A program made the position numbers and the translations under genes. DNA of 35,798 nt from positions 3,217 to 39,014 of the forward strand of contig VYCQ01000015.1 in the NCBI GenBank assembly GCA_009843865.1. Reading direction: 5' to 3'. The notes under the pieces are model-generated. The model did no database searches. It was not told the DNA's origin and worked only from the letters and a program-made list of their open reading frames with translations. Source of the DNA: Acidimicrobiia bacterium. Its GTDB lineage: Bacteria; Actinomycetota; Acidimicrobiia; Acidimicrobiales; Bin134. Shown here one piece after another: positions 1-35,798 of this stretch (its first letter is position 1; every line of letters begins with the position of its first letter).

Positions 1-660
1 TGGTCTGATGGCGAGATTATGTGGGTGGCCGATACTCAGGCGCTCTCGCTGTTTGCTTATTGGCTTGTCGACAGCACTCTCGCTGGGGTGTACACGTTAG
101 ACCCTGTTAACGCAGCGCCTCACGATCTGTGGTCCGACGGGGCCACAATATGGGTGGCTGATAGTGTCGATATCCGCGTTTACGCTTACGAGCTGCCAGT
201 TCTGTCCCAAACCGATACCGTTCATAGCGCGCTAAAGCTTGTCGGGGAACTTGTTGCCAACCAATGTCGCGTTCCCCGGAACATATGGGCTGATACAAAC
301 AACATGTATATCTGGGCTCCTGTTATAGACAACGTTCACGTTTATGATTTGCCATCCCTGCTCTCACTTGAACTCACTCATGCCGATATTGCTGCTCGAG
401 ATGCTCTTATCGCTCAACAAGAGAACCTTCTTAACGAATATCGTTGCTTGTTTAATATCGACACCCACATCGTTCCCGGCGGCTGCACCAACTTACAAAT
501 TGTACAACCCCCCGTTTCACTTCCATCTTCTAGCCTCACCACAGCCGATATTGCTGCTCGAGATGCTCTTATCGCTCAACAAGAGAACCTTCTTAACGAA
601 TATCGTTGCTTGTTTAATATCGACACCCACATCGTTCCCGGCGGCTGCACCAATAACTAA
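1..660 (+). CDS. C-terminal part of a WSDG-repeat beta-propeller protein (5' truncated)
   Basis: The reading frame is open from base 1, so the gene starts outside the window and ends at TAA 658-660. The visible part begins with three propeller-like blades: Trp-Ser-Asp-Gly followed a few residues later by Trp-Val-Ala-Asp, then WSDGATIWVAD, then a weaker WADTNNMYIWA copy, each ending in a Val/Leu-Tyr-Ala-Tyr or Val-Tyr-Asp-Leu strand. Such repeats are common in extracellular proteins of Actinobacteria. After the blades come two copies of a roughly 37-residue unit with a predicted amphipathic helix (ARDALIAQQENLLNEYRC) and two cysteines, ending PGGCTN. The protein stops right after the second copy. 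No C-terminal membrane anchor or LPXTG motif follows. Location outside the cell is inferred, because the N terminus is missing. Function is unknown. Confidence 0.75.
   Translation, partial: WSDGEIMWVADTQALSLFAYWLVDSTLAGVYTLDPVNAAPHDLWSDGATIWVADSVDIRVYAYELPVLSQTDTVHSALKLVGELVANQCRVPRNIWADTNNMYIWAPVIDNVHVYDLPSLLSLELTHADIAARDALIAQQENLLNEYRCLFNIDTHIVPGGCTNLQIVQPPVSLPSSSLTTADIAARDALIAQQENLLNEYRCLFNIDTHIVPGGCTNN
382..653 (+). repeat. Perfect 110-bp direct repeat, two copies, 162-bp period
   Basis: Bases 382-491 and 544-653 read as identical over 110 bp and are separated by 52 bp of unrelated Pro/Ser-rich coding sequence. The period of 162 bp is 54 codons, so the frame is kept and the C-terminal protein unit is duplicated. 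Identity at all codon positions indicates recent duplication or gene conversion. Confidence 0.95.
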
Positions 661-679
661 TCCAATTGACTTCTCTAAA

Positions 680-3235
680 TCAATTCCCCATAGGGAGGCT
701 GGTGTGCCACGTTCCGTTGTGGGCTCGCAGCGCGGCAGCTACCGCTCCGGCGGTGGGTACTAGGCCAATCTCCCCCACGCCTTTGATGCCGTAGGGGGCT
801 CCGGGTTGAGGTGATTCCACTAAGATAACATCTACCGGAGGCATGTCCTTAGGCCGTAGGATCCCTAGTGACTTGAGGGTCATATTGGTGGGCCAGCCGT
901 TTTCATCGGCGGGGAAGTCTTCGGTGAGAGCGTAGCCCAGCCCCATGTGGACTGCTCCTTCGATCTGGCCTTCGCATAGCAGCGGGTTGACGGCCTTGCC
1001 CACGTCGTGGGCGGCCACCACCTTTTCGACCACACCGTTGTCGTCGAGCACCACCATCTGGGCGGCGTAGCCGAAGGTTGAGTGGATGATGGGGTTATCC
1101 AACCCATCCGACAGCTTGTTTGTCCAGTCCACACGGTACTCGCCGAAGTAGTCCACGCCGGGTTGGCATCCGTCAGCCAGAGCGGTTTTACAGGCATCGG
1201 CCACCGATCCGGCACCCATTAGGGTGCCTCGACTGCCGGTGGTCTGACCCGCGCCCAACTCGTAGGTGGTGTTTACTACCACTCGTACTCGATCAGCGCT
1301 TATGCCCAGCTCGGTCACCGCCACTTGTTGAGCCACGGTGTGGATTCCCTGGCCCATCTCAGTCCAGCAGTGGCGCACCTCCACGCCGCCGCCTTCGTGG
1401 TAGTCGTCGTCAAAGCGCACCACGGCTTTGGCGATTTCTTTGAAGCCGTTGCCCAGCCCCGAGTTTTTGAGGCCGAGCCCTAGTCCTACTGATTTGCCAG
1501 CCGCCAGAGCCTTGTCCCAGGCTGGTTTGACCGCTTCTAGGCAGGCGCGGGCCCCGAGTGAGCCATCGTCCATGATCTGTCCTGGCCCCCAGATGGCACC
1601 GGGGGCTACCGCGTTGAGCGACCGCATTTCCCAGCCGTCGATGCCCACTGCCTCGGCTAGGCGGTCTATCACCCCTTCCATGGCAAACTGGGCTTGGTTG
1701 GCTCCGAAGCCTCGGAAGGCACCGCACACTGGGTTGTTGGTGCGGGCGGCTATTGCTTCTACGTCGATGTTGGGCACCGAGTAGGGGCCGCTGGCATGAC
1801 CCGCGGCCCGCTCTAGCACCTTCATGCCCACCGAGGCATACGGGCCGGAGTCACCCACCATCCGTGCTCGCAGCGCGGTGAGCTTGCCGTCGGCATCGCA
1901 GCCAGCCCACATCTCGATGCGGATGGGATGGCGTTTGGGATGCATCCGCAGCGACTCTTCTCGCGACACGGTGCATAGCACTGGGCTGCCGAGCAGCCAG
2001 GCGGCCAGCGCGGTTTGTGCTTGGTTGGCCATATCTTCTTTGCCGCCGAACGCCCCGCCGTTGCTCACCAGCTCTACGGTGACCTGTTGAGGATCGATGT
2101 TGAGCACTGATGCTATTTGATCGCGATCGTCCCATATCCCCTGGCCTCCCGAGTAAACATGCATGGTGCCGTCGTTATGGGGCACCGCTAGGGTGGATTC
2201 GGGCTCTAAGAAGGCGTGTTCAATGCGCTGGGTCTGGAACACCTCGTGGATGGTGTGGGTGCTGGCTGCTAAAGCGGCATCAACATCACCTCGGGCGTAC
2301 ACCGAGCGTGACAGCACGTTGCCGTCTAGCTGCCACACCGCATCGGCGGTGCCGTTGGTCACCGCGGCCACCGGGTCGGTGATGGGTGTGTGCACTTCAT
2401 AGGTCACCGCCACAGCCTCAGCAGCACGCCGAGCGGTGGCACGGGTGTCAGCCACTACAATGGCCAGCACATCACCCACGTAGGAGGTGCGGCCCCCCTC
2501 GGGGATGAACACCGGCCAGTCTTTATGGATGATCCCCACTCGCAGTTCGCCGGGCACGTCCGTCGCGGTGAACACCGCCTCTACGCCGTCCATGTCCTTG
2601 GCGGCTGAGGTGTCTATTCGTATGATGTCGGCCCGGGCGTGTTCCGACAGGTGCAGGGCGGCGTGCAGCAGCCCCTTGGGGCGTAGGTCGTCGATGTAGT
2701 GCCTGTCGCCTAGGGCTAGTTCTCGGGCCTCGTATTTGATGCCCCGGCTGCCTACGCCGCCGGGTGCTTCGGCTTTGGGCATTTCACCTTGGGCTAGCAT
2801 CTCGACTGCGTCCAAGATTTTGGTGTAGCCAGTGCAGCGGCATAGGTGTCCGCCTAGGTGTCGGGAAGCCTCTTCGCGGGTTAGTTCTGAGCCCTTGCGG
2901 TCAACCAACGATTTGGTGCGGATCAAGATGCCAGGGGTGCAGAATCCGCACTGAAGGGCACCGCAGGCCGCAAACACATCGGCCATGCGGTCGCGCTCTT
3001 CAGTCGGTACCCCTTCTAGGGTTAGCACCTCACAGCCAGCCGAGCGCTCCAGCGAGGTTTGGCAGGCTACTCGAGCGCGCCCATCCACCAGAACCGCGCA
3101 GCAGCCGCATTGGCCGCTGGGCGAGCACCCGTCTTTGGGTGACATGATGCCCAGCTCGTCGCGCAGGGCGGCTAGCAAGTGTTCGTGGTCGCCTTGAATG
3201 GTCACGGTTTGACCGTTGATTGTCAGCGTCGTCAT
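680..3235 (-). CDS. Fused [2Fe-2S]/molybdopterin hydroxylase resembling selenium-dependent xanthine dehydrogenase
   Basis: This is an 851-residue molybdenum hydroxylase of the xanthine dehydrogenase family with the iron-sulfur subunit fused to the molybdopterin subunit and no FAD domain. Residues 1-80 form a ferredoxin-type domain with Cys37, Cys43, Cys46 and Cys58. Residues 85-150 form the second [2Fe-2S] domain (Cys96-x2-Cys99 and Cys132-x-Cys134). The molybdopterin part carries GGAFGGK (393-399), RGFGANQ (508-514) and GVGE with the presumed catalytic Glu822. Length, fusion and lack of FAD fit the family called selenium-dependent xanthine dehydrogenase, which is known from genomes with selenium metabolism; E. 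coli XdhD has a similar layout. The start ATG overlaps the upstream stop as ATGA, with AGGAG just before it. Purine or a related heterocycle is the likely substrate, but the sequence cannot fix it. Confidence 0.85.
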   Translation of the reverse strand: MTTLTINGQTVTIQGDHEHLLAALRDELGIMSPKDGCSPSGQCGCCAVLVDGRARVACQTSLERSAGCEVLTLEGVPTEERDRMADVFAACGALQCGFCTPGILIRTKSLVDRKGSELTREEASRHLGGHLCRCTGYTKILDAVEMLAQGEMPKAEAPGGVGSRGIKYEARELALGDRHYIDDLRPKGLLHAALHLSEHARADIIRIDTSAAKDMDGVEAVFTATDVPGELRVGIIHKDWPVFIPEGGRTSYVGDVLAIVVADTRATARRAAEAVAVTYEVHTPITDPVAAVTNGTADAVWQLDGNVLSRSVYARGDVDAALAASTHTIHEVFQTQRIEHAFLEPESTLAVPHNDGTMHVYSGGQGIWDDRDQIASVLNIDPQQVTVELVSNGGAFGGKEDMANQAQTALAAWLLGSPVLCTVSREESLRMHPKRHPIRIEMWAGCDADGKLTALRARMVGDSGPYASVGMKVLERAAGHASGPYSVPNIDVEAIAARTNNPVCGAFRGFGANQAQFAMEGVIDRLAEAVGIDGWEMRSLNAVAPGAIWGPGQIMDDGSLGARACLEAVKPAWDKALAAGKSVGLGLGLKNSGLGNGFKEIAKAVVRFDDDYHEGGGVEVRHCWTEMGQGIHTVAQQVAVTELGISADRVRVVVNTTYELGAGQTTGSRGTLMGAGSVADACKTALADGCQPGVDYFGEYRVDWTNKLSDGLDNPIIHSTFGYAAQMVVLDDNGVVEKVVAAHDVGKAVNPLLCEGQIEGAVHMGLGYALTEDFPADENGWPTNMTLKSLGILRPKDMPPVDVILVESPQPGAPYGIKGVGEIGLVPTAGAVAAALRAHNGTWHTSLPMGN

Positions 3236-4305
3236 GGTTTACTCCTTAGTGGAGTGGGTGTTCCGCCGATAGTGGGCATTTTCGCGGCAGGGGGCTTCTG
3301 CTGGGTGAATGTCATTTGCTCGGTGATGGATTTGTACATCTCTGGGCGGCGATAGCGGCTGAAGTCGTACAGTGTGTTCTTGTAAGCCGCGCACCAGTTT
3401 AGGTTGCAGGTGGCCACCACTAGCTCGTCGCCGTCGCTAGTGGCTTGAGCTAGCACCTCGCCCGAGGGCCCTATGATGCAGCTCTCGGCCAAGCTTTTTA
3501 CCCCCTCTTCTTCGCCTCCTTTGGCCACACCCACCACGAACGTGCCGTTTTGGTAGGCCCCGGCCTGCATGACCAGGCGGCTGTGGAATCCGGCTAGGAA
3601 ATCCTGAGATGGATCGGGGTAGTAGTGGATAGGAGTGTTATAGCCGATCAGGATCATCTCTACATCGGCCAACCCCATCACTCGATAAGTTTCGGGCCAA
3701 CGCCGATCGTTGCACAGGGCTAGGCCGATCTCGCCTCGAAAGGCTGTCCAGGTGCGGAATGTTTCTGTGGCGGGTTCAAAGTAAGCCCGTTCTAGGTGCT
3801 GAAATGGGCGTTGAGGCTCATATGTCTCGTGTCCGGGGATGTGGACTTTGCGGAACTTAGCAACCTTGTGTCCATTGTCGTCTACTAGTAAATAGGTGTT
3901 GTAGCGATGGCCGTCGGGGGTCAGCTCGGCGTAGCCTAGGCAAAAGCCGATCCCTAGGCGGGCGGCCTCGTCAAACAGTGGTTTGACCTGCGGTGAGGGC
4001 ATCTCTGTCTCATAGAAGCTGTTGAGTTCGTTGATATCGTCGATCCACCACCGGGGAAAGAAGGTGGTCAGGGCTAGCTCGGGGTATACCACTAAATCGC
4101 AGCCCTTTTTGTGGCCTTCATGTAGCAACCTCAGCAGCCGTTCTATCACCTTGGCCCGGGTATCGTGACGTGCGATGGGGCCGAGCTGAGCTGCACCTAC
4201 GGTGATCTCACGCAGGTTGCTCGACAGGTGCGTCATCCGTTCGTCGATCACTTCGCTTGCTAGGTGGGTAGTGAGCGTGCTGTCGTTGTTGTGGGTGGCG
4301 CTCAT
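3232..4305 (-). CDS. Nitrilase-superfamily N-carbamoyl-D-amino acid hydrolase-like protein
   Basis: The 357-residue protein has the carbon-nitrogen hydrolase fold with catalytic triad Glu76 (YPELALTTFFPRW), Lys153 (FRKVHIPGH) and Cys198 (LALCNDRRWPET). Several stretches, such as ELALTTFFPRW, SFYETEMP, RPFQHLE and CNDRRWPETYRVMG, match what I remember of Agrobacterium D-carbamoylase closely. That enzyme splits N-carbamoyl-D-amino acids into the D-amino acid, CO2 and ammonia. A different ureido substrate is possible. The N terminus is about 30 residues longer than usual, but the start is supported by an ATGA overlap with the upstream gene and a GGAG about 8 nt before it; an internal Met24 is the alternative. 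The gene is the middle member of the operon and overlaps both neighbours by 4 nt, so translation is probably coupled. Confidence 0.85.
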   Translation of the reverse strand: MSATHNNDSTLTTHLASEVIDERMTHLSSNLREITVGAAQLGPIARHDTRAKVIERLLRLLHEGHKKGCDLVVYPELALTTFFPRWWIDDINELNSFYETEMPSPQVKPLFDEAARLGIGFCLGYAELTPDGHRYNTYLLVDDNGHKVAKFRKVHIPGHETYEPQRPFQHLERAYFEPATETFRTWTAFRGEIGLALCNDRRWPETYRVMGLADVEMILIGYNTPIHYYPDPSQDFLAGFHSRLVMQAGAYQNGTFVVGVAKGGEEEGVKSLAESCIIGPSGEVLAQATSDGDELVVATCNLNWCAAYKNTLYDFSRYRRPEMYKSITEQMTFTQQKPPAAKMPTIGGTPTPLRSKP

Positions 4306-5588
4306 ACCTGCACTCCGGCTGCCTCTTCTATCTTTGAGGTCTCAGCGATCTCGGCTAGATCTAGCATGATTCGCGCCAGCACGTTGGCACCTGCCTCCAA
4401 GTGCTCGGGCTCGGTGTGCTCAAACGGGTTGTGGCTGATGCCCTTCCAGGAGGGCACGAATATCATTGAGGTAGGACATACCGGAGCGAACATCTGAGCA
4501 TCATGGCCAGCGCCTGAGCATAGTTGTCGGTGGCTGAGGCCCAGATCTGCGGCAGCTTGTTCTACCCTGTCGATCATTTCAGGGGCGAACTCCACAGGGG
4601 CGAATCGGGCGAGACACCGTGAGGTGATCTCTGTGTCTGATTCGGCGGCTAGTTCTTTGAGGAAGGCGGCTAGGCGGTTTTCGGCTTCGGTGAGCAGGTT
4701 GTCGTTGGTGTTGCGCATGTCCACGGTAAGCACCGCATCAGAAGCCACCACATTCACTAGATTGGGGTGTAGCTCAACTCGCCCTACGGTACATACCTGC
4801 GGAGGGCCGAACTTTTCGGCCAACTCGTGAACGAACACCGCGATGCGAGCAGCGGCCCACCCGGCATCGTGGCGCATGTTCATTGGGGTGGTGCCAGCGT
4901 GATTTGACTGACCAGCTACGGTGATCTCAGCCCAGCTGATGCCTTGCACGCCAGTGACCACGCCGATCACGATGCCCTCGGTGTCAAGGATTGGGCCTTG
5001 CTCAATATGCAGCTCGATGAAGGCGTGGGGTGGCGGCGATGGGCATGGGGCTGAGCCCCGATAGCCGATTCGGCTAAGTTCTTCACCCACTGTTGCACCG
5101 TCGGTGCCCACGATGTCAAGCGCTTCTTCTAGGGGGAGCTCGCCGGTGTAAACAAGGCTGCCTAGCATGTCGGGGGGAAATCGAGAGCCTTCCTCGTCGG
5201 TGAAGAATCCCACCGCTAACGGCCGACGGGTGGTGATGTTGGCCTGTTTAACCGCTTCGATCACCTGTAAGCCAGCTAAAACGCCGAGGTTGCCGTCGTA
5301 GCGACCGCCGGTGCGCACGGTGTCGATGTGGCTTCCGCACATGACCGGCGGCCCTTCTGTAGCCCCGGCCAGGGTGCCAATCACGTTGCCGATGCCGTCG
5401 ATGCTGATGTCGAGACCTAGGTCTTGCATCCACGTCACCACCAAGTCGCGCCCGGCACGATCTTCGTCGGTCAGCGCCAAGCGGCAGGCACCGTCGGTGC
5501 CTTCGATCTCGCCAATTGAAGCCAAAGCAGCTAAGCGATCGCTCAGGCTTCGACCGTCGACGCTGATCTCAGGAGCCATAGATATCAT
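4302..5588 (-). CDS. M20-family Zn amidohydrolase (allantoate amidohydrolase / N-carbamoyl-L-amino acid hydrolase type)
   Basis: This 428-residue metallopeptidase-fold enzyme belongs to the AllC/HyuC/beta-ureidopropionase group. Visible metal-site motifs are GSHIDTV, DGNLGV, the Glu pair in FFTDEEGSRF, the His of ELHIEQGP, and the C-terminal GISHNP. A dimerisation lid lies between roughly residues 210 and 330 (QSNHAGTTPM and following). Known members remove ammonia and CO2 from allantoate or hydrolyse N-carbamoyl-L-amino acids; YgeY, another M20 protein, sits in the E. coli purine cluster with XdhD. Here it is the first full-length gene of the operon. Two ATGs, 5588 and 5579, are possible and neither has a clear Shine-Dalgarno site. 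Together with the carbamoylase-like enzyme and the molybdenum hydroxylase it suggests breakdown of a purine, hydantoin or ureide. The exact substrate is not determinable from sequence. Confidence 0.85.
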   Translation of the reverse strand: MISMAPEISVDGRSLSDRLAALASIGEIEGTDGACRLALTDEDRAGRDLVVTWMQDLGLDISIDGIGNVIGTLAGATEGPPVMCGSHIDTVRTGGRYDGNLGVLAGLQVIEAVKQANITTRRPLAVGFFTDEEGSRFPPDMLGSLVYTGELPLEEALDIVGTDGATVGEELSRIGYRGSAPCPSPPPHAFIELHIEQGPILDTEGIVIGVVTGVQGISWAEITVAGQSNHAGTTPMNMRHDAGWAAARIAVFVHELAEKFGPPQVCTVGRVELHPNLVNVVASDAVLTVDMRNTNDNLLTEAENRLAAFLKELAAESDTEITSRCLARFAPVEFAPEMIDRVEQAAADLGLSHRQLCSGAGHDAQMFAPVCPTSMIFVPSWKGISHNPFEHTEPEHLEAGANVLARIMLDLAEIAETSKIEEAAGVQV

Positions 5589-5606
5589 ATTTTGCCAGAA
5601 ATCGCG

Positions 5607-5708
5607 CTAGTTGTGTATTGAAGACTTGCTCCCGTCAAACTTCGCTGCTTGCTCAAACGAATCCCACGCCTTGTCAACTGTCTTGGCTAGCCCTGTGTAT
5701 ATGTCCAT
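5607..5708 (-). CDS. Possible 33-residue ORF leading the hydrolase operon
   Basis: An ATG at 5708 opens a 33-codon frame ending TAG, 18 nt before the M20 hydrolase ATG. The peptide starts MDIYTGLAKTVDKAWDSFEQ and is hydrophilic with a helix-like pattern. A purine-rich AGAAGAG lies about 9 nt upstream. I recognise no family. It could be a leader peptide, a small protein, or the stub of a decayed gene. Evidence is positional only. Confidence 0.3.
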   Translation of the reverse strand: MDIYTGLAKTVDKAWDSFEQAAKFDGSKSSIHN

Positions 5709-5773
5709 CTTGTTGTTCTCTTCTAGGAGTCAGGTTCCTAACGGCTTTCCTATTCATGGTGCCGATGTGATAC

Positions 5774-5797
5774 TGGGCTGAGCCCATATTCATGGGC
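5774..5797. terminator. Overlapping inverted repeats after the DUF4143 gene
   Basis: TGGGCT-G-AGCCCA (5774-5786) and GCCCAT-ATTC-ATGGGC (5782-5797) share bases, so only one hairpin can form at a time. They straddle the stop codon of the minus-strand ATPase gene. No T-run follows, so termination is only a guess. Confidence 0.3.
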
Positions 5798-7076
5798 CTA
5801 GGGTCGTGATAGGGATGATTGCGATACCATCGGGCAGCTCACCCCCGACACCGGTCGCAGTGATGACGGCTAATTTGATGGGTTCTCCCATGAGATTGGT
5901 GTTAATTCGATTTTTTAGCAGACGAAGCGATTCGATTCCTTCCATAACCCCTTTATCGCTACCCAGCTTGATTTCGAAGGCGGCCCATTCTCCGTCGGCT
6001 CTTTCTAAAATCACATCTACTTCTAAACCGTATTCGTCCAGATAGTGAGAGAGATGGCAACCCTCGAGTTGCGAATAGATCCGAAGATCGCGCACAACGA
6101 GCGATTCAAATAGAAAACCGAAAAAATCCAAATCAGATCGCAGCCTGACGCTGTTAGTACGTAGGGCGGCAACAGCGAGAGAGGGACACACGAAATGACG
6201 AGCCGGAGTCGTGCGCAAAGCTATTCGCGACCGTAGATGAGGTTTCCATGCTGGCAAGTCTTCAATCACGAATAGCCGCTCAAGTGACTGCAAGTACTTT
6301 TTGACAGTTCTGGGATGCATAGGCACGTTTCGATCTCCAGATGCGTCTTTGGCTAGTGTTGTGAAGGACACCTTGGTACCAGCATTACGCCCCAGAGAAG
6401 CCAGCAGTCTGCGCACCCCGATAGGGTCGCGCTTCACGTCATCGACCTGAGTGATATCGGTACGGCAGATGTCGTTTAAGTAGTCGCGCAAACTTTTCTG
6501 CGCGAAGGCAGCAGTACCTGTGACGATTCTTGGCCAACCTCCGCGGCATATAAGGTCGATCATTGTAGGAATTTGAACACCGGGAGTTTGCGGTCGACTG
6601 GGTTCACCGTCCATCAGTTTGCTGAGAGATACGCTTCCGTTCGACTCACCGGATTCAAGCAACGACATTGGCCGTATCCTTACCCGGGCGACCCGCCCGA
6701 TGCCAGAATGTCTAGTGATGTCGTCCGGCGGATTTGCCGATCCGGTGAGTAGGAATTGCCCCATCTCAGCTCGGTCATCGCAGGCACGCCGCATGGGGTT
6801 CCAGATCTCAGGCATTTGTTGCCACTCATCCAATAGGCGGGGAACGGGGCCATCAAGCAAGGACGCGGCATCAATCGATGCCGCTAGCCGGATGCCGAGT
6901 ATGGTGTCGAAGAGCGCCTCGCTTTGCGCGAAGTGCTTGCCGGTCCAGGTTTTTCCGCTGGCACGGGGACCGTCTAAAAGGACAGCGGGGCTGGAATACA
7001 GCGCTTCAGCCACTTCTCTGTCGACGACCCGAGGTCGGTATCCGGACGGAGTGAGGGTTCCGGTCACAGGATACAA
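5790..7076 (-). CDS. AAA-family ATPase with C-terminal DUF4143 domain
   Basis: The 428-residue protein has an N-terminal P-loop ATPase (AAA_14 type): Walker A GPRASGKT at 36-43, a Walker B-like RLLDEWQ, and the sensor motif LLTGSA typical of this group. The C-terminal half is the DUF4143 region, with a nuclease-like strand pattern around LEVDVILERADGEWAAFEIKLG (the Asp, Glu and Glu-x-Lys of a PD-(D/E)XK-like core). These proteins are widespread, mobile, and of unknown biochemical role. The TTG at 7076 is the first start; GTG four codons later is an alternative. The N-terminal TLTPSG and C-terminal ITTLGP motifs recur in the deleted copy at 8030-8170. The gene forms an accessory patch with the toxin-antitoxin genes that follow. 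Confidence 0.8.
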   Translation of the reverse strand: MYPVTGTLTPSGYRPRVVDREVAEALYSSPAVLLDGPRASGKTWTGKHFAQSEALFDTILGIRLAASIDAASLLDGPVPRLLDEWQQMPEIWNPMRRACDDRAEMGQFLLTGSANPPDDITRHSGIGRVARVRIRPMSLLESGESNGSVSLSKLMDGEPSRPQTPGVQIPTMIDLICRGGWPRIVTGTAAFAQKSLRDYLNDICRTDITQVDDVKRDPIGVRRLLASLGRNAGTKVSFTTLAKDASGDRNVPMHPRTVKKYLQSLERLFVIEDLPAWKPHLRSRIALRTTPARHFVCPSLAVAALRTNSVRLRSDLDFFGFLFESLVVRDLRIYSQLEGCHLSHYLDEYGLEVDVILERADGEWAAFEIKLGSDKGVMEGIESLRLLKNRINTNLMGEPIKLAVITATGVGGELPDGIAIIPITTLGP

Positions 7077-7176
7077 GTTTATCCAAGTGCTTATTTATTG
7101 TCGTTTCAAGTGTGAAAAAACTGGTATAGCAAGTGCTGAAATACAGAAGCACCGCCAGTAGGGTTTGTCTTGAGTT

Positions 7177-7193
7177 ACGCGCGGGCGGCGCGT
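7177..7193. other. GC-rich inverted repeat upstream of the toxin-antitoxin pair
   Basis: ACGCGC-GGGCG-GCGCGT forms a 6-bp stem with a 5-base loop in the 224-bp gap between the divergent DUF4143 and antitoxin genes. It could be a protein site or a hairpin insulating the two. Nothing else supports a role. Confidence 0.25.
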
Positions 7194-7234
7194 CTCCCTA
7201 TTGTCCTGGTTCAGTTGGTTTACAAAATTGAAAG

Positions 7235-7262
7235 TTGTGTTCTGTATAGAATTCTGTACAAT
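7235..7262 (+). promoter_or_regulatory. YefM-type operator overlapping the toxin-antitoxin promoter
   Basis: TGTATAGAATTCTGTACA (7243-7260) is a palindrome with 16 of 18 positions symmetric. It contains TGTACA, the core hexamer known for YefM-YoeB operators. It covers the spacer and -10 of a candidate promoter TTGTGT (7235-7240), 16 bp, TACAAT (7257-7262). Binding by the antitoxin would block transcription of its own operon, the usual autoregulation of this family. Confidence 0.5.
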
Positions 7263-7300
7263 TTTTCTATAGCCAAACTTGACGATCTCAGGAGATTCTT

Positions 7301-7537
7301 ATGACTCCACTTACCGAGGCCCGCAGCCGTTTCAGCGAAATTGTTGATGAAGTTGCTTCAACTGGATCGATGATCGAGATCTCTCGTCATGGACGACCTG
7401 TGGCTGTTGTTATGGGTTATGAGGAGTACGAGTCGTTGTTAGAAACGCTGAACATCCTGGCCGATGATGTGACTATGGGTGCCATTGCTGAAGCCGAGCG
7501 AGAAATCGTTTTAGGTGATTTAGTCGAAATCGACTGA
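7301..7537 (+). CDS. Phd/YefM-family antitoxin
   Basis: The 78-residue protein has the Phd/YefM layout: an N-terminal DNA-binding part (LTEARSRFSEIVDEV), the strand ISRHGRPVAVVMGYEEYESL, and an acidic C-terminal tail that would wrap around the toxin. An AGGAG lies 6 nt before the ATG. The toxin gene follows after 7 nt, so the two are co-transcribed. A palindromic operator with TGTACA sits about 40 bp upstream. The protein would neutralise the RelE-like toxin and repress the operon. Confidence 0.9.
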   Translation: MTPLTEARSRFSEIVDEVASTGSMIEISRHGRPVAVVMGYEEYESLLETLNILADDVTMGAIAEAEREIVLGDLVEID

Positions 7538-7544
7538 GGGTCTC

Positions 7545-7787
7545 GTGGCTAGGTTGGCGCGCCGCGCTGAGAAAGATCTTAACGCCCTGCCTGAGGCACT
7601 GACGGTTAAGGCAAAGCAGATCATCAGGTATCTCGATCAAGACCCTCACGTAGGCAAAAAACTGGCCGGACCCCTTCAAGGAAAGCGTGCTACTCGCCTA
7701 GGGCGGTCGCATCGAATTATTTATATCGTAAGCGAAGGCCATGTCATCGTGCTGACGATTTCACACAGAAGAGACGCGTACCGCTAA
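7545..7787 (+). CDS. RelE/ParE-family toxin
   Basis: The 80-residue basic protein matches the RelE/YoeB/ParE fold: an N-terminal helix pair (RRAEKDLNALPEAL), then strands with GKRATRLGRSHRIIYIV and the C-terminal ISHRRDAYR, where Arg and Tyr are typical functional residues of ribosome-dependent mRNA interferases. A gyrase-poisoning ParE is the less likely alternative. The start is GTG at 7545, close behind the antitoxin stop. The gene appears intact. Its last bases overlap the stop of the PIN-domain stub on the other strand. Confidence 0.88.
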   Translation: MARLARRAEKDLNALPEALTVKAKQIIRYLDQDPHVGKKLAGPLQGKRATRLGRSHRIIYIVSEGHVIVLTISHRRDAYR

Positions 7788-7927
7788 TGCACTAACGAGT
7801 GTGTGGACATTTTGGTGCGAGGCAATGCACCGATCGCGGTATCAATTTGATCCATGCGTTCACTGCTCATCTTGGCGGTATTGCCGGTGGCACACCAGAC
7901 GAGGACATGGGTGTCTAGCAGTATCAC
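7784..7927 (-). pseudogene. N-terminal stub of a PIN-domain (VapC-like) toxin
   Basis: A 47-codon frame starts GTG at 7927 and reads (V)ILLDTHVLVWCATGN, the first strand of a PIN-domain RNase with its metal-binding Asp (LLDTHVLVW). It ends at TAG 7784-7786 after LPRTKMSTHSLVH. Intact PIN toxins are about 130 residues with further acidic residues, all absent here, so this is a truncated remnant. The RelE-like toxin gene ends exactly where the stub stops, which suggests its rearrangement cut the PIN gene. No antitoxin for it is recognisable. Confidence 0.6.
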
Positions 7928-7966
7928 GAAGGGGACTTATTGGGCTGGGCCAACCTTGACCACTAC

Positions 7967-7986
7967 TGCTGATTATATCATCAGCA
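7967..7986. promoter_or_regulatory. 20-bp palindrome, possible operator
   Basis: TGCTGATTATATCATCAGCA is symmetric at 18 of 20 positions. It lies 40 bp upstream of the PIN-toxin stub and 44 bp upstream of the DUF4143 remnant. It may be the relic operator of a lost toxin-antitoxin operon. No T-run follows. Confidence 0.35.
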
Positions 7987-8029
7987 AACTGTAAGGTTAG
8001 TGGGGCTTAGCTAGCTAGAAGGAGCGCCT

Positions 8030-8170
8030 GTGTCCACAATGCTCACGCCGAGTGGGCGCTTACACTGAGTGGGCGAGCCTGCCAAGCTGCTTATTATCAC
8101 TGCCACTGCTTACGGCTACGAGCGACCTGACGGCATTACTGTTTTTCCCGTCACCACTCTTGGCCCTTAG
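8030..8170 (+). pseudogene. Internally deleted second copy of a DUF4143 ATPase gene
   Basis: GTG at 8030, preceded by AAGGAG, opens a frame reading MLTPSGRLH, then TGA (8066), then in the same frame VGEPAKLLIITATAYG and ERPDGITVFPVTTLGP, ending TAG 8168-8170. The first part matches the start of the intact ATPase at 5790-7076 (TLTPSGYR) and the second matches its end (MGEPIKLAVITATG and PDGIAIIPITTLGP). About 380 codons between them are missing. A 9-bp direct repeat GAGTGGGCG (8050-8058 and 8067-8075) brackets the junction, as expected for a slippage or recombination deletion. The two genes are in opposite orientation. Sequence divergence shows they are relatives, not a recent duplicate. Confidence 0.65.
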
Positions 8171-8195
8171 TTGCCCTGTTTCTGATCACACACCA

Positions 8196-9059
8196 TCAGA
8201 TGGCTAGTCGGATGTTGGATGGGGTAGTGACCGACTTGATGGTCAGGGCGATCAAGAACAGCACTACGGCTGCGAGAGCCATGGTGGCTCCGGCTGCGGT
8301 GTCGTGGTGGTAGCTAATCAGTAAGCCAGCCACAACCGTTGTGGTGCCGAGAATTGTCGAGGCAACCATGATGGTTGGAATCCGGTGAAACAGCATGGAG
8401 GCGGTGGAGGGGGGTGCTACCAAGAATGCGACGACCAGCAGATTCCCTACGGCCTGAAATGATGCAACAATGGCGACAGCCAACAGTGTAAGCAGCGCTG
8501 CGTGGGTTAACTTAGGCCGAAAACCCATTAGCTGAGCTTGAATATCGTTGAAGGTCATCAGTAGAAACGCTCGGTGAAGAATCACGATTCCTAATAGCAC
8601 GATTCCGGCGATTATCAGTTGACGAATGAGGTCGTTGGTGGTCACCCCTGTTATTGAACCGAATAAGAATCGGTTGAGATCACCTGAGTAAGCACCGGAA
8701 TTGCTGGACATAATTACCACAGCCAAGGCTAAGAATCCCACATATAGCAATCCGATGGAACTGTCGTCGGGTAGTGGAGAGCGGTTGCGTATGAGGCTTA
8801 TGCCAGAACACATGATCAGGGCAGCAGCTAAGGCTCCCAACGTTGTGTTCTCCCCGATTACGAAAGCGATGGCTAAACCGGGAAGCACACCATGGGCTAA
8901 GGATTCCCCGAAGAAGATCATCCCTCGAAGCACCACCCAAGTCCCAACAGTAGAAGTGGCGAGCACCGCCAACATTCCTGACCAGAGGGCGTGGCGCATG
9001 AAGATGTTGCTTACAAAAGGTTGAATCCACCAGTCAATCGGGTTGATTAAGAAGTCCAC
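8196..9059 (-). CDS. znuB: Zinc/manganese ABC transporter permease (ABC-3 family)
   Basis: The 287-residue integral membrane protein has about eight hydrophobic segments and the ABC-3 family signatures GMIFFGESLAHGVLPG near residue 50 and FQAVGNLLVVAFLVAPP near residue 205. It would form the membrane channel for zinc (or manganese) delivered by the binding protein encoded just upstream. The 36-bp gap and shared strand indicate one operon under the Zur-like site. The ATPase subunit expected in such an operon is not next to it; downstream lies only decayed accessory DNA. The metal cannot be read from the permease alone; zinc is inferred from the His-rich partner and the Fur-type regulator. Confidence 0.88.
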   Translation of the reverse strand: MDFLINPIDWWIQPFVSNIFMRHALWSGMLAVLATSTVGTWVVLRGMIFFGESLAHGVLPGLAIAFVIGENTTLGALAAALIMCSGISLIRNRSPLPDDSSIGLLYVGFLALAVVIMSSNSGAYSGDLNRFLFGSITGVTTNDLIRQLIIAGIVLLGIVILHRAFLLMTFNDIQAQLMGFRPKLTHAALLTLLAVAIVASFQAVGNLLVVAFLVAPPSTASMLFHRIPTIMVASTILGTTTVVAGLLISYHHDTAAGATMALAAVVLFLIALTIKSVTTPSNIRLAI

Positions 9060-9095
9060 GCCGACAACCCTAGAGGTCAGCGAAGAGTGACATCA

Positions 9096-10142
9096 TTACC
9101 CGAGGCCGTCGACGATCTTTTGAGCGTTGGTTCGCATGAAACCAATGTAGGTGTCAGAGATGCTTCCTGCTGGGCCGAGAGACCCAGTGTCCAAAGTGAT
9201 GACTTTGGCACCAGCTTGCTGAGCTAACGCTTCGGTGTCATCGGAACTGTGGGTGGATTCGGCAAAGATGGCAGATACCCCGGTTTGCTCAATCAGGGCA
9301 ACAAGGTCTTGAAGTCGAGCCGGATTAGTTTCTCCGAGTGATGAGTACCCGGGTATAACAGTTCCTAGAACCTCAAAGTTGTATCGGTTGGCGAAGTAGC
9401 CGAGGGCATCGTGGTTGGTGATTAGCAGGCGAGCTTCATGGTCAAGCGGCTCTAGGATCTCCTCGATTTCAGCATCGAGGGCGATTAAATCGTCTCGATA
9501 TTCGGCAACACAAGTGTTGAGGGTATTGGCATCAAGCCCTGCTTGGACTATCAGAGCTTCGCTGAGGTGAGGTAGCGCATCGGCGACCTTGATCGGATCG
9601 AACCACACATGAGGGTCATCGCCACTGTGATCATGTCCGTGTTCGTCGTGTTCGTCGTGCTCGTCATGCTCGTCATGGTCATCATCGTGCTCATCGTGCT
9701 CATCGTGCTCATCGTCGTGCTCGTCATGGTCATCAATCGCCATACCTGAGCTGAATTCAATGGTTTCTATGTGGTCAGTCATATGGAACATCGGGGTGCC
9801 AGCTTGTTCCACTGCTTCCAGGGTGTCCACTAGACCTTCTTCGAGACCAAGGCCGTTGGTCACTATCATCGCTGCGTTTTCCATCCGACCTCGATCTTGC
9901 AATGAGGGTTGAAAGGCATGGGGATCGCCGCCCGGAGGGATGAGGGTGATTATCTCGGCTTCACCATTGCAGGCAACATTGGTTACCACATCGGCCCATA
10001 TTGAAGTTGTCGCCATGATTGTGGGCGAGCCCTCTGAGTCAGTGTCGTCGTTATTGCCACATCCTGCAACAACTATGGCCAATGCTGCTACAAGCAGAAC
10101 AGTGAGTCGCATCATATGCTTAATACTAAGAATCATTCTCAT
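9096..10142 (-). CDS. znuA: Zinc-binding lipoprotein of ABC transporter (ZnuA/AztC type)
   Basis: The protein is a cluster A-I metal-binding protein. It begins with a lipoprotein signal ending AIVVAGC (Cys at residue 28), then TSIWADVV and a binding site including the His of GGDPHAFQPS, PHVWFDP, ITNHDALGYFANRY and the Asp near the C terminus. Between them lies a roughly 50-residue Asp/His/Glu-rich loop of repeated DEHDEHD units, typical of zinc-specific members. The first ATG (10142) lies 7 nt after a TACTAT -10 box, fitting a leaderless mRNA; the later ATGs at 10115 and 10112 would give a shorter, also good, signal peptide. The gene is divergent from the Zur-like regulator, and the operator overlaps its start. 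Confidence 0.88.
   Translation of the reverse strand: MRMILSIKHMMRLTVLLVAALAIVVAGCGNNDDTDSEGSPTIMATTSIWADVVTNVACNGEAEIITLIPPGGDPHAFQPSLQDRGRMENAAMIVTNGLGLEEGLVDTLEAVEQAGTPMFHMTDHIETIEFSSGMAIDDHDEHDDEHDEHDEHDDDHDEHDEHDEHDEHGHDHSGDDPHVWFDPIKVADALPHLSEALIVQAGLDANTLNTCVAEYRDDLIALDAEIEEILEPLDHEARLLITNHDALGYFANRYNFEVLGTVIPGYSSLGETNPARLQDLVALIEQTGVSAIFAESTHSSDDTEALAQQAGAKVITLDTGSLGPAGSISDTYIGFMRTNAQKIVDGLG
10127..10141. promoter_or_regulatory. Candidate Zur box
   Basis: On the minus strand the site reads TGAGAATGATTCTTA, a 7-1-7 inverted repeat (TGAGAAT / TAAGAAT). It is close to the actinobacterial Zur consensus TGAAAATGATTTTCA as I recall it. It sits between a zinc-uptake gene and a Fur-family gene, where a Zur operator is expected. 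Confidence 0.65.
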
Positions 10143-10149
10143 TTTTGTG

Positions 10150-10179
10150 ATAGTAGTTGGAACAGAGCATCATTTACAA
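10150..10179 (-). promoter_or_regulatory. Candidate promoter of the zinc uptake operon
   Basis: TTGTAA (10179-10174), an 18-bp spacer and TACTAT (10155-10150) form a sigma-70-like promoter. Transcription would start at about 10143, directly beside the Zur box and next to the ATG at 10142. Confidence 0.4.
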
Positions 10180-10203
10180 GCATAGGTAGAATATTGAATT
10201 GAA

Positions 10204-10674
10204 ATGGTTGAGCAGCTTCTTTCAAACCCTGATGAATTTGATTTTTTGTTAGAAACCCATCAACAAATCGAAGTTCAGCTGGCTCAGCAAGATCACCGCT
10301 ACACCAATAGCCGTAGGCAGCTTGTTGAGGTTTTGAGCAAGGCTGGCCATCCGATGGCGTTGCCTAATATCGTGGCGGCTGATCCTGCTCTAGCCCAAAG
10401 TTCGGTGTACCGCAATTTGAATGTCTTGGTTAGAAGCGGTGTCATCCGCCGGATCAATACTGGGGGCGATCACGCTTACTTTGAGTTGGCTGAGCCCCTT
10501 TTAGCACACCACCACCATCTGATTTGTATGAGTTGTGGCGCTATTCAAGACATCTATCTCACTAGCGAAGTTGAGATGTTAGTGGATCGGAACCTCGCTG
10601 AAGTTGCTTTAGAATCGGGATTTACTCCTATCTATCACAATCTTGATTTGCACGGACACTGCGCTAACTGCTGA
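10204..10674 (+). CDS. zur: Fur-family regulator, probably Zur
   Basis: The 156-residue protein has the Fur layout: a winged helix at residues 35-80 (YTNSRRQLVEVL, SSVYRNLNVLVRSGVI) and a metal-binding dimerisation domain with HHHHLICMSCG and the C-terminal CANC that completes the structural Cys4 zinc site. With zinc it would repress uptake genes. The divergent zinc-binding protein gene and a Zur-like box in the gap support Zur rather than Fur or PerR. The first 30 residues are longer than usual; the ATG at 10204 lacks a clear Shine-Dalgarno site, and a TAGAAT box lies 11 nt before it. Confidence 0.85.
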   Translation: MVEQLLSNPDEFDFLLETHQQIEVQLAQQDHRYTNSRRQLVEVLSKAGHPMALPNIVAADPALAQSSVYRNLNVLVRSGVIRRINTGGDHAYFELAEPLLAHHHHLICMSCGAIQDIYLTSEVEMLVDRNLAEVALESGFTPIYHNLDLHGHCANC

Positions 10675-10720
10675 ATGCAGAAGGATAGGTAGGGTTTAGT
10701 TTCCATTATGGTAGAAGGGA

Positions 10721-11953
10721 GTGAGCGCGAAAATTGAGCTAAGCCACGTCTTTAAGATTTTTGGGACGCGTCCCCGAGGCAGGGCGTTGCAGATGGCTCA
10801 AGCTGGTGTGGGGAAGGATGACATTCAAGCTAGCACTGGCCACGTAGTTGGCTTGCACGATGTCACTTTTTCTGTTGAGTCTGGGGAGATTTTCGTGATC
10901 ATGGGCTTGTCGGGCTCGGGAAAATCTACCGCTATCCGAACTGTGAACCGCCTGTACGATGTCACCTCGGGAACCGTGACGGTGGACGGCACCGACGTGG
11001 CTCAACTAAACAAGAAAGAGTTAGAGCACTTTCGACGGCAAAAGATGGGCATGGTTTTCCAGCACTTTGCTCTGTTTCCCCATCGTACCGTGGTGGACAA
11101 TGTGGCTTACGGCCTTAAGGTCAAGGGGATGTCCGCAGGTGAGCGTTGGCAGCGGGCCATTGAAGCGCTTGAGTTGGTGGGTTTAGAGCGCTATTACATG
11201 TCGTTTCCCCGGCAATTGTCGGGGGGTATGCAGCAGCGGGTAGGTTTGGCTAGGGCGTTGGCGGCTGATCTCGACATCTTGTTAATGGATGAGGCGTTTA
11301 GTGCTCTTGATCCTTTGATTCGTCGTCAGATGCAAGATGAATTGCTGGCCATGCAAGGTCACTTGTTACACAAGACCATCTTGTTCATCACCCACGACCT
11401 CAACGAAGCTCTGAGGGTGGGTGACAGGGTTTGCATTATGAAGGATGGTGCCGTGGTGCAGATCGGCACGCCTGAAGAGATATTGCGGAATCCTGAAACG
11501 GCCTATGTGGCCGAGTTTGTTAAAGACGTAGATCAGGGGCGAGTGCTTCGAGTACAAAGCGTAATGAGTAAGTCGTTACCGATCACCCTGTGCACAACCT
11601 TATCGGCGGCTTTGGTCACGCTTGGGTCTAGAGATGCCGCTTTTTGTGTGGATGCTGATGGCAAGCCGTGTGGGGTAATTACCAGAGAACTTTTAGCTGA
11701 GCCTGAGCAAGCCCGTGTTGAAACGGTGATGCGGACAGACTTTAAGATCACTACACCTACAGCGCTTTTGGTGGATGCATATGATATGTGCGCGCAAGGT
11801 GAATTGGTGGCTGTGATTAATGAGCGAGGTGTTTTGGAAGGGCAACTCCACGCGTTTGATCTGTTGGCCGAATTGGGAGCGATCGAGACGCAGGCTGAAC
11901 GAGTAAAGGCTGCTGAGCTTGTTGGCGAAGCGGCTTGCGCGGCGCATCATTAG
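10721..11953 (+). CDS. proV: Glycine betaine/proline-type ABC transporter ATPase (ProV/OpuAA)
   Basis: The 410-residue ATPase has Walker A GLSGSGKST near residue 68, the signature LSGGMQQRVGLARALA, Walker B ILLMDEAFSALDP and an H-loop (ITHD). After ATPEEIL-like residues the C-terminal part from about 275 carries weak CBS-type repeats, as in ProV and OpuAA, where they sense ionic strength. The N-terminal extension before the P-loop (FGTRPRGRALQMAQAG) is typical of the family. The start is GTG 10721; a purine-rich GAAGGGA directly precedes it. The permease gene follows after 3 nt and the binding protein after that, so this is a complete osmoprotectant or amino-acid-betaine importer operon. Confidence 0.9.
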   Translation: MSAKIELSHVFKIFGTRPRGRALQMAQAGVGKDDIQASTGHVVGLHDVTFSVESGEIFVIMGLSGSGKSTAIRTVNRLYDVTSGTVTVDGTDVAQLNKKELEHFRRQKMGMVFQHFALFPHRTVVDNVAYGLKVKGMSAGERWQRAIEALELVGLERYYMSFPRQLSGGMQQRVGLARALAADLDILLMDEAFSALDPLIRRQMQDELLAMQGHLLHKTILFITHDLNEALRVGDRVCIMKDGAVVQIGTPEEILRNPETAYVAEFVKDVDQGRVLRVQSVMSKSLPITLCTTLSAALVTLGSRDAAFCVDADGKPCGVITRELLAEPEQARVETVMRTDFKITTPTALLVDAYDMCAQGELVAVINERGVLEGQLHAFDLLAELGAIETQAERVKAAELVGEAACAAHH

Positions 11954-11956
11954 CTT

Positions 11957-14005
11957 ATGGGGGTGATTGCACAGAATTGGTTCAACACCGGTTGGCGAGA
12001 CGATCAGTGGCTGAACGAATGGGAAATTCCTTTTGGGCGTTGGGTTCAAGAGAGTATCGACTGGTTAAATGTAGAGGCTGAGGTTGTCTTCGACATTATT
12101 AGGTGGCCGTTCGCGAACCTGCTTGAGTTGGTTACTTACGACATTTTGTTGAACATCCCATGGCCGTTCATGCTGTTGCTTTTTGCGATAATTGGCTTTC
12201 TTGTTCGAGATGTGAAGATTGGCCTTGGTGCTGCGGCTGGCATCTTCATGTGTGGTGTGTTGGGTGCTGATTATTGGCTGTTGACGATGCAAACCATCGG
12301 CATAATGTCGGTTTCGGTCATCATTTGTGTAGCTATCGGACTGCCCTATGGGGTGCTATGCGCTCGCAGTGATCGGGTATGGAACCTCACTCGGCCGGTA
12401 TTAGACGGTATGCAGTTGGTTCACGCTTTCACCTATTTGATTGCCATTATCTTCTTCTTCGGGACAGGGCCCGTTGGTGGCGCTATTTCGACTATGGTGT
12501 TTGCTCTACCCCCGATGATTCGCTTAACGAATCTGGGAATTCGCCAGGTGCCAGGTGATGTGGTTGAAGCTGCTCAAGCCTATGGAGCTTCAGACTTTCG
12601 AGTGTTGATAGATGTGCAGCTTCCGCTGGCTCGCTCTGCCATTATGACCGGGGTCAATCAGGTGTTATTGTTGTCGCTTTCTTTTGTGGGCATCATTGCA
12701 GTTATCGCTGGTGGCGGTTTGGGGCAGGAGATCTTCCGGGGAATTCAGAGCAGCAACGCGGCTGTGGGAGCGGCATCGGGTTTGGCGCTTTATTTGGTTG
12801 GTGTGGTTTTGGATCGCCTTAGTCAGCCCCAGCCCGGCGACAATCGCACCTTGATACGCAAAATGGGTGCAGCGCTACGCTGGGATTATGAAATCCCACC
12901 GTCGGTGGCAACTTCAGACGTAGCTACTCATAAAGCGCAGGGTGCTGTAGAGAAATCTAAGTCAGTGAGTGCTGTGCTGCCCAATGATGTTGGTGTAGCG
13001 GGAATTATCGGGTTGGTTGGTGGGGCTTTGGCTGTGGTCAGCGTGTTTCTTACATGGGTAACGGGGGCTGGTCGGGTGAGTGGTTACGCCCGACCTGTTG
13101 ATTTGAGCCTTAATGGCACGTTTACCGGCTATGACGCTAGTGGTGGTAGCTGGTTTGGGTTGTTCGTGCTTTTTATTGGTACGGCATTGCTGGTGTTATC
13201 CATGCTCATCTTGGTTGGCCGCAAACGATCCTTTACACAGTGGCCCTTTACACAGTTATCTAGTGTTCCTGAGGGTGGTGTGTTGTTGGGGATTGTCTCA
13301 GTGGGTGCGTTGATTGTTGGAATGATGGTTGTCTACTTATTTATTGCGCCTCACGACTTAGCTGGGCCTACAGAACATGGGGTTGGGGTGTTCGTTGCAT
13401 TGCTAGGCGGTTTGGTGCTTATCGCTGGAGGAGCAATTGTCTACGGGGTGCAGGGTCATGTCGCGAGAAGAATCGCGGTATCTCCTATCTTGGTTGGTCT
13501 GGCTGTTGCAGTGGTGGGGTTGCTTGTCATCAGCTCGCTGGCCAACTGGGTTAGCGATTCTAGGCCGGGTGCTTTAACCCCGCAGCAGCAGCTTCAGATT
13601 GAAATCGAGAGGGTGAATCCCACTGATGCTGGTACAGCTATTTTGAATCAAAACCTTTCCCGAGATGATCCAATCCACTATGCAGGTTTTGATGCTAGTG
13701 GTCCTAACCTGAGCGTTGCTATGATTTGGGCTTCAGTCGTCGTTATGGTTTTAGCGTTAGTTGTTTTTGCGATTCCCAGATTTTCACCGGTGTTTGAAGC
13801 ACTGCTTTTAGGGTTTGGGGGCGCGGTGTTGCTCAGCATTACTGCTTGGGTAGTTAGCTTTTTGCGGGTAGCTGATAATGGTTTGTACACTGGCGCGGCC
13901 GGGTTGCCAGCGTTGGCTGGTGGAGTTTTGATAGTGGTGGTGGCCTTATCGCGGATGCGTCAACGTGGGTTTGATGGGCACGAGGCCGTGGAATCGCAAG
14001 CCTAG
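11957..14005 (+). CDS. proW: ProW-type permease with a long C-terminal membrane extension
   Basis: The 682-residue protein is more than twice the usual ProW length. Residues 1-100 resemble the ProW N-terminal part (amphipathic and first membrane segments). Residues 100-290 are the transporter core, with the EAA-type cytoplasmic loop VVEAAQAYGASDFRVLIDVQLPLA and GGGLGQEIFRGIQ. From about 345 to the end come six to eight further membrane segments not found in standard ProW. This extension seems to contain two related units, each with a short outer loop holding GYDASG or GFDASG before a membrane helix. Three bases separate it from the ATPase gene. The core role is import of betaine-like solutes; the role of the extension is unknown. 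Confidence 0.85.
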   Translation: MGVIAQNWFNTGWRDDQWLNEWEIPFGRWVQESIDWLNVEAEVVFDIIRWPFANLLELVTYDILLNIPWPFMLLLFAIIGFLVRDVKIGLGAAAGIFMCGVLGADYWLLTMQTIGIMSVSVIICVAIGLPYGVLCARSDRVWNLTRPVLDGMQLVHAFTYLIAIIFFFGTGPVGGAISTMVFALPPMIRLTNLGIRQVPGDVVEAAQAYGASDFRVLIDVQLPLARSAIMTGVNQVLLLSLSFVGIIAVIAGGGLGQEIFRGIQSSNAAVGAASGLALYLVGVVLDRLSQPQPGDNRTLIRKMGAALRWDYEIPPSVATSDVATHKAQGAVEKSKSVSAVLPNDVGVAGIIGLVGGALAVVSVFLTWVTGAGRVSGYARPVDLSLNGTFTGYDASGGSWFGLFVLFIGTALLVLSMLILVGRKRSFTQWPFTQLSSVPEGGVLLGIVSVGALIVGMMVVYLFIAPHDLAGPTEHGVGVFVALLGGLVLIAGGAIVYGVQGHVARRIAVSPILVGLAVAVVGLLVISSLANWVSDSRPGALTPQQQLQIEIERVNPTDAGTAILNQNLSRDDPIHYAGFDASGPNLSVAMIWASVVVMVLALVVFAIPRFSPVFEALLLGFGGAVLLSITAWVVSFLRVADNGLYTGAAGLPALAGGVLIVVVALSRMRQRGFDGHEAVESQA

Positions 14006-14033
14006 GTATTGTCTGTTGGGAGGATTACAGAAG

Positions 14034-15143
14034 ATGACGCACCCGAGGAATAAGTATTGGACCTTGTGGTCAGTGCTTTTTGTAGTGCTGATTTTAATAG
14101 CAGCAGCTTGTGGCAACGACAATGATGCTGTCACTGACCCAGATGCGCAGAGCAGCATGGTAGCAGCTAACACCGCAGCGGCTGATGCGTTGAGCATGAT
14201 GCCGGGTGAGGGCGTGTCGGTGTCGATGGCTCGAGCTACTTGGTCAGAGGGTTATGTACAGGCTGCTATCTATCGTGCATTGTTGCAAGAGTTGGGTTAT
14301 GAAGTGTCCGATCCTGCTACTCAGATGCTGGTACCTGCGGTATTTTATCCGGCTTTGGGTGAGGGGCAGTTTGATTTATGGGTAAATGGGTGGTTTCCCC
14401 TTCATGAGGCCTTGATTGAAAACGCTGGCCTATCTGATGTGGTGCGGCCCATCGGCAGTCAGATTTCAGCGGGAGTGTTGCAAGGTTTCCTCATAGATAA
14501 GGCAACTGCTGAGGCCAATGACATCACCACTTTGGATGACATTGGCGATAATCTCGATATTGCAGCGTTGTTCGACACCGACGACAACGGCAAAGCCAAT
14601 TTGATGGGTTGTGATTATGGCTGGGGTTGCCATGATTTGATTAACGACATCATTGCCCACAACGGTTGGGGAGATACCATTGAGCACGTCTCGGCGACTC
14701 ACGCTGCGCTGTTCGCTGCTTCGCTGGGTCGGTATCAGCGTGGCGAGCCAATCTTGCAGTATGTGTGGACTCCGGCAACATTCACAGCCAAGCTGGTGCC
14801 AGGCGAGGACGTTATCTGGCTGTCAATGAATAACCCCCTACCAGATGAGGTAGGAGTGGTGGACTTGCCTGCCGAGCAGTGCCCTGCCCAACCTTGTCAG
14901 CTGGGGTTTCTTTCGGCTGATATTCGTGTGGTGGCTCGTAATGACTTCTTAGCTGCTAATCCGGCTGCGGCCAAGCTACTTGAGTTGGTAAAGATCCCAG
15001 CAGTGGATGTGTTGCTGTTTGCCTTGGATTATGAGGGTGGTGCCAGTAGCGAAGCTGATGTGCGTGAGGCGGCGGATCGCTGGATTGCTGCTAATCGGGC
15101 CGCCATCGACGGGTGGCTCAACGAAGCCCGTAGTGTGAGCTAG
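14034..15143 (+). CDS. proX: Glycine betaine-type substrate-binding lipoprotein (ProX/OpuAC)
   Basis: I place the start at ATG 14034 because GGGAGG lies 7 nt before it and the product then begins with a lipoprotein signal (LWSVLFVVLILIAAAC). An in-frame ATG at 13965 would overlap the permease gene by 41 nt and bury the signal. The mature 350 residues match the OpuAC domain: SMARATWSEGYVQAAIYRALL, GQFDLWVNGWFPLHE and aromatic residues that would form a cage for a quaternary amine. It captures the solute outside the membrane and hands it to the permease encoded upstream. The exact ligand is uncertain. Confidence 0.88.
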   Translation: MTHPRNKYWTLWSVLFVVLILIAAACGNDNDAVTDPDAQSSMVAANTAAADALSMMPGEGVSVSMARATWSEGYVQAAIYRALLQELGYEVSDPATQMLVPAVFYPALGEGQFDLWVNGWFPLHEALIENAGLSDVVRPIGSQISAGVLQGFLIDKATAEANDITTLDDIGDNLDIAALFDTDDNGKANLMGCDYGWGCHDLINDIIAHNGWGDTIEHVSATHAALFAASLGRYQRGEPILQYVWTPATFTAKLVPGEDVIWLSMNNPLPDEVGVVDLPAEQCPAQPCQLGFLSADIRVVARNDFLAANPAAAKLLELVKIPAVDVLLFALDYEGGASSEADVREAADRWIAANRAAIDGWLNEARSVS

Positions 15144-15214
15144 TTCAGCGCTTACAGCCTTAGTGTTGATACAGGATTTATGTAGGCGGGTTTAGTGCAG
15201 CGTAGGTATTGCTA

Positions 15215-16174
15215 TTAGACGGCTAAAAGGTCGCGTGCGCCGGTGTCGCTGCTTGGATGTCGGAGCTTAGACATGGCGCGAGCTTCAATTTGGCGGATGC
15301 GCTCGCGGGTTAGGTTGAAGTGTTCGCCGACCTCTTCAAGGGTGCGCGGTTCGCCGCGATCAAGGCCAAAGCGGAGTTTAAGGATTTCTCGCTCACGGTC
15401 ATCTAGGGGGCCAAGCAACCGCGAGATTTCTTCAGGCAGCAAGGTTGTGGCCGCCACTTCAAAAGGTGACTCCACCGAACGATCTTCCACAACGTCGCCT
15501 AGCTCTGCATCGCCGTCTTCGCGTAGTGGTTCGCTTAAAGACAACGGTTCAGCGGCAAAGCGTAGAGCTTCGGTCACTTTGTCTTCGGGCAGCTCCACCT
15601 CTTTGGCTAGCTCAATCAATGCCGCTGGACGACCTAACTTCTTTTCCAAGCTAGACCGAGCCTTTTGCAACCTAGCCAATGTGTCGCCCGCATGAACTGG
15701 TAAGCGAATGGTGCGTCCGGTGTTAGCGATACCCCGAGTGATGGCCTGGCGAATCCACCAGGTGGCATAGGTAGAGAACTTGAAGCCCTTGCGCCAGTCG
15801 AATTTTTCCACCGCATGCATGAGACCTAGGTTGCCTTCTTGAATCAGATCTAAAAGCGGTAAACCCGATGCCTGGTACTTTTTAGCGATCGACACAACCA
15901 AGCGCAGGTTGGACTGCACAAACCGGCGTTCTGCCTTCTCACCCTCTCTCACCTTGCGTCGCAGCGTGCGGCGAGTGGTGGGTGAAATACGGTTGGGATT
16001 ACCTGGCTCAGAGTTCTTGTTTAGCTCCAAACGGGTTTGAGCTTTTTTGCCCTCTTCGATGGCCTGCGCCAAGTCGACCTCGTCGTCTTTGGTAAGCAAC
16101 TCGTATTGGCCGATGTCGGTTAGGTAAAGACGGATGAGATCCTCATCGTCGCGCTCAACACGCTCTTTGGGCAC
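15215..16174 (-). CDS. rpoD: RNA polymerase sigma factor, SigA/RpoD type
   Basis: The protein shows sigma-70 regions 1.2 (DLIRLYLTDIGQYELLT), 2.1-2.4 (RLVVSIAKKYQ, LDLIQEGNLGLMHAVEKFDW, KFSTYATWWIRQAITR), 3 and 4.2 (TLEEVGEHFNLTRERIRQIE). It lacks region 1.1, so it may be a group 2 factor such as SigB/HrdC or a short primary factor. I prefer GTG 16174 because GGGAGG lies 9 nt upstream, giving 319 residues; TTG 16219 gives 334 but has no such site. It would direct RNA polymerase to TTGACA/TATAAT-type promoters. The gene converges on the betaine transporter operon. Confidence 0.92.
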   Translation of the reverse strand: MPKERVERDDEDLIRLYLTDIGQYELLTKDDEVDLAQAIEEGKKAQTRLELNKNSEPGNPNRISPTTRRTLRRKVREGEKAERRFVQSNLRLVVSIAKKYQASGLPLLDLIQEGNLGLMHAVEKFDWRKGFKFSTYATWWIRQAITRGIANTGRTIRLPVHAGDTLARLQKARSSLEKKLGRPAALIELAKEVELPEDKVTEALRFAAEPLSLSEPLREDGDAELGDVVEDRSVESPFEVAATTLLPEEISRLLGPLDDREREILKLRFGLDRGEPRTLEEVGEHFNLTRERIRQIEARAMSKLRHPSSDTGARDLLAV

Positions 16175-16305
16175 TGTCACAACCTCCCGTTGCTTGTGAG
16201 TCAGTGGTTGCTCCTGCAAAACTGGTTAATTTGGACCAGCGGAGACAAAGACGCTTATTGCGGGCTAACGATACCCGTTTAATTTTCAAAGTGGCACCAG
16301 ACGGG

Positions 16306-16761
16306 TTAACTGTTTTTGACAGCTTGTTCTGTAGCTAGATCAACTAGCGCCATCCGTGCAACGCGCGCAAAAGCCTCATCGCTTATTGGCGAGACTTGCT
16401 CTAGCAAGCCTTTAATCAATTCCACTAGGGCAGCTAACACCTCGCCGTACAGTGTTTCCACTGCTTTGTTAGGCGCGGTGCTGTTTAAGCGGTTGAAAGT
16501 ATTGGCCCACTCCTGAGTTGGAGGTCCCACTCGCTTAGAGCCTTTTAGCGCAGGGGAGTCGGGCAATAGGTTGCGCCACCAACCCTCATGCTGGGCAAAC
16601 AGTCGACTCGAGCGTGCTAGCAAAGCTTTGGTGTGGTCATCTAGCACATCGATAGTTTCCAAGCGAGCTTCAGCAAGTGCTAAGCGACGCTGCTGAAGCA
16701 TCATCTGTTCGGAGATCCACGCTAATCCACCACAAGCATCGGATAGTTGTTCAATATTCAC
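16306..16761 (-). CDS. Unrecognised helical protein, 151 residues
   Basis: The product is rich in Leu, Ala and Glu and should be almost wholly alpha-helical. The stretch HTKALLARSSRLFAQHEGWW followed by RNLLP faintly recalls a ferritin-like actinobacterial family in which residues such as His-x2-Trp sit in a four-helix bundle, but the usual carboxylate ligands are not evident. No signal peptide or membrane segment is seen. It lies between the sigma factor and NAD synthetase genes on the same strand, with gaps of 86-131 bp around it. Function is unknown. Confidence 0.65.
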   Translation of the reverse strand: MNIEQLSDACGGLAWISEQMMLQQRRLALAEARLETIDVLDDHTKALLARSSRLFAQHEGWWRNLLPDSPALKGSKRVGPPTQEWANTFNRLNSTAPNKAVETLYGEVLAALVELIKGLLEQVSPISDEAFARVARMALVDLATEQAVKNS

Positions 16762-16808
16762 AGTGTGTTATATCCATAATGTTCAGCCTTCATGACCTAT
16801 GTATATCT

Positions 16809-18530
16809 TTAGTTTGCTCCCCGGTAGCGATTGGTTATGGGAAGGCGTCGATCTCGACCGAATGCTTTTGCGGTGATCCTCACCCCGGGTGGGTTTTGGC
16901 GACGTTTGAACTCTGCCCGATCTACTAACGTGGTGATCTGATGCACCAGCTCTTTGTCAAAGCCTTGCTGGCATAAGTCAGCTGGGGTTAAGTCGTCTTC
17001 TACGTAGGCTTCTAGCAAGGGATCTAGCACTTCATAGGGCGGTAGACATTGGTCGTCTCGTTGATTAGGCCGCAGTTCAGCCGAGGGAGGCTTGGTGAGC
17101 ACATTTTGTGGAATCAGGGATTGCTTTGCTCGTTGGTTGCGGTGGCGGGCGAACTCATACACTTGTGTCTTCCACAGGTCTTTGATCACCGCATAAGCCC
17201 CCGCTGTGTCGCCATAGAGGGTGGAGTAGCCCACTGCGTTTTCGCTTTTGTTGCCGGTGGTCAAGATTAGCCAGCCGAATTTGTTGGACAACGCCATCAG
17301 CAACGTGCCTCGGATACGCGCTTGCATGTTTTCTTCGGTTAAATCAGGCTCTAACCCTTCAAATGAAGGGGCCAGCATGTCCAAAAATGCCTGATGACCT
17401 AGCTCCAATGGGATAATCCGATGTTCGATGCCTAAGTTGTCGCACAGAGTTCGAGCATCGTTGAGGGAGTGATCGCTGGAGTAGCGTGATGGCATCAACA
17501 CACCGTGGACATGATTGGCACTCAAAGCATCCATGGCAATGACGGCCACCAGCGAAGAGTCAATACCGCCCGACAAGCCAATCCCCACTTCGCTGAAGCC
17601 GTTTTTATGTACGTAATCCGCAGTGGCTAGCACCAGGGCCTCGTATTGCTCGTCTAAGCGGCTCAACCGCGGGGCCACTGAGTTCACCTGCGTGTCCACA
17701 GCACTGTGAGGGGCTAGCCGCAACCGCTGAGGTGGAGCAGGCTGTGTTGCTAGTTTAGGGCTTGCTGGTATTTTGCTATCGCAGCACACATTTATTTCGG
17801 CGATCAACATTTGCTCTCGAAACGACAAGGCCTGCGCCACAACCTCTCCTTGAGCAGACATCACTAACGAGCTACCGTCAAAGACCAGCTCATCTTGGCC
17901 TCCCACCAAGTTGACATAGACGATATCGCAGCCTGTTTCGGCGGCTCGTTGTTGCACCACTGTTTGGCGTTGAGCCGCTTTGTTAGCGTGATAGGGCGAG
18001 GCGTTTAGACAAAACAGCACCTTGGCTCCAGCTTCAGCTAGTTGTGTCATCGGCCCGTTGGCCACCCAAGCGTCCTCACATATCACAACTCCAACCTGTA
18101 CTCCAGCCACCTCATACAACCCTGCCTGCCCGTCGCCAGCTTGAAAGTAGCGGCGTTCGTCGAATACTCCATAGTTGGGCAGTTCACGCTTGTGGTACAC
18201 CTTGTGCAGTTGTCCCTGAGCAGCTATGCCAGCGCTGTTCCAACATTTGCCAGCAGTGTCGGTGTCTACGAACCCCACAACTGCGACGCATGATCCTGAC
18301 GCAGCCGCAACCGTTTCCATAACGCTACGACTTTGTTCCACAAACTTGCGTTTTAGCAACAAATCTTCAGGCGGATAGCCAACTAGCGCTAGCTCAGGAA
18401 ACAACGCCGCGTCACAACCAGCCTTCTCAGCGGCGTTGAGCCACTTCATCACTTGTTGGCTGTTGCCTGATATGTCGCCAACAACTGAGTTGATTTGGCA
18501 AAGCGCTACTCGCAGTTTGGCCACGCCCAC
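16809..18530 (-). CDS. nadE: Glutamine-dependent NAD+ synthetase
   Basis: The 573-residue enzyme converts deamido-NAD to NAD using ammonia taken from glutamine. The N-terminal nitrilase-like glutaminase domain has Glu46 (FPELALVGYPPEDLL), Lys114 (YHKRELPNYGVFDE) and Cys151 (VVICEDAW). The C-terminal synthetase domain has the pyrophosphatase loop GLSGGIDSS near residue 320 and TTGNKSE. The GTG at 18530 starts the protein; a second GTG two codons later is possible. The gene is downstream of glnA on the same strand and a hairpin lies between them, just before the start. The role in the last step of NAD synthesis is well supported. Confidence 0.95.
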   Translation of the reverse strand: MGVAKLRVALCQINSVVGDISGNSQQVMKWLNAAEKAGCDAALFPELALVGYPPEDLLLKRKFVEQSRSVMETVAAASGSCVAVVGFVDTDTAGKCWNSAGIAAQGQLHKVYHKRELPNYGVFDERRYFQAGDGQAGLYEVAGVQVGVVICEDAWVANGPMTQLAEAGAKVLFCLNASPYHANKAAQRQTVVQQRAAETGCDIVYVNLVGGQDELVFDGSSLVMSAQGEVVAQALSFREQMLIAEINVCCDSKIPASPKLATQPAPPQRLRLAPHSAVDTQVNSVAPRLSRLDEQYEALVLATADYVHKNGFSEVGIGLSGGIDSSLVAVIAMDALSANHVHGVLMPSRYSSDHSLNDARTLCDNLGIEHRIIPLELGHQAFLDMLAPSFEGLEPDLTEENMQARIRGTLLMALSNKFGWLILTTGNKSENAVGYSTLYGDTAGAYAVIKDLWKTQVYEFARHRNQRAKQSLIPQNVLTKPPSAELRPNQRDDQCLPPYEVLDPLLEAYVEDDLTPADLCQQGFDKELVHQITTLVDRAEFKRRQNPPGVRITAKAFGRDRRLPITNRYRGAN

Positions 18531-18547
18531 AGGCTACCGGTGGCTAT

Positions 18548-18591
18548 GTGCTGTTGCGGCCCCTTGGACGGTTTTGGGGCCACAGCAACAC
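18548..18591 (-). terminator. Strong hairpin between glnA and nadE
   Basis: Arms 18576-18591 and 18548-18563 pair over 16 positions in the minus-strand RNA (13 Watson-Crick, two G-U, one mismatch) with a 12-base loop. It starts 5 bp after the glnA stop. No U-tract follows, so it may be a terminator, a processing site, or a structure that affects nadE initiation 18 nt downstream. Confidence 0.5.
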
Positions 18592-18595
18592 ATCT

Positions 18596-20020
18596 TTAGA
18601 TCGAGTAGTACATCTCGTATTCGAGGGGATGAGGTCGCAGGTTCACAGCATCCACATCTTCGCGTTTCACCGTCAAGTACGACTCAATGAGGGCGCTGTT
18701 GAACACATTGCCCGCGAGCAAGAACTCGTGATCGATTTCCAGCGCGTTTAATGCCTCAGCTAACGACCCAGGTACCGTGTCAATGTCAGCAGCCTCCTCA
18801 GGTGGCAGATCGTAGATGTTCTTGTCTAGCGGATCACCGGGGTGGATTTGATTTTGGATGCCATCTAGCCCGGCCATCAACATGGCTGCAAACGCCAAAT
18901 ACGGGTTGGCGCTAGGGTCGGGGCAGCGGAATTCTAAGCGCTTGGCTTTGGGATTGTCCGACAGCAGTGGGATACGAATGGCTGCTGAGCGGTTCCGTTG
19001 CGAGTAGGCCAGGTTCACGGGTGCTTCGTAGCCAGGTACCAGTCGTTTGTAAGAGTTGGTGGTGGGCGCGGCGAAGGCCAAAATAGTTGGAGCGTGCTTC
19101 AAGAGGCCACCGATGTACCACAGGGCTAGGTCCGATAAACCGGCATACCCCCGTTCGTCGTACATCAATGTTTGCCCGTCTTTCCAAAGCGACATGTGGG
19201 TGTGCATCCCTGAGCCATTGTCACCATAGATGGGTTTGGGCATGAAGGTCGCCGTCTTGTTGTGGGCTAGGGCTACGTTTTTCACCACATATTTGTAAAG
19301 CTGCACTTTGTCGGCCATTGACAACATGGCATCAAACTCCATGTCGATCTCAGCTTGCCCTGCGCTACCAACTTCGTGGTGCTGCACTTCGATAGGAATG
19401 CCCACAGATTCTAGAGCTACTACCATTTCCGAGCGTAGGTCTTGGAAGGTGTCCACCGGCGACAGCGGGAAGTAGCCGCCTTTGTAAGGCACCCGGTGGC
19501 CGAGGCTAGGAGCACCGTGAACCGATGGGTAACTGCTTTCAAAGATGCCTTCCACTGAGCGGACTTGAAAGCCAGATACATCGGGCATGTTCTCAAAGGT
19601 CACACTGTCGAAGATGAAAAACTCGGCCTCGGGCCCAAAAAACGCAGCATCGGCGATGCCGGTGCTGGCCATGTATGCCAAAGATCGCCGCACCACACCA
19701 CGGGGGTCCTTGCCATACATCTCTCCGGTTACAGGATCTTTTACATCTGCTAGCAGCACAAGGGTCTTGCGTTTGTTAAAGGGGTCGTAGAACGCCGAGT
19801 CTGGATCGGGAAGCAGCACCATGTCGGAGGCATCAATGGTCTGAAACCCGCTAACCGAGGAGCCGTCAAACCCTAGGCCGTCTTCAAACACATCTTCGGT
19901 GAGTCGGCTGATCGGCAGCGAAAAATGGTGCTGAGTGCCGGGCACGTCCGTAAAGCGCACATCGAAGAACTCAGCCCCCTCCGATGCAGCGTTGGCTATT
20001 ACTTCTTGGGGTGTAGACAC
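18596..20020 (-). CDS. glnA: Glutamine synthetase type I (GSI-beta)
   Basis: The 474-residue enzyme makes glutamine from glutamate, ammonia and ATP as a dodecamer. Motifs seen: GFDGSSVSGF, the glutamate/metal site GPEAEFFIFD, HEVGSAGQAEID, the ATP site KPIYGDNGSGMHTHMSL, and RNRSAAIRIP. The regulatory site NIYDLPPEE contains the Tyr that GlnE adenylylates in GSI-beta enzymes. The start is GTG 20020 with AAGGAGGC 7 nt upstream. It is divergent from the second glutamine synthetase gene; the gap holds a candidate GlnR site. This is the main assimilatory enzyme of the window. Confidence 0.96.
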   Translation of the reverse strand: MSTPQEVIANAASEGAEFFDVRFTDVPGTQHHFSLPISRLTEDVFEDGLGFDGSSVSGFQTIDASDMVLLPDPDSAFYDPFNKRKTLVLLADVKDPVTGEMYGKDPRGVVRRSLAYMASTGIADAAFFGPEAEFFIFDSVTFENMPDVSGFQVRSVEGIFESSYPSVHGAPSLGHRVPYKGGYFPLSPVDTFQDLRSEMVVALESVGIPIEVQHHEVGSAGQAEIDMEFDAMLSMADKVQLYKYVVKNVALAHNKTATFMPKPIYGDNGSGMHTHMSLWKDGQTLMYDERGYAGLSDLALWYIGGLLKHAPTILAFAAPTTNSYKRLVPGYEAPVNLAYSQRNRSAAIRIPLLSDNPKAKRLEFRCPDPSANPYLAFAAMLMAGLDGIQNQIHPGDPLDKNIYDLPPEEAADIDTVPGSLAEALNALEIDHEFLLAGNVFNSALIESYLTVKREDVDAVNLRPHPLEYEMYYSI

Positions 20021-20082
20021 AGCGAATGCCTCCTTGTTCGTCTTTGTTTGTCAGGGGATAGCTTGCATATTGGCATATGTAG

Positions 20083-20109
20083 GTTTCTGCTGTTTTTCGC
20101 AATTATGAC
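20083..20109 (-). promoter_or_regulatory. Candidate GlnR-binding site in the glnA/glnA2 gap
   Basis: Read on the minus strand the sequence is GTCAT, 6 nt, GAAAA, 6 nt, GAAAC. This spacing resembles the actinobacterial GlnR pattern GTnAC-n6-GAAAC. A glnR-like gene lies 1.4 kb away. The match is partial. Confidence 0.4.
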
Positions 20110-20175
20110 ATTCTTGTAAACGCTGCGGGCATTCTGCTGCAATTTGTGTGGGGCACGGCATCCTAGGAAAACATT

Positions 20176-21510
20176 ATGGAACCTCAAAAAGATTATGTTC
20201 TGCGCATGGTTGAAGAGCGCGGCGTGCGGCTCATCCGCTTGTGGTTTACCGACGTGTTGGGCCAGCTCAAGTCGGTAGCTATCTCACCTGCGGAGTTAGC
20301 CGATGCTTTCGACGAGGGCCTTCAGTTTGATGGTTCGGCTATCGATGGGTTCTCAAGGGTGCAAGAAAGCGATGTGTTGGCTGTGCCCGATGCTGCCACT
20401 TTTGAGCTGTTGCCCTGGGCCGACCCCGATGAGCCTTCGGGGCGCATCTTTTGTGACATTTGTAATCCTGATGGTACCCCTTTTGCAGGTGACCCTCGTT
20501 GGGTGCTGCGCCGTGCTTTAGCCAAAGCAGCCGACAGGGGCTACACCTTTTACGCAGCCCCTGAGGTGGAGTTTTTTTACTTCAGCCATGGCGATCCCAA
20601 TCAGCCGTTGGTGCCTGTAGATAATGCTTCTTATTTCGATCTAACCACCGTGGATGTAGCTAGCCCGCTGCGCAAGCGCACTATTGGCATGCTTGAGGCA
20701 ATGGGTATTCCTGTGGAGTATTCTTTTCACGAGGACAGCCCGAGTCAACACGAGATCGACCTGCGTTACACCGAGGCATTGAGCATGGCCGATAACGTGA
20801 TGACCTTGCGTTTGGTGGTGCGCAAGCTTGCGCTAGACCGCAACCTGCACGCCACGTTCATGCCGAAGCCGCTAAACGGGGTGCAGGGTTCGGGCATGCA
20901 TACCCACATGTCGTTGTTTGAGAATGACGTGAACGCGTTTTACGATGCTGATGATAGGTACGGCTTGTCCAAAACAGCTAAGTCGTTCATTGCCGGGTTG
21001 TTGGTGCATGCGCGAGAGATAACTGCAATTACCAATCAGCTCGTCAACAGCTATAAACGCCTAGGGGTGGGCGACGAGGCCCCCACGTTTGTGTCTTGGG
21101 CTCGCAATAACCGTTCGGCTTTGGTGCGAGTGCCGATGGTTAAGGCGGGTAAGGAGTCGTCCACCCGTATTGAGTATCGGGCGTTGGATTCGGCGGCCAA
21201 TCCTTATCTTGCTTTTTCCGCAGTGCTAGCCGCTGGACTCAAGGGGTTGGAAGAGGGTTACGAGTTGCCTGCTGAGGCTGCCACTGATCTTTATACCACT
21301 TCTAGGGATGAGGCCCATGCGACTGGGCTATTAGAGTTGCCCATGTCTTTGTCTGAGGCGTTGGACGAGTTGGAGGCATCCCCACTTATGGCCGAGGTGT
21401 TGGGCGAACATATTCACGAGTGGTTCCTGCGTAACAAGCGGGCCGAATACAGTCAGTACCGCCAAGAGGTCACGTCTTTTGAGTTGCGTCGCTACTTGAA
21501 CACCTGGTGA
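20176..21510 (+). CDS. glnA2: Second glutamine synthetase-family protein (GlnA2-like)
   Basis: The 444-residue protein is a type I glutamine synthetase of the GSI-alpha/GlnA2 group: LWFTDVLGQLKSV, GLQFDGSAIDGF, APEVEFFYFS, HEDSPSQHEID, KPLNGVQGSGMHTHMS and NNRSALVRVP. It lacks the 25-residue GSI-beta insertion, and the region of the adenylylation Tyr reads DLYTTSRDE instead of NLYDLPPEE, so GlnE control is doubtful. It may make glutamine or act as a gamma-glutamyl ligase on another amine, as some actinobacterial paralogues do. It is divergent from glnA and followed after 31 bp by the glnR-like gene on the same strand. Confidence 0.9.
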   Translation: MEPQKDYVLRMVEERGVRLIRLWFTDVLGQLKSVAISPAELADAFDEGLQFDGSAIDGFSRVQESDVLAVPDAATFELLPWADPDEPSGRIFCDICNPDGTPFAGDPRWVLRRALAKAADRGYTFYAAPEVEFFYFSHGDPNQPLVPVDNASYFDLTTVDVASPLRKRTIGMLEAMGIPVEYSFHEDSPSQHEIDLRYTEALSMADNVMTLRLVVRKLALDRNLHATFMPKPLNGVQGSGMHTHMSLFENDVNAFYDADDRYGLSKTAKSFIAGLLVHAREITAITNQLVNSYKRLGVGDEAPTFVSWARNNRSALVRVPMVKAGKESSTRIEYRALDSAANPYLAFSAVLAAGLKGLEEGYELPAEAATDLYTTSRDEAHATGLLELPMSLSEALDELEASPLMAEVLGEHIHEWFLRNKRAEYSQYRQEVTSFELRRYLNTW

Positions 21511-21541
21511 AGGCTGTGTTGGTGATGTTCGGTTCTAGATT

Positions 21542-22207
21542 ATGAATGATCCGCTTTTGGTATACCCCGATCCGCCGCCTTTAGAGTTGGTGCGCACACT
21601 AGATTTGGGCAATTGGAACTGGAAGGCGATTGGTAACGCCCAAGAGCCTGAAGGCAGATGGGTGGGCGCGGTGGTAGTGGTGGATGATGACACTGAGGAC
21701 GCTTTCGGCTTTTGCCGCACGTTAAAGCGTCGTGGCTTAGATATTCCCGTGCTCTTGTTGGTGTCAGGCAACCTCTTAGAAGAATTAGAAATGCGTGACG
21801 ACCTTTTTGTTGACTTCTGTCTCACCCCGTTTCATCAGCGCGAACTAGATGCGAGGTTGTCGCATCTAGCGTGGCGATCAGGCACTGGGCTGCGCCCTGA
21901 GCTAATTGAGTACGGGCCGCTGGTGCTTAACGTGGAGACCTATCAAGCATCTATTTCTGGCAAGCCGCTTGATCTCACCTACATGGAGTATGAGCTTTTG
22001 AAGTTTCTGGCTAACTCTCCTGGCAAGGTGTTTACTCGTGAGACGCTGCTCAGCAGGGTTTGGGGTTACGACTACTTTGGCGGTGCCCGTACCGTGGATG
22101 TCCACGTCCGTCGACTCCGGGCCAAGCTTGGCGAAGAGAATGCTGGCCTGCTCACCACAGTCCGTTCAGTGGGCTACCGTTTCGGTCTCTCCCGCTGGGA
22201 ACACTAA
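21542..22207 (+). CDS. glnR: OmpR-type orphan response regulator, GlnR-like
   Basis: Residues 1-115 form a degenerate receiver domain: the expected N-terminal acidic pocket is missing, while AVVVVDDDTEDA (Asp48-50) occupies the phospho-acceptor strand. Residues 125-217 are an OmpR winged helix (LTYMEYELLKFLANSPGKVF, LLSRVWGYDYFGGARTVDV, SVGYRF). This divergent receiver with a GWGYDYFGG-type helix and no adjacent histidine kinase matches GlnR, the nitrogen regulator of Actinobacteria. Position next to two glutamine synthetase genes and near glnE supports it. An MtrA-like role is the alternative. The ATG at 21542 lies 31 bp after glnA2, so the two may be co-transcribed. Confidence 0.78.
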   Translation: MNDPLLVYPDPPPLELVRTLDLGNWNWKAIGNAQEPEGRWVGAVVVVDDDTEDAFGFCRTLKRRGLDIPVLLLVSGNLLEELEMRDDLFVDFCLTPFHQRELDARLSHLAWRSGTGLRPELIEYGPLVLNVETYQASISGKPLDLTYMEYELLKFLANSPGKVFTRETLLSRVWGYDYFGGARTVDVHVRRLRAKLGEENAGLLTTVRSVGYRFGLSRWEH

Positions 22208-22402
22208 CTAAGGCATTGTTTGGGTCGTAAGCACCTCAAGTTGGTTCCAAACAGTTCTCGCTTCCTCTTCGTCCTCACCTCCTTCTCGGCCCCGCTTTGA
22301 TCCGCCCTCAAGCCACCAACGCAGCGTGCTCTGAGGGACGCGTAAAATCTTGGCGGCATCTGCCACCGAATACGTTTTGCGGTCCAAAAAAGTTGCTCCC
22401 AC
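22208..22402 (-). pseudogene. Remnant of a DUF433-type helix-turn-helix antitoxin gene
   Basis: A GTG at 22402 opens a 64-codon frame that starts with a clear helix-turn-helix, TYSVADAAKILRVPQSTLRWW, as in the N terminus of DUF433/VapB5-like antitoxins. Full proteins run to about 200 residues and include a VTWGEFVEA-type core. Here the similarity ends near residue 40 and the frame stops exactly at the end of glnR. It is probably a truncated gene, though a small functional DNA-binding protein cannot be excluded. Confidence 0.4.
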
Positions 22403-22444
22403 ATCGCCATTATGCCTTTTTTATAGCTAGCTTTCGGGCATCAT

Positions 22445-23422
22445 CTATAAAGAAGCTAGGGTTTCGCTTGCTGCTAACCGTAGGAAGTCGTTCTCGTCGA
22501 TGATTTCGATCATTGCCCCTGAGTTTGTTAGTTGAACAGCATTTTGCATTTTCGAAGACATGCCATCAGTCCCGACTTTGGCGAAGTCAGTCATGCCTAC
22601 AACTAAATAGTCGGTACGCTTAGAAACCGATGTAGACGGTTTTCCTCCCGAGTTGATAGTTACCTGACAGGCAGCTTGGCGCGTCATTGATTTCAAGGTA
22701 CCTGTGAACGCGACTCGTTTGCCGAATAAGGGCCCGTCTGGATCAATCTCATCAACGGTTGGTTCGATTTCTGATATTCGTGGGCTGGATTGTAGAGAGT
22801 GCGAAGCTTGTCGCGCAGCATTTGAGAATGGGGCATAACGATCTGCCGACAACAGCCCAGTCTTGTAGCCTAGTCCTTTACAGAGATCTTCTATTTCGCA
22901 TTCATCTTGCTCACACATCGCTAGTAGCACTTTTGCTGCTGCTTTGGCATCTGACAGAGGATCGTGGTGTTTAAGACCTTCAATTTCCAGTTTTTTGCAG
23001 ATGTTGGGGAGTTTGTAGGAGTAGAGATTGGGCCACCGACTTTTGGCAAGACGATAGGTACACAAATATGACACTTCTGGTGTCGTGTAGTTGTGGTATG
23101 CCGCTGAATGTCTGAGTACTGAAATGTCAAAGGCAGCATTGTGGGCAACCAACAAACGATCTTGGGCTATTGCAGCCGCCTCGCCCCATACCTGCCCGAA
23201 GGAAGTGGCATTTTTTGTGTTGGCAGCACTGATTCCGTGAACGCTGGTGTTGAATGAGTCGTATTCGTTATCAGGTGGTCGAATCAGCCAACTTCGTTCA
23301 TTCACTATATGACCGGAATCGACAATGACTAATCCAAGCGCGCAGGCGGAAGCGCGTTTGGCCGTTGCCGTCTCGAAGTCGATGGCGGCGAAGGAGCGGA
23401 GCTGCCGTTGAGAAGTTGGCAT
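22445..23422 (-). CDS. DEDDh 3'-5' exonuclease with C-terminal BRCT domain
   Basis: Residues 8-175 form a DnaQ-like exonuclease: AIDFETA (Asp-x-Glu), LVAHNAAFDISVL and HHDPLSDAKA supply the DEDDh acidic residues and the His. Residues 235-315 are a BRCT domain (LFGKRVAFTGTLKSMTRQ, GGKPSTSVSKRTDYLVVG). The pairing resembles the epsilon-like exonucleases of Gram-positive bacteria and the BRCT of NAD-dependent ligases, and suggests a repair or proofreading role at nicked DNA. The ATG overlaps the stop of an 18-codon frame as TGATG, so translation may be coupled. No direct link to the nitrogen genes around it is apparent. Confidence 0.85.
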   Translation of the reverse strand: MPTSQRQLRSFAAIDFETATAKRASACALGLVIVDSGHIVNERSWLIRPPDNEYDSFNTSVHGISAANTKNATSFGQVWGEAAAIAQDRLLVAHNAAFDISVLRHSAAYHNYTTPEVSYLCTYRLAKSRWPNLYSYKLPNICKKLEIEGLKHHDPLSDAKAAAKVLLAMCEQDECEIEDLCKGLGYKTGLLSADRYAPFSNAARQASHSLQSSPRISEIEPTVDEIDPDGPLFGKRVAFTGTLKSMTRQAACQVTINSGGKPSTSVSKRTDYLVVGMTDFAKVGTDGMSSKMQNAVQLTNSGAMIEIIDENDFLRLAASETLASL

Positions 23423-23478
23423 CAGAGTTTGGCTTCGGCTTGCTCGACTTTAAGAATTTCTTGAATGGATTTAGCCAT
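23422..23478 (-). CDS. Possible 18-residue leader ORF coupled to the exonuclease gene
   Basis: ATG 23478 opens MAKSIQEILKVEQAEAKL, whose TGA overlaps the exonuclease ATG by one base (TGATG). No strong ribosome site is seen before it. The overlap favours reinitiation, but a chance frame is possible. Confidence 0.3.
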   Translation of the reverse strand: MAKSIQEILKVEQAEAKL

Positions 23479-23524
23479 AGTTATCACTCTAGAAACTTAA
23501 CTCTTGCTGGGCATGGTATCTGCC

Positions 23525-23884
23525 TTAAGGGTTGATGTAGGCCCAGAGTTCGATTTCTACGAGAGCACCTAGAGGCAGAGCCGCCACTCCTACAGCGGAG
23601 CGGGCAGGGCGGGAGTTGCCGAAGCATTCCATGTAGAGCTTGTTCATCGCATCGAAGTCGTTCATGTGTACCAAGAACACCGTGGTCTTCACCACATCTT
23701 GTAGTGTTGCTTGTTCGGTGGCTAATACTGCGCTGGCGTTGGCTACGGCTTGACGGAATTGTGCGATAAGCCCACCTGACACAAGTGAGCCATCGGCAAT
23801 GCCGATCTGTCCTGAACAGATCAGAAAATCGCCTGCGCGAATAATGGGAGAATACGGGCCAACCGGAGTGCTCAGAGTGCTCAT
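23525..23884 (-). CDS. ridA: RidA-family enamine/imine deaminase
   Basis: The 119-residue protein shows the RidA/YjgF pattern: PVGPYSPIIRAGDFLICSGQIG, DVVKTTVFLVHMNDF and PARSAVGVAALPLGALVEIE with the conserved substrate-binding Arg and Glu. RidA hydrolyses reactive 2-aminoacrylate-type intermediates from PLP enzymes, protecting the cytosol. It would form a trimer. The ATG lies at 23884, and glnE starts 13 bp away on the other strand, so the two promoters must lie within each other's coding sequence or the mRNAs be leaderless. Confidence 0.9.
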   Translation of the reverse strand: MSTLSTPVGPYSPIIRAGDFLICSGQIGIADGSLVSGGLIAQFRQAVANASAVLATEQATLQDVVKTTVFLVHMNDFDAMNKLYMECFGNSRPARSAVGVAALPLGALVEIELWAYINP

Positions 23885-23897
23885 AGCATGGGATCAT

Positions 23898-26603
23898 ATG
23901 GAAGCTGAACACCAAGTGCATTCCAATCCGAATATAGAACAGATCATCGCTGCCAGTCCTTGGCCCGCCGAGGCCAGCGCATTAATAAACGACCTAGGCA
24001 TAACCAGCGAGCGCAAGGTCCGAGCCGCAGCCTTGTTGGCGGGCGCTTCTCGTAGCCTGAGCAGCGCCGTGCGGCGTGAACCCAGCTTGCTGAACGTGCT
24101 TGAGTCTCCCGCAGAGTTCGCCACCGAGAAGGCAATTTTCACGGCTCCTAGCGATGTTGATGCAATTGACGGACTACGCTGTTGGAAACGCCGTCAGCTC
24201 TTGCGCATAGCTTTGCGTGATCTGCTTGGCGAGGCCGACCTAGCCACCGTGGGGCGTGAGCTGTCGGCGCTAGCCAACTCTTGTTTTGCCCGCGCCCTAG
24301 AAATCGCAGATGAAGGCCCCCCCTTGGCCATCATTGGCATGGGCAAGCTAGGTGGCAGCGAGCTGAACTACGCCAGCGATGTGGACATCGTTTTCGTACA
24401 CGACGGTAGTACTACCGATGCGGTGCGGCGCGCCCGCAAAGTTGTGCAGGTGCTTACCAGCTTGACCAGTGAAGGCATGGTCTACCGCGTAGACACCGAT
24501 CTTCGCCCTGATGGACAAACTGGTTCACTCAGCCTACCCCCAGAGGCTTACCAGCATTACTTTGAAAAACGCGCTCATGCTTGGGAACGACAGGCTTACA
24601 TTAAAACCAGCTTGTGCGCTGGTGATCCTAATGTAGCCAAAGCTTTTTTTGATGCCGTTGGGCCGGGAGTGTGGGAAGAAAACTTGGGCGCAGCCACCGT
24701 GCCCTCACTGCAAGCCATGAAGCAGCGGGTAGAGGAGTCGGCCAAACACAAAGGTTACAGAGAACTCAAAAAAGGCCCCGGCGGTTTGCGCGACATTGAG
24801 TTCACCGTGCAGCTTCTTCAGTTGGTGCATGGCCGCACTGATCAGTCAATTCGCTCACCCAACACCCTCACGGCATTACGGCAGCTTAGCTGGGGTAACT
24901 ACATTGATCAGGCCGATGCTGTTCACTTCACCACCGCCTATATCCACCTTCGCACCGTAGAGCACCGTCTTCAATTACGTGACGAGCGGCAAACTCACGA
25001 GTTACCAACTAACCCTGAAAATCTCTATTGGGTCGCTCGTGCCGCCGGGTTCGCCACTCGCGAAGATTTTGAGGCATCCCATCGTCGTCATCAAGCCTCG
25101 GTACGCGAAATCCACGAACGCATCTTTTACCGCCAAACCTTAAATCGCATGCACGACACCGGTCTGGTCAGCGAGCTGCGCACAGAACATCTCGCTCAGC
25201 TTGGTTTCGATGATCCCGAACGTGCCGCCGCGACGATAGAGCGTCTTGTTGAGAACTTGGGCCGCCGCGCCAACGTGATGCAACAGGTGCTGGTGATTAT
25301 GGTCGAAGCCTTAGCAACAACGCCCGACCCCGATTTAGGTTTGGTTCGTCTGGCTTGGTTGTTAGACGGTTCTTACCGTGTGGGTGCCATCTTGCCGGTG
25401 TTGCGTGATTCCCCAATTGCCATCAGCGACATCGCCAGAATCTTGGGCTCCAGTCGGGTTGCCGCCGGTTTGCTGCGCAATCATCCCGAGTTTGCCCGAA
25501 GCCTCATGTACATCGGTGCTTTAGCGACACCACCTGAACCCCAAGCTCTCGCCACGGAAGCCAGCCAAACGATGAACGCCAGCGGCCACGACCAAACCGT
25601 GCAGATGGCCGAGTTGCGTCGCTTTGTACGTCGTGAACAACTTCGCGTGGCCGCAAGAGACATCTTAGGTTTGGCCTCAATAGTGGAAGTGCCCGAAGAG
25701 CTTTCCTTGCTGGCTGATGCTGCTGTGGCTGCTGCTTTGCAAGCTCTGGCCCCGCAGATGCCTTTCGCTGTGATAGGGCTGGGGCGCTATGGAGGTCTCG
25801 ACTTGTCTTATGCCTCCGACCTAGATGTGATCTTTGTGTACGATGGTGATACCGCCGCTGAAGCACAGGCCGCCGCTCGCACAGCCAGAGGTTTACTGCA
25901 ACAAATAGGTGCTCAAACAGCCGAAGGTCGAGCGTGGGAGATAGATGCCCGCCTCCGCCCCGAAGGTGAAAACGGCCAACTCGCTCGTTCGTTAGAGGGC
26001 TATCAACGTTATTACAACGAAAGAGGGCAGTTATGGGAACGTCAAGCCCTGCTTAAACGCCGTTTTGTAGCGGGCGATTCGGGTGTGGGTGAACGTTTTT
26101 TGGAGTTGGCCGACAACTGGTGCTATCAAGACAACTTCAGCGAGGTTGAGGTTGACGAAGTGCGAGCCATGAAGCGCCGTATTGAATCAGAACGCCTCGG
26201 CACTGGAAGCAGGGCCTTAGATGTGAAGCTTGGCGCTGGTGGGCTGAGCGACATTGAGTTCACCGTGCAACTCATGCAGCTTCAGCACGGTCATCGGTAT
26301 CGTTCCATTCAGAACAACCGCACCCTGCCAGCATTAGCCGAACTAGCTGAACACAACCTGTTGGACATAGCAGACAGGGCCACCTTGGAAGTCGGTTATC
26401 GCTTCTGCCAGCGTTTTCGCAATGCGCGTTACCACTTGTCAGGTTTGGCTTCAGATGTGTTTCCCGAAGAGGATCATGAAGCACACCTGCTGGCGCGTCG
26501 ATTGGGCTACTCCAGCCTCGAAGACATGCTTGCTGATTACAGCGATATAACCACGGCAGTGAGAGAGGTAACCCGGCGGTTGTTTTATGGTAATCTTGCT
26601 TAG
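23898..26603 (+). CDS. glnE: Bifunctional glutamine synthetase adenylyltransferase/deadenylase
   Basis: The roughly 900-residue enzyme has two nucleotidyltransferase domains, each with the G-x-D-x-D motif: GKLGGSELNYASDVDIVFV in the N-terminal half (deadenylase) and GRYGGLDLSYASDLDVIFV in the C-terminal half (adenylylase), each followed by a helical domain with GGLRDIEFTVQ or GGLSDIEFTVQ. It adds or removes AMP on the Tyr of GlnA, and glnA lies 5 kb away. I choose ATG 23898 (MEAEHQ): an upstream ATG at 23799 in the same frame would run inside ridA. TAGCAT 8 nt before it could be the -10 of a leaderless mRNA. The gene ends convergent with the reduced molybdenum hydroxylase gene. Confidence 0.93.
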   Translation: MEAEHQVHSNPNIEQIIAASPWPAEASALINDLGITSERKVRAAALLAGASRSLSSAVRREPSLLNVLESPAEFATEKAIFTAPSDVDAIDGLRCWKRRQLLRIALRDLLGEADLATVGRELSALANSCFARALEIADEGPPLAIIGMGKLGGSELNYASDVDIVFVHDGSTTDAVRRARKVVQVLTSLTSEGMVYRVDTDLRPDGQTGSLSLPPEAYQHYFEKRAHAWERQAYIKTSLCAGDPNVAKAFFDAVGPGVWEENLGAATVPSLQAMKQRVEESAKHKGYRELKKGPGGLRDIEFTVQLLQLVHGRTDQSIRSPNTLTALRQLSWGNYIDQADAVHFTTAYIHLRTVEHRLQLRDERQTHELPTNPENLYWVARAAGFATREDFEASHRRHQASVREIHERIFYRQTLNRMHDTGLVSELRTEHLAQLGFDDPERAAATIERLVENLGRRANVMQQVLVIMVEALATTPDPDLGLVRLAWLLDGSYRVGAILPVLRDSPIAISDIARILGSSRVAAGLLRNHPEFARSLMYIGALATPPEPQALATEASQTMNASGHDQTVQMAELRRFVRREQLRVAARDILGLASIVEVPEELSLLADAAVAAALQALAPQMPFAVIGLGRYGGLDLSYASDLDVIFVYDGDTAAEAQAAARTARGLLQQIGAQTAEGRAWEIDARLRPEGENGQLARSLEGYQRYYNERGQLWERQALLKRRFVAGDSGVGERFLELADNWCYQDNFSEVEVDEVRAMKRRIESERLGTGSRALDVKLGAGGLSDIEFTVQLMQLQHGHRYRSIQNNRTLPALAELAEHNLLDIADRATLEVGYRFCQRFRNARYHLSGLASDVFPEEDHEAHLLARRLGYSSLEDMLADYSDITTAVREVTRRLFYGNLA

Positions 26604-26641
26604 TCTGTTGTCAGCTAGCTTGTTGCTCGTTAGTTCGCTAC

Positions 26642-26661
26642 CGGTGCTGCTATAAGCACCG
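26642..26661. terminator. Inverted repeat between convergent glnE and reduced hydroxylase genes
   Basis: CGGTGCT-GCTATA-AGCACCG forms a 7-bp stem. A second, overlapping stem CACCG-CTTAT-CGGTG (26658-26672) competes with it. Placement between stops of convergent genes suggests bidirectional termination, though no T-run is present. Confidence 0.45.
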
Positions 26662-26662
26662 C

Positions 26663-28219
26663 TTATCGGTGTTCAGACACAGCACGAGACAGATCTCCCG
26701 TGGGCCAATCTGGTGGATAGCCAGCAGCCCGCCAGACAGCAGCGGCGGTAGCTGCGAACACAGCGTCGGAACCGTTCGTGGGTGGGTCTTGGCTGGGTTC
26801 GATCTCAACTTCTACTAGTGGCATTTTGGTGGCTGGCACTATTCCAAACGAGCGCACGGTTAGGTCGTGGACTTCACCGGTTTCGTCCACGCAAAGAGCC
26901 TCAGAGGTAACCCAGCTATAGGCCATATGAGCCGCGCCAATACAATAAGAGCGCAACACCACCTCATCCAGCGGTTCGCCGCAACGCACTCGCACATGTA
27001 ACCTGTCATCAGCCCAGCTTGCTGTGGCTTTGCCTCCCCCTGGGGCTAAGAACCATTGCTGATTCTCTTTTCTTGCACCGCCTGCATTCAGAGCGCTAAG
27101 TGCAACAGATGCTTCGACCCACCCAACTCCTCGCAATGCTAGTGATGTGGGTGGCCCGACGACATCCACCTGTTGCACATCTAGGCCGGGCGCTACCGCT
27201 GCCACAGCCTTGGCGATGTCAGTGGTACGAGCCACCCGCATGATCCCCTGCCCATCAACCTCAATACCAATAGCCACTGGGGGACGTTTTGGGCCAAACC
27301 TTACGGTGTCTTCGCGCGACCACAACACCCGCACTGTGCGACCATGTTGATCGGCTAGGCGACGAGCTATCTGTGGCAACGGTGAGGGCATTTTGGCTCC
27401 AAAGGCACCACCGTTGGCCAGCGGGCTAGCAGGTTGGCCGCCAGGCTTGCACCAGGAAGCATCAGTTTCTAGATACGCAGGTTCTACCCAAGAGGTGCGA
27501 AGCCGCGCAGCCCAATCTCCTTCAGCAAACTCCAAAGGCATCTGCTGTTGCACTGGGGTGCGCCGCCCTTGCACACGGTTAGCTAGCTGACGGGCCTCAT
27601 TTATCGTTTCACCAACCACCCAGCCGCCCTGCCCGTCAGATAAAGCCACCAAAGCATCTGCGGGCGCGGCGTCGTCAGCAAACCCGCCTTGGCCACACAC
27701 GATTTGTGGCCCTACGATTTGAGGCACACCACCTTCGATGCATGCTCGTTGTGAGGCAGCGTCCCAGTTGCGCTTAGCCCCTGTTGCACCAACGCAGCGC
27801 CAAGCTTCCAAGATGGTCTGCCACCCAGTGCAGCGACATAGATGGGCCGCTAACGCCGATGCTGCTTTCTCATGCGAGTTCAATCCTGCTAGCCGCATGA
27901 TGATCCCAGGGGTGCAAAATCCGCATTGGCTCGCGCCGGTAGCGCAAAACGCCTCAGTCCACTTGTCGCGCTCAGTGCTAGAAAGCCCTTCAAGGGTGGT
28001 GATTGTTCGGCCCGCTACCCGTCGTACCGGGGTTACACATGAAACTCGAGGCTTGCCATCCACCCACACAGTGCAGCACCCGCACTGGCCTTGCGGACTA
28101 CAGCCGTCTTTTACCGAAGTAATTCCAAGCTGCCCTCGCAGCACATCCATGAGCGAGGCGTCCTCGTCAACTACCGCTACCCGTTGACCATCAACAACCA
28201 ATTCCAGTGAGGCCGCCAT
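26663..28219 (-). CDS. Reduced [2Fe-2S]/molybdopterin hydroxylase-like protein, 518 residues
   Basis: This is a shortened relative of the 851-residue protein at 680-3235. The two N-terminal [2Fe-2S] domains are intact: Cys40, Cys46, Cys49, Cys61, then Cys99-x2-Cys102 and Cys128-x-Cys130. The molybdopterin part is only about 350 residues instead of 690. It keeps GGAFGAK (270-276) and a degraded RGVGW (363-367) and a C-terminal block alignable with the large protein (SYCIGAAHMAYSW, SFGIVPATKMPLVEV), but the GVGE motif with the catalytic Glu is replaced by NGSD. Activity as a hydroxylase is doubtful; electron transfer or cofactor handling is possible. The frame is fully open, so it is not an obvious pseudogene. 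Its gene lies next to an iron-sulfur carrier gene on the same strand. Confidence 0.8.
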   Translation of the reverse strand: MAASLELVVDGQRVAVVDEDASLMDVLRGQLGITSVKDGCSPQGQCGCCTVWVDGKPRVSCVTPVRRVAGRTITTLEGLSSTERDKWTEAFCATGASQCGFCTPGIIMRLAGLNSHEKAASALAAHLCRCTGWQTILEAWRCVGATGAKRNWDAASQRACIEGGVPQIVGPQIVCGQGGFADDAAPADALVALSDGQGGWVVGETINEARQLANRVQGRRTPVQQQMPLEFAEGDWAARLRTSWVEPAYLETDASWCKPGGQPASPLANGGAFGAKMPSPLPQIARRLADQHGRTVRVLWSREDTVRFGPKRPPVAIGIEVDGQGIMRVARTTDIAKAVAAVAPGLDVQQVDVVGPPTSLALRGVGWVEASVALSALNAGGARKENQQWFLAPGGGKATASWADDRLHVRVRCGEPLDEVVLRSYCIGAAHMAYSWVTSEALCVDETGEVHDLTVRSFGIVPATKMPLVEVEIEPSQDPPTNGSDAVFAATAAAVWRAAGYPPDWPTGDLSRAVSEHR

Positions 28220-28246
28220 GTGCGGCGAAGGGTGTTAGTTAAAGCT

Positions 28247-28573
28247 CTAGCTGAAGCTCTGTCCGCAGCCGCAGGTGCGCTCAGCATTGGGATTGGAGAT
28301 TGAGAATCCTGCGTCGGTGAGGCCGTCTTTGTAGTCCAGCACTGCTCCCTGCAAAAGGGCTGCGCTAGACGAGTCAACCACCACCTTTACATCACCAAAT
28401 CGCACTTCTTTGTCTTCAGCACTCACATCTGCGTCGAAGTACATCTCATAGTTAAAGCCCGAGCATCCACCGGGGCGCACCGCAACCCGTAGGGCTAGCT
28501 CTTCGTCGTCGGTTTTTTCTTGACGAACCAAATCTCCAACCTTGCTGGTGGCTGCATTAGTGAGAGTAATCAT
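28247..28573 (-). CDS. erpA: A-type iron-sulfur carrier (IscA/ErpA family)
   Basis: The 108-residue protein (MITLTNAATSKVGDL onward) has the A-type signature: RPGGCSGFNYEM and the C-terminal CGCGQSF, giving three conserved cysteines that hold an iron-sulfur cluster for delivery to target enzymes. The ATG at 28573 has GGAGAG 3 nt upstream; an in-frame extension to 28636 has no family similarity. The reduced iron-sulfur hydroxylase gene follows 27 bp downstream and may receive clusters from it. The Mrp/ApbC gene is divergent. Confidence 0.9.
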   Translation of the reverse strand: MITLTNAATSKVGDLVRQEKTDDEELALRVAVRPGGCSGFNYEMYFDADVSAEDKEVRFGDVKVVVDSSSAALLQGAVLDYKDGLTDAGFSISNPNAERTCGCGQSFS

Positions 28574-28640
28574 GGCTCTCCACTCTACAACCCAAGCGTG
28601 GCTGAAACACATACCCGGAAACCTCGGCACACGCACCCGA

Positions 28641-28656
28641 TAGTATTGCTCGGGTG
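28641..28656 (+). promoter_or_regulatory. Leaderless-type -10 box for mrp-selA-selB
   Basis: TAGTAT (28641-28646) lies 7 nt before the GTG start at 28654, the spacing expected when transcription begins at the start codon. No Shine-Dalgarno sequence is visible. A -35 match is not clear. Confidence 0.4.
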
Positions 28657-29844
28657 AGCGACACTTTGGCTGCCCTCTTGCCCAGCGTAGAAGATGTTAT
28701 GGGCGTTTTGCGTGGCGTGATCGACCCAGAGCTAGGCAGCGACATAGTCACCCTTGGTATGGCCCGAGGCGCAACGGTCAACCACGACGGCTTAGTAGAG
28801 GTGAAGGTGGCGCTCACTACCTCGGGATGTCCCCTGAGGGCGCAAATCCAGCGAGATGTGCGTTCTCGGGTTGGCAATCTGCCGGGTGTAACCAAGGTGA
28901 AGATTCACTGGGGTGAACTCACCCAACAAGAGAAGGCCGCAGCCATGGCTAAAGCCCGTTTTAATGTGTCGCAGAACGCCCCCGACACAGCGGTGCCTGC
29001 CACAACCAAGGTGGTGATGGTGGCATCGGGCAAAGGTGGCGTGGGCAAGTCGTCCATCACGGTGAACCTAGCAGCAGAGTTGGCTCGACGGGGTATGCGC
29101 ATCGGTGTTCTAGATGCCGATATTTGGGGCTACTCGGTGCCGCGCATGCTGGGTATTGAAGGCCGTTTGTCGGGTGTGGAGGGTGAAAAAAAGATCGTGC
29201 CCAACGAAAAGCAAATGGGCGATGGGGTGCTTGAGGTGGTCTCCATGGGGTTTTTGGTTGACAAAGAGGAGACGGCGCTTATGTGGCGGGGCCTCATCTT
29301 AAATCGTGCCGTGCAGCATTTTTTAGAAGATGTCCGCTGGGGGCAACTCGACTATCTTCTCATCGATATGCCACCGGGCACAGGTGACGTGCAGATGGGC
29401 ATCGCTAAGATGTTGCCCCAAGCCGAGATGGTGGTGGTGACAACCCCAGCTCGCAGTGCACAGAAGGTGGCTACTCGTGTGGCTTCTATGGGCCGTTCCA
29501 ACTACCTGCGCATTGCCGGGGTGATCGAAAACATGAGTGAGTTTGTAGACCCGCAAGGCAACTCTTACGCCATTTTCGGAAGTGGTGGTGGCCAAGAACT
29601 AGCCGACGAGTTAGGCGTACCCCTGTGGGGTCAGGTCCCCATCGATAGCTCTGTTGCCACCGGAGGCGATGAGGGCAGCCCCGCAGTGCTTGAGCCAGGT
29701 TCGGGCCCAGCAGCCGCAGCGCTGCGAGCCATCACCAGCTGTCTTCTTGAGGAAATCCCAAAGATTGACATGGCGGGCTGCACTGCCCGCATTCTCGAAG
29801 CGGCCAACGAGGCTCTAGCCAGCCTCACAATCTCAAGCAGCTAG
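28654..29844 (+). CDS. mrp: Mrp/ApbC/NBP35-family P-loop ATPase
   Basis: The 396-residue protein begins with a MIP18/DUF59 domain (1-90: LRGVIDPELGSDIVTLGM, TTSGCPLR), then a SIMIBI ATPase with the deviant Walker A SGKGGVGKSS (125-134), LIDMPPGTGD and PARSAQKVATR. Such proteins bind and transfer iron-sulfur clusters. The usual CxxC after VIENMS is absent (DPQGNS here), as I recall for other actinobacterial Mrp proteins. Start GTG 28654. SelA starts 9 bp after its stop, so it leads an operon with selA and selB, an unusual partnership. Confidence 0.93.
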   Translation: MSDTLAALLPSVEDVMGVLRGVIDPELGSDIVTLGMARGATVNHDGLVEVKVALTTSGCPLRAQIQRDVRSRVGNLPGVTKVKIHWGELTQQEKAAAMAKARFNVSQNAPDTAVPATTKVVMVASGKGGVGKSSITVNLAAELARRGMRIGVLDADIWGYSVPRMLGIEGRLSGVEGEKKIVPNEKQMGDGVLEVVSMGFLVDKEETALMWRGLILNRAVQHFLEDVRWGQLDYLLIDMPPGTGDVQMGIAKMLPQAEMVVVTTPARSAQKVATRVASMGRSNYLRIAGVIENMSEFVDPQGNSYAIFGSGGGQELADELGVPLWGQVPIDSSVATGGDEGSPAVLEPGSGPAAAALRAITSCLLEEIPKIDMAGCTARILEAANEALASLTISSS

Positions 29845-29853
29845 TGTTCTAGC

Positions 29854-31152
29854 TTGTCGGCTGTGCGACCTCCTTCGGTGGATGCCCTAGCTCGCTCTCT
29901 AGCCGACACGGGCCTGCCCCACCCATTGTTGGTAGATGCTGCTCGCAAAGCCATCGCCGATGCCAACACTGACGCTGCTGGTATAGAAGAGCGGGCTCGC
30001 CGTTACGCCCTAGCTGCGCAACGGGCCATGCTGGGGCCGGTAATAAACGCCACTGGTGTGTTGCTGCACACCAACCTGGGTCGAGCTCCGCTAGCTAGCA
30101 ACGCTGAAGCTGCTTACACCAATCTAGAACTCAACCTAACCTTAGGTAAGCGAGGCTCGCGCCACGCTCATGTCGGCACCTTGCTCGCTCGGCTCTGTGA
30201 TGCAGAAGAAGCCATAGTGGTGAACAACTGTGCAGGTGCGGTGCTGTTGGTGCTGGCCGCTCTCGCCTCGGGTAGAGGAGTAGCAGTGTCTCGGGGTGAG
30301 CTTGTAGAGATCGGTGGTGGTTTTCGAGTACCCGAGGTGATGACACAGTCAGGCGCTCATCTGGTTGAGGTGGGAACCACCAACCGCACCCGTCTTAGTG
30401 ATTTTGCTGGGGTGCTGCAACAGCCCAACGCCAACGTGGTTCTCGCCCTCAAGGTGCATCAGTCCAATTACCGCATCGTGGGTTTCACCGAGCATGTAGT
30501 CGTGTCCGAAATGGCCTCGTTGGATGTGCCGGTGGTGGCCGATATCGGCTCGGGCCTTGTTGATGCTGCTTGTGGCTGGCTAGATGGTGGCCCCCCGTTG
30601 TGGCTGGCTGGTGAACCCGCCGCCAAACAGTCTTTAGCCGAAGGCGCAGCGTTGGTTACCTTTTCAGGCGACAAGCTTTTCGGTGGCCCGCAGGCTGGCA
30701 TCATCGCTGGTCGAGCCAGCCTTGTGCGCCAATGCGCCAACCACCCTCTTGCTCGAGCTCTTCGCCCCGGCAGCCTTGTGCTGAGTGCTCTTCAACAAGT
30801 GGCCCTTGCATACCTGAACCGCAACGGCCAAGCTATTCACTTTTGGCGCATGGCTTCGCTAGGCCCGCAAGATCTCGAACCCAGAGCTCGGGCCATCGCT
30901 GCACATGCAAGCGTGCCGCCCAAGCTTGTTGTGCCAACCGAGATGGCCTCTGTGCCTGGCGGCGGCACCTTACCGGGAGTAGAAATACCCTCTTATGGCC
31001 TCGTGCTTGAGGGTGACCACGCAACACGTCTGCGAGCCCACACGCCACCGGTGATCGTCACCGTGCGTGACGGGCACACCTGGCTCGATCTGCGTACCGT
31101 CGCCCCGCATGAAGACGATCAGCTAGTCCAAGCCTTAAGAGCAGCCGTTTGA
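29854..31152 (+). CDS. selA: L-seryl-tRNA(Sec) selenium transferase
   Basis: SelA converts seryl-tRNA(Sec) to selenocysteinyl-tRNA(Sec) using selenophosphate and PLP. The 432-residue protein has the N-terminal SelA domain (RPPSVDALARSL), the conserved INATGVLLHTNLGRAPL, RGELVEIGGGFR and the PLP lysine Lys274 in TFSGDKLFGGPQAG. The start is TTG 29854, nine bases after mrp; GTG 29863 is an alternative. The stop overlaps the selB start (TTGA), indicating translational coupling. Presence of SelA and SelB together implies the organism makes selenoproteins, but none with an in-frame TGA was recognised in this window. Confidence 0.96.
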   Translation: MSAVRPPSVDALARSLADTGLPHPLLVDAARKAIADANTDAAGIEERARRYALAAQRAMLGPVINATGVLLHTNLGRAPLASNAEAAYTNLELNLTLGKRGSRHAHVGTLLARLCDAEEAIVVNNCAGAVLLVLAALASGRGVAVSRGELVEIGGGFRVPEVMTQSGAHLVEVGTTNRTRLSDFAGVLQQPNANVVLALKVHQSNYRIVGFTEHVVVSEMASLDVPVVADIGSGLVDAACGWLDGGPPLWLAGEPAAKQSLAEGAALVTFSGDKLFGGPQAGIIAGRASLVRQCANHPLARALRPGSLVLSALQQVALAYLNRNGQAIHFWRMASLGPQDLEPRARAIAAHASVPPKLVVPTEMASVPGGGTLPGVEIPSYGLVLEGDHATRLRAHTPPVIVTVRDGHTWLDLRTVAPHEDDQLVQALRAAV

Positions 31153-32867
31153 GCATCACCATAACCACTGCGGGACATGTGGATCATGGTAAGTCCACCC
31201 TTGTGCGGGCTCTTACCGGCACTGACCCCGATCGTTTTGCTGAAGAAAAGGCTCGCGGCCTTACCATCGACCTAGGGTTTGGCTCAGCGCTTCTGCCTTC
31301 TGGCAGAGAGCTGTCCATCATCGACGTGCCGGGCCATGAGCGTTTCATCCGTAACATGCTGGCCGGGGTTGGCGCAGTGGATGCCTGCATGTTTGTGGTG
31401 GCAGCTAACGAAGGCTGGATGCCTCAAACCGAAGAACACTTGCGCATCCTTGAGCTCGTCGGCTTGGCTCATGGGATAGTCGTGCTTACCAAAACAGCTA
31501 TCTGCGACGAAGAAGAAATCGCTGCGGCACGCCTAGAAATAGCTGACAAGGTAGCAGGAACCTTCCTTGCCAACGTGCCAATGATTGCCACCGATGCCGT
31601 AGCTGCTGAGGGCATCGTTGAGCTGCGAGCCGAGCTTGACAACCTGTGTAATCGTACTCCAGCAGCGGCCGACCATCAGCGCCCCAGACTTTGGATCGAC
31701 CGAGCTTTCGCAGTGCAAGGTGCAGGCACTGTGGTCACGGGCACGCTTGGCGGCGGTCAGCTTCACAGCGAAGACGAGCTGCTGCTGTTGCCCAACAACA
31801 TCGCTGTGCGAGTGAGGGCATTGCAAAGCCATCACCAACAATGTTCCAAGATTGCCCCCGGCAATCGCGTGGCGGTGAACCTAGCGGGGGTAGCTCATCA
31901 AGATGTGGCCCGTGGTTATGTGCTCGTGAAGCCCAAGCAATGGCATCTCACCAATCGCTTTGATGCCTCCCTAATGGTGCTTGCTGCCTTAACCCATCAG
32001 GTGTCTCGCCGCGGTGCCTATGTCATCCACGTTGGTGCCTGCGAGTTGCCAGCTCAGATGCGCATCCTGGGGCCTCAAACCCTGGCCCCAGGGGCCTGCG
32101 GTCCAGTGCGCTTGCATCTACAGCGTTGCTTGCCGCTGCTGCCCGGCGACCGCTTTGTGCTGCGAGAAAGCGGGCGAGGTGAAACCATCGGCGGCGGCAC
32201 GGTGTTGGATGTTGATCCCATACTCTCAGCTTCCAAAGCTCGCCCCGATCTCTGCCCCGACAGGATCGTGGCTGAGCGGGGCTGGGTTGAAGTCACCCAG
32301 TTAGAATTGCTCACCGGCCACACCCACACTCCCACAGTCGGACGCTGGTTGGTGAGCCCAGAGGCGTTGCAGCAAACCAAGGCTGAGCTCCGCCAGGCGG
32401 TGGTTGATGCCAACAGCATCGGCCTAGATGTGGCCATCCTCAGCCCCCGTCAACGGGCTGTGCTGGATTTGCTACCAGAGGTGGTAATCCAAGGCGGCAG
32501 GGCCCGTCACGTTCAGCAGGCCGATGCTATAGAGAGCCATCCTTACATTGCAGCTCTAGAAGGTGCCTTGTTTGCCCCGCCTGCTCCTGAGACTGCTGGT
32601 ATCTCCAGAAGCGAAGCTCAGGTGTTGGTGAAGAGGCGGCTGGCGATTGAGCAAAACGGTGTGTTTTTTGCCGCTAAGGCCGTTGCCACTGCCAAAGTTG
32701 TTTTGGGTGAGATGCTGTCGGCTCAACCAGAAGGGGTCACGGTGGCTGAAGTGCGCCAACGTCTTAACACCAGCCGTAAATACGCCCTTGCGCTCTTAGT
32801 CTGGCTAGATGCTAATGGTATAACCCGCCGTCGTGGCGACCTCAGGATCGCTGGCCCGCGTCTTTAG
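31149..32867 (+). CDS. selB: Selenocysteine-specific elongation factor
   Basis: SelB carries selenocysteinyl-tRNA to ribosomes stalled at UGA next to a SECIS hairpin. The 572-residue protein has the EF-Tu-like G domain (GHVDHGKST at 9-17, GLTIDLGF, DVPGHE), beta-barrel domains (QGAGTVVTGTL, PGDRFVLRESGRGETIGGG) and C-terminal winged helices that would read the mRNA hairpin (VAEVRQRLNTSRKYALALLVWLD). The guanine-specificity motif reads TKTA (114-117) where TKxD or NKxD is usual. Start TTG 31149 overlaps the selA stop by 4 nt. The length is slightly short of the 600-plus common in the family. Confidence 0.95.
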   Translation: MSITITTAGHVDHGKSTLVRALTGTDPDRFAEEKARGLTIDLGFGSALLPSGRELSIIDVPGHERFIRNMLAGVGAVDACMFVVAANEGWMPQTEEHLRILELVGLAHGIVVLTKTAICDEEEIAAARLEIADKVAGTFLANVPMIATDAVAAEGIVELRAELDNLCNRTPAAADHQRPRLWIDRAFAVQGAGTVVTGTLGGGQLHSEDELLLLPNNIAVRVRALQSHHQQCSKIAPGNRVAVNLAGVAHQDVARGYVLVKPKQWHLTNRFDASLMVLAALTHQVSRRGAYVIHVGACELPAQMRILGPQTLAPGACGPVRLHLQRCLPLLPGDRFVLRESGRGETIGGGTVLDVDPILSASKARPDLCPDRIVAERGWVEVTQLELLTGHTHTPTVGRWLVSPEALQQTKAELRQAVVDANSIGLDVAILSPRQRAVLDLLPEVVIQGGRARHVQQADAIESHPYIAALEGALFAPPAPETAGISRSEAQVLVKRRLAIEQNGVFFAAKAVATAKVVLGEMLSAQPEGVTVAEVRQRLNTSRKYALALLVWLDANGITRRRGDLRIAGPRL

Positions 32868-32894
32868 AGCGAGTTAAGCGTCCAATTTGATGAC

Positions 32895-32908
32895 CATCTC
32901 TAGAGATG
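32895..32908. terminator. Palindrome between convergent selB and whiB genes
   Basis: CATCTCTAGAGATG is a perfect 14-bp palindrome in the 43-bp gap between the two stops. It could fold as a 5-bp stem with a CTAG loop. A terminator role is inferred from position only. Confidence 0.35.
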
Positions 32909-32910
32909 TC

Positions 32911-33174
32911 TTATAAGAGCTGTTGGCCTAAGATGTCTTGACGCTCTAGTTCGTTGAGCCCACCCCAAATGCCGTGGCGTTCACGGATACCTAGTGCGTA
33001 GTCACGGCACTCTTGCATCACGCTGCACTGCTTGCAGATGGCCTTAGCTCGTCTTTCTCGCTTAATCTTGTCGTTTTTACGTTCAAAAGATGTAGGCGGA
33101 AAAAATACAGACGCATGAGGCCCCCTACAGGCAGCTTTTGCTTGCCACATCTCTTCGTTGCTTAACGCGCTCAA
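32911..33174 (-). CDS. WhiB-family iron-sulfur regulator
   Basis: The 87-residue protein has the four cysteines of WhiB proteins (Cys16, then Cys47-x2-Cys50-x5-Cys56), which hold a redox-sensitive [4Fe-4S] cluster, the FFPP motif near residue 25, the GIWGG turn (68-72) that contacts sigma factor region 4, and a short C-terminal tail. WhiB proteins are confined to Actinobacteria and their phages. They act by binding the SigA-type factor; a candidate partner is encoded at 15215-16174. Which WhiB subclass it belongs to is unclear; the C-terminal basic DNA-binding tail is weak. Confidence 0.93.
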   Translation of the reverse strand: MSALSNEEMWQAKAACRGPHASVFFPPTSFERKNDKIKRERRAKAICKQCSVMQECRDYALGIRERHGIWGGLNELERQDILGQQLL

Positions 33175-33305
33175 TATGCCCTACCCCCTTTTGGTGCCCC
33201 TTAGGGCCGACCTTATAGCGGTAGCCGCCCGAGCACAAGATGCAGAAACGTCTTAGATCATCTAGCGCATCACCTAACACCCTCCCCAAGCACAGCTTTA
33301 GGAAC

Positions 33306-34742
33306 CTAACGGTGGCGTTCTCTGTAGTCGCTGGCAGCTCCCTGCGTGGGCTCTACCTGTAGCCATAGTCCGTCGATCTCCACCACCTTGACCTGTTCGC
33401 CAGATTCCACAGGTGTGGCCCGGTTAACCCGAGCCCTCCACAGCGCACCGCGGATTTGCACTATCCCATCAGGCGACACATCTTCTACCACCTCACCGAG
33501 TTCTCCGATCATCCAACTTCGTCCGATGGTCGGGGTAGAGAATCTGGTGCGCACCATTGATGGCATCCCCGACATCATGGCCACCGCCACAGCCCCCGTC
33601 ATCACCACCATCGGTATCCAACTCATTGACACCCCGTCATACAGCCACCAAGTGCCCGTCCCAAACATTGCCAACCCAGCGCCTGTCCAAAATCGTGGGA
33701 CCGAGGTTTGGATGTCGATTCCGAAAGCCACCATTGATGCGGCTAGCAACCCCAGTGCCCAAGTATTGAACGGCAGCACCGCAAGGCCATATCCGGCCAA
33801 CACGAACAGCAGTGTGCCAACCACTCCGGCCACTCCTATTCCTGCGGTGTAGAACTCAAAGAGCATCAAGCCCATGCCCAGGGTTAACAAGATGTAGGCG
33901 ATGGGTGGGCTAGCCACGGTGTGAAAAAGCTGATGCGCTAGCGACAGTCCTCGAAACTTCACTTGGGTGATGGGCTCAAGGCGTGGTTCACCGTCTACCG
34001 CAATCATCTTTGAGGCAAAGCCCAGATGGTCAAGGTCTACCAAGAAGTCGCCGATCAGTGGTGCCACACACTGTTCTTCTCGTGACGGAACCCTGATGGC
34101 ATTTGCATCAAAGCTTAAGCCTGCCTGCAAGTAGCGTGTACGCAGGTTGTCCAGGCTCAACGTTTCGCAAGCGATCACTTCAGAGGCGATCAGCTCGCGC
34201 CAGCCTAGAGACTCATTTCGCAGCAGTTCTTGGTGTTGCCAAGCCACTGGATGTTGGGCAGCGTTCTTTAACTCAGGGCCCAAGTTTCCCACTCGCGTAC
34301 CGGGGGCAATGCCTATTGCTTTGGCCACCCCGAACACTTGAGCCACCTTGCCTTCTAGTCGAGCGCCGTTGGGCCCCACCCAAACAGCGATCGGCACCGA
34401 TGCGTTGGCGATGTTGTCGGCTAGTTGTTCGAGCACTTCATCGGACACCACCGCTTGAGTGCTATCGACTCGAAAAGCTAGCAGCAGCACATCGCTTCGG
34501 TTGGCTTCGCTGATGGTGTTTTCAATCAAATCGGCCATCACCGGATCCAACAACCCGGTCACCTCCACCACAACAGCCGCCTCGCTGTTCTGTGCAACCT
34601 CGCTGGTGGTATTAGTGGCATCAACAGCCTCAGCGCTAATGGCAACTAAAATAGCCCCAACCAGCACTAATCGGGCCAGCACTAATCGAGGCAACAGCAA
34701 TCGAGCCAGTGTGAGTGTAGATTGTCGTAAAGTTGGCCGCAC
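33306..34742 (-). CDS. NfeD-family membrane protein with degenerate ClpP-like domain
   Basis: The 478-residue protein follows the long NfeD plan: signal or anchor segment (LVGAILVAISAEA), an extracytoplasmic ClpP-class domain at 50-210 (VVVEVTGLLDPVMADLIENT, VPIAVWVGPNGARLEGK, IGIAPGTRVGN), a central block of five to six membrane helices at 270-400, and a C-terminal OB-fold (GELGEVVEDVSPDGIVQIRG). Active family members have SAG after the ARA of the oxyanion loop; here the loop reads ARLEGKV, so the nucleophile seems lost. NfeD proteins associate with stomatin/flotillin partners in membrane quality control. GTG 34742 lies 7 nt after the STAS gene stop, so the two form an operon. Confidence 0.82.
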   Translation of the reverse strand: MRPTLRQSTLTLARLLLPRLVLARLVLVGAILVAISAEAVDATNTTSEVAQNSEAAVVVEVTGLLDPVMADLIENTISEANRSDVLLLAFRVDSTQAVVSDEVLEQLADNIANASVPIAVWVGPNGARLEGKVAQVFGVAKAIGIAPGTRVGNLGPELKNAAQHPVAWQHQELLRNESLGWRELIASEVIACETLSLDNLRTRYLQAGLSFDANAIRVPSREEQCVAPLIGDFLVDLDHLGFASKMIAVDGEPRLEPITQVKFRGLSLAHQLFHTVASPPIAYILLTLGMGLMLFEFYTAGIGVAGVVGTLLFVLAGYGLAVLPFNTWALGLLAASMVAFGIDIQTSVPRFWTGAGLAMFGTGTWWLYDGVSMSWIPMVVMTGAVAVAMMSGMPSMVRTRFSTPTIGRSWMIGELGEVVEDVSPDGIVQIRGALWRARVNRATPVESGEQVKVVEIDGLWLQVEPTQGAASDYRERHR

Positions 34743-34749
34743 AGTGGGG

Positions 34750-35106
34750 CTATTCAGCCTCTGGGGTTTCGTTGCCCAGCAGCGAACTCAAGGCTTCTTC
34801 GGGGGTTTCGGTTACGGGCACTATGCGGTCGAACCCAGTGGTATGCAGCAGGCGATGTAGTGCTCCTTCTCCGCAGGCCACCACCACCTCGCCTTCAGAG
34901 TCGCGAATCCGGCGAATGCCGCCGATCAGAGCCCCGAGCCCAGCGGAATCCATAAACGGCACCTCTTGCAGGTCGATTAGCAGGCGGGGCTCAAGCGCCA
35001 GTTCACCGATTCGCTCCCGAAATTGAGCCACGGTGTAGGCATCCACCTCGCCAGTGGGGCGAAGCACTGTATGGGTTTCTAGCTTTTCGATTGCAATTTC
35101 GAGCAA
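34750..35106 (-). CDS. STAS-domain anti-sigma factor antagonist
   Basis: The protein of about 118 residues is a SpoIIAA/RsbV-like STAS domain: THTVLRPTGEVDAYTVAQF, LLIDLQEVPFMDSAGLGALIG with the phosphorylatable Ser in DSAGLG, then a helix and a Glu-rich tail. In the known partner-switch a kinase anti-sigma factor phosphorylates this Ser; the unphosphorylated form releases the sigma factor. No such kinase or sigma factor is adjacent. The start is TTG 35106 with GGGAGG 4 nt before it; TTG 35118 is an in-frame alternative. It is divergent from the receiver-domain gene and leads the operon with the NfeD gene. Confidence 0.85.
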   Translation of the reverse strand: MLEIAIEKLETHTVLRPTGEVDAYTVAQFRERIGELALEPRLLIDLQEVPFMDSAGLGALIGGIRRIRDSEGEVVVACGEGALHRLLHTTGFDRIVPVTETPEEALSSLLGNETPEAE

Positions 35107-35183
35107 GGTGCCTCCCAATGGCCGATCTTGATGCTACCTTCCCAAGAGGTCAATGCCGCATCGGGTTGAGTACCATCATTAGC

Positions 35184-35576
35184 GTGACCCGAGTGTTGGT
35201 AGCCACAGATAGCCACTTTTTATCCCGAACCGTTGAAGCCGCATTAGCAGATGATGATACGGAGATCATCCGAGTTGCTAGCGGCACAGAGGTGCGAGCC
35301 GCAGTGCAAGCTCACATCCCAGATGTGGTGATTTGCGACTTGCAAATCACTAACATGGGTGGTGTGGCAGCCTGCCTCGATCTGCGTATGGAGGCTGAAA
35401 TGCAACGCCTCCCTCAAACTCGCATCTTGCTGTTGCTAGATCGTGAGGCCGACATCTACTTGGCCCAACAAGCTAAAGCCGACGGGTGGCTGGTTAAACC
35501 CCTAGACTCAATCCGCCTCCAACAAGCCCTATCCCCCCTCACCAAGGAAATTTCGATCAGCGAATCTGGTCACTAA
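35184..35576 (+). CDS. Single-domain response regulator (receiver)
   Basis: The product of about 130 residues has only a receiver domain: VLVATDSHFLSRTVEAAL, the phospho-acceptor Asp in VVICDLQITNMGG, and the Lys of WLVKPLD. The switch Thr/Ser expected after the fourth strand is replaced (ILLLLDREAD), so signalling may be altered. No output domain follows. The start is uncertain: GTG 35184 gives a typical receiver N terminus; ATG 35118 and TTG 35166 are in frame. It is divergent from the STAS gene, which suggests shared stress signalling. Its last 48 bases overlap the small membrane peptide gene on the other strand. Confidence 0.75.
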   Translation: MTRVLVATDSHFLSRTVEAALADDDTEIIRVASGTEVRAAVQAHIPDVVICDLQITNMGGVAACLDLRMEAEMQRLPQTRILLLLDREADIYLAQQAKADGWLVKPLDSIRLQQALSPLTKEISISESGH

Positions 35577-35660
35577 CCAAAGTGAAACTGTGACCACAAT
35601 GCCGATGATTGCGATGACGACACCACCAAGAGTTAAGCCGATGGCCCAAGCTTCTGACAT
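35529..35660 (-). CDS. 43-residue single-pass membrane peptide
   Basis: ATG 35660 opens a 43-codon frame starting MSEAWAIGLTLGGVVIAIIG, a glycine-containing hydrophobic helix of about 25 residues followed by a basic patch (VTRFADR) and a polar tail. AGGGGGAAG sits directly before the ATG and a TATAAT -10 box (35694-35689) lies 28 nt upstream, so expression is well supported. The charge pattern puts the C terminus in the cytoplasm. No family is recognised. It overlaps the 3' end of the receiver gene tail to tail. Confidence 0.6.
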   Translation of the reverse strand: MSEAWAIGLTLGGVVIAIIGIVVTVSLWLVTRFADRNFLGEGG

Positions 35661-35688
35661 CTTCCCCCTGTTTTGGCTGGATTTGAAC

Positions 35689-35694
35689 ATTATA
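35689..35694 (-). promoter_or_regulatory. TATAAT -10 box of the small membrane peptide gene
   Basis: A perfect TATAAT on the minus strand, with the ATG 28 nt downstream and a strong ribosome site between. No good -35 at the right distance was found. Confidence 0.4.
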
Positions 35695-35704
35695 AGAAAC
35701 TGTT

Positions 35705-35733
35705 TTGCAATTCCCTATATTGGTTGCAATATT
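35705..35733 (+). promoter_or_regulatory. Candidate promoter of the tRNA-Pro gene
   Basis: TTGCAA (35705-35710), 17 bp, AATATT (35728-35733); start of transcription would fall a few bases before the tRNA at 35744. The surrounding DNA is AT-rich. Confidence 0.35.
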
Positions 35734-35743
35734 TGTTATACAG

Positions 35744-35798
<55 letters not shown>

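Follow-up and report, generated by a model that had tools for sequence, protein, structure and literature searches.

What might be the role of a protein that keeps both iron-sulfur domains of a molybdenum hydroxylase when most of the part that would hold the enzyme's cofactor has gone? The question is raised by a gene (Table 1) in a stretch of 35,798 nucleotides, the window, from a contig of an Acidimicrobiia bacterium. Molybdenum hydroxylases are textbook cofactor enzymes. A first-pass annotation of the window had described the reading frame as intact, as its 518 uninterrupted codons bear out, and had drawn attention to neighbouring genes for SelA, SelB, an A-type carrier and an Mrp ATPase; profile matches confirm all four (SelA, SelB, ErpA-like and Mrp-like). 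For the 518-aa product, here termed the short form, it offered three roles: electron carrier, cofactor chaperone, or selenium/molybdenum delivery factor. Electron carriage stays possible, with the cluster half kept and the molybdenum half dismantled, whereas the evidence given below contradicts the chaperone and delivery roles.

Table 1. Window positions of the short form, its parts, its conserved neighbours and the comparison protein
Feature	Position	Strand	Basis or remark
Short form, two [2Fe-2S] domains and a reduced, cofactor-less molybdopterin domain, 518 aa	26663..28219	-	ORF, Pfam/NCBIfam, homologues, AF2 model
N-terminal plant-type [2Fe-2S] domain, residues 1-75	27995..28219	-	C40, C46, C48/C49, C61 invariant
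Second [2Fe-2S] domain (Fer2_2), residues 75-140	27800..27997	-	C99, C102, C128, C130 invariant
Molybdopterin-domain remnant, residues 150-507	26699..27772	-	68 near-invariant positions
Retained NGGAFGxK loop, residues 269-276	27392..27415	-	among the few cofactor-site motifs kept
erpA-like A-type Fe-S carrier	28247..28573	-	same strand as the short form, ends 27 bp before it; Met22 of the listed ORF taken as start
Mrp/ApbC-type Fe-S carrier ATPase	28654..29844	+	divergent from erpA
RidA/YjgF-family protein, 119 aa	23525..23884	-	homologues at other loci match PF01042, TIGR00004
Regulator with OmpR-type winged helix (Trans_reg_C)	21542..22207	+	conserved neighbour
Glutamine synthetase	20176..21510	+	conserved neighbour
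Full-length fused xanthine dehydrogenase-type paralogue, 851 aa	680..3235	-	comparison protein; Pfam, NCBIfam

Pfam recognizes the second [2Fe-2S] domain of the short form clearly (Fer2_2, E 9e-17), the first weakly (Fer2_3, E 1e-4), and a fragment of about 50 residues of MoCoBD_1 (E 9e-5). For the C-terminal part, kinship comes from structure and from weak PF20256 matches to the C-terminal third, seen with three short forms. The best NCBIfam match is to TIGR03311, selenium-dependent xanthine dehydrogenase, at 144 bits over residues 6-183 and so below the curated cut-off of 830 bits; the 851-aa paralogue, which has the complete domain set, matches the same profile over its whole length at 788 bits, itself slightly below the cut-off. 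NCBIfam matches labelled 'XdhC' are to the [2Fe-2S] subunit of that name and not to the chaperone, and the XdhC/CoxI chaperone profiles of Pfam and NCBIfam give no match to the short form at E <= 0.001. Residues 1-147 align at 31-38% identity with small [2Fe-2S] subunits (CoxS, E. coli-type XdhC and the gamma subunit of 4-hydroxybenzoyl-CoA reductase). CoxS-type proteins, however, are subunits of molybdenum enzymes, whereas in the short form the clusters are fused to a remnant without cofactor, and no catalytic partner for it was found nearby. That it binds two [2Fe-2S] clusters is suggested by the cysteine motifs, the eight cluster cysteines showing no variation among 81 homologues and no loss in any of the nine divergent members checked.

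Profile-profile alignment of the short-form and 851-type families (probability 100, E 1.6e-66, 35% identity, residues 5-336) and the Pfam matches agree with the initial description of both [2Fe-2S] domains as kept together with alignable blocks of the molybdopterin domain, and the loss, earlier put at about 330 residues, is 333 relative to the 851-aa protein. The missing parts were located on AlphaFold models, the paralogue being modelled for comparison (pLDDT 83); DSSP strings and the alignment served for matching secondary-structure elements by eye. Domain order, both [2Fe-2S] domains and the NGGAFGxK loop are common to the short form and the TIGR03311-type fused enzymes, but according to the models the middle of the hammerhead domain (most of that domain) is missing from the short form, as are the strand-helix-strand containing GGQG and the stretch from helix 509-530 to strand 722-730 that contains TEMGQG and TTGSRGT. 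The GVGE loop has lost eight residues, the catalytic Glu among them: in the models the last strand and last helix are 19 residues apart in the paralogue (806-825) and 11 in the short form (473-484). An ungapped reading would have the catalytic Glu replaced by Asp (D485), a substitution ruled out by the models, in which D485 falls within a helix; D485 is also changed in six of the nine divergent members. The earlier statement that GVGE has become NGSD was therefore right as to the absence of the Glu and wrong as to its manner, the loop being deleted and not substituted. The cofactor-binding roles of GGQG, GGAFG, AFRG, TEMGQG and TTGSRGT are established knowledge of the xanthine oxidase family; of these, the short form retains GGAFG and, from AFRG, the Arg (R363), but none of the others. 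The final helices are also kept, and Gln757, conserved in the full-length form, corresponds to Tyr425 when read by eye. By alignment and model, the molybdopterin domain keeps its outline, but most of the loops that bind the cofactor have gone, as has the first half of the second subdomain. The paralogue has its own setting in the window, where positions 680-5588 hold its gene, one for a carbon-nitrogen hydrolase and one for an allantoate-amidohydrolase-type M20 peptidase in a row, probably as one catabolic operon. At the far end (35744-35798) a tRNA-like match (Rfam RF00005, 30 bits) is cut by the contig end, which is also the window end.

With 81 family members as input, AlphaFold2 gave a model of the short form with pLDDT 92.7 and pTM 0.93. 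Structure prediction had been proposed as a means of seeing whether a molybdopterin pocket remains; the overall fold and some former pocket residues do, and most cofactor motifs do not. The best structural match of the whole model is to the aldehyde oxidoreductase of Desulfovibrio gigas (MOP, PDB 1sij/1vlb), with 484 residues superposed on 1sij at Z 23.5 and rmsd 3.1 Å. The two are alike in having two clusters and in lacking the FAD domain. In the D. gigas enzyme Glu869 is catalytic, and flavodoxin has been proposed as electron partner (PMC10223205). That enzyme binds molybdopterin cytosine dinucleotide; the short form lacks both the loops for such a cofactor and the Glu. In the same 81 sequences the remnant has 68 near-invariant positions, its mean entropy being 1.27 bits, compared with 1.09 in the cluster domains. 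These positions include E251, N269-G270-G271, F273, G274, K276, R302, R312, R363, E369, Y425, H431, E440 and R456, and those checked are kept in the nine divergent members, six of which come from genomes lacking both moaA and moeA. Three of the nine differ at W256 and C257, positions that vary little or not at all in the main set. The remnant is thus strongly constrained. In fold and ancestry the short form is a molybdenum hydroxylase, but it fails the tests of cofactor binding that define one and should therefore not be annotated as a xanthine dehydrogenase.

Genomes without the relevant pathways are also pertinent, and the short form persists where key steps of molybdenum-cofactor synthesis appear absent. 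Six genomes (G029, G065, G094, G445, G453 and G475) carry it and lack moaA and moeA: no moaA above the curated cut-off was found in them, nor any MoeA in a search positive for G000 (the window's own genome), G032, G073 and G114. Since completeness is 92-97% in the six and they represent three families, assembly gaps are an unlikely cause of the absence in all of them. It is key steps, not every gene, that appear absent, G029 for instance retaining moaC. G094 and G065 have an isolated moaC beside two tldD/pmbA genes (L168 3856-4347, L169 3587-4069), an oddity given that neither has moaA or moeA. PF02738 (MoCoBD_1) was searched in 12 genomes, among them three of the six (G029, G065 and G094) and G032; there was no match in G029, G094 and G032, and in G065 the short form only. 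With PF20256 (MoCoBD_2) only short forms were found in the six genomes, G032 and G114, and the absence of any other MoCoBD_2 protein from these eight led to rejection of a split enzyme whose missing half is encoded elsewhere. Cofactor synthesis by the host does not hold across the short-form family, but it does for G000, where moaA, moeA and moaC are in a single cluster and PF20256 detects three molybdenum hydroxylases.

For selenium the outcome is similar. Of 99 genomes, 31 have no selA match, and by a hand tally 20 of the 31 carry the short form, which rules out a selenium link. Outside the genus of G000 the association of short form and selA is not significant (Fisher p 0.11, uncorrected for ancestry), and with the full-length enzyme there is none (Fisher p 0.17); a TIGR03311-type match at E 1e-100 is absent from 40 of the 57 short-form genomes outside the genus (again by hand). 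Recurrence beside selAB, which the first-pass annotation had suggested looking for, also falls short, selA being nearby in only 21 of the 53 loci outside the genus whose upstream sequence extends for 5 kb or more. A molybdenum-cofactor chaperone, or a factor delivering selenium or molybdenum to the full-length enzyme, would accord with the ancestry common with the TIGR03311-type protein and with the adjacency of selAB in this genus; set against the six genomes without moaA and moeA, these absences of selA and of the supposed client, and the want of a match to the XdhC chaperone family, it is very improbable. Selenocysteine at an in-frame TGA in the molybdenum-hydroxylase frames of about 1000 codons found in the genus was likewise rejected, the one case read being the CoxS stop with CoxL after it. 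At L164 1147-3900, CoxS and CoxL (the latter with AYRCSFR) occupy one frame with a TGA stop between them, which mimics a selenoprotein in frame-based searches.

What does recur is a block in the order mrp / erpA - short form - ridA / regulator / glutamine synthetase. Recurrence next to erpA and mrp holds in 53 and 52, respectively, of the 53 loci just mentioned, and the whole set contains 43 loci where erpA shares the strand of the short form and is at most 100 bp away. On the other side, the closest partner is ridA, absent from the first-pass annotation. Among 88 loci outside the genus, 69 have it no more than 300 bp downstream of the short form and in the same orientation, at a median distance of 40 bp. 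Of 46 such loci with at least 5 kb downstream, 35 have the Trans_reg_C regulator and glutamine synthetase and one has glnE. In the genus a RidA gene is within 3.5 kb downstream in 14 of 16 loci, with glnE intervening; the same is seen in the window, unlike most other Acidimicrobiia. There ridA overlaps the mechanically called start of glnE (23799-26603, +), whose true start is probably further downstream. Many Acidimicrobiia also have an opposite-strand gene that separates erpA from the short form (or from ridA); its product of about 300 aa has a Tat/lipoprotein-like N-terminus and no Pfam match (e.g. L054 7057-7935, L188 5360-6286).

RidA-family proteins are enamine/imine deaminases. RidA removes 2-aminoacrylate, and in P. 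aeruginosa lacking it the cysteine desulfurase IscS is a significant victim (PMC9239102). Because loss of RidA damages IscS, erpA, mrp and ridA are plausible as a neighbourhood for maintenance of Fe-S and PLP enzymes, and its position suggests that the short form may take part in that function. Nine loci without the short form are instructive: in five of them a RidA-family gene (PF01042, TIGR00004) takes its place near erpA. An ErpA homologue is present in 15 of the 20 genomes without the short form. With ErpA and RidA kept in such genomes, any link is one-way, and the block may in part be general order-level synteny.

The short form is present in 79 of 99 genomes (its own and 98 relatives), and in 57 of 77 outside the genus, as judged by hand from the protein match table with fragments at contig ends counted as present. 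Scanning 84,980 species genomes turned it up repeatedly. Of 396 genomes sampled from the phylum, 18 matched at E <= 1e-60, all of them Acidimicrobiia and one from a different order, and in the genomes sampled the short form is restricted to that class; locus L058, from a MAG titled Acidobacteria, has Acidimicrobiia gene order, and the MAG is probably mis-binned. Literature searches of open-access publications found no description of the protein. Its 69 distinct sequences are 497-568 aa long, except two with longer start choices, and no intermediates between about 520 and 851 aa were seen among the homologues. In a tree of the [2Fe-2S] domains, short forms and 851-type proteins are joined (99/95) against CoxS-type and aldehyde oxidoreductase sequences; a single origin of the short form is compatible with the tree, at weak support (67/73). 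Over the whole protein dN/dS is about 0.09-0.23 for the 40 closest pairs, with larger values for the C-terminal third than for the cluster domains; the median of 0.35 over all 577 pairs with dS < 1 is probably inflated by saturation. The short form is under purifying selection. Neither full-length homologues in relatives nor restriction to this genome with relaxed selection, which had been named as grounds for abandoning the proposal, is what was found: short forms are class-wide, and dN/dS is low. G000 itself is 1.79 Mb at 98% completeness, same-genus genomes being mostly 2.2-3.8 Mb, and its small size suggests genome reduction. Loss of the active site and a length below that of the paralogue are what a decaying or mis-assembled gene would give, but this is barely conceivable for a gene with a common length range and common residues across a class, dN/dS well below 1 and a confidently predicted fold, and retained in a 1.8 Mb genome where relatives mostly have 2-4 Mb.

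From alignment and models, the short form seems to descend from a fused enzyme of xanthine dehydrogenase/aldehyde-oxidoreductase type, with the old enzyme turned into something else. As to what, about even credence is given to an electron-transfer protein that has two clusters and no molybdenum, whose remodelled domain binds a partner or ligand, and which acts in an ErpA/RidA setting. ErpA and Mrp would probably supply the two clusters, which may act as a short relay for electrons; the remodelled remnant (E251, NGGAFGxK, R302, R312, R363, E369, Y425, H431, E440) would serve as docking or ligand surface; and electrons would pass to or from a partner in the physiological setting of RidA, where reactive enamines are kept from harming PLP and Fe-S enzymes. 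An awkward feature is that electron carriers normally need no extra domain of about 360 residues with so many near-invariant positions. A constrained domain of that size suggests that it binds a ligand or else a specific, large partner, and the conserved polar residues and RidA are better explained by a repurposed enzyme, in which the former molybdenum pocket would hold another substrate or cofactor, the clusters would carry electrons, an imine or enamine would go to RidA and ammonia to glutamine synthetase. Former-pocket residues E251, N269, K276, R302, R312, R363, E369, Y425, H431 and E440 are indeed kept, also where moaA and moeA are absent, and the frequent closeness of RidA, with glutamine synthetase and the regulator beyond, is in keeping with such a route. 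RidA, though, also adjoins erpA where the short form is absent. The repurposed enzyme is a serious if unlikely alternative. Its boldest version, a rebuilt molybdenum-independent active site that would make the family a new class of two-cluster oxidoreductase derived from a molybdenum hydroxylase, with RidA resolving an imine or enamine product, is decidedly unlikely.

An Fe-S trafficking or repair factor, taking up, storing or passing on clusters with ErpA and Mrp, is pertinent given the same-strand erpA upstream in nearly all loci, mrp adjoining erpA, and the tie of RidA loss to IscS damage in another bacterium (PMC9239102). The many genomes with an ErpA homologue and no short form speak against this, and it fails to explain the cluster architecture. 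The clusters have the eight-cysteine architecture typical of electron-transfer subunits, not of labile carrier sites, and this too counts against trafficking, which is unlikely.

A conserved derivative found across a class, with fold and electron relay retained and the cofactor given up, shows how such an enzyme can be stripped and reused. There is a practical side: annotation will label the gene a xanthine dehydrogenase, or the small subunit of one, and mistakenly take it as evidence of molybdenum metabolism. For a group with few cultured members, the erpA / short form / ridA block yields a concrete hypothesis that would tie Fe-S maintenance to enamine stress.
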